DNA of 34,899 nt from Methylococcaceae bacterium (GTDB taxonomy: Bacteria > Pseudomonadota > Gammaproteobacteria > Methylococcales > Methylomonadaceae): NCBI GenBank assembly GCA_006844585.1, contig SPJM01000086.1:1-34899 (forward strand), given 5' to 3'. The translations under genes and the position numbers were made by a program. The notes under the pieces are model-generated. The model was not told where the DNA came from and ran no database searches. It was given only the letters and a program-made list of their open reading frames with translations. Shown here piece after piece: positions 1 to 34,899 of this stretch. Positions within the stretch are counted from its first letter, which is position 1; every line of letters starts with the position of its first letter.

Positions 1-116
1 CTTGGTGAACATAGCGAGAGTGAACCACCCGACCCCATCCCGAACTCGGCAGTGAAACCTCTTAGCGCCGATGATAGTGTGGCAGGTTGCCATGCGAAAG
101 TAGGGAATTGCCAAGC
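1..116 (+). rRNA. rrf: 5S ribosomal RNA (nearly complete, 5' end at window edge)
   Basis: The sequence carries the conserved 5S blocks: CCCGACCCCATCCCGAAC, the GTGAAAC segment, TAGCGCCGATGATAGTGTGG, and the closing GCGAAAGTAGGGAATTGCC. CTTGG at 1-5 pairs with CCAAG at 111-115 to form the terminal stem, so at most a base or two is missing on the left. It is the last gene of an rRNA operon whose 16S and 23S genes lie outside the window. An intrinsic terminator follows within 15 bases. Confidence 0.95.
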
Positions 117-129
117 TTTTATACCAAGA

Positions 130-161
130 CCCAACTGATTAAATCAGTTGGGTTTTTTTTT
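130..161 (+). terminator. Rho-independent terminator of the rRNA operon
   Basis: A perfect 10-bp stem, CCCAACTGAT at 130-139 with ATCAGTTGGG at 143-152, has a 3-nt loop and is followed at once by nine T residues at 153-161. It sits directly after the 5S gene, as expected for the end of a rrn transcript. Confidence 0.92.
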
Positions 162-185
162 GGCCGGAGAAAATTGGAATTAGCT

Positions 186-677
186 ATGAAAATTTCATTA
201 ATCGTTGCGATGGCGGAAAATCGCGTAATTGGAGTTGAAAATGATATTCCTTGGCATTTATCAGCTGATTTGAAGAGATTCAAAAAAATTACGATGGGTT
301 CGCCCATTATCATGGGTAGAAAAACTTTTGAGTCTATAGGAAAAGCATTGCCTGGACGAAAAAATATTATCATCACCAGGAATCCCGATTACAAAAAAGA
401 AAATTGTGAAATTTATGATTCTGTAGAACAAGCATTGCTGACTAACCAAGATTGCGAGGAAGTTTTTATTATTGGCGGTTCAGCAATATATAAAGGTGCT
501 TTATCAATGGTGGATTATATTTATTTAACGCTCATTCATCAAAATTTTCAGGGAGATGTTTTGTTTCCGGAGCTAAGCTATGATGGGTGGCGAGAACTGA
601 AGAGACAGAAGGTGATTGATGATGAGAGTGTTCCGTTCGATTATAGTTTTATAGAACTTGAAAAAATTAATTGGTAA
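186..677 (+). CDS. folA: Dihydrofolate reductase
   Basis: It reduces dihydrofolate to tetrahydrofolate with NADPH in the cytoplasm. The 163-residue protein has the usual bacterial length and all the hallmark blocks: MKISLIVAMAENRVIG at the N-terminus, IPWHLSADLKRFKK (W23 and the catalytic acid D28), GRKTFESIGKALPGRKN for NADPH binding, and VFIIGGSAIY. The open frame extends upstream to 87, but that part lies inside the 5S gene and terminator. The ATG at 186 fits the family start and follows a GGA at 176-178. It stands alone between the rRNA terminator and the pilin cluster. Confidence 0.95.
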   Translation: MKISLIVAMAENRVIGVENDIPWHLSADLKRFKKITMGSPIIMGRKTFESIGKALPGRKNIIITRNPDYKKENCEIYDSVEQALLTNQDCEEVFIIGGSAIYKGALSMVDYIYLTLIHQNFQGDVLFPELSYDGWRELKRQKVIDDESVPFDYSFIELEKINW

Positions 678-1028
678 AATCAAAAGTAATATTTTGACGA
701 TAATTGGATTGACAGTTTTTAGAATTAGTCGAAATTAAAGGAAACGTTGTAATTAAAAGTTGTCTATTAATTTTAAATAATACGCTTTTCTGTTGTATCG
801 ACTGATTTTTGGCGATAGTCTTACTTATAAATTATTTTGAACATTAATGAAATTTTAAGTGAAATGTATAAAGATTAGACAGTAAATCTAATTTTTATAG
901 CAAGTTTTGTGAATGAATAGGCAGTTAATTTTTATCAATGTGGCTTATTCTGTATATCAAATAGTTTATATGGAAATTCGAGACTACAATTAAGATTGCA
1001 GAATTTAATAAATAGCTTGGTTAAGTAA
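678..1028. other. AT-rich intergenic region upstream of the pilin operon
   Basis: These 351 bases hold no convincing gene. They are strikingly AT-rich and should contain the promoter of the fimT-pilE operon. A TTGACA hexamer occurs at 709-714, but no good -10 lies at the proper distance. I found no clear sigma-54 -24/-12 pair and no strong hairpin. Confidence 0.5.
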
Positions 1029-1568
1029 ATGAAATGCTCTCAATTTAAAGGCTTTACTTTATTGGAATTAATGATGACGATAGCTGTTTCAGCTATTGTT
1101 GTGTCTTTAGCTGCGCCAAGTTTTAATGGGTTGATTGCTTCTTCAAGATTGACGGGTGCAATTAATGCATTTGTTGCAGATTATAATTTTGCGAGAAGTG
1201 AAGCGATAAAAAGGGAATTACCTGTGACAATTTGTAAAAGAAATACAGCGGGAACAGATTGTGATAATGCCGACGATTGGGATGAAGCCGGCTGGATAGT
1301 GTTTGTCGATGAAGATAGTGATGGAGTTGTTGATGCAGGTGTTGATGAGGTCATTAGAATTAATGAGCCGCTAGAAAATAATTTGACGATTAGTTCAAGT
1401 CGGGCGGCAAATCGTATTACAGTCGATACCTCAGGGTTTACACGTTCTTACAATGCAACTTTTACTTTTTGTGATAGTAGAGGCGCAAACCAAGCAAAAG
1501 CAAGAATATTATCTGTTACCGGTAGGTTGAGGAACCGCGTCAGCAGCGATGCTGCGCTGAGTTGTTAA
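1029..1568 (+). CDS. fimT: FimT/GspH-family minor pseudopilin
   Basis: This is a type IV pilus minor pilin, thought to join the tip complex that primes pilus assembly, and in some species it binds DNA during uptake. The short leader ends in KG|FTLLELMM, a class III prepilin peptidase site with Glu at position 5 of the mature protein, followed by a hydrophobic helix of about 20 residues. The stretch NAFVADYNFARSEAIKR is typical of GspH/FimT proteins. The 179-residue length is normal. Cysteines near TICKR and at the C-terminus could form a disulphide after export. It is the first gene of the cluster, 4 bases before pilV. Confidence 0.88.
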   Translation: MKCSQFKGFTLLELMMTIAVSAIVVSLAAPSFNGLIASSRLTGAINAFVADYNFARSEAIKRELPVTICKRNTAGTDCDNADDWDEAGWIVFVDEDSDGVVDAGVDEVIRINEPLENNLTISSSRAANRITVDTSGFTRSYNATFTFCDSRGANQAKARILSVTGRLRNRVSSDAALSC

Positions 1569-1572
1569 GTTT

Positions 1573-2100
1573 ATGAAAATAAAACAGTTGCATTTTAAAG
1601 CAGTTAATGGATTCGGTATGATTGAAATTCTAATTTCAATTGTGGTATTGGCTTTAGGCTTATTGGGTTTAGCGGGTATGCAGTTATTCGGATTACGAAA
1701 CAATAATTTTGCTTATCAGCGTTCGCAAGCCATTATTTTGGCATATGATTTAGCGGATAGAATGCGAACTAATATGGTAGCGGTGGAAAATGGCGATTAT
1801 GATTATTCTTCAGCTTCTGAGGTCAACGGAGCGCAAGCTTATTCAACTTGCGTTACTGATGTAGGGTGTACTACGGCAAATATGGCGGAACAGGATGTTT
1901 ATGATTGGTATGAGGCGATTCAGGATACTTTGCCGAGTGGAGTAGGTTTGGTTTGTTTGGATAGTACCCCGAATGTGACTGATACCTGGGCATCACCGGC
2001 CTGTGATGGATTAGGGGATAGTTATGCGATTAAAATTTGGTGGGATGATGATAGAGATGGAACTCGTGATGCGCCCTTTATATTGAGCTTTCAGCCATGA
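1573..2100 (+). CDS. pilV: Type IV pilus minor pilin PilV
   Basis: It is a 175-residue prepilin-like protein. The cleavage motif NG|FGMIEILIS keeps Glu5, and it is followed by VVLALGLLGLAGMQ and then AYQRSQAIILAYDLADRMR, a signature of PilV proteins. It is a predicted component of the PilVWXE-FimU-type minor pilin tip complex in the inner membrane and pilus. Its stop overlaps the pilW start (ATGA at 2097-2100), so the two are probably translationally coupled. Confidence 0.88.
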   Translation: MKIKQLHFKAVNGFGMIEILISIVVLALGLLGLAGMQLFGLRNNNFAYQRSQAIILAYDLADRMRTNMVAVENGDYDYSSASEVNGAQAYSTCVTDVGCTTANMAEQDVYDWYEAIQDTLPSGVGLVCLDSTPNVTDTWASPACDGLGDSYAIKIWWDDDRDGTRDAPFILSFQP

Positions 2101-3125
2101 ACAGAAAGTCTATTAATTTCATCTTAAGCGATAAACAACAAGGATTAACCTTAGTTGAAATCATGATCTCTATGCTGTTAGGCATCATGCTAATAGGCGG
2201 CGTAGGAAAAATTTATATTAATAGCCAGGAATCATTTAGATTGCAGGAAGCATTATCGCGAATACAAGAAAATGGTCGTTTTGCTATAGATTATTTGTCT
2301 AAACAAATCCGTATGGCAGGATTTCAAGGTTGTCCTAATCTCGGTTCGGTCGTTCCTAATATAATTGCAAACAATCCGCCTTCTGGATTTGATTTGTCAA
2401 GCTCCTTAAGAGGTTATGATTATACAGGCGCAGCAATCCCCGGCTACACCTTACCGAATGATGTGATTGCGAATACCGATATTTTAACGGTTCAAAGAGC
2501 TGGCGGCTGTGGCGCCGGCGTTACCCATGCCATGGATAATGAAAACGCTAATGTGAAAGTATTAATTACAAATACTTGTGATTTTCAATCAAATGATGTT
2601 TTGTTCATTACGGATTGTCGTAATGCAGATATTTTTCGAGCTTCTACTGTTTCTAACGATGCCGGTAACGCGAATTGGGAAAACATCGCTCACGCTAACA
2701 ATGTAAACACGACCAACCGTTTGAGTAAAGAGTATGATGAAGATGCGGAAGTCTTTAAATTTAATGGTATGGAATTTTATATTCGGAATAATCCAGCAGG
2801 TTTTCCATCGCTGTACCATGGTTTATTTGAGGGGGCTGTAGAAGAGTTGGTTGAAGGCGTCGAAAATATGCAAATAACCTATGGCGTTGAAATTGCCGGA
2901 GCCGCTAGCAGTAATTATTCATATATGACTGCTGATGCAGTCACCACTGCCGGGTTTTGGGAAGGCGTTAGAAGCGTCAGAGTGAGTTTGTTATTACAAT
3001 CTGTGGAAGATAATTTGACGCCTACTTCAACGGCTTATGATTATAACGGCGCTACTGTTACGCCGGGTGATCGGCGATTACGCAGAGTTTTCACGACAAC
3101 AGTTTTTATACGTAATAGGTTGTAA
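2097..3125 (+). CDS. pilW: Type IV pilus assembly protein PilW
   Basis: This is the largest minor pilin of the cluster at 342 residues. QQG|LTLVEIMISMLLG is the prepilin cleavage site and start of the transmembrane helix. SRIQENGRFAIDYLSKQIR followed by MAGFQGC is the characteristic PilW block. Several cysteines in the periplasmic domain (CGAG, NTCDF, TDCRN) suggest disulphides. It overlaps pilV by 4 bases and pilX by 1 base, which fits a single co-translated operon. It is expected to act with PilV, PilX and PilY1 at the pilus tip. Confidence 0.88.
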   Translation: MNRKSINFILSDKQQGLTLVEIMISMLLGIMLIGGVGKIYINSQESFRLQEALSRIQENGRFAIDYLSKQIRMAGFQGCPNLGSVVPNIIANNPPSGFDLSSSLRGYDYTGAAIPGYTLPNDVIANTDILTVQRAGGCGAGVTHAMDNENANVKVLITNTCDFQSNDVLFITDCRNADIFRASTVSNDAGNANWENIAHANNVNTTNRLSKEYDEDAEVFKFNGMEFYIRNNPAGFPSLYHGLFEGAVEELVEGVENMQITYGVEIAGAASSNYSYMTADAVTTAGFWEGVRSVRVSLLLQSVEDNLTPTSTAYDYNGATVTPGDRRLRRVFTTTVFIRNRL

Positions 3126-3586
3126 TGATGAATCGCTTATTGGCGCAGAGCTTAATGAAACAAAGAGGTGCGGCATTAATCGTCAGCATGCTGTTTTTGT
3201 TAATTATGACGGTGTTGGGCATCTCAGCAATGAATACCAATATCTTGGAAGAAAAAATGGTGACCAATTCGCGTTTTCAAAACTTGGCGTTTCAAGCGGC
3301 GGATAGTTGTTTAAGCCAGATAGCGGAAGATCCGGATAATTTCACATTTTTGTCCGGGTGGGAAGATGCGGGAAGCGGCTCTTTTGGCGTTAACGCTGCA
3401 AATAATTCGGCGGCATATACATCTCAGAGACAGTTTCATATGTTTGCCACGCCGCCTCGAAATTCAGGTTTCAGCGCTGTGAAATTTCAAACGGCGCATA
3501 ATCGATACATATGTTCAGGAACTTCATCAGCCAATAGTCAGGTAACGCTGAGACAAGGGATTTATCAAATTACACCCAAGTTTTAA
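3125..3586 (+). CDS. pilX: Type IV pilus assembly protein PilX
   Basis: The 153-residue protein begins with a short basic leader, then QRGAALIVSMLFLLIMTVLG and ISAMNTNILEEKM, the standard PilX N-terminus: a membrane helix followed by the LEEKM block. NLAFQAADSCL further supports the family. The TAATG overlap with pilW defines the start, and a second in-frame ATG lies one codon later. PilX typically pairs with PilY1, which is encoded 25 bases downstream. Confidence 0.88.
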   Translation: MMNRLLAQSLMKQRGAALIVSMLFLLIMTVLGISAMNTNILEEKMVTNSRFQNLAFQAADSCLSQIAEDPDNFTFLSGWEDAGSGSFGVNAANNSAAYTSQRQFHMFATPPRNSGFSAVKFQTAHNRYICSGTSSANSQVTLRQGIYQITPKF

Positions 3587-3611
3587 CAAAAGAAGTTGTG
3601 GGGAAAATATT

Positions 3612-6600
3612 ATGAAAATGCTTAAACAGATTGTACAAAGCCAACTATTAGCATTATTGCTTTTTTCCAGCGCTTCTATGCAAGCGGATGATACTGAGAT
3701 CTATTTAGGCGGTAATAATAACAACAGTGGAATTAAACCCAATGTGTTGTTTGTTCTAGATACCTCCAGCAGTATGACCAATGAGGACGGTACGGGTATT
3801 ACCCGTTTGGATAGAATGAAAACCGCTTTGCACCAAATTTTGGATTCAGCGAATAATATTAATGTCGGTTTGATGCGTTTTCACCGGGAAGGCGGGCCGG
3901 TGTTATATCCAATCGCCGATATTGATGCAGATATTTCTACCGTGGAAGGGGCCGGTGCTTCAGGGACGTTAGTGAATTCTTATATTTCCCAAAGTTCAGA
4001 TGACGCAGAAGAGGCAAATACTGCTGTTACCTTAGATAGTTCACAATTAGAAATGACTTACCTCAGCGGCGCTGCGGGTACTTCGACGATCGAAGTCAGG
4101 GTTTCGTCTACGAATGATGATGCAGAGGAAAAAGCATCGAATGGAAGTATGTATTTGGATAGTACGGATCTGGAACTGATTAAAGATTCTGGAGATCAAT
4201 TGGTAGGTATTCGCTTTCAAAGCGTTGCTATTCCGGCTGGATCAACAATTAATAGTGCAGAAATTGAGTTTGAAATTGACGAACAAAAGAGCGATACGAC
4301 TAATTTGACAATTCATGGACAGTTGCATGCAAATCCAGGCGCTTTTTCTTCAACTTCCGATGATATTTCTGTTCGCACAACAACGAGCAATTCTGCTGTT
4401 TGGACGAGTGTTCCGAATTTGACGGTAAATTCTAAATTAACGACCCCATCGTTAACGGCTATTGTGCAAGAAATTGTTGATCAAGGCGGTTGGGCAAGTA
4501 ATAATGCTATGGTATTTATTATTACCGGCAGTGGTAAAAAAACAGTTGAATCTTATGATGGCGAAAGTAGCGCCGCGCCTTTGTTGAGAGTTGAATATAC
4601 TACTGCTGCTGCTACGCCTGCTGACCAAACGGTAGGCTTGAGGTTTCAATCCATTGATGTGCCTCAAGGGGCTACAATCACCAGCGCAACCCTAGAATTT
4701 CAGGCTCAAGGCAGCGAAAGCGGAACAACATCGCTAACAATATATGGTGAGGATGAAGATGATACAAGCACATTTAGCACTGCCAGTTCAGATATTTCTT
4801 CAAGAACTCAAACCACTGCATCCGTCAGCTGGACGCCAGGGGCATGGACAGATGGAGCCAATTATCAAAGCCCGGATTTAACCGCTGTTGTACAAGAAAT
4901 TGTTAATCGAAGCGGTTGGTGTGGGGGTAATTCGATGACTTTTTTGATAGAAGGAACCGGATTAAGAAAGGCTAAATCGTATGATGTTTCAGCGACAAAC
5001 GCGCCGCTGCTGAGTATTGATTACGATGAATCTTCGGTTTCAGCCGGTGATTGTATAAATGCTTCTTTACAGAGACAAATCGCAGCAGGCAATGATGATG
5101 CGGAAGAAGCCAGCGACGGTACGATGGATTTGACCAGTACCGATTTAGAAATGGTAGAAGAATCCACTACACAAACGGTAGGGTTAAGATTTAAGAATAT
5201 TGATATACCGCAAAGCGCGACAATACTGGAAGCCTCGGTAACGTTTATTGTGGATGAAACCAATTCAACGGCAACCAGTTTAACTATAAACGGTGAAAAA
5301 AGCGGCGATGCGGCAAGTTTTTCTTCTAGCAGCAATAATATTACCGGCAGACCGTTAACTACTGCGGCGGTGGCTTGGTCGCCTGGATCTTGGTCTACAA
5401 TTGGCGAGAGTCATGAAACGCCGGATATTAAAACGGTGATACAAGAAGTCGTCAATCAAGGCACTTGGGCCTCAGGAAATGCATTGGCGCTGATTATTTC
5501 CGGGTCAGGAAAACGGGTTGCGGATTCATATGACGGGGAGCCGATTAATTCGGCGGTCTTGAAAGTGAAGATACAAGGTCAGCTAGGTTCCGGAAGCAAG
5601 ACCGTTAGAAGTCGTTTAAAAGATATTGTCGATGAAATCAATTGGAAATCAGGCACCCCAATAGTCGATACTTTATATGAAGCGGCGCTTTATTATCGGG
5701 GAGATGATGTTTTTTATGGAAAAACGCGCGGGAATAGCGCGAATGCAGGAACTTCTTTGGATCGTTCGGAATATACCCGCTTAAGTCATACCGCTTCCTA
5801 TACGGGAGGCTCGATTGTCAGAACAGGGAGCTGTACTGAGGACAATCAAAATCATGTGGATTGTAAAACCGAGTACATTAGTGGGACGGCGACTTATGAA
5901 TCACCCATCAGTGAAAGTTGTCAGGCCAATCACATTATTTTGTTATCAGATGGGTATCCGAGCGTTAACACTTCTGAATCTTTAGTTGAGACAATGATTC
6001 CAGGAACTTGTGCTGGATCTGGCTCAGGTAAATGTGGTGTTGAATTGCTTGATCATCTTTATACGACAGATCAAATAGCTGAGGCCATTCATACCGGCGA
6101 CCAAACCATAAAAACATATACCATCGGATTTGAAATTTTAGCATCGGGTAAAGCATATTTAGAAGATTTGGCGGCCGCAGGCGGCGGGCAGTTTTATGAG
6201 GCATCAACATCGGCCGATTTAGTCAATGCTTTTCAAGATATTATTTCGGATATTTTAGTCAGGCCGACTTCTTTTTCCGCCCCGGCACTTACAGTAAATG
6301 CATTTAACAAGCTTTATCATAATAATGAAGTTTATTTTTCACTGTTCTTACCTTCAGATACGAAACGTTGGGATGGTAATGTCAAAAAATTTGCTGTTTG
6401 TGAGGGAAATCCTGGAGACAGTTGTAGCAAAGGCGAGATTATTGATGTTAATGATGCGCTGGCGATAGGAAGTAATAGTCGCATTAAAACGACGGCGCAA
6501 AGTTATTGGAGTAGCGGGATTGATGGCGTGGAGGTGACTGTAGGCGGCGCCGGAGATGAGGTGCCTGCATATGGTTCTCGAAGAGTATTTACCTATACAG

Positions 6601-8522
6601 GTTCAACAGCGCCTTCTGACGTTACCTTAAATGTAGCAAGCCATAAAGTAGAAATCGCCAACACAGCGCTAAGCAAAACTTTACTGGGCGATGCGGCAAT
6701 GAGCGACGCAGATCGAGAAGAGGTGATTAATTGGATTAGAGGTAAAGACGTTAAAGATCAAGATGAAGACGGTGCGGTTGATGATGATCGCTGGGTTTTT
6801 ACCGACCCGCTTCATGGCGGATCAGTCAGTATTACTTACGGTTATAAGCATACCGGTAGTGGAGCGACGATAGCGCCGGTTTTAGATGCGAACAGTAATA
6901 TTATTCCGATTACTAAATTATTGATCGGCTCAAATGACGGCACTTTGCGGATGATTAATTCAGATAGTGGAATAGAAGAGTGGGCGTTTATTCCTCAGAC
7001 ATTATTGGCTAATCAACAGGATTTGATGAATAACGCCAGCGGTGATCATGTCTATGGTTTGGATAATAGCGCCACTTATCGATTTTATGACGCAAACGGC
7101 AACGGGATCATTGAACCTACCGGTACGGATATTGATTTGGATGGCACCGTAGAAGATGAGGAAAAGGATTATGTTCATGCTTATATCAGTATGCGTAGAG
7201 GCGGACGGAATATTTATGCTTTAGATGTGACCCCTACCAGTACTATTACGGAACCCACCTCGACTACAACGATAAGCCCAAAATTGTTATGGCGTATTGA
7301 AGGCGGTAGTGGAGATTACACCAAACTCGGACAAACCTGGTCTAAACCTCAAGTTGTAAAAATGTGGGTCAAATCCGGTTCAGATTCTTATCGAAAAGAT
7401 GTACTGATCTTTGCAGGCGGCTACCATACCGATCAGGACAGCAGTTTTGGTGTTTCCGGTTATGGAAATGCAATTTTTGTAGTGGATGCTGATGACGGTT
7501 CTTTAATTTGGTCGGCCAGTGATTCCGGCGCCGATTTGAATTTTACCGATATGGTTTATCCCATACCTTCTGATTTGGCGGCGTTGGATAGCGATGGCAC
7601 AGGCGTAGTAGATAGAATATATTTTGGCGATATGGGGGGACAAGTCTGGCGTATTGATTTCATCAAGTCGTTCAGTTTAACCGGTAGTAACAGCAGTGTG
7701 GCGGAAGGCGGTATTCTTGCTAAGGTTTCTGACAGTTCAGATATCAATAAACAACGTAAGTTTTTTTATCCGCCTGATGTTGCTCAGGTTGACGATTCTG
7801 TTTTTTCATCAACAGCCTTATATGATTTGATTGTTATCGCTAGCGGAAACCGGGCTAATCCGTTGAATACCGATGTGCATGATAGAATTTATGCGTTCAG
7901 GGATTATCGTGTTCGCACTAAATCAGATGATGCATCTGATACAGAACCAGTCGTACCTGTAATACCTATTCGCGATAACTCTATTGCAATCGATGAAGAT
8001 AATGATGGTACGGCGGATGAAAATTTATTTGATGCGACTGAAAACTTGATCCAACAAGGTGACGCCACAGAAGTTGCTGCTGCAAAAACGGATTTAATTG
8101 ATAAAAAAGGGTGGTTTATAGACTTGAAAGAATATGATGGCAGCTGGATAGGTGAAAAGAGTTTGGCTACTCCGCTGATAGTGGGAGGAAAATTGTTTTA
8201 TACGACTTATGTGCCGGGTTTAGCTTCTGCAGATCCTTGCGATGTGCAGGTGGAAGGCGGCGGTCGCGTCTACGCGGTGAATATGTTAACCGGCGCCGCT
8301 GAATTTAATTGGTATACCGGCGATGCTAATGCCGCAACTGATTTGACCGAAGAAGATAGACGGCAAGGTTTGGGTTCCGGCATACCTTCTGAAGCAATTG
8401 CCATTTTTCAGCCAACCGGCGTATCTGTTTTAGTGGGGAGTGGTGGGGGAGCAACGACGATAGACCCCGATGTTGGTTTACCCAAAAGCAGAACCTTTTG
8501 GTCTCAGGATAGCATTGAATAG
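3612..8522 (+). CDS. pilY1: PilY1-type pilus tip adhesin with modules inserted in its vWA domain
   Basis: This is a 1636-residue exported protein with a signal peptide at about 1-25. A von Willebrand A domain opens with the MIDAS motif DTSSSM (about residue 50) and resumes near 773 with NHIILLSDGYPS. Between them, at about 167-655, lie three related modules of 130-165 residues, each with QTVGLRFQ-like, PDLxxxVQEIV and SGSGKR-like/SYDG blocks. A partial leader copy (DDAEEA) stands at about 128. The C-terminal PilY1 beta-propeller follows, with LIGSNDGTLRMINSDSG near 1103, an Asp-rich candidate calcium loop near 1160, and YFGDMGGQVWRIDF near 1336. PilY1 sits at the pilus tip and governs adhesion, pilus dynamics and surface sensing. 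The protein is longer than typical PilY1 (about 1100-1200 residues), and the inserted modules account for the extra length. GGGGA 8-12 bases upstream serves as RBS. Confidence 0.9.
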   Translation: MKMLKQIVQSQLLALLLFSSASMQADDTEIYLGGNNNNSGIKPNVLFVLDTSSSMTNEDGTGITRLDRMKTALHQILDSANNINVGLMRFHREGGPVLYPIADIDADISTVEGAGASGTLVNSYISQSSDDAEEANTAVTLDSSQLEMTYLSGAAGTSTIEVRVSSTNDDAEEKASNGSMYLDSTDLELIKDSGDQLVGIRFQSVAIPAGSTINSAEIEFEIDEQKSDTTNLTIHGQLHANPGAFSSTSDDISVRTTTSNSAVWTSVPNLTVNSKLTTPSLTAIVQEIVDQGGWASNNAMVFIITGSGKKTVESYDGESSAAPLLRVEYTTAAATPADQTVGLRFQSIDVPQGATITSATLEFQAQGSESGTTSLTIYGEDEDDTSTFSTASSDISSRTQTTASVSWTPGAWTDGANYQSPDLTAVVQEIVNRSGWCGGNSMTFLIEGTGLRKAKSYDVSATNAPLLSIDYDESSVSAGDCINASLQRQIAAGNDDAEEASDGTMDLTSTDLEMVEESTTQTVGLRFKNIDIPQSATILEASVTFIVDETNSTATSLTINGEKSGDAASFSSSSNNITGRPLTTAAVAWSPGSWSTIGESHETPDIKTVIQEVVNQGTWASGNALALIISGSGKRVADSYDGEPINSAVLKVKIQGQLGSGSKTVRSRLKDIVDEINWKSGTPIVDTLYEAALYYRGDDVFYGKTRGNSANAGTSLDRSEYTRLSHTASYTGGSIVRTGSCTEDNQNHVDCKTEYISGTATYESPISESCQANHIILLSDGYPSVNTSESLVETMIPGTCAGSGSGKCGVELLDHLYTTDQIAEAIHTGDQTIKTYTIGFEILASGKAYLEDLAAAGGGQFYEASTSADLVNAFQDIISDILVRPTSFSAPALTVNAFNKLYHNNEVYFSLFLPSDTKRWDGNVKKFAVCEGNPGDSCSKGEIIDVNDALAIGSNSRIKTTAQSYWSSGIDGVEVTVGGAGDEVPAYGSRRVFTYTGSTAPSDVTLNVASHKVEIANTALSKTLLGDAAMSDADREEVINWIRGKDVKDQDEDGAVDDDRWVFTDPLHGGSVSITYGYKHTGSGATIAPVLDANSNIIPITKLLIGSNDGTLRMINSDSGIEEWAFIPQTLLANQQDLMNNASGDHVYGLDNSATYRFYDANGNGIIEPTGTDIDLDGTVEDEEKDYVHAYISMRRGGRNIYALDVTPTSTITEPTSTTTISPKLLWRIEGGSGDYTKLGQTWSKPQVVKMWVKSGSDSYRKDVLIFAGGYHTDQDSSFGVSGYGNAIFVVDADDGSLIWSASDSGADLNFTDMVYPIPSDLAALDSDGTGVVDRIYFGDMGGQVWRIDFIKSFSLTGSNSSVAEGGILAKVSDSSDINKQRKFFYPPDVAQVDDSVFSSTALYDLIVIASGNRANPLNTDVHDRIYAFRDYRVRTKSDDASDTEPVVPVIPIRDNSIAIDEDNDGTADENLFDATENLIQQGDATEVAAAKTDLIDKKGWFIDLKEYDGSWIGEKSLATPLIVGGKLFYTTYVPGLASADPCDVQVEGGGRVYAVNMLTGAAEFNWYTGDANAATDLTEEDRRQGLGSGIPSEAIAIFQPTGVSVLVGSGGGATTIDPDVGLPKSRTFWSQDSIE

Positions 8523-8524
8523 AT

Positions 8525-9010
8525 ATGAATATCAAACTAAGAAACAATTCAGGGTTTACTTTAATGGAACTAATGGTGACTTTGGCGGTTGCAACTATAT
8601 TGGTTTCATTAACTTATCCATCCTATCAACAGTATGTGATCAAGTCTCGTCGGGCTGATGCAAAGGGGGCTTTACAATCGTTTGCCAATGAAATGGAACG
8701 ACATTATACGGTGAATGGGAGTTATTTAGGGGCGGGAACCCTCAATAGCAACAATGACGGCCCGCCTTCTATTTTTGCTACACAAGCGCCATTAGACGGC
8801 GGTACGCCATATTACAATTTAACTATACGTCCTTCTACCGGCGGTACGCCAGAAACTACAGCGGATACTTTCGTACTCCGCGCTACCCCCATATCCGGCA
8901 CCACTCAGGAAGATGACGGATATATGGAAATTACCCATACTAATCTTAAACGCTGGGATGCCAACAATGATGGCGATACAGCGGATAGCGGCGAGGATAA
9001 ATGGCAGTAA
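8525..9010 (+). CDS. pilE: PilE-like type IV pilin (minor pilin)
   Basis: The 161-residue prepilin has the cleavage site NSG|FTLMELMV (Glu5 present), a hydrophobic helix, then YPSYQQYVIKSRRADAKGAL, the usual PilE alpha-1 continuation. The C-terminal part is rich in Gly, Asp and Thr and ends DKWQ. The ATG is 2 bases after the pilY1 stop, so it closes the operon. Its position next to pilY1 suggests a minor pilin of the tip complex rather than the major fibre subunit, but the sequence alone does not settle this. No terminator is obvious after it, and the element's left end begins only about 44 bases downstream. Confidence 0.85.
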   Translation: MNIKLRNNSGFTLMELMVTLAVATILVSLTYPSYQQYVIKSRRADAKGALQSFANEMERHYTVNGSYLGAGTLNSNNDGPPSIFATQAPLDGGTPYYNLTIRPSTGGTPETTADTFVLRATPISGTTQEDDGYMEITHTNLKRWDANNDGDTADSGEDKWQ

Positions 9011-9053
9011 ATCTCTATTTTTACTTGCCTTGAAACAGCCTGTGGGAGTTTAT

Positions 9054-9070
9054 TCTATATTCTGAATCTG
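9054..9070 (+). repeat. attL core (17-bp direct repeat)
   Basis: TCTATATTCTGAATCTG is identical to 17095-17111. With the preceding bases (TTTAT here, TTTAC on the right) 21 of 22 bases match. Read on the minus strand it encodes QIQNIE then TAA, the displaced tail of yicC, with one synonymous difference (GAA for GAG). Confidence 0.88.
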
Positions 9071-9130
9071 AATATTGAGTGAGCAATTAAGTTATTGAAT
9101 ATTAATAAATAATATTTTTATAAAGAGTTT

Positions 9131-9151
9131 TTGGTACACGCATTGGTACAC
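9131..9151 (+). repeat. Left arm-type integrase sites (2 x TTGGTACAC)
   Basis: TTGGTACAC occurs at 9131-9139 and 9143-9151, 12 bases apart. The same pair with the same spacing occurs near the right end at 16963-16983. Short repeats inside both ends, apart from the core, are typical of arm-type binding sites for lambda/P4-type integrases. Confidence 0.65.
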
Positions 9152-9345
9152 ATAATTTAAGGGTTCCCCTGACTTTTTATGATATTGGATAACATAAGGC
9201 TTGTGATTTTTACATGGCAATACCTGCCGGAAGAATGCTTGAGTTTTCAAATTCTGTGAATTCCCCGTAATATACCTTTGTGATTCGTTTTATCCCGCAT
9301 AAAAATTAAATAAGAATAGTTCACAAATGAAATTTAATACTTTTA

Positions 9346-9522
9346 ATGAATAAACACGAAATCGCCGCTTTTAATGAAGCAGCTGAAGCGTATATTGAAA
9401 TGTTCGGCGGTAGTTTACCGCTTGGAATTGGTATGCCGAATTTAACCACGGAACTTTTGCAAAAGGCAGTGGCTGACAAAAAACCGATTGAATCAAACAC
9501 TCCGCCCGGCGCTTTAAGCTAA
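9346..9522 (+). CDS. Small hypothetical protein at the left end of the element
   Basis: A 58-residue frame runs from ATG 9346 to TAA 9522. It begins MNKHEIAAFNEAAEAYIEMF, contains GGSLPLGIGMPNLTTELLQK and ends PPGALS. The composition is protein-like, with a predicted amphipathic helix at residues 4-20 and then a Gly/Leu/Pro-rich turn. No good Shine-Dalgarno is visible, and an overlapping 8-codon frame starts at 9327 and ends at 9353, which could couple translation. It converges with the Mor-like gene. I do not recognise a family. Confidence 0.45.
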   Translation: MNKHEIAAFNEAAEAYIEMFGGSLPLGIGMPNLTTELLQKAVADKKPIESNTPPGALS

Positions 9523-9553
9523 CTCAGGTCTCATGATTTTAAGCCTTTGCCGG

Positions 9554-9886
9554 TTAATTTCCTTTAGTTTTCCGATTCATTTTCTTAATAATTTTCCTTA
9601 TCCACACATGAGACAACCCAAATTTAATGGCAAGTTCGTCGTAATTCTTACCATTAAATTGATGCATGATTTCTTTGTCTCGCGCACTGTTTTTAAAACT
9701 ATCTAAATACTTACTGCCCGGAATGTATATATGAGACCCTTTCCAATTGTTAATCAAGGCTTCTGCCGCCTCAATAGCAGCTTCATGAGCTAAGGTATCA
9801 TCAATACGATTATTGATAAGAGAAGTATTAATGACCTCGAACACTTCAAGTAGTAACGGCGGGTAATCTTTTTTAGATAATGGCAT
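9554..9886 (-). CDS. Mor-family transcription activator
   Basis: The 110-residue protein resembles the Mor/C family of phage Mu middle and late activators, which bind DNA as dimers and recruit RNA polymerase. The diagnostic part is the C-terminal half: YIPGSKYLDSFKNSARDKEI, then FNGKNYDELAIKFGLSHVWI and RKIIKKM, the family's beta-strand linker plus helix-turn-helix (about residues 55-105). The N-terminal helices, with NNRIDDTLAHEAAIEAAEAL, would form the dimerisation domain. It is the last gene of the leftward operon, 10 bases after the head gene. By analogy it may turn on the element's late genes or respond to a helper phage. That role is inferred. Confidence 0.85.
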   Translation of the reverse strand: MPLSKKDYPPLLLEVFEVINTSLINNRIDDTLAHEAAIEAAEALINNWKGSHIYIPGSKYLDSFKNSARDKEIMHQFNGKNYDELAIKFGLSHVWIRKIIKKMNRKTKGN

Positions 9887-9896
9887 AAGCCCTCCG

Positions 9897-10793
9897 TTAT
9901 TCTAACCAAGGCGCAACAATCAATTTCGCAGTTCCAGCCCATTGGTTACTCACTGATACGCCGCCATTAATAATCAATTCATTCTGAATCAATGCCAAAG
10001 CATCGCTTTCCAGTGAAGGCGGAACCACCAAAGTATCCGGCTTAATATTCAATTTTCGTCCTTCATCGCCATTCAATGACATCATTGCTGCTCTGGCTGC
10101 TCCATAATTGGCGGCATCTAATGCGCCTTTTGAAGCATAGGCCAATTGCCATAAGCCAAAACCCGCATTCACACGCGCCCGAATTCCATACAGATATTCA
10201 TCACGCATAAAAACATTTTCGTCTTCATCGTTGGTCAAGCTGGTCAATTTATAAGGGATACGCTCCTGAAACAATAACGGCTTGATAGCGCGACTGGTAT
10301 CCAGTAAAAACCATGCTGGCCCAGCTCCAGCTTGCATATTGCTAACGCTGGCCGGATTGTTGACGCCAACCGGATGATCTGTATCAAAGAAATATTGCCC
10401 GTCATAACAAGCAGTGGTAAAACCAGCCGCCAACAAAGCAAAAATCAGCTCATCAGGATGTTCCCCGGATACTCGGCCCATTTCCGTCATCAACGGCCCC
10501 ATCAAGCCGTAATTATCATCCTCAATATCCGTTCGTTTGACGCGAATACTCTCTTCATACAGCTTATTTTTTACCGTATAAGAATGAGCCACCAAGTTTT
10601 TAAGGGTTCTATCGCCAAGCCACTCTCTGAGTTTGGGGAATTGTCCCAACCAAGCATAGGTTTCTTCGGCAGCCTTTGAAGGCATGACCATAGCGACTTC
10701 CTGAAAATGGCTATTGGCGCTATCCAGGCCCTTGTTAAAGGCGGTATTGAAACCTTGAAATAATTGTCCTAAATTTGTTTTGTTCACTAACAT
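9897..10793 (-). CDS. Mu-like prophage major head subunit (gpT family)
   Basis: This is a 298-residue capsid protein of the phage Mu gpT family, close to the roughly 305 residues of Mu gpT. Shared blocks in order are GLDSANSHFQEVAMVMPS, YAWLGQFPKLREWLGDRTLK, IEDDNYGLMGPLMTEMGR, HPDELIFALLAAGFTTACYD, GQYFFDTDHPVG, WFLLDTSRAIKPLLFQER, NAGFGLWQLAYASKG, and GRKLNIKPDTLVVPPSLE. It would form the icosahedral shell. It follows the protease by 2 bases, the same order as in Mu (I/Z then T). The frame is intact with no sign of decay, which suggests the protein is still under selection. Confidence 0.92.
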   Translation of the reverse strand: MLVNKTNLGQLFQGFNTAFNKGLDSANSHFQEVAMVMPSKAAEETYAWLGQFPKLREWLGDRTLKNLVAHSYTVKNKLYEESIRVKRTDIEDDNYGLMGPLMTEMGRVSGEHPDELIFALLAAGFTTACYDGQYFFDTDHPVGVNNPASVSNMQAGAGPAWFLLDTSRAIKPLLFQERIPYKLTSLTNDEDENVFMRDEYLYGIRARVNAGFGLWQLAYASKGALDAANYGAARAAMMSLNGDEGRKLNIKPDTLVVPPSLESDALALIQNELIINGGVSVSNQWAGTAKLIVAPWLE

Positions 10794-10795
10794 GG

Positions 10796-11305
10796 TTATT
10801 TTCCTTCCCCGTATTTTTCAACGTCTGCTTGGCTCAATCCTAAAGAATCGTATATTTCAACAGTACCGGTTTTTCTTTCATAGGGTTCATCCAATAAAGC
10901 ACGTTCTTCAGCCGTTAACCGATCTGTTTGGCAGGTTTGTATAAACCCATAAATTGTTTTAATACTACCGACAAATTCATCAAAAGCTTGGGCATCATGG
11001 CGACACATGGAAACACCCCATTCTCTTAATTTAGGCGGCAATAAGTGATTATTAATAGCGTCATCCACTTTCGCCAGCACCGTATGTTCGGTGGCTGCTT
11101 GTAAATCTTCCACAACTTGCTTGAACTCACCTAATGGAACATATTGAGCTGGATCCGGCTTTGATGAATTTTGTGTTGTTAACAGTTTTTTAAGAGCCTC
11201 TGAAACATCCGCTAAAGTGGCGTTTTCTTCCAAACCTAATAATTGAATCAATTCGGATAAATCTGGCTCAGCAGACTGTGAGTTACTGTTATCGTTGTCG
11301 TTCAT
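10796..11305 (-). CDS. Probable nested scaffold protein (Mu gpZ-like), in frame within the protease gene
   Basis: An in-frame ATG at 11305 within the protease gene is preceded by AGAGGA, 4 bases upstream, a strong Shine-Dalgarno. It would give a 169-residue protein starting MNDNDNSNSQSAEPDLSEL, Asn/Asp-rich then helical. Mu makes its scaffold gpZ in exactly this way from an internal start within gene I, so the same arrangement is likely here. The sequence shows the start signal, and production of the protein is inferred. Confidence 0.6.
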   Translation of the reverse strand: MNDNDNSNSQSAEPDLSELIQLLGLEENATLADVSEALKKLLTTQNSSKPDPAQYVPLGEFKQVVEDLQAATEHTVLAKVDDAINNHLLPPKLREWGVSMCRHDAQAFDEFVGSIKTIYGFIQTCQTDRLTAEERALLDEPYERKTGTVEIYDSLGLSQADVEKYGEGK

Positions 11306-11770
11306 GTTGTCCTCTGCTTTAGCTAAAGCGGTCATCTCAAGAGCGGGATTGTTGGTTAATGCGGCGCGTAAAATACGAATAATCTTGCCGTCTTTTGTAT
11401 GCTGCATGACTGGGGATAGGTATTTGTATTCTTTACTACGCAAGAAATCTATTGCCTTGTCCGTCCACTCCACTAAACCCCAAATACCATCAGAACGCAC
11501 CTCCAAACCTTCAACCCAACCTGCAGCGGGAGCCGGTTGGCCATTTTTTTCGGCTAAATCTATTTGGTGTTCATAATCCACCGGCAATAAGTTTTTACCG
11601 GCATATTGTTGGGTGGCGAGAACCACTCGGTCAGGGTCAGATAATTGCCAAGGTCCGCGACCGTCACGCCCTTGAAATTGACCAGAAGGAAGAAGGTGAA
11701 CCCATTGCTTAAGCGGGTTGTTGTCGGTGGCATCGGTTTTCAATGCCACCGTGATAGATGATGCTTCCAT
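10796..11770 (-). CDS. Mu-like capsid maturation protease (gpI family)
   Basis: The 324-residue protein matches the Mu-like prophage I protease. The N-terminal half carries WVHLLPSGQFQGRDGRGPW, NLLPVDYEHQIDLAEKNGQP, PAAGWVEGLEVRSDGIWGLV, EWTDKAIDFLRSKEYKYLSP and the RAALTNNPALEMTAL tail, all standard in the family. Mu-type proteases cleave the scaffold during head assembly. The C-terminal half (after about residue 155) is acidic and helical like a scaffold, and has its own internal start (see separate entry). It begins with ATG at 11770 after a weak GGAA and is probably transcribed with the head gene. A dyad symmetry lies just upstream. Confidence 0.9.
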   Translation of the reverse strand: MEASSITVALKTDATDNNPLKQWVHLLPSGQFQGRDGRGPWQLSDPDRVVLATQQYAGKNLLPVDYEHQIDLAEKNGQPAPAAGWVEGLEVRSDGIWGLVEWTDKAIDFLRSKEYKYLSPVMQHTKDGKIIRILRAALTNNPALEMTALAKAEDNMNDNDNSNSQSAEPDLSELIQLLGLEENATLADVSEALKKLLTTQNSSKPDPAQYVPLGEFKQVVEDLQAATEHTVLAKVDDAINNHLLPPKLREWGVSMCRHDAQAFDEFVGSIKTIYGFIQTCQTDRLTAEERALLDEPYERKTGTVEIYDSLGLSQADVEKYGEGK

Positions 11771-11776
11771 GTTTCC

Positions 11777-11804
11777 GTAAACCAGTTTAAAAACTTCGGT
11801 TTAC
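11777..11804 (-). promoter_or_regulatory. Dyad symmetry upstream of the capsid genes (possible activator site)
   Basis: GTAAACC at 11777-11783 and GGTTTAC at 11798-11804 form a 7-bp inverted repeat enclosing the smaller AGTTT/AAACT palindrome. It lies 7 bases before the protease start codon, in the 66-base gap to the preceding gene. It could be a hairpin in the leader or an operator for the Mor-like protein. The second idea is only an inference. Confidence 0.35.
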
Positions 11805-11836
11805 CTTAACAAGGATATGCAGAAAACAAGATTAAA

Positions 11837-12052
11837 CTACTTTACAAACTTATCCATATCGGTAAACAAATCCAATTGCAGGCGTGTTTCACTCTGTTCC
11901 GGTAAGAGCCTGACCAATTGTTGTTTATGTTGTTTGATGGCGGCTATCCATTCATCGGATGCGTTCTCAATTTTAATATTCCCCTCTATTCGGGTTAAGG
12001 TAATGCCATTCCTTAGCGCAATTTCTATAAATAAGCGCGGTTCGAATTTCAT
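11837..12052 (-). CDS. Small TubC docking-domain-like protein
   Basis: This 71-residue protein has the pattern FIEIALRNGITLTRIEGNIK followed by IAAIKQHKQQLVRLL, which resembles the small TubC-type N-terminal docking fold often annotated beside primase and replication genes on mobile elements. A TAGGT sits 6 bases before the ATG. It follows the RecA-fold ATPase by 8 bases, so a role in replication of the element is possible but not shown. Confidence 0.6.
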   Translation of the reverse strand: MKFEPRLFIEIALRNGITLTRIEGNIKIENASDEWIAAIKQHKQQLVRLLPEQSETRLQLDLFTDMDKFVK

Positions 12053-12060
12053 TTTTTTAC

Positions 12061-13380
12061 CTAAACGATTACATTGGATTGTAGTTGTTTTTCAGTGCAT
12101 TTTTTTTCCAGGTGCTCATTCTCAACAACATGAGCATCTGGGGTATTCTGACCACCCTCTAGGCCTTTATTTATCTGGGGTTCTCCCAGATGCTCATTTG
12201 TTTGTAACGGGGTTTGAGCATGTGGGGTTTTTTCGGCTTCAGGAAGCCGCCAATACCATTTTCCTTTTGGCGATTCTCGAAACGATTCTACGCCTAATTC
12301 GCTTTTTGCTCTCTTAATGGTTGCTCCGGAATAACCTAATAATTCAGCTTCCTTTGTCACTTCATTTGAAAGCAAAGCATCATTGCCCAATAAATCAATA
12401 ATAAAACGTTTAGCCTCCTCTATTTGGCTATTTTCAGACCGCCTTACTGGCGCATTCAATGCTTCATCCGCAGTCATATTGACTGGTTCCGGTTCCCATT
12501 CAACCTTCGAGGTACTTATTCCACTATCTAGCGTACAGTCCACAATTGAAAACGCCAACCCTCCCGTATCCTTAGCCAAGTTGTTTTTTAAAGGTAATAA
12601 CAATCTCCTTTCAGGGTTATTTTTATCTTTAATTACTATAAAGGCAGCTCTGGAAGCAGCCACAAATGCCATACTTCCATTAATTCTGTTTAAAGCATCT
12701 TTAGAGATACTTTTGTTTAAATGTGAAACTGCCAAAATAGCCAAATCATTTTTTTCGGCAAAATCCCCTAAAGGCGATAGCATCGCCCTAACATCAGAAT
12801 TTTTATGGCTATCCACTCCCCCCAAATAAGCGGTAATTGGATCAATAACAATTAATCGAACGTTTCCTATTTCCTTTACCATTTTTTCTAATCGTTCCAA
12901 ATCATTTTTTAAGCTAAAAGAACGCCTGATAACCTGGCCAGTTTCATTTTTTTCCATTACGGCATCCAATATCGCTATTTTGCTTAAATCCGCATTCACA
13001 GCTCTTAATCTAGGACGTATTGTATCGGCTGCATCATCCTCAGCCGATAAAAAAATGACCGCCCCAGGCTTGCATTTCCCAAAATCAACCGGCCAATAAA
13101 CGCCTTGGGTTATTATTCCTGCTAAAGCGGCAGTAATTTGGCTTTTACCTAAGCCTGGGTCGCCAGCCAACAGTGTAACCTTTCCACAAGCAATCCTTCC
13201 TGGCCATAAGAACTCAATTGGCTTTTCCTCTACTGCATCCATCATGCGATAAGCGACCGAAGTGGAATACTGACCGACGCCCGCTCTCTTGCCACCGACG
13301 TTTGTTTCCTTTGGTTTAGGATTAGATTTCCTTAATTGTTCTTCATGGTTTTTTATTGCTTTTTCCTTGAGTTTGTTCAT
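12061..13380 (-). CDS. RecA/RepA-like AAA ATPase, probable replication helicase of the element
   Basis: The 439-residue protein has a RecA-type core at about residues 45-285: Walker A GDPGLGKSQ near 75, SAEDDAADTIRPRLRAV, Walker B LIVIDPITAYLGG near 165, and AVSHLNKSISKDALNRINGS with MAFVAASRAAFIV. This is the AAA_25/RepA-like family used as a replicative helicase or initiator on plasmids and satellites. The C-terminal third has an HTH-like segment (VTKEAELLGYSGATIKRAKS with ESFRESPKGKWYWRL) and a low-complexity tail. The ATGA overlap with the preceding gene sets the start, with GAGGTG as RBS. It has no primase domain like the P4 alpha protein. Confidence 0.85.
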   Translation of the reverse strand: MNKLKEKAIKNHEEQLRKSNPKPKETNVGGKRAGVGQYSTSVAYRMMDAVEEKPIEFLWPGRIACGKVTLLAGDPGLGKSQITAALAGIITQGVYWPVDFGKCKPGAVIFLSAEDDAADTIRPRLRAVNADLSKIAILDAVMEKNETGQVIRRSFSLKNDLERLEKMVKEIGNVRLIVIDPITAYLGGVDSHKNSDVRAMLSPLGDFAEKNDLAILAVSHLNKSISKDALNRINGSMAFVAASRAAFIVIKDKNNPERRLLLPLKNNLAKDTGGLAFSIVDCTLDSGISTSKVEWEPEPVNMTADEALNAPVRRSENSQIEEAKRFIIDLLGNDALLSNEVTKEAELLGYSGATIKRAKSELGVESFRESPKGKWYWRLPEAEKTPHAQTPLQTNEHLGEPQINKGLEGGQNTPDAHVVENEHLEKKCTEKQLQSNVIV

Positions 13381-13673
13381 TTTGGCACCTCTTCGTCCTC
13401 AAAATGCCTACGGTTTTGCCAATAATCATGAAGGATAACAATAGCGTCCTTAATCTCCAGCTGAAGCACCTTAACGACCTTTTCCAAATTCTCATAATCA
13501 ATTTCATGATACGGTGTCGGCCCTTGAGCCAAACAAGCAGCATCGCCAATAAAACCGGCTATGCCTTCGGCCTTATGTAAAACAGTCAACATTTCATCAA
13601 TGAAGGAATCGTCTTGAAAACGTTGGTTGATTAACGTCTGATTGGCTTTTTTTGTCCGAGTTACTTCACTCAT
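13377..13673 (-). CDS. Hypothetical small protein of the element
   Basis: The 98-residue protein starts MSEVTRTKKANQTLINQRFQ, contains EGIAGFIGDAACLAQGPTPY, and has a helical C-terminal half. No family is recognised. It overlaps the upstream gene at TAATG (13673) and the ATPase downstream at ATGA (13380), so it belongs to a tightly coupled operon. An AGGTGA lies just before the ATG. It has no membrane segment or signal peptide. Confidence 0.65.
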   Translation of the reverse strand: MSEVTRTKKANQTLINQRFQDDSFIDEMLTVLHKAEGIAGFIGDAACLAQGPTPYHEIDYENLEKVVKVLQLEIKDAIVILHDYWQNRRHFEDEEVPK

Positions 13674-13897
13674 TACTCACCTGCCTTTTGCATGCGGTCA
13701 AACTTAATACGGGCAAATGGGTAACAGATCAACAAAGCCAAGGCCTCATAAAAATCCAAATTATTTTGTATGATTTGCCGATTCTCGGTCTTTGGGTGAA
13801 TGCTGACCAGTTTAAAAACGGCTTTTAAATGGGTTTTACTCGGCGAATAAAAAGCATTTTTTGCCGGAATCTGAAAACTGTTATTGAATTGGCTCAT
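13673..13897 (-). CDS. Hypothetical small protein of the element
   Basis: This 74-residue basic protein contains YSPSKTHLKAVFKLVSIHPK and ALALLICYPFARIKFDRMQK. No family is recognised. It overlaps both neighbours (ATGA at 13894-13897 and TAATG at 13673), and GGGGGTGA precedes the start. The coupled translation argues that it is a real gene. Confidence 0.62.
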   Translation of the reverse strand: MSQFNNSFQIPAKNAFYSPSKTHLKAVFKLVSIHPKTENRQIIQNNLDFYEALALLICYPFARIKFDRMQKAGE

Positions 13898-14166
13898 ACC
13901 TCACCCCCACCGAATGCCATGTTATAAAATTCTGAATGGGCGGTGTCCAGGGCGATTAATTCGGCAACGGTTAGTTGATTAATTGATTTGCCGGTTTCAG
14001 CAATTCGGCGCGCCAGTCCAACGGTGTAATGACAATTTGATTCGGCTATGCCGCCGATAATTTGAGCCGCTTCAATGAGCTGTAGCTCTTCGGTTAATAG
14101 AATGGATGAGTTTTCAATTGCTTTGACGCCCTGAGTTTTGGACGGTTTTGGGGTAGGGTTACGCAT
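13894..14166 (-). CDS. Hypothetical protein of the element
   Basis: The 90-residue protein includes LTEELQLIEAAQIIGGIAES and GLARRIAETGKSINQLTVAE, and is mostly helical. A clear AGGAG lies 8 bases before the ATG at 14166. It starts right at the end of the structured leader and overlaps the end of the Ash/Icd-like frame, so it is the first gene after that control region. No function is assigned. Confidence 0.65.
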   Translation of the reverse strand: MRNPTPKPSKTQGVKAIENSSILLTEELQLIEAAQIIGGIAESNCHYTVGLARRIAETGKSINQLTVAELIALDTAHSEFYNMAFGGGEV

Positions 14167-14506
14167 TGCGGTTTCTCCTGTAGTGTAGATAACCGCCGCC
14201 CTTTGGTTGCAATCGCAGGGTGGCGGACTGTACTAGGTTGCAACAACCGGCTACAGGAACCGGCCAGCTCGAAAGCTGCCCAATACAGCCCACCATAACG
14301 AATATGCGCCGGATAAACTCCGGAAGCATGAAATTTAAGCGGAATAATCCCGCTATTTTTGGTGGGCATAAAAAAACCGCGAGAAATGCGGCCTTTTGGC
14401 CTGTAGTGTTCGGGGTTGCAATCCCGACTTTCGTTTTTTGCGAAAGCATTGACAGGTTACCGGCATGGCGTTTTCCTGTCAATGCTGATATAGTAATTTG
14501 CAACAT
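14159..14506 (-). CDS. Ash/Icd-like leader frame of P4-type satellites
   Basis: The 115-codon frame contains TKVGIATPNTTGQKAAFLAV, then FVMVGCIGQLSSWPVPVAGC and QSATLRLQPKGGGYL. From memory, this matches proteins annotated as Ash family or host cell division inhibitor Icd-like in P4-like elements, which end in a similar GCCNxVQxATxRLQPKGGG tail. An AAGGA lies 9 bases before the ATG. The DNA is full of inverted repeats, so the conservation may reflect RNA structure as much as protein. Whether the peptide is made, or inhibits division, is unknown. It overlaps the next gene's start. Confidence 0.6.
   Translation of the reverse strand: MLQITISALTGKRHAGNLSMLSQKTKVGIATPNTTGQKAAFLAVFLCPPKIAGLFRLNFMLPEFIRRIFVMVGCIGQLSSWPVPVAGCCNLVQSATLRLQPKGGGYLHYRRNRNA
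14193..14244 (-). ncRNA. Candidate structured leader RNA (P4 CI-RNA-like region)
   Basis: CCGCCGCCCT at 14193-14202 pairs with AGGGTGGCGG at 14217-14226 (one mismatch or wobble), placing GGTTGCAAT (14205-14213) in the loop. Related copies occur at 14236-14244 (GGTTGCAAC) and 14414-14422 (GGTTGCAAT). P4 immunity relies on a small RNA pairing with repeats in the same leader to cause premature termination. The layout here suggests an analogous system, but no homology to CI RNA itself is shown. Confidence 0.35.
14371..14391 (-). terminator. Possible intrinsic terminator or attenuator within the leader
   Basis: On the minus strand CCGC (from 14391) and GCGG (to 14377) form a short stem with a 7-nt loop, followed by six or seven T residues (complement of 14371-14376). 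It falls inside the Ash/Icd-like frame, upstream of the replication genes, so it could act as the conditional terminator of a P4-like immunity system. Confidence 0.4.
14446..14485. repeat. 11-bp perfect inverted repeat near the start of the leader
   Basis: GCATTGACAGG at 14446-14456 is the reverse complement of CCTGTCAATGC at 14475-14485, with an 18-base spacer. A second hairpin, CTTTCG (14428-14433) with CGAAAG (14441-14446), adjoins it. These are candidate operator or RNA structures of the element's control region. Confidence 0.6.
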
Positions 14507-14590
14507 GGAGTGGTTCCTTTAGCGGGGAAATTGACCGGCCAATCTGGGGAGATACGACCGGAATTATGGAAGTGACGAATTAAAAAACGG

Positions 14591-14803
14591 CTATGGTTTC
14601 CAATTTTTATCCACGGAATAGGAAGCAAAGCCGTTTTTTTTATTGCGAGTGGTGATAATCGGCCAACCACGTTTTCTTAGTCGATCAATAATAGATGCAA
14701 GCCGAGTGATGCAATAATCTTTGAAAGCTGTAACGCTTGTCACCTCTTTCCCATCCAGCAAGGCTTGCTTGATGATTTCAATTTGGGTCGTTTTATTCTT
14801 CAT
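14591..14803 (-). CDS. Small helix-turn-helix protein
   Basis: The 70-residue protein reads TQIEIIKQALLDGKEVTSVT, then ITRLASIIDRLRKRGWPIIT and NGFASYSVD, the pattern of the HTH_39-type domain often found in satellites and islands. GGAGG stands 4 bases before the ATG. Its start overlaps the previous stop (ATGA). It is probably a DNA-binding regulator of the element, upstream of the structured leader. Confidence 0.72.
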   Translation of the reverse strand: MKNKTTQIEIIKQALLDGKEVTSVTAFKDYCITRLASIIDRLRKRGWPIITTRNKKNGFASYSVDKNWKP

Positions 14804-15141
14804 GAACCCTCCAAAATTGACTTTTTTATTTCATCTATTTCTTTGAGTTGCCTAATTTCGTTTTCAGCAAGAAAATTTAGTGTCAATAAATAACCAAGCC
14901 TCTCAAGCTGTTTTTTATATTTTAAATAAGTTTTTGGCGAGATACCGACACTTCGAAAGCGCTTAGTTTCAAAATCAACTTTTTGGCAGTATCGGCCTAA
15001 TGCACTTTTGCTAATGTTGAATCCCTTTTTATCCAACCATCTTTTTAAGGCCAGTTGAGAATCGTAATTTTCAATTATTCTTTGGTCTAACTCTGTTTTG
15101 ATGGATTTTGGTAATTTATAAACTGATGAGCGCCTACCCAT
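14800..15141 (-). CDS. Mu gp27-like (DUF3486-type) HTH protein
   Basis: The 113-residue protein begins MGRRSSVYKLPKSIKTELDQ and continues LALKRWLDKKGFNISKSALG then RYCQKVD, the signature start of the phage Mu gp27-like family: a short basic N-terminus and a helix-turn-helix with SxSxLGRY. In Mu, gp27 is regarded as the small terminase-type subunit. A strong GGAGG lies 6 bases before the ATG, and the gene overlaps alpA by 8 bases. Here it could be a packaging-specificity factor or simply a regulator. The family call is fairly firm, but the role is open. Confidence 0.68.
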   Translation of the reverse strand: MGRRSSVYKLPKSIKTELDQRIIENYDSQLALKRWLDKKGFNISKSALGRYCQKVDFETKRFRSVGISPKTYLKYKKQLERLGYLLTLNFLAENEIRQLKEIDEIKKSILEGS

Positions 15142-15400
15142 GATTGACCTCCGTATTAATTTTATTCATCCAGGCATGTATGTCTTCGGCTCTCCATGCA
15201 GTTACGTTTTCAGATAATTTTATGGGTTTTGGAAAAGTACCTTGTTTTACTTTCCGCCATATGGTCGATGCGCTAAATGGAATGAAAGTGATTAACAGAG
15301 ATAATCGAATATAACCATTTTTTGGTAGTTCTTTTGATGTGTTTTGTGAGTTTTGATGATTTGTTTCTGTAGTCATTGGCGTGTTCAATTTGATTAACAT
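15134..15400 (-). CDS. alpA: AlpA-family excisionase/regulator
   Basis: The 88-residue protein carries the AlpA pattern: NGYIRLSLLI, FSASTIWRKVKQGTFPKPIK and ENVTAWRAEDIHAWM, a winged helix-turn-helix of the MerR/excisionase type. AlpA proteins activate integrase or act as excision factors in P4-like elements. The first ATG (15400) is used here. A second ATG eight codons later is also possible and would remove a variable tail. Its upstream region holds four helically phased 11-bp repeats. Confidence 0.85.
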   Translation of the reverse strand: MLIKLNTPMTTETNHQNSQNTSKELPKNGYIRLSLLITFIPFSASTIWRKVKQGTFPKPIKLSENVTAWRAEDIHAWMNKINTEVNHG

Positions 15401-15469
15401 CGCCAGCTATCCTATAGCACGGTGTAGCTTAATGGTATTAAAGGAGTTTACAAAATTAAGGTGTTTTTT

Positions 15470-15513
15470 TTAAACGTTAGTTAAACACTATTTAAAACCC
15501 TGTTAAACGTAAA
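15470..15513. repeat. Four tandem 11-bp repeats starting TTAAA(A/C), upstream of alpA
   Basis: Units start at 15470, 15481, 15492 and 15503: TTAAACGTTAG, TTAAACACTAT, TTAAAACCCTG and TTAAACGTAAA. The 11-base period places each copy on the same face of the helix. They lie 70-113 bases upstream of the alpA start, between it and the integrase gene, so they may be operators or replication iterons. Confidence 0.6.
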
Positions 15514-15563
15514 CCATTAAAATATAGGTTGAAAAAAAATTATTTGACCGGCAATGAGTGCCG

Positions 15564-15590
15564 AATATAGAGATATTGTATTTCTATATT
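15564..15590. repeat. 8-bp inverted repeat between integrase and alpA
   Basis: AATATAGA at 15564-15571 and TCTATATT at 15583-15590 form a perfect inverted repeat with an 11-base spacer, downstream of the integrase stop. It may be an operator or a weak hairpin. A smaller CGGCA/TGCCG hairpin adjoins it. Confidence 0.4.
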
Positions 15591-15641
15591 TCGATCATGA
15601 TTTTGCCCTATGGAGGGAATCAGGTAGGCTTTGATTTGGTA

Positions 15642-16898
15642 TTAAGCCGTTTTTGTATCAAAAGGTATAATGTTAAATGTTTGGTTCTCTTCACAAGCTT
15701 CTATAAAGTTACCTAGTGCCTGCAAGGCTTGTTTTCGTTCATCATAGTAATCGTATCGGTCATAAACGCCTTCCACGCCTTTAATTTTATGATTTAAGCA
15801 ACGTTCGCCGACATGGGAGGGGAAACCCAAAGAGCCAATAATTGTTCTGGCCGTGCGCCGGAAATCATGAATGGTGAAAGGGTCAATGCCTTCCATTAAT
15901 GGCGTTACTTTTTTTAAGGCCACATTCAAGGTGCTTTCTGAAATGTAAGGCAGTCGCCTATCTTGGCTTTTTCTGGCAGGAAGTAGCCACTCCTGACTAT
16001 CTGAGAGTGTAAGCAGCTCATTTAAAGCGCTAATGGCCTGGGAGGGTAAAGGAATGATGACCGATAACCCGGTTTTACTACCCGTTAGTTGCCATTCGCC
16101 TTTCTCAAGATCAAAGTCGCTTTTACGCGCCCGGCAGAGTTCATTTTTTCTCACGGCAAGTATGAGTAATAACTTAATCGTCAGTAGATTGGTTCGGGAA
16201 AATCCTTTGGCCAGGTGCATAGCTTCAAATAATGCGGTAATTTCCTCTTTGTTTAATGAACGTTCTCGCGAGTTTTCTTTGCCGCCTGCATCGTTAATAT
16301 CAAAAGCGGCCGCCGGATTGTATTGCACAATATGCCTTTTGATTGCGTAGTCAAACATGTGTTTTAGAATTCGTAAAACATCGTTCGAGACGGTTGGCGC
16401 CCCACGATTCACAATCGCTTTTAAAATTTCATCAATATGCAAGGGCTTAACCAGGTCAACCGGCATATGGCCAATATAGGGCTTAATATCTTTTTCAATT
16501 TTCGATCTGATGATATTAGGATGCTTCCAGTGTCCCATAATGCGGTCGCTAAAATATTTATCCGCCAATTGTCCTGCTGTAAATGCGTTGGCTTTTGCTT
16601 CGATTTGTTCGATGGCTTGTTTTTTTCGTTCTTGCTTTTCGGCGGTTACATCATGACCAAGTGACACTTTGGCGGCTAATTCCTTAACCGCCTTTCGCGC
16701 TTCAGCGAGTGACATTTGGTTGTAATTGCCTATTTGCATTTTTCTTTGTTTACCGGCGAAACGATACCGGTAATTCCAAACAGGTGTCGTGAACGATTTT
16801 CTATAGCTTAAAAAAAGCCCATTACCGTCCGCTTTGCCTTCAAAGTGGGTACCGCTTTTTATCCATGCTCTTATTTGGGCGTCTGTTAACTTTGCCAT
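15642..16898 (-). CDS. int: P4-type tyrosine integrase
   Basis: The 418-residue site-specific recombinase has an N-terminal DUF4102-like arm-binding region (residues 1-90, with TDAQIRAWIKSG, FRYxF-like strands and MSLAEARKAVKEL), a core-binding domain (about 105-205), and a catalytic domain with R250 (LAVRKNEL), H344-xx-R347 (HDFRRTAR), H370 (CLNHKIKG) and Y379 (VYDRYDY) as the likely nucleophile. It integrates and excises the element at the 3' end of yicC. The gene points inward from the right end, about 200 bases from attR. GTGTACCAA sites lie in its promoter region, so it may autoregulate. Confidence 0.93.
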   Translation of the reverse strand: MAKLTDAQIRAWIKSGTHFEGKADGNGLFLSYRKSFTTPVWNYRYRFAGKQRKMQIGNYNQMSLAEARKAVKELAAKVSLGHDVTAEKQERKKQAIEQIEAKANAFTAGQLADKYFSDRIMGHWKHPNIIRSKIEKDIKPYIGHMPVDLVKPLHIDEILKAIVNRGAPTVSNDVLRILKHMFDYAIKRHIVQYNPAAAFDINDAGGKENSRERSLNKEEITALFEAMHLAKGFSRTNLLTIKLLLILAVRKNELCRARKSDFDLEKGEWQLTGSKTGLSVIIPLPSQAISALNELLTLSDSQEWLLPARKSQDRRLPYISESTLNVALKKVTPLMEGIDPFTIHDFRRTARTIIGSLGFPSHVGERCLNHKIKGVEGVYDRYDYYDERKQALQALGNFIEACEENQTFNIIPFDTKTA

Positions 16899-16931
16899 AA
16901 CTGAGTCTCGTATAAATCAAGGGCTTTGAGT

Positions 16932-16983
16932 GTGTACCAAAAAAAGTGTACCAATTGAAGCTTTGGTACACGTCTTGGTACAC
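16932..16983 (+). repeat. Right arm-type integrase sites (4 copies of TTGGTACAC or its complement)
   Basis: GTGTACCAA occurs at 16932-16940 and 16946-16954, and TTGGTACAC at 16963-16971 and 16975-16983. The direct pair keeps the 12-base spacing seen at the left end. The cluster lies between the integrase start and attR, which fits arm-type binding sites that also cover the integrase promoter. Confidence 0.65.
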
Positions 16984-17027
16984 ATAAATTATGCTATTTA
17001 GTGGGATTAGGCGCAACAGGGAGACAC

Positions 17028-17049
17028 AAAAAAACCGCTAACTTAGCGG
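17028..17049 (-). terminator. Terminator downstream of yicC, inside the element
   Basis: On the minus strand CCGCTA and TAGCGG form a 6-bp stem with a 3-nt loop, followed by seven T residues (complement of 17028-17034). It ends the yicC transcript about 40 bases past its stop, and lies on the element side of attR. Confidence 0.75.
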
Positions 17050-17090
17050 CTTCAGAGAGGTTGTGATATGGGGTGATATGGTGTGACTCT

Positions 17091-17954
17091 TTACTCTATA
17101 TTCTGAATCTGCTCGCGCATTTGTTCGATAAGCACTTTCAGGTCAATAGCGATTTGAGTCATTTTTATGTCTTGTGATTTGGAGGCGAGCGTGTTTGCCT
17201 CCCTATTCATTTCCTGCATCATAAAATCCAGGCGTCGGCCGATAGCTTCATTTTGTTCGATTAATCGTTGAACTTCAGCGACATGCGCTTGCAAGCGATC
17301 TAATTCTTCTGCGACATCCATTTTTTGCGCTATAAATAATAATTCTTGTTCAAGCCGTTCGGTATCCGGTTCCTGTTGTAAAGAATCAATCCGCGACAGT
17401 AATTTTTCCCGGATTTGGGTATGTACTAATGGCAGTCTGTTTTCTGCTTCCTGCGCTAATGTCATGATGTTAGCGCAACGTATTGAGATGAGTTCTTTTA
17501 GTTTTTCGCCTTCTCTTGATTTGGCATCAATTAGTTTTGGCAGCACTGACTTAATTAAATGAGCGGTATTTTCTGATAAAGTATTCTTATCTATTTCGGT
17601 TTCTTTCCTGATGCCGGGGAAAGCTAAAATGTCGAGCGGAGAAAAGGCTTTAGATGCGCCCATCAATTGCTCTATAGCACCTGTAGCGTCTAAGAGGCTT
17701 TTAATAGCTTGCTGATCTATATCAAAAGATTCATGATGAGTTTGTTTTTTGATGGTTATCGCGCATTCTATTTTCCCGCGTTTTACTTTACTATTGATTG
17801 CTGATCGTAAATCCGATTCTAGATAACGCAGACTTTCCGGTAATTTAAAGGAAATGTCGCAATAGCGGTGATTAACAGAACGCAGTTCACAATTTAAAGT
17901 TAAATTATCAATTTTAATTTCGCTATTGGCGAAGGCTGTCATACTTTTTATCAT
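17091..17954 (-). CDS. yicC: YicC-family endoribonuclease
   Basis: The 287-residue product equals the usual YicC length if translation begins at the ATG at 17954 (MIKSMTAFANSE). The open frame extends 18 codons further upstream, but that part is unlike the family. Conserved blocks are ELRSVNHRYCDISFKLPESL, LLSRIDSLQQEPDTERLEQE, DVAEELDRLQAHVAEVQRLI and the end KVLIEQMREQIQNIE, nearly as in E. coli. YicC proteins are RNA-cleaving enzymes linked to stationary-phase survival and small-RNA turnover. The 3' end is the attachment site of the element. Confidence 0.92.
   Translation of the reverse strand: MIKSMTAFANSEIKIDNLTLNCELRSVNHRYCDISFKLPESLRYLESDLRSAINSKVKRGKIECAITIKKQTHHESFDIDQQAIKSLLDATGAIEQLMGASKAFSPLDILAFPGIRKETEIDKNTLSENTAHLIKSVLPKLIDAKSREGEKLKELISIRCANIMTLAQEAENRLPLVHTQIREKLLSRIDSLQQEPDTERLEQELLFIAQKMDVAEELDRLQAHVAEVQRLIEQNEAIGRRLDFMMQEMNREANTLASKSQDIKMTQIAIDLKVLIEQMREQIQNIE
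17095..17111 (+). repeat. attR core (17-bp direct repeat) in the end of yicC
   Basis: Identical to the left core at 9054-9070. On the minus strand it is the codons for QIQNIE, the conserved C-terminus of YicC, so integration leaves the gene intact. Confidence 0.88.
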
Positions 17955-18127
17955 TTGTTTTGTAAAATATAACCTTGTAAAAAAATGTAAAAAGGGAAAG
18001 AATCCCATTTCAAAGGTAATATACTAATCTATCTGAAACTCACTGAGGATACAACTGAATAACTTTATTAATTTTTTACACCCTTAGGTTAAGCAGAAGG
18101 ATTGAAATTTAGGATGATTTAAGTAAT

Positions 18128-19021
18128 ATGGCAGAATACTACGACCCCGAAACCTATCCCCAAGAGTTGAATTACTTACAATCGGGGACAATTATAGATC
18201 ACTACATTATTGAGCGTGAATTGGCGAGGGGTGGGTTCAGTTCGGTTTATTTGGCTCGGCAACTGGATGATCAGATCCAAGTTGCGATTAAAGAGTATTT
18301 GCCGCGCAAATTGGCGCATAGAACGTTGAATAACGTTGTTATCCCGAATAACAATGAATCTATCAATCTTTTCAAGCGCGGAAGAGCGTTATTTTTTGAA
18401 GAAGCCAAGGTTTTGGCGGATTTGAAACACAATAATATTGTTAACGTCATCAGTTTTTTCCAAGCCAATGAAACTGTTTATATGGTGATGGATTATGATT
18501 ACGGTATGACCTTAAATAAGCTGATCAAAAATAAAGTCATTAAAATTGATGAAGAGTTTTTGTTGTGTGTGTTTAGGCAATTGCTAAATGGCATTGCTGT
18601 TATTCATGAAAAGAATTATCTGCATTTGGATGTTAAGCCTTCTAATATTTTAATTAGAGCACAACATGATCCTTTGCTGCTTGATTTTGGCGCAATTCAA
18701 AAATTTCCTATCGGTAATGCCAGTAGAACCAAAGTTTTAACGCAAGGGTTTTCGCCGATAGAGCAATATTCCAGTAAAAGCATGTTGGGGCCCTGGACGG
18801 ACATTTATGCGGTCGGCGCCAGTATGAGAGCTTGTTTGGATTATAAAATCCCGATGCCTGCGCCGGAAAGAGAAAAGCACGATAAACTGACGCCGGCGGT
18901 TAAAGCCTATCGAAAAGATTATCCGGAATATTTATTGAAAGCGATAGACTGGGCGATGTCCATACAGCCGGAAATGAGGCCGCAGTCCATCACAGAGATT
19001 CAAGAAGCGTTGATTGCTTAA
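18128..19021 (+). CDS. Hanks-type serine/threonine protein kinase (soluble)
   Basis: The 297-residue kinase has the full active-site set: glycine loop GGFSSVYLA (35-43), K55 in VAIKEY, E92 in the alpha-C helix, the catalytic loop HLDVKPSN (166-173, with HLD in place of HRD), and DFG at 186-188 followed by TQGFSPIEQY in the activation/P+1 segment. It has no transmembrane helix or extracellular sensor, so it acts in the cytosol. It is divergent from yicC and 76 bases before rph. A similar kinase near rph/rdgB is seen in other proteobacteria, sometimes with a PP2C phosphatase, but none is present here. Its substrates are unknown. Confidence 0.88.
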   Translation: MAEYYDPETYPQELNYLQSGTIIDHYIIERELARGGFSSVYLARQLDDQIQVAIKEYLPRKLAHRTLNNVVIPNNNESINLFKRGRALFFEEAKVLADLKHNNIVNVISFFQANETVYMVMDYDYGMTLNKLIKNKVIKIDEEFLLCVFRQLLNGIAVIHEKNYLHLDVKPSNILIRAQHDPLLLDFGAIQKFPIGNASRTKVLTQGFSPIEQYSSKSMLGPWTDIYAVGASMRACLDYKIPMPAPEREKHDKLTPAVKAYRKDYPEYLLKAIDWAMSIQPEMRPQSITEIQEALIA

Positions 19022-19097
19022 GGAATGCAAATTTCATTAATAAAATAAAAAAAAGGGTATACTGCGCGGTTTATTTTTGTAATACAGAGAGTGACGC

Positions 19098-19820
19098 ATG
19101 AGACCAAGTGGAAGAAATCCGGATCAATTGAGAAACATTCAATTAACATGTAATTATACAAAACATGCGGAAGGTTCGGTTTTGGTGGAATATGGCGATA
19201 CTAAAGTTTTATGTACGGCCAGTATAGATCCGAAAGTACCGCGTTTTTTAAAAGGTCAAGGGCAGGGGTGGATTACTGCTGAATACGGCATGTTGCCGCG
19301 TTCCACTCATGAACGTATGATGCGAGAAGCCAATAAGGGTAAGCAAGGCGGCAGGACCTTGGAAATTCAGCGTTTAATCGGTCGTTCTTTACGCGCTGCC
19401 GCTGATTTGAATTTGTTGGGTGAAAACTGCATTACGATAGACTGTGATGTTATTCAAGCCGATGGCGGAACCCGAACGGCATCAATTACCGGTGGTTATG
19501 TCGCCTTAGCGATGGCGGTTCAGCATTTATTGGATAATAAAAAAATCAAAAAAAATCCTTTGCATAGTCAAATTGCCTCGGTATCGGTTGGCGTATTTGA
19601 AGGCGTTCCGGTTTTGGATTTAGATTATGATGAAGATAGTCAGGCGGAAACCGATATGAATGTAGTAATGAATCAGCAAAGCGGTTTTATCGAAATACAG
19701 GGAACAGCGGAGGCGGAGCCATTTGATAGAGATGAATTGAATAGTTTGCTGAACTTGGCGGAGCAGGGTATTCAGCAATTGCTGGAAAAACAGAAAGCGG
19801 CGATAGACAGCGTAAAATAA
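19098..19820 (+). CDS. rph: Ribonuclease PH
   Basis: This is a phosphorolytic 3'-5' exoribonuclease that trims tRNA 3' ends. The 240-residue protein has [68 protein letters not shown] and [20 protein letters not shown], the canonical phosphate- and RNA-binding motifs. It overlaps rdgB by one base (TAATG). A TATACT at 19058-19063 is a possible -10 of its own promoter, although no clear -35 accompanies it. Full-length and intact. Confidence 0.96.
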
Positions 19821-20425
19821 TGAACCAGCACAAAAACATTGTTATCGCCAGCGGAAACCCGGGGAAAATTAAGGAAATACAAGCGATATTAAAGGATTAT
19901 CCGATTATTCCGCAGTCTGAATTTGGCGTTTCTGAAGCGGAAGAGACTGGAACGACCTTCGTTGAAAATGCCATTATTAAAGCCAGGCATGCGGCGGAAC
20001 ACGCTAATATGGCTGCGATAGCCGATGATTCCGGTTTGGTTGTCGATGCATTGCAAGGCGAGCCGGGAGTGATTTCAGCGCGATATGCCGGAACCCGTGC
20101 GACCGATGAAGAAAATTTGCGTAAAGTGCTGCGTAATTTGGAAGGCGTTCCCGAAGATCAACGCACGGCCAGATTTATTTGCGTGATTGTATTGATGCGG
20201 CGCCAGCATGACCCGATGCCGATTATCGCGCAAGGCGTTTGGGAAGGACGTATTTTGGAGCAGAGTTTTGGGGAAAACGGCTTCGGCTATGACCCGATTT
20301 TTTGGGTTCCGGAATACCAATGCGCGTCGGCAGAATTAGAGCCGCAAGTGAAAAATACGCTGAGTCATCGAGGCAAAGCTTTAAAGATGTTGACTGAATT
20401 GTTTAATCACCGTGCAGCTCAGTGA
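19820..20425 (+). CDS. rdgB: XTP/dITP diphosphatase (non-canonical purine NTP pyrophosphatase)
   Basis: It hydrolyses ITP, dITP and XTP to monophosphates, keeping them out of nucleic acids. The 201-residue HAM1/RdgB protein shows IASGNPGKIKEIQAIL, EAEETGTTFVENAIIKARHA, AIADDSGLVVDALQGEPGV with SARYAG, ENGFGYDPIFWVP and LSHRGKAL. It overlaps rph by one base and the next gene by 14 bases, so rph-rdgB and the APH-fold kinase gene form an operon. Confidence 0.95.
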   Translation: MNQHKNIVIASGNPGKIKEIQAILKDYPIIPQSEFGVSEAEETGTTFVENAIIKARHAAEHANMAAIADDSGLVVDALQGEPGVISARYAGTRATDEENLRKVLRNLEGVPEDQRTARFICVIVLMRRQHDPMPIIAQGVWEGRILEQSFGENGFGYDPIFWVPEYQCASAELEPQVKNTLSHRGKALKMLTELFNHRAAQ

Positions 20426-21470
20426 AATTGCCGAGCGGTTTAACGGAGCTAAGCCGCTGGTGAGCATAACGCCGTTAGGGAATGGATTAATCAATGAAAC
20501 TTATCTGGTTAGGGGCGCTGAAGGTTGTTTTGTTTTACAGCAAATAAATACCGGCGTTTTTAAAAATCCGGATTTAATTATGTTTAATCTGGAGCGTTTG
20601 CAGCAGCATCTACAGTTTAAAGCACCGGCTTTGCAAGTTCCCCAAACAATTAAAACAAGCCAAGGGCAGTTGTTGTTTTGCATTGAAGATAAACAGTATT
20701 GGCGCGCATTACAGTTTATTGAGGGAAGTGAGAGTCGCGAAATCATTCTTCAACAACAAGAAGCCGAGCAAATCGGTTATGCTTTGGCGCATTTTCACTG
20801 TTTGTTCAGCGATTTGGATCCAAATGAATTACAGGATACCTTGCCGGGTTTCCATCATACGCCGACGTATTATAAAGCTTATCAAGCCGCGTTAATTGAT
20901 AATGCGAAGAAAGAAACGTCCGCAAGCATTCGGTTTTGTAAACAATACATTGAACAAATGCGGGGGCGTTTAGCGGTTTTGGAAAAGGCAAAACAGCAAG
21001 GGGTTTTGCGGGAAAGAGTCATTCACGGCGATCCGAAAATGAACAACTTTTTATTTTCCAAACAAAGTGATCAGGTCTTGGCAATCATTGATTTAGATAC
21101 GGTTAAGCCCGGATTGGTGCATTATGATATTGGCGATTGCCTGCGTTCTTGTTGCCATGATAAAGATTTGAATCATTTCGATCTTGATATTTGTGAAGTG
21201 ATTTTAAGCCATTATCTGGATGAGGCTCGGCATTTTTTTTGCGGATCGGATTATGATTACCTAAGCGCGTCTATCGAGTTGATAAGCTTTGAGTTGGGTT
21301 TGCGTTTTTTTACCGATTATTTAACCGGCGATCGCTATTTTAAAATAGAACATCCCGAGCATAATCTGGAAAGAGCGATAAACCAATTTGAATTGTGTAA
21401 AGATATTGCCGCCAAACGTCCGAAAATAGATCAGTTGATTAAAGAATTAAAGAAAACTAGCGTTAAATAA
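20412..21470 (+). CDS. APH-fold small-molecule kinase (N-acetylhexosamine kinase-like)
   Basis: The 352-residue protein belongs to the aminoglycoside phosphotransferase fold. N-terminal lobe: LGNGLINETYLVR and FVLQQINTGVFKNPD. Catalytic loop and metal site: VIHGDPKMNNFLF (HGDxxxxN) and AIIDLDTVKPGLVHYDIGDC (the DxD metal motif). This last block resembles N-acetylhexosamine 1-kinase-like proteins more than antibiotic kinases, so an amino sugar or similar metabolite is a likelier substrate than an aminoglycoside. It begins with GTG at 20412, 14 bases inside rdgB. Its 3' end overlaps the converging AMMECR1 gene by 24 bases. Confidence 0.8.
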   Translation: MQLSEIAERFNGAKPLVSITPLGNGLINETYLVRGAEGCFVLQQINTGVFKNPDLIMFNLERLQQHLQFKAPALQVPQTIKTSQGQLLFCIEDKQYWRALQFIEGSESREIILQQQEAEQIGYALAHFHCLFSDLDPNELQDTLPGFHHTPTYYKAYQAALIDNAKKETSASIRFCKQYIEQMRGRLAVLEKAKQQGVLRERVIHGDPKMNNFLFSKQSDQVLAIIDLDTVKPGLVHYDIGDCLRSCCHDKDLNHFDLDICEVILSHYLDEARHFFCGSDYDYLSASIELISFELGLRFFTDYLTGDRYFKIEHPEHNLERAINQFELCKDIAAKRPKIDQLIKELKKTSVK

Positions 21471-22025
21471 CAGCGTTGTATAACGATAAAACGTTAATTG
21501 CTTAGAAAAATTGTCCGGCGATAAGCCTGATTTATGTTTTAGCTGGCGTATGAACTGATGTTTATTCGGGAAATTAATCCAGAACATAGGTAATAAAGTG
21601 GCTCGCTCATCTTTGTGTTCCAATATTATTCCATCTTTAAAGGGTTGGATTTGATCGAGCAATTCTTGTTGAGTTTGGTAAACAATGAGTTGAGGCGTCG
21701 ACAGGATGGAGATGTAGATGTCGATATTGTTCAATTCGTTTTTCCGCAAGGGCGGTAACATCGGGTCTTGATAAGCCGCGGCGAAAGCATTTTCCGCTAT
21801 ATCCTCAGCTAAAGGGAAGATTGCTTCCAGCGAACCATAGCTTCCGCGCAGAATATGATTTTTTTTTAAAGTGACGAATGTTGCCCGGGGGATTGCTAGC
21901 TCTACCGGGTAATGGCGTAAATTAACGCAATAAGGATGCCCGGTTTGATAACCGTTTTTGATTGAATGCCAGGCTATTTCAAGTAGGGTTTGCTTTATGC
22001 TTTGGCTGAGCGCAATAAACTCCAT
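21447..22025 (-). CDS. AMMECR1-family protein
   Basis: The 192-residue protein follows the AMMECR1 pattern: PRATFVTLKKNHILRGSYGS, PLAEDIAENAFAAAYQDP, IDIYISILSTPQLI, and ERATLLPMFWINFPNKHQFI then LKHKSGLSPDNF. The usual LRGCIGSL block reads LRGSYGSL, so the conserved cysteine is a serine. In many bacteria AMMECR1 is fused or linked to a MEMO-like protein and a radical SAM enzyme, but neither partner lies nearby. Its function is not known. It converges on, and overlaps, the APH-fold kinase gene. Confidence 0.82.
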   Translation of the reverse strand: MEFIALSQSIKQTLLEIAWHSIKNGYQTGHPYCVNLRHYPVELAIPRATFVTLKKNHILRGSYGSLEAIFPLAEDIAENAFAAAYQDPMLPPLRKNELNNIDIYISILSTPQLIVYQTQQELLDQIQPFKDGIILEHKDERATLLPMFWINFPNKHQFIRQLKHKSGLSPDNFSKQLTFYRYTTLLFNASFL

Positions 22026-22122
22026 AGGCGATCATTTTTTATACTTTATTAGTCCTAAGTGTAAATTAAAATGACCGTTTTGGGGAATGCTTTAAAAAAG
22101 TTTTTCTTTTATTGATGAATTG

Positions 22123-22156
22123 TTCGGGAGGCGGTTGGAAAAGTTCGCCTCCCGAA
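22123..22156. repeat. 11-bp perfect hairpin 3' of the His/Arg-rich protein gene
   Basis: TTCGGGAGGCG at 22123-22133 pairs with CGCCTCCCGAA at 22146-22156 around a 12-nt loop. It lies 13 bases past the stop of the minus-strand gene. There is no clean T-tract on the exit side, so it may be a weak terminator or a 3' stabilising hairpin. Confidence 0.55.
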
Positions 22157-22168
22157 AAAATGATGAAT

Positions 22169-22630
22169 TTAGAAGCGTAAATAAATACTGTTGTATCGAT
22201 CCCGGTTCGACCAAACGACGCGGTTTTCAAAATGATCTGTTTTATTATGATAATGGCGTCCGGCATAATGACGATAACGGTCATTATTTTTCAAACGATA
22301 AATTTTTTCACTGGCTTGATCCAGGCAACTCATGATTTCGTTTCTATCGTGATCGGAGAGTCGACGTTTTCTGCGTTTATGATCTATTGTTCTATCCAGT
22401 TCCTGGTGCGCGCGATGTAAACGGCGCGCTTCTCTGCGGGTTAGATCTCCTTTATCTATGCCTCTTTCAATGCGGGCATATTGGCGATTCAGGCGTTGAT
22501 CGACGTGATGCCAGAACTCATAATCGTGATTGTGATGACGATGTTTGGCGAAAAAAGGGTTGCGGCTCCATTCAGCTGAAGCTGTGTAAGGAGTCAACGC
22601 CAACATCATTATTAAAATAAGCTTTTTCAT
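22169..22630 (-). CDS. Secreted His/Arg-rich protein of unknown function
   Basis: The 153-residue product begins MKKLILIMMLALTPYTASAE, a clear Sec signal peptide cleaved about residue 20. GGAGG 5 bases upstream fixes the ATG at 22630 rather than the further upstream one. The mature part is basic, with HRHHNHDYEFWHH, a helical segment RIERGIDKGDLTRREARRLH and a long EIMSCLDQASEKIYRLKNN helix. Similar small periplasmic proteins with the GxLTRREARRL motif occur in proteobacteria, but no function is known to me. The His clusters could bind metal. Confidence 0.72.
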   Translation of the reverse strand: MKKLILIMMLALTPYTASAEWSRNPFFAKHRHHNHDYEFWHHVDQRLNRQYARIERGIDKGDLTRREARRLHRAHQELDRTIDHKRRKRRLSDHDRNEIMSCLDQASEKIYRLKNNDRYRHYAGRHYHNKTDHFENRVVWSNRDRYNSIYLRF

Positions 22631-22706
22631 AACAGCCTCCAAATCAGTTGTTTTTGATGTTGGGCTTAGCTTATCTCAATCACCGTGAATGATAACTGAA
22701 CGATGT

Positions 22707-23567
22707 TTAATTAATGATTTCTTTGATCACCGGGTTGCTTAATACGCCGATATTTTCTATTTCAATTTTGACTGTTTGGCCGGGTTTCAAATAACCGCGG
22801 GGTTTCATTTTAACACCGACTCCTGCTGGCGTTCCGGTTGCGATAACATCGCCCGGCTCCAAAGTCATCGCCTGACTCAAATAACTGATCATTTGGTAGC
22901 AGTTAAAAATCATATGACAGGTGTTGGCGTTTTGCCGCAAATCATCATCCACCCAGGTTTTTATCGCCAAACGATGAGGATTACTGATCTCATCAGCAGT
23001 GACCAGCCAAGGTCCCATCGGGCCATGAGTATCAAAAGACTTGCCCAGCATCCAGGTCGGCGAACGAATTTGCCAATCCCGCACCGAGACATCGTTAACA
23101 ATGGTATAACCGGCAATATAATCTTTAGCATCATCAAGCGCTATATGTTTACCCCGTTTACCGATAACCACAGCCATTTCCCCCTCATAGTCCACTTTTT
23201 CAGAAACAATAGGGCGATGTATCGGGTCGCCGTGAGCAATCACGCAAGTGCTTTGTTTGGTAAAAAAAGTCGGAAATTCAGGTTTTTCCAAACCGGTTTC
23301 ATTAATATGATCGGCATAATTCAAGCTGACGCCTAAAAACTTTCCCGGTCGCGGAATCGGCGCCGATAATTTTACTTCAGTCAACGGCAAGGGATTATGT
23401 TGTTTTTCCACTAATTGGCGCATCGCATCCAGCGCGTTTTCACCCATAGAAAGAAAATCAATCATATTGTCGGGGATGGGTTCTCGATGATCGGTATGGA
23501 CAATGTGATCATCAACTACTGCGCCAATGCGTTGTTGATTGCGCCAATAAAAAGAGACTAGTTTCAT
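22707..23567 (-). CDS. Fumarylacetoacetate hydrolase (FAH) family protein
   Basis: The 286-residue enzyme has the FAH-family blocks: PGKFLGVSLNYADHINETG, VDYEGEMAVVIGKRGKHI (metal-binding acids), GYTIVNDVSVRDWQ, GKSFDTHGPMGPWLV and ATGTPAGVGV. Family members hydrolyse or isomerise C-C bonds in aromatic-breakdown products (fumarylpyruvate, 2-hydroxyhepta-2,4-dienedioate) or act as oxaloacetate decarboxylases. No pathway genes lie near, so the substrate is undetermined. It is divergent from the trp operon. Confidence 0.86.
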   Translation of the reverse strand: MKLVSFYWRNQQRIGAVVDDHIVHTDHREPIPDNMIDFLSMGENALDAMRQLVEKQHNPLPLTEVKLSAPIPRPGKFLGVSLNYADHINETGLEKPEFPTFFTKQSTCVIAHGDPIHRPIVSEKVDYEGEMAVVIGKRGKHIALDDAKDYIAGYTIVNDVSVRDWQIRSPTWMLGKSFDTHGPMGPWLVTADEISNPHRLAIKTWVDDDLRQNANTCHMIFNCYQMISYLSQAMTLEPGDVIATGTPAGVGVKMKPRGYLKPGQTVKIEIENIGVLSNPVIKEIIN

Positions 23568-23662
23568 AATAAAAAGACAGTAGATGGCGGGTAACTTTCT
23601 TTAAGAGAAAGCGGAGGCTGTTTATTTTACAGTAAAATATTTTGTTCAATCTCATGAAAAGA

Positions 23663-23668
23663 TATAAT
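23663..23668 (+). promoter_or_regulatory. Candidate -10 box of the trp operon promoter
   Basis: A perfect TATAAT stands 69 bases before the trpE ATG. The upstream sequence offers only weak -35 candidates (TTTTGT at 23640-23645, 17 bases away). The leader has a short frame from 23667 without tryptophan codons, so no classical trp leader-peptide attenuator is visible. Confidence 0.4.
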
Positions 23669-23736
23669 GGAGGATTTTATCCTATTTGACCGTTTACTTA
23701 GCGGCAGTGATTGTAGACCCTAACTCAAGAAAAATA

Positions 23737-25224
23737 ATGACGCCAGAGCAATTTAATCATTACGCCGGACAAGGCTATAACCGCATACCGATCGGTCAGG
23801 AAGTACTGGCCGATTTGGATACGCCGTTAAGCGCATATCTCAAATTGGCTGATCAGCCTTATACCTATTTGTTTGAGTCAGTTCATGGCGGGGAACAGTG
23901 GGGGCGTTATTCAATTATCGGTTTGAGTTGTCAGACTTTGATCAAGGTTTATGGCAACAGCATCACCTTAGAGAAAGTCGGCGGGGAAGCAGAAACGATT
24001 GAGCATGACCAGCCGCTACAATGGATAGAACAATTCAGGCAACAATATAAGGTGCCGGATATCGAAGATTTGCCGCGTTTTAACGGCGGATTAGTCGGTT
24101 ATTTCGGTTATGAGACCATCGGTTATATCGAGAAACGCTTACAATCAACCGGTAAGCCAGACCCTTTGCAGAATCCTGATATTCTATTAATGGTGTCAGA
24201 AGATTTGTTGGTTTTCGATAATTTATCCGGCAAAGTCTTGTTATTAACGCATGCAGATCCTTCGCAAGAAAATGCCCATCAAAATGCCGTTGATCGATTG
24301 CAGTCTTTGGTTACCCAGCTCAGAGAAAAACAAGCGAAACCGGACAACCATAATCAACCCAAACAGGTGGATGAGTCGGATTTTGTTTCCGGGTTTACTC
24401 AGGACGGTTTTGAAAATGCAGTATTAAAAGCCAAAGAATATATTGTCGCCGGCGATGTTATGCAGGTTGTATTATCACAGCGTTTATCCATTCCTTACAC
24501 CACGACCCCGCTCAATTTGTATCGGGCGCTGCGCTGCTTGAATCCATCGCCTTATATGTATTATCTGAATTTAGGCGATTTTCATATCGTCGGCTCATCG
24601 CCGGAAATTCTGGTGCGCTTGGAAGATGATCAAGTCACTGTCAGGCCGATTGCAGGAACCCGGCCGAGAGGAGCGACGATGGAAGAGGATAAGGCGCTGG
24701 AAAAAGATTTATTGGCGGACCCGAAAGAATTGGCCGAACATCTTATGTTGATCGATTTGGGGCGTAACGATACCGGAAGGGTGGCGAAAATAGGCACGGT
24801 TGAACTGACTGACAAAATGATTATCGAGCGCTATTCGCATGTAATGCATATTGTTTCCAATGTCACCGGTGAATTACAGGAAGACAAAGATGCTTTTGAT
24901 GTGTTGGCGGCGACATTTCCAGCGGGAACCGTCAGCGGCGCGCCGAAAATTCGAGCAATGGAAATTATTGATGAATTAGAGCCGGTGAAACGCGGCGTTT
25001 ATTCGGGGGCGGTAGGTTATATTTCCTGGTCGGGTAATTTGGATACCGCCATTGCCATCCGCACAGCGGTCATTAAAGATGAAACATTGCATATACAAGC
25101 CGGAGCGGGCATCGTATATGATTCGGTGCCACGTAATGAATGGGATGAAACAATGAATAAAGGGCGAGCCATTTTTCGCGCTGTTTCCATGGCTGAAGCC
25201 GGTTTGGAAGGAGAGCAATCATGA
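23737..25224 (+). CDS. trpE: Anthranilate synthase component I
   Basis: With TrpG it converts chorismate and glutamine to anthranilate, the first step of tryptophan synthesis. The likely start is ATG 23737 ([18 protein letters not shown]), giving 495 residues. A TTG 17 codons upstream also opens the frame but adds an atypical tail. Motifs include [18 protein letters not shown] near the N-terminus (feedback site region), [42 protein letters not shown] and [20 protein letters not shown]. It overlaps trpG by four bases. Confidence 0.95.
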
Positions 25225-25811
25225 GCGCTACGCGAGTCGTTATGATCGACAATTATGACTCATTTACCTATAACTTGGTGCAGTATTTCGGCGAACTAGG
25301 CGCTGATGTGACGGTGGTGCGGAATGATGAAGTCAGCGTTCAACAAATCGCCGATCTGAATCCCGACAAGATTGTGGTATCGCCGGGGCCTTGTACGCCG
25401 AAAGAGGCGGGTATTTCGGTGGATGCTATTTTACAGCTTTCGTCGGATTATCCGATTTTAGGCGTTTGTTTGGGTCATCAAAGCATCGGCTATGCTTTCG
25501 GCGGAAAAATCATTCATGCGAAAAGCATTATGCACGGTAAAACTTCTCTGGTGTATCATCAAGACGGCGGCGCCTTCAAAGGTTTGAGCAATCCGTTTAC
25601 CGCTACTCGTTATCATTCATTAGTGATAGACCAAGGCAGTTTACCGGATTGTTTGGAAGTGACCGCCTGGACCAAAGACGAGCAAGGCGGGATAGAAGAA
25701 ATTATGGGCGTGCGGCATAAAACCTTGGATGTCGAAGGCGTGCAATTTCATCCCGAATCGATTTTGACCGACCACGGTCATGATTTATTGAAAAACTTTC
25801 TGGAACGATAA
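25221..25811 (+). CDS. trpG: Anthranilate synthase component II (glutamine amidotransferase)
   Basis: The 196-residue class I glutamine amidotransferase supplies ammonia to TrpE. Catalytic triad: C83 in [11 protein letters not shown]177 and E179 in VQFHPESIL. The oxyanion-hole block [12 protein letters not shown] and HGKTSLVYH are present. Some bacteria share this subunit with folate synthesis (pabA), but its place inside trpEGDC supports trpG. The start overlaps trpE (ATGA), and the stop overlaps trpD by one base. Confidence 0.95.
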
Positions 25812-26833
25812 TGTTGACGATGCAACAAGCGATTCAGCGTTTGCTGGATAAACAAGAATTGACTCATGACGAAATGCAGCAAATTATGCGCATCATCATG
25901 ACCGGGCAAGCCACCGATGCGCAAATCGGCGGATTTTTAATCGCCCTGCGCGAGAAAGGCGAAAGTGTTGCTGAAATCGCCGCAGCGGTGTCAGTGATGC
26001 GGGAATTAGCAACGCCGGTTCCGGTTAGCGGCGATCATGTTATCGATACCTGCGGAACCGGCGGCGATGGCGCCAATACGTTCAATATTTCCACCACCTG
26101 CGCTTTTGTAGTCGCCGCTGCCGGGGGGCAGGTCGCCAAGCACGGTAATCGCTCGGTATCCAGTAGTTCCGGCAGCGCTGATGTATTGGAAGCGGCAGGC
26201 GTTGACTTGAATATATCGGCTGAGCAAGTGGCGGATTGCGTGCGGGAAATCGGCGTCGGTTTTTTATTTGCGCCCAAGCATCATGGCGCGATGAAGCACG
26301 CCATCGGACCGCGAAAAGAAATGGGCGTTAGAACTATTTTTAACTTACTCGGTCCTTTATCCAATCCGGCGGGCGCAGCCAATCAATTAATCGGGGTGTT
26401 TTCCGATGCTTGGTTGGAGCCATTGGCGAATGTATTGAAACAATTAGGCAGCCAGCATGTGTTGATTGTGAATGCCGAGGATGGTCTCGATGAAATCAGT
26501 ATTGCCGCACCTACTCAAGTAGCGGAATTAAAAGACGGCGAAGTGACCGTCTACAGTATTGAGCCGGAACAATTCGGCCTACAAAGACAAAGCCTGGCGG
26601 GTTTGGCGGTGGAGAGCGCCGAACAAAGTCTGACGATGATTCAATCGGTGCTCAACAACCAAGCGGGCGCAGCCAAAGACATTGTTGTCTTGAATGCCGG
26701 TGCGGCCATCTATGCTGCTAACTTGACGGATAGTTTGGCGGCGGGCGTTGAAAAAGCGCAACAAGTGATTGCCGAGGGTGCGGCGATGTCTAAATTAAAC
26801 GCCTTGATCGAGTATACCCGCTCGCTGTCATAA
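25811..26833 (+). CDS. trpD: Anthranilate phosphoribosyltransferase
   Basis: It transfers phosphoribose from PRPP to anthranilate. The 340-residue protein shows the PRPP loop [17 protein letters not shown] (79-95), [20 protein letters not shown] (110-129), [20 protein letters not shown] and [20 protein letters not shown]. It overlaps trpG at TAATG and is followed 22 bases later by trpC. Confidence 0.96.
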
Positions 26834-26855
26834 TTATCCAAAAATAGAAAAGCTG

Positions 26856-27653
26856 ATGACTGAAAGACCTGATATTCTGAATAAAATTCTTGCCACCAAA
26901 GTGGAAGAAGTCGAAAAGCGTAAACTGAGCACACCCGTTTCCCTGTTACAGGAAATCGCCCAAGGGATTGAAGCGCCGCGCGGTTTTTATCGCGCTTTAA
27001 AAGCCAACGCCATGGCCAAAAAACCGGCGATTATCGCTGAAGTGAAAAAAGCGTCGCCGAGCAAAGGTGTGATACGGGAAAATTTCCAGCCGGTGGAAAT
27101 TGCTCAAGACTACGCCATGAACGGCGCAAGTTGTATTTCCGTATTAACCGATAAGCAATATTTCCAGGGTTCGGAAGTGTATTTACAAATGGCTCGGGAA
27201 AAAACGCCAGTGCCGTTTTTACGCAAGGATTTCATGATTGATGTTTATCAAGTGGATGAAGCCCGAGCCTTAGGCGCAGACTGTATTCTATTAATTGTCG
27301 CCGCGCTTGAAGACGGACAAATGCGCGAACTGCACGATAAAGCGGTGGAATTAGGCATGGATGTGTTAGTGGAAGTCCACGATGACGCGGAAATGGATCG
27401 CGCCTTGCAATTGGAAACGCCTTTAATCGGGGTGAATAATCGAAACTTGCGGACTTTCGAAACTGACTTGCAAACCACTTTAAAACTAAGAGATAAAGTG
27501 GGCGATGATCGATTAATCATTACCGAAAGCGGCATCCACACGCAAGACGATGTGAAATTAATGCTGGATCATGAAATATATACTTTTCTGGTTGGTGAAT
27601 CATTCATGCGCGCCGAATACCCTGGCCAAAAAATGCGTGAGCTTTTCTTTTAA
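26856..27653 (+). CDS. trpC: Indole-3-glycerol phosphate synthase
   Basis: The 265-residue TIM-barrel enzyme closes the indole ring. Motifs are [20 protein letters not shown] (substrate lysine), [52 protein letters not shown] and [13 protein letters not shown]. It stands alone, without a fused TrpF domain. It is the last gene of trpEGDC. trpF, trpB and trpA are not in the window. A weak GTTTTC/GAAAAC hairpin follows, but no clear terminator. Confidence 0.96.
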
Positions 27654-27771
27654 CCCCGTTTTCGATCTTACGGAGAAGAGAAAACCGGCGGCGTAATAGA
27701 CATTTTTTGAAGAGAAATTAGGGTAAGCGCATTTTAAGGATCAGAGCATCTTCCATGATAGCGTGGGTGAA

Positions 27772-28368
27772 TTAATATAGATCTTCCGCTTTCGGTAAAC
27801 GCATGAGTAAATCATCCCATTGAATAACCACATCATCCAGAACGGTAATCGCCGTATCACCGGCTAGCTCAATGATTCTGGGTTTAGAAAATTCTTTGTT
27901 TTGTAATAGATATATGGTTAATACTCTATCCGTTGGGTGAACTAACCAATACTCTCGTACGCCATGTTGCTCATAAAGATCACGTTTTTTTATTTGATCA
28001 TGGCTGGCTGTCGCGGGTGACAAGACTTCTAAAACCCAATCAGGCGCGCCTCGCACGCCACGGCGGTCTAATTTATGGTTGTCGCATACAACCAACACAT
28101 CTGGCTGAACAACAGTATCAATTTGTTCATCAGGTTCATCTTGTTTAGGGAGCCGTACATCTATTGGCGCAATCAATGATCGACATTTTTTACCCACAAG
28201 CGCATTTGCTATTTGCCTAAAAACCTCTCCAGCTATTTCTTGATGTTCCAGGCTAGGAGCAGGTGACATAAAATACGCCTCACCCTTTATTAGCTCATAA
28301 TTATTATCTGACCATTGTAAATAATCAGCATAATTATGATATGCAGTATCTTTTAATGCTAAACCCAT
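27772..28368 (-). CDS. Uma2-family (DUF820) endonuclease-like protein
   Basis: The 198-residue protein matches the Uma2 family, a restriction-endonuclease-like PD-(D/E)xK fold: ELIKGEAYFMSPAPSLEHQE, VVQPDVLVVCD, GAPDWVLEVLSPATASHDQI, KKRDLYEQHGVREYWLVHP. The PDVLVV and EVLSPAT acids plus the KKRDLY lysine are the likely active site. These genes are very abundant in cyanobacteria and some proteobacteria, often in many copies, with no settled role. AAGGA 7 bases upstream supports the start. It converges with the trp operon. Confidence 0.85.
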   Translation of the reverse strand: MGLALKDTAYHNYADYLQWSDNNYELIKGEAYFMSPAPSLEHQEIAGEVFRQIANALVGKKCRSLIAPIDVRLPKQDEPDEQIDTVVQPDVLVVCDNHKLDRRGVRGAPDWVLEVLSPATASHDQIKKRDLYEQHGVREYWLVHPTDRVLTIYLLQNKEFSKPRIIELAGDTAITVLDDVVIQWDDLLMRLPKAEDLY

Positions 28369-28916
28369 GCCTATTCCTTCATTATCGCTTATTTTTCAAT
28401 AATTAAATTGTAATTGATTCTTTAATAAACAACCATAATAAAAGCCCGTAGATTGGGAATCCCAACATAAAACTAGGGGCTTATAACGAAAGTTTATCAT
28501 GCGGACAAAACAGAGGTAGACAACTGGATGGGATGCGTTTTGACAGTTGCAACGCCTGGGTGAGGTCTATAATACTCCCCAAAAATTAGACCAGTAGTTA
28601 AGATACAATCTTGTCCTCAAATCAGAGGAAAAAACGGAGCGGTATTTATAGCATATTTCTGGTTATTTTGAATCTGTAAGCCGAGAAAATAAAATGCCGC
28701 TATGCTGATCAGTCATGAATATTTCAGGGTTACGATTTCTGGATAAGCGATTGATGTTATTGGGTCACTACAAAATAAGTTACGGGGCTTCGACAGCCTA
28801 GCTTAATACCCTCTCCCGTTTAGTTATGCAATTTTCTTCAAAATTCCCGGCAATAGCATAGTCGGCGATTTATGCCGACCCGGCCTACCGGGAATTTTAT
28901 TCAACAATGAAGTTTA
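28369..28916. other. Gene-poor region with hairpins
   Basis: These 548 bases contain no frame I would call. They include a stem AAGCCC (28442-28447)/GGGCTT (28477-28482) around a TTGGGA/TCCCAA palindrome, promoter-like hexamers TTGACA (28540) and TATAAT (28568) at a poor 22-base spacing, and the nested hairpin at 28840-28898. It could hold remnants of a transposable element, but no transposase fragment is recognised. Confidence 0.45.
28840..28898. repeat. Nested inverted repeat (11-bp outer, 6-bp inner stem)
   Basis: AAAATTCCCGG at 28840-28850 pairs with CCGGGAATTTT at 28888-28898. Inside, GTCGGC at 28861-28866 pairs with GCCGAC at 28874-28879. It lies 19 bases past the stop of the 5'-nucleotidase gene, so it may fold in that transcript's 3' end. 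No T-tract follows on either side. It could also be a dispersed repeat unit. Confidence 0.6.
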
Positions 28917-31034
28917 CTACTGCTGTACCCCATCTGTGTTAATAAAGGATTGTGTGCTGTAATCTTCCAACGGCAGCTTATTCAATACCCCGTTTTGATT
29001 TATTTGAATATAATCAACAAAGGCATTGGCGTAATCGATAAAAGTATCGACTACTTTACTGCTATCTTCGGAAACCGCTTCTAAGGTTTCGTATTTGTCG
29101 CCACCTGAGGCAATAAAACTATTCACGACTACCGTGTAAGTCGCATTTAAATCCAACGCCTCAAAGGAAGTCGCATTTTTACGTTTAACTTCCAGTTGGC
29201 TAAAACGCTGACCCAACGGTTTTGACATATCCGCATGCCAACGCAGTCCTGCCGCATAAGGAAACGCGCCCGTAGAACCGTCAGGGTCTATGGCAAAATC
29301 CGCCGCCTCTTCCAGAGTTTGACGGATCTGCTCTCCGGTCAACTGCATATTGACCAGAGTGTTGGCAAACGGCAACAACTCATATGCATCGCCTATGGAA
29401 AGCGGTCCCTCTGGAATATCTATCCGTACTCCGCCAGCGTTTTGTATGCATATATCGGCTTCAAAACTTCTTGCTCTAAACGCTTCCGCCACTAATTGCT
29501 GAATATCTCCGCCATTAGCTGCTGTTTGTGAAACGTCACAGATTGCGCTGCGGCCTTGTCCCGGAATTCGTTCCAGACAAAGATCGGATTGTACCTGACC
29601 AATTTCGGTGTTTTGCAGTACTTCCGTTTCCGCAGCATATTCATCCAATATAGCCTGACTGTTGCTATCGGGCGTAACTATTGACACTTCCGGAGAAGCA
29701 TTGATAATCGACAGGATCTCTTCGCGCTCCGAACCGCCTAATTCTACTCGGTCGCCACCTTCAGGCGGTCTCCGTTTGAAAGAGTCGCCCAGCAATAAAT
29801 GCGGGGTACCCATACAATTTTTAACTTTACCGTTTTTATCAAAATCAACATGTAATTCGCCCACCACTGCGGCGTATTGCCAAGCTTGTACTATACAGAC
29901 CGGATTGCCTTCCGCGTCAGTAGTTTTAGTCGGGTAATCGCCGCCGGAATTTAACCCGAATTGACTAAAGTCTCCCAATAAGGTGTGAGAGTCGCCGCCG
30001 ACAATGACGTCAACGCCGCGTAGATTAGCCGCCATTTCTAAGTCATTTCGGTATTGATAATGGGTTACCAAAACAATTTTATTGACGCCTTGCGCGGTTA
30101 ATTGATCAATATATTGTTGAGCTGTCGTGGTTTCATCCAAAAATTGCGTCGTTTCCAACGGGCTGGAAGAGTTTTTGGTTTTTGAAGCAATATCCAACCC
30201 GATAAAGCCAACTTGTTGACCATTGATGGATTTCACCGTAAACGGTTCAATATAATCATTTACGTCATTCGGCGCCAGGGGTGTTCCTACAGCTGGAACG
30301 ACATTGGCGGCCAATACTTCTGTGCCGCATTGTCCTAGAGCCAGATAATCAAGAAAAGTTTTTAAACCGGCATCTCCGCCGTCAAATTCATGATTGCCTA
30401 ATGCGAAAATATCAAAACAGACATCATTCATTAAAGCGGCATCCGCTTCCCCTTTAAACAAAGTGTAAAACAAGGTGCCGGTAACAGCGTCCCCGGCATG
30501 TATATTAACTACATTTTTAAAGGAGGATTTGATCGCTTTAAACTGGGCTGCGACACGCGGGAAACCGCCTAGTTGTACGCGGGTAGAAACGCCATTAAAA
30601 TCGAGATTGGCTCCGCTATCGGCTTCTAAATGTGAATGATGATCGTTAATATGCAACAGGGTCAAACTTAATTCCTGATCAAGTTCACCTCCACTGCAAC
30701 GATCAGGCGCCAACAAGTTTAGCCAACCGCTGTAATGGCCTTGCGGAAATAATGTATTGTTATAGAAAACATAGAGGTCAGCGTCATTTTTCAAGCCGAC
30801 AAAGAATCCGTTTTGATAACTACGGTATCGCCAACTGCCCACAAAATCCTGTGAAAAATCGGATCCGCTAATGTTTATTGTATTGGTGGGCGTATTGACC
30901 GGCGTCATTCCCTGAAACTTACGTTCAGCAACATCCATTAGACACTCAAAATCAGTTGCAACATCAGCCATAACAGGCTGAAAAGGCATAATCAAAGGCG
31001 ATACGGCAAAAATAATATTTTTTATCAATTTCAT
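28917..31034 (-). CDS. Exported 5'-nucleotidase / metallophosphatase
   Basis: With the ATG at 31034 the product has 705 residues and a signal peptide ending near VMA (residue 23). The open frame runs 15 codons further to a TTG, which would spoil the signal. An uncharacterised domain at about 24-115 (ATDFECLMDVAERKFQG, GSWRYRSYQNGFFVGL, LYVFYNN) comes before the metallophosphatase domain: HINDHHSHLE (D131, H133), HAGDAVTG (D182), ALGNHEFDGG (N214, H215), VTHYQ and GGDSHTLL. The C-terminal 5'-nucleotidase domain has NAGGVRIDIPEGPLSIGDAY and FANTLVNMQLTGEQI. It probably removes phosphate from extracellular nucleotides, and follows the nuclease and cohesin genes on the same strand. Confidence 0.88.
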   Translation of the reverse strand: MKLIKNIIFAVSPLIMPFQPVMADVATDFECLMDVAERKFQGMTPVNTPTNTINISGSDFSQDFVGSWRYRSYQNGFFVGLKNDADLYVFYNNTLFPQGHYSGWLNLLAPDRCSGGELDQELSLTLLHINDHHSHLEADSGANLDFNGVSTRVQLGGFPRVAAQFKAIKSSFKNVVNIHAGDAVTGTLFYTLFKGEADAALMNDVCFDIFALGNHEFDGGDAGLKTFLDYLALGQCGTEVLAANVVPAVGTPLAPNDVNDYIEPFTVKSINGQQVGFIGLDIASKTKNSSSPLETTQFLDETTTAQQYIDQLTAQGVNKIVLVTHYQYRNDLEMAANLRGVDVIVGGDSHTLLGDFSQFGLNSGGDYPTKTTDAEGNPVCIVQAWQYAAVVGELHVDFDKNGKVKNCMGTPHLLLGDSFKRRPPEGGDRVELGGSEREEILSIINASPEVSIVTPDSNSQAILDEYAAETEVLQNTEIGQVQSDLCLERIPGQGRSAICDVSQTAANGGDIQQLVAEAFRARSFEADICIQNAGGVRIDIPEGPLSIGDAYELLPFANTLVNMQLTGEQIRQTLEEAADFAIDPDGSTGAFPYAAGLRWHADMSKPLGQRFSQLEVKRKNATSFEALDLNATYTVVVNSFIASGGDKYETLEAVSEDSSKVVDTFIDYANAFVDYIQINQNGVLNKLPLEDYSTQSFINTDGVQQ

Positions 31035-31285
31035 GACGAAAACAGGTGTTCTGTAAAAAAAAAGGGAGTAGCCGTTCAATGCGCTGGCATGAAATCAACG
31101 GCAATCGTTTTTATCCCATATCGGCGTGACAGTATGATGAAAAGAGCATGATGAAAAAAACCATGAGTGTCAGGTGTTGCCTTTTGCCAACCTTGATACT
31201 TGCATAGAACATGGAAGCAAAAGACAAGACCGGACATCTTTCTTCTTCACATTCACACGACACCGTTCTTCGCATATCAATGTCT

Positions 31286-31888
31286 TTAACTACGTATTTT
31301 AATTGCCGCTCTACCTAGATAGCTTGAAACAAGCGCTGCAAGCAATAATGTTAAAAGAGATGGCAATGGAACCGCACTTTGATTGACAGTAATTAAGCCT
31401 GTTGAAGTACTTACTCCGCTGGTTATATCGTTCCCTAATGCATCGCTAAGATCAAATACGGAAAGTTGCAAATCACTGCTACCCGTATTAATGCCGGTGA
31501 AATTTAAGGTTGCCAGCAAAAAGTCCGCACTTTGCAAAGCATCTAACTCAAAATCGAATAAAAACGAAAAATTGTCCAATTCGACATTATCAGGGTTCAC
31601 TGTTGTCGCAATGCTGGTCTCGAAAAATGCCGGATCGGTATTACCCAGAAAACCGGCATAATCGACAGAATCAAACCCAACTACGGTATTATCAAAGCCA
31701 ACAGATAGATAAAAAGCACCTAATGAAGGTGCGCCGGTTGCGCCTAGGTCATGAATCATCAGGTCGATCGCTACCGAGTCGCCCGTATTGATATTGGCCG
31801 CAGCGGGGTTAAAAGAAAGTGAAATGGCTGAGCTGGTTTGTGCAACGAGCAATAATGCAGATGCAATAAATATTTTAATCGTTTTCAT
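31286..31888 (-). CDS. Cohesin-like exported protein with VPLP (PEP-CTERM-like) sorting tail
   Basis: The 200-residue protein has a signal peptide (1-21, ending SSA), a cohesin-type beta-sandwich at about 23-168 (SLSFNPAAANINTGDSVAID, GAFYLSVGFDNTVVGF, FLLATLNFTGINTGSSDLQL), and a C-terminal VPLP motif at 173-176 followed by a hydrophobic segment and a basic end (GRAAIKIRS). That tail is the PEP-CTERM-like signal processed by exosortase systems, so the protein should be placed at the cell surface. It lies directly downstream of a dockerin-bearing nuclease. CAGGAT lies 6 bases before the ATG. Confidence 0.82.
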   Translation of the reverse strand: MKTIKIFIASALLLVAQTSSAISLSFNPAAANINTGDSVAIDLMIHDLGATGAPSLGAFYLSVGFDNTVVGFDSVDYAGFLGNTDPAFFETSIATTVNPDNVELDNFSFLFDFELDALQSADFLLATLNFTGINTGSSDLQLSVFDLSDALGNDITSGVSTSTGLITVNQSAVPLPSLLTLLLAALVSSYLGRAAIKIRS

Positions 31889-31909
31889 GGTGTTATCCTG
31901 GTTGTAAAT

Positions 31910-31941
31910 AGCCGACTCCTGTTATTCAACAGAAGCCGGCT
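31910..31941 (-). promoter_or_regulatory. Stable intergenic hairpin between nuclease and cohesin genes
   Basis: AGCCGACTCCTGTT at 31910-31923 and AACAGAAGCCGGCT at 31928-31941 fold into a 14-bp stem with a 4-nt loop. In the minus-strand RNA the two imperfect positions become G-U pairs, which suggests it functions in that transcript. No T-run follows, so it is probably an mRNA processing or stabilising element rather than a full terminator. Confidence 0.55.
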
Positions 31942-31961
31942 CAAGTTTAATTAGATTAATT

Positions 31962-34601
31962 TTATGTAGGGCAATTGCCGTCGCTAAAACTGTAGTTATT
32001 GATAATTACCCGTGCATCAGCGCGATTGACTTTTCCATCATTATTGAAATCCTGATCGACATCGGTTGAACGGCTTCGAATATCAACAATTAATGCCCTA
32101 ACATCCGTGCGTCCAACGCAGCCGTCATTGTCCAAATCATAATCGGGCGCTGCAGTAATACTGAAATCAAGACCGACGATAATCGGGTCATGGTCCGAAG
32201 ATCGATAGGGGTCAGCTACAAATAGAGGCAATGAATCCGGCTTGGCTTCGAATGAAGCCTCACTTGCATCTTGAACGGTATCGTTATAGTCCAATAAATT
32301 AACTTCATCTGCATTGATGTGCCAGGCAGTTACACCAGTTACGGCGGGCAATAGATCGGCGTTGGCCATTGCATAGTCCAAAGTACCTAATTGACCATCA
32401 AACAAATAAGAATACCCATTAGGGTTGACCACTTTTAATAAGTCAACATAACCTGCCGCTGTCAGAGCCATAATCGGGTCTTCTTGGGCATAAGCATTCA
32501 AGTCACCCAGGATCAAAATATTCGTTGCGCCTGTAGAAGTTGGGTCAGTTGCCAGCCAATTGGCTTCTTCAATGGCCGCCAGCGTTCGTGTCAAGTTACA
32601 ATTACCTTGACCCGAAGTAGCATCATCATCCCCTGCGCCACATGAACTGCCTTTGGATTTTAAATGATTCACAACGACCGTAAAATCCGTGCCGGTTTGT
32701 AAATCCTCAAAGGTTTGCGCAACCGCCGGACGGTTTCGAGTGCTGCCGGTATTATTTGGATCGGTAAAGGCTAAGGTATCCAGTACCGCCGAATTACCAA
32801 CCATACCTACAGTGGCTGTTTTATAGATTAGCCCTTGCTTAATGACATCATCGCCAACGAAACCCGTATTAACAAAGTCATAGCTTCCACACTGAAGATT
32901 TAAGGCAAGCGTCAAATCATTAAGCGATTGCATCGGGTTATTTTCGATTTCAATCAAACCGACGACATCCGCATCAATCGCACAAATGGCACTGACCAGC
33001 TTATCCGTTTGCATTTGCAATTCAGTAGATGAATCCGCACCACGGCAACCTTCGTCGAATGGACCGCAGGCATTTCCGGCTTCATCAATCGTTGTAAAGT
33101 AATTTAATACATTAAATGAAGCGACTTTCAAATTGCCGCCTGTTGCAGCCGGCATTACAGAACGTGGATTATTTTCAACAAATTGATAATCGGCTAATTC
33201 CGTTACCGGGCGAATGCGCCATGCATCCGTGCCGCCGAATCCTGCCCATGACCAGTGCAGAACCCCTGTTAACCCATCAATTGTTGCACCACCACGGAAA
33301 AAGTTGCTGCTGCTAAATCCAGGTTGCGGATAAAAAACCGGGGTATTATTAAATAATGCTGAATTCTGATCATTGTTATCATCGTCCAGAATAATACGGC
33401 GCGCCGCTAAATTAATATTATGCGCAGTCAACCCCGCCGCTGAGGGTATATTTATATCAGTAAATTGCTGTGGACGATCACCCTCTGACAATACAATCTG
33501 CCCAAACCGTGATAACTGAAAATATTCATCAACCGTCAAAGTATTATTGACCGTTACCAACATGCCTTCAATGGCTTCGTAATAGGCGTCGATTTCAGCA
33601 TCGGCAATGAGCTGATCTGTCGTTGTTGAAACAGGCGCCGGCAAGTTAATACTTGCAGGAGTTGGCAGGGTATTGTTGCTACTGATAACCGTGACACCGG
33701 AGGCGCCTATCTGACTCATGCCAAAAAAATCAGATGCATCACCCGTTACTTCGACCTTGTCACCCACGGAAACATCAACGGTACAGGCGCCACAAAAAAC
33801 AAAAATACCCTCTGATGTTGCGCTATCCGCATCAATGTCCGCATCTTCTTCCTGTACAAAAAAACCATCTAATTGATTGCTACCTTGAAAGTCGCCAACA
33901 ACAATCGCTTCTATCGTGTAATTGCCGGTATTGACATTGCTACCCGTACCTTGAATGTCATGAATCTTGCTTACAGAAGGTGTTTCTGGCGGTGTCCCGC
34001 CCGATCCACAAACTGTGCCATCAATTGTTTGGTTATTATTTAAGGCTGAAAAGGTCGCGGTATCGGCAGTAGCCCAGCTAAAGTCGCTATAGACCGTACC
34101 ATCACCCGATAATTGCAGTGAGTGATCGGCTGGCGTTGAACTGGGCTCACTGACACCAATATCTGTACTTAACAGTCCAACAGCGGGGCCATCTATGGGC
34201 GTGAAGCTGCCTTCATAACTTAAAAACTGCTGAACCACGCCATTATTATCCACCAACGCAAAACCATCCGGCGCACCATTTTGAATCCCGGCTTTAGCGA
34301 AGGTTAATGTACCGATACCATTACATTGATCCGTCAGGGTTCCTGACAGATTCACGGTGTCGTAAACTTTTAACTGGGTACTCGAACCGTTGTAAAATAC
34401 CAGGCTCCAACCCGCCAAATCGGTACCGGCAGGGCCTGCAATCTCGATTGCTTCATTAACATCAGTGCTGCTATTATCGTAATGAATTTCATTCACAAAG
34501 ATGGTTTCCGAGACGGTTGTGAACGCCTGAGCCTGAGTATGACAAACGGCAAATAAACACAGCACCGGCACAAGATGCTGTGTATTAAAATTAGATTTCA
34601 T
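31962..34601 (-). CDS. Large extracellular nuclease (LTD + endonuclease/exonuclease/phosphatase domain) with C-terminal dockerin
   Basis: From the ATG at 34601 (AGGA 6 bases upstream) the product has 879 residues. In order: signal peptide (about 1-26); lamin-tail-like domain (about 33-190, VNEIHYDNSSTDVNEAIEI); an OB-like NucH/YhcR-type segment (IHDIQGTGSN, DGFFVQEEDADIDAD); a DNase I-like endonuclease/exonuclease/phosphatase domain (about 490-810) with KVASFNVLNYF, GLIEIENN, VVNHLKSKGSSCG, LGDLNAYAQEDP and SSDHDPIIVGL; and two dockerin-type calcium repeats at about 820-879 (DLDNDGCVGRTDVRALI and DFNNDGKVNRADARVII). This is the ExeM/NucH-type architecture of secreted DNases. It most likely degrades extracellular DNA. 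Confidence 0.9.
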   Translation of the reverse strand: MKSNFNTQHLVPVLCLFAVCHTQAQAFTTVSETIFVNEIHYDNSSTDVNEAIEIAGPAGTDLAGWSLVFYNGSSTQLKVYDTVNLSGTLTDQCNGIGTLTFAKAGIQNGAPDGFALVDNNGVVQQFLSYEGSFTPIDGPAVGLLSTDIGVSEPSSTPADHSLQLSGDGTVYSDFSWATADTATFSALNNNQTIDGTVCGSGGTPPETPSVSKIHDIQGTGSNVNTGNYTIEAIVVGDFQGSNQLDGFFVQEEDADIDADSATSEGIFVFCGACTVDVSVGDKVEVTGDASDFFGMSQIGASGVTVISSNNTLPTPASINLPAPVSTTTDQLIADAEIDAYYEAIEGMLVTVNNTLTVDEYFQLSRFGQIVLSEGDRPQQFTDINIPSAAGLTAHNINLAARRIILDDDNNDQNSALFNNTPVFYPQPGFSSSNFFRGGATIDGLTGVLHWSWAGFGGTDAWRIRPVTELADYQFVENNPRSVMPAATGGNLKVASFNVLNYFTTIDEAGNACGPFDEGCRGADSSTELQMQTDKLVSAICAIDADVVGLIEIENNPMQSLNDLTLALNLQCGSYDFVNTGFVGDDVIKQGLIYKTATVGMVGNSAVLDTLAFTDPNNTGSTRNRPAVAQTFEDLQTGTDFTVVVNHLKSKGSSCGAGDDDATSGQGNCNLTRTLAAIEEANWLATDPTSTGATNILILGDLNAYAQEDPIMALTAAGYVDLLKVVNPNGYSYLFDGQLGTLDYAMANADLLPAVTGVTAWHINADEVNLLDYNDTVQDASEASFEAKPDSLPLFVADPYRSSDHDPIIVGLDFSITAAPDYDLDNDGCVGRTDVRALIVDIRSRSTDVDQDFNNDGKVNRADARVIINNYSFSDGNCPT

Positions 34602-34899
34602 GTGTTTTCCTATTAAAGGTAAATAAACAAGTACGTGACAACATGTCACCAATATTCAACAGATTAATTATTTCGGTATTCATTATGCCTCCCTTTTTTA
34701 TTGGCGGATGAAAGGGGATGATTAACCAGCTTGTGCAATACAATATATTCACAGCAACACTGTTATCTATACGCACCCTAATAAATCAAATACTTTACCC
34801 TACGCCAATCAGCGCCGGGCGGCACTTTCCATTATGCTTGGCTTTGCTAACCTAACTATATGATTAAGCCGAATAAATCCTATCCATTACTTATTACCT
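34602..34899. other. Upstream region of the nuclease gene, to the window edge
   Basis: About 300 bases without a credible gene. The frame of the nuclease stays open to a TTG at 34652, but the added residues do not look like a signal peptide. This stretch should hold the promoter of the nuclease-cohesin-nucleotidase genes. I could not pick a confident -35/-10 pair. Confidence 0.4.

Follow-up and report, generated by a model that had tools for sequence, protein, structure and literature searches.

A P4/PICI-like element with Mu-type head genes in a Methylococcaceae genome, a probable satellite of a Mu-like helper phage

An element of 8.04 kb between direct repeats on contig SPJM01000086.1 of a Methylococcaceae bacterium (GCA_006844585.1, 376 contigs, hereafter the window assembly; the window is the whole stretch of 34,899 nt analysed) combines a P4-type backbone with genes for a Mu-type major head protein (gpT), a scaffold-protease and a Mor-family activator. 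Since shell and scaffold-protease genes occur here without packaging or tail genes, the element probably makes or reshapes small heads and borrows the rest from a Mu-like helper. We read it, with a probability of roughly 0.6, as a P4/PICI-like satellite of such a helper, whose own gpT and scaffold-protease would build or redirect a small capsid.

The borders are marked by an exact 17-bp direct repeat (Table 1), which extends to 21 of 22 positions if one mismatch is allowed; in 300 shuffles of both repeat stretches the longest shared word averaged 9.6 and reached at most 13, and the att-type repeats proposed in the first-pass annotation are upheld. The repeat is the 3' end of a host gene that we take, following that annotation, to be yicC. 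This end is conserved in relatives, and a homologue of the gene is present in 12 of the 13 genomes searched, the window's own among them. Copies of TTGGTACAC at both ends resemble, as sequences, integrase arm sites. Twelve of the element's 13 ORFs, among them int and alpA, are encoded on the minus strand, a 58-aa ORF being the exception; every named gene is among the minus-strand ORFs, with an intact frame.

Table 1. Features of the element and its insertion site (window positions; all ORF products are predicted).
Feature	Position	Strand	Basis
attL, left copy of 17-bp direct repeat TCTATATTCTGAATCTG	9054..9070		identical to 17095-17111
Two TTGGTACAC repeats inside left end, candidate integrase arm sites	9131..9151		word search; putative function
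58-aa ORF, convergent with element operon	9346..9522	+	ORF; no family match
Mor-family transcription activator, 110 aa	9554..9886	-	PF08765 1.7e-21; PHROG 532
Mu-type major head protein gpT, 298 aa, full length	9897..10793	-	PF10124 1.8e-124; PHROG 371 9e-123
Mu gpI-type head maturation protease with C-terminal scaffold region, 324 aa	10796..11770	-	PF10123 4.4e-63; PHROG 328
71-aa protein	11837..12052	-	tblastn to L128; no Pfam/PHROG match
AAA_25 RecA-fold ATPase, presumed replication helicase, 439 aa	12061..13380	-	PF13481 8e-34; PHROG primase/helicase matches
98-aa protein	13377..13673	-	ORF; no match above cut-off
74-aa protein	13673..13897	-	ORF; no Pfam/PHROG match
90-aa protein	13894..14166	-	ORF; no Pfam/PHROG match
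C4 antisense RNA, P4-type immunity RNA	14216..14300	-	Rfam RF01695, model 1-87 of 87
isrK-like RNA, upstream of C4	14370..14447	-	Rfam RF01394
Winged-HTH protein HTH_39, 70 aa	14591..14803	-	PF14090 1.2e-8; PHROG 4973
Protein with N-terminal domain of Mu gp27, 113 aa	14800..15141	-	PF11985 3.2e-10
AlpA regulator/excisionase family, 88 aa	15134..15400	-	PF05930 1.6e-9
Tyrosine integrase, 418 aa, intact	15642..16898	-	PF13356, PF22022, PF00589; PHROG 1 6.6e-61
TTGGTACAC at right end, two inverted and two direct copies	16932..16983		word search; putative function
yicC, host gene, integration target	17091..18008	-	homologues and 3'-end comparison
attR, right direct-repeat copy, inside yicC 3' end	17095..17111		repeat search and yicC 3'-end comparison

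Pfam and PHROG matches confirm the integrase (PF00589 3.2e-16; Arm-DNA-bind_3 3e-19), AlpA, ATPase, protease, gpT and Mor that had been reported between the repeats. The leader region is indeed of P4 type: its C4 antisense RNA scores 74.7 bits against an Rfam cut-off of 45, and it also holds an isrK-like RNA that is barely above its own cut-off (50.9 versus 50 bits; Rfam). C4 RNA is a mark of P4 immunity. Over 70% of its length, the 71-aa protein aligns at 40% identity with a protein encoded by the related island L128 (tblastn). For the reported gp27-like protein the N-terminal domain matches, at profile positions 1-59 of 173 only; since the match is limited to the N-terminal third, the protein is not a complete small terminase (TerS) and that role is unsupported. 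Packaging specificity is thus left without explanation, which counts against the satellite reading. The lack of a complete TerS and of any recognisable packaging function in the element would suit a role in interference, with gpT and protease serving chiefly as decoys that disrupt the assembly of helper heads and protect host or element, the element itself not being packaged; heads altered by satellites often lower helper yield (PMC6893505). However, Mor together with a scaffold-protease, and in relatives also a tape measure and a chaperone, exceeds the needs of a poison, and we consider such a role quite unlikely.

The match of gpT covers positions 2-289 of the 289 in the Mu-like_gpT profile, and PHROG 328 (head maturation protease) spans residues 8-321 of the 324 in the protease, which contains the blocks VDYEHQ, YLSPV and AALTNNPALEMTAL and whose C-terminal region we take, as in a Mu gpI-type protease, to be the scaffold. 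Mor matches PHROG 532, a late transcriptional activator (6e-25). Judged by eye, the ribosome-binding sites are good for gpT and Mor and poorer for the protease.

These genes could be a fossil, captured from a Mu-like prophage by recombination and now functionless. The single gpT in the window assembly is the element's own, no helper phage was found in that assembly, and none of the five congeners in the genome set has a gpT or a Mu portal. In one relative (L136), which is visibly broken, the protease is split and gpT interrupted. Conservation of Mor between relatives is weak (24-33% identity, pN 0.50-0.54 in six pairs), which indicates that it was not inherited with gpT as one conserved unit; this and the missing helper also weigh against the preferred satellite reading. 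Against this stand the intact frames, the ribosome-binding sites just described, and the purifying selection to which gpT and protease are subject across relatives. For gpT, pN is 0.19 against a pS of 0.75 between the window and L126 (pN 0.19-0.31 and pS 0.68-0.91 across 10 pairs), and for the protease pN is likewise far below pS; the selection on gpT speaks against simple decay. The argument from intact frames made in the first-pass annotation is thereby backed, and the relaxed selection on head genes that it had named as contrary evidence is not seen in these comparisons across relatives. Moreover, the head genes of one gpT group sit on both an integrase/C4 and a transposition backbone, and the order protease-gpT-Mor is unlike the remnant of a simple deletion in a Mu prophage. 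We therefore regard a fossil as unlikely.

Portal, large terminase, tail and lysis families gave no match among the window proteins scanned (Pfam, PHROG), in agreement with the first reading of the sequence, and terminase, portal and Mu F profiles gave none in the window. A Mu portal was found nowhere in the window assembly, nor was a Mu-type large terminase (TerL), which the same query detects in G220. As a control, several other gpT loci that seemed to be portal-less turned out to belong to full phages whose packaging module lies at a distance: G220 and G117 have a portal on the strand opposite to gpT, ~20 kb from it (adjacent to TerL in G220), and the records of L041 and L176 contain portals at other places. 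Such cases lend some credit to an autonomous Mu-like phage with packaging genes located elsewhere or lost in assembly gaps. However, the element is closed by repeats with none of the packaging genes inside, as is L128, and Mu portal and TerL are found neither in the window assembly nor in G006 and G115, the assemblies of L126 and L128. An autonomous phage is, therefore, highly improbable.

The closest gpTs found are 62-72% identical to that of the window, and their loci are also without portal or terminase. L126 (71-72% identity; its contig ends 0.9 kb past gpT) encodes a CI-type repressor, a MuA-like transposase (PHROG 310, 2.5e-37; no Pfam match), a MuB-like protein (PHROG 296, 1.5e-40), GemA, Mor, protease, a PHROG 1731 virion structural protein and gpT; judged from these matches it is a MuA/MuB-type transposition element. 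L128 (62-63%) is a closed 9.3-kb island bounded by perfect 55-bp repeats, with integrase, C4 RNA, a primase-like protein, Mor, a PHROG 1731 protein, gpT and a relative of the HTH_39 protein fused to the gp27 N-domain. The L001 cassette (62%) comprises a late-activator-like protein (PHROG 836), tape measure, protease and gpT; no integrase was seen in it, and no portal or TerL in its 55.8-kb record. L137 (66%; contig of 8.3 kb) has C4 and isrK RNAs upstream of Mor, tail chaperone, tape measure, PHROG 1731 protein, protease and gpT. Relatives with similar gene sets, as predicted, exist in loci without portal or terminase (L126, L128 and others), and the proposed check for full Mu prophages among close relatives favoured a satellite, no Mu portal or terminase being seen in the assemblies of L126 and L128 or in the L001 record.

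With L155, L187, L188 and L212, the window and these four loci form a nine-member gpT group, the support for which is modest: 95.1/88 (SH-aLRT/ultrafast bootstrap, 42 sequences) and 0.79 (FastTree, 91 sequences), with a seven-member node inside it at only 41.7/49 (IQ-TREE). No portal, TerL or F occurs in the DNA sampled around any of the nine loci, four of which (L137, L187, L188 and L212) are short contigs of 4.5-8.3 kb; on the L155 contig there is also, at a distance of 29 kb, a Mu-like module for packaging and head that includes a second gpT. From VDYEHQ to the stop the protease measures 260-273 aa in the group's four copies, against a median of 295.5 aa (10th percentile 274.8, minimum 247) among 58 loci in which a portal or terminase is present; lineage rather than function may be the cause of the shorter scaffold, and in some phages it is shorter still. 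Tentatively, at a little under even odds, we see here a distinct lineage of Mu-head satellites, on C4-RNA/integrase islands and on natural mini-Mu (MuA/MuB-like) elements. Its members would contribute what determines the size and identity of the virion, namely the major head protein and the scaffold-protease, joined in some cases by tape measure plus tail chaperone or by a full-length small terminase; Mu-like helpers would lend them the motor, portal, tail tube and lysis functions.

Capsid-protein homologues have been described in satellites before, namely in SaPIbov5 (Ccm) and in PmCI172, the helper of which is Mu-like. No protease or activator is known to accompany Ccm. Ccm is a homologue of the helper capsid protein that occupies pentamers and alters capsid size and shape (PMC8569155). 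The element resembles SaPIbov5 in its satellite-borne homologue of a major capsid protein, here a Mu-type gpT encoded without a portal and presumably related to that of a putative helper; SaPIbov5 differs in being a staphylococcal, cos-type SaPI whose Ccm acts via pentamers. PmCI172, according to PMC6092414 and PMC6893505, is a PICI that encodes a capsid-like protein and whose helper is Mu-like; EM showed small heads, the mechanism of which is described as not established (PMC6893505); EcCICFT073 also encodes a capsid-like protein, and both are named PICIs (PMC6092414). The first-pass annotation had held that capsid satellites are of siphophage type only, with packaging genes, and PmCI172 speaks against this (PMC6092414). 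Our element, known from its genes, resembles PmCI172/PmCI86, a Gram-negative PICI of Pasteurella multocida, in being a probable satellite that carries a gene for a capsid-like protein and has, putatively in our case, a helper of the Mu family (PMC6092414). The capsid-like protein of PmCI172 is compared with gpT here by description. The protease-scaffold, Mor and C4 RNA that our element carries are unmentioned for PmCI172 in the parts of PMC6092414 and PMC6893505 used here.

These precedents favour a variant of the satellite reading in which gpT would form no shell of its own and instead join the helper's capsomers, imposing a small head size, with the protease-scaffold tuning assembly. Moreover, gpT occurs without a Mu-type protease in L128, L150 and L148, which fits badly with an own shell as the common function. 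On the other hand, the element has protease and scaffold as well, and its gpT has the full length and strong conservation of a protein that could make a shell unaided, whereas Ccm is only 23% identical to its helper's protein (PMC6893505). Co-assembly with helper gpT fits about as well as an unaided shell, and we judge it a distinct possibility, if a somewhat less than even one. Of the shell-making satellite proposed originally, the satellite part stands on the P4-type backbone, the complete head genes and the missing packaging and tail genes, whereas unaided shell building is unproven, given co-assembly and the protease-free L128.

Satellite P4 has a C4 RNA. The cfPICIs, in addition to their capsids, encode portal, terminases and adaptors, and they take tails. 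P4 shares with the element a tyrosine integrase and an AlpA family protein (component list in PMC8628076); the element differs in its AAA_25 replication protein and in having head genes of its own. The alpha primase-helicase (PF03288), psu (PF07455) and delta (PF04606) had no match among the 16 window ORFs scanned (Pfam), and no Pfam or PHROG match pointed to sid, for which PMC8628076 used a custom profile. For epsilon/Ash (PF10554), ORF 14159-14506, which overlaps C4, scores 13.2 bits (E 0.12), under the cut-off of 26. P4 delta is a homologue of the helper's activator (PMC8628076), and Mor may be its functional parallel. Of the features given for Gram-negative PICIs (PMC6092414) the element has integrase, alpA-type regulator and unidirectional transcription, but at 8.04 kb it is smaller than their typical 12-15 kb. 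The cfPICIs make their own capsids (PMC11389934), and the element differs from them in that no portal or TerL was found in it. With Mu-like phages it shares gpT, gpI-type protease, Mor and gp27 N-domain, all of the Mu family; in contrast to them it has a site-specific integrase, and no transposase, portal, terminase, tail or lysis genes were found.

For the preferred reading, a satellite of a Mu-like helper, we infer who the helper is, how large the capsid is, packaging and excision, and likewise all regulation. The integrase would insert the element at the yicC 3' end, where a C4-RNA/AlpA circuit would hold it silent, and the AAA_25 ATPase may contribute to the element's own replication. With a Mu-like helper active, gpT, protease-scaffold and Mor would be expressed and would form a small Mu-type head, either by themselves or together with helper gpT; the helper would provide the portal, the packaging motor, the tail and the lysis functions. 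By analogy, Mor's part is probably that of P4 delta, which is homologous to the P2 late activator; Mor would turn on late genes of the helper, the satellite or both.

Known satellite strategies include a whole head-and-packaging module, as in cfPICIs. Others are small proteins that reshape helper heads, or a capsid-protein homologue (Ccm, possibly PmCI172). If our reading is true, the element fills a gap among these with shell, scaffold-protease and activator and no portal or motor. The relative on the MuA/MuB-like backbone would then be a natural mini-Mu satellite, of which no description was found in the literature searched. A further consequence would be that the shell of a satellite is compatible with a portal and terminase of foreign origin, and how small Mu-type heads arise would become testable.

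The element is delimited by two exact 17-bp repeats spaced 8,041 bp apart, whereas the longest word shared in 300 shuffles was 13 bp, and TTGGTACAC repeats sit just within both of its ends. The right copy is formed by the end of yicC. The 3' end of this gene is conserved among relatives, but in none of the stretches compared does the left flank of the window adjoin it, and an empty site was not found among them. Beyond the integrase and AlpA, the minus-strand order continues with a 113-aa protein with a gp27 N-domain, HTH_39, an isrK-like RNA and a C4 antisense RNA, and then with three small family-less proteins, an AAA_25 ATPase, a 71-aa protein, the Mu-type protease, gpT (the Mu-type major head protein) and Mor. 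Many adjacent genes overlap or are separated by just a few bases, an operon-like arrangement.

Positions of the end repeats and of the first two genes of the element in the window
Feature	Position	Strand	Remark
End repeat, left copy	9054		17 bp, exact
AlpA	15134-15400	minus	after integrase
Tyrosine integrase	15642-16898	minus	first gene from right end
End repeat, right copy	17095		17 bp, exact

The match to gpT covers 288 of 289 profile positions, solved gpT relatives are present in the PDB (best E 1.4e-107), and the protease match runs from near the first to near the last residue. The “Mu gp27-like protein” of the first-pass annotation stood only in part, as its N-terminal domain is matched but the match is limited to positions 1-59 of the 173 of the profile. 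Because of this partial match, and because in L128, a locus of genome G115, the gp27 N-domain is fused with an HTH_39-like domain, we read the product as a probable DNA-binding protein and not as a terminase; an identity as small terminase (TerS) was dropped in view of the profile coverage. By contrast, the fragment L187 has a full gp27 (1-172 of 173) directly before the protease and gpT.

A gpT family match was obtained in 30 of the 311 genomes of the order, the top scores being those of G115 (L128), the window, G091 (L127) and G006 (L126). Identity to the window gpT is 71% for L126, 62% for L128 and 51% for G091; in the last of these a terminase and a portal adjoin gpT, whereas L126 and L128 have neither beside it. 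L128 is a 9.3-kb island with perfect 55-bp repeats at its ends, encoding an integrase, the gp27N-HTH fusion, a C4 RNA, a primase-like protein, Mor, a virion structural protein of PHROG 1731 and gpT. L126 is a Mu-like transposition element with a CI-type repressor, a MuA-like transposase (matched by PHROG 310, with no match in Pfam), a MuB-like protein and GemA, followed by Mor, the protease, a PHROG 1731 protein and gpT, beyond which the ca. 900 bp up to the contig end hold no ORF longer than 59 aa. It also has a tandem duplication (L126:3971-5007, 737-bp spacing) that leaves two copies of a 99-aa gene and of the end of GemA.

In the gpT trees, from which the broken L136 was kept out, the window clusters with L126, L128, L137, L001, L155, L187, L188 and L212. 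The nine-member node has an SH-aLRT of 95.1 and an ultrafast bootstrap of 88 (IQ-TREE, 42 sequences) and a support of 0.79 with FastTree (91 sequences); an inner seven-member node reaches 0.975 with FastTree but only 41.7/49 with IQ-TREE. The DNA of L155, L187, L188 and L212 is short or mixed, which makes them weak members of the group. A portal, large terminase (TerL) or Mu F gene was found in none of the nine members, judged from the DNA of each member's own locus. L137 has C4 and isrK RNAs, as well as a tail chaperone, a gpG-type protein and a tape measure protein, the last also being present in L001 and L155. In L188 and L212 gpT comes first and the protease second, opposite to Mu, with GemA (in L188) or a transposase of Mu type (in L212) before them.

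As a control, a survey was made of 106 gpT loci whose upstream flank measures 6.5 kb or more. Near-identical phages were left unmerged; left out were 9 loci repeating others, those with a best gpT score below 80 bits and 96 whose flank was shorter. The DNA of the locus itself held a portal or TerL in 90 of the 106 and neither in 16. For four of the latter, a satellite reading based on the flank alone was overturned at the level of the genome or record: in L131 (G220) and L133 (G117) portal and gpT are ca. 20 kb apart and on opposite strands, and the portal lies elsewhere in the record in L041, listed with such phages, and in L176, which appears to be the same locus as L177. L148 and L245 show no portal, but their contigs are just 11.6 and 13.2 kb. 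This check, which left out L177, L226, L238, L152, L162 and L209, upheld the portal-less status of four loci, i.e., the window, L126, L128 and L001. A Mu portal, present in 40 of the 311 genomes of the order, was not found in the assemblies of the window, G006 and G115; one of the two portal searches matched no control genome, the other serving as its positive control. Mu-type TerL was likewise not found in these assemblies, with a query that matched G220 at 466 bits, and the 55.8-kb record of L001 shows neither gene. The assemblies are drafts of 376 (window), ca. 80 (G006) and ca. 210 contigs (G115; 87% complete), in which gaps are possible. At this level, the alternative that close relatives are full Mu-like prophages does not agree with L126, L128 and L001, none of which shows a Mu portal or TerL.

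The Mu-like phages of G220, G117, G078 and G099 (L131, L133, L248), in which some 20 kb separate gpT from a portal encoded on the other strand, represent a rearranged Mu-like genome plan; in L131 Mor adjoins the protease. In G677, L155 and L270 lie on one 51.9-kb contig, on which a Mu-like head and packaging module with its own gpT is 29 kb from a second gpT cassette, the two gpTs being 52% identical. This is possibly a helper and a satellite side by side; L155 is a candidate only, because the contig also holds that module.

The signature IKPxxFQERxPY, searched as degenerate DNA, occurred in four stretches of the genome collection, two with gpT (the L126 and L128 contigs) and two from Ignavibacteria without it (L140, L141), and in three of the viral collection, all with gpT and including the broken L136. 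A looser pattern gave 25 matches, 22 of them new, of which 8 have a portal or TerL and 3 have Mu F only, while 11, many of them short, show none of these in the DNA of the locus.

Three further loci deserve description. The 8.6-kb contig of L150 (612-8562) encodes a repressor (assigned by eye), MuA, MuB, two small ORFs, Mor, gpT, a tail fibre and its chaperone, and is a candidate mini-Mu satellite with its own tail fibre. L130 (10069-19770) is an integrase/AlpA/isrK/C4/AAA_25 island resembling that of the window without the Mu head genes, in place of which it has GHKL- and TopoVI-like genes (by eye) and, at the contig end, a ClpP-type protease. In L136 (5654-13301), the broken Mu-type head cassette is adjoined by a second island, which has an integrase, an int-alpA RNA, a replication protein of PrimPol type and a single capsid gene of HK97 type (PF05065) and is thus another satellite-like island with a capsid gene.

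Relaxed selection on the head genes (dN/dS near 1), which the first-pass annotation had considered, finds no support in comparisons among the relatives. In ten gpT pairs, per-site nonsynonymous differences (pN) were 0.19-0.31 and synonymous ones (pS) 0.68-0.91. Saturation of the synonymous sites in every pair but one leaves dN/dS only bounded, but this bound is well below 1. The corresponding values for six pairs each were 0.33-0.47 and 0.75-0.88 for the protease and 0.50-0.54 and 0.76-0.88 for Mor. With 24-33% identity the Mor genes are much less alike, and their acquisition may have been separate. In the four proteases of the window group, the stretch that runs from the VDYEHQ motif to the stop is 260-273 aa long; in 58 portal- or terminase-bearing loci, counted without merging near-identical ones, its median is 295.5 (quartiles 285-306, 10th percentile 275, minimum 247). 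This shorter span fits a smaller scaffold; alternatively, it may reflect inheritance.

A literature text search covering titles and the starts of abstracts, with subscription papers mostly outside it, yielded no satellite with Mu gpT genes and no natural mini-Mu satellite. The cfPICI elements carry portal and terminase genes. According to a review, they make their own capsids (PMC11389934). The logic of the element closely parallels that of P4, with integrase, AlpA, C4 RNA, a replication protein of its own and a homologue of the activator of the helper, which is delta in P4 (PMC8628076) and Mor here. P4 has Sid and Psu, and the element instead has a whole shell protein and a scaffold-protease. 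One published case is Ccm of SaPIbov5 (PMC8569155; PMC6893505); the other, PmCI172, has a Mu-like helper and small heads and encodes a capsid-like protein (PMC6092414; PMC6893505). Between them, these two cases bracket the element. The protease-scaffold in its cassette leans towards a shell of its own, and the relatives with gpT alone lean towards co-assembly with the gpT of the helper.
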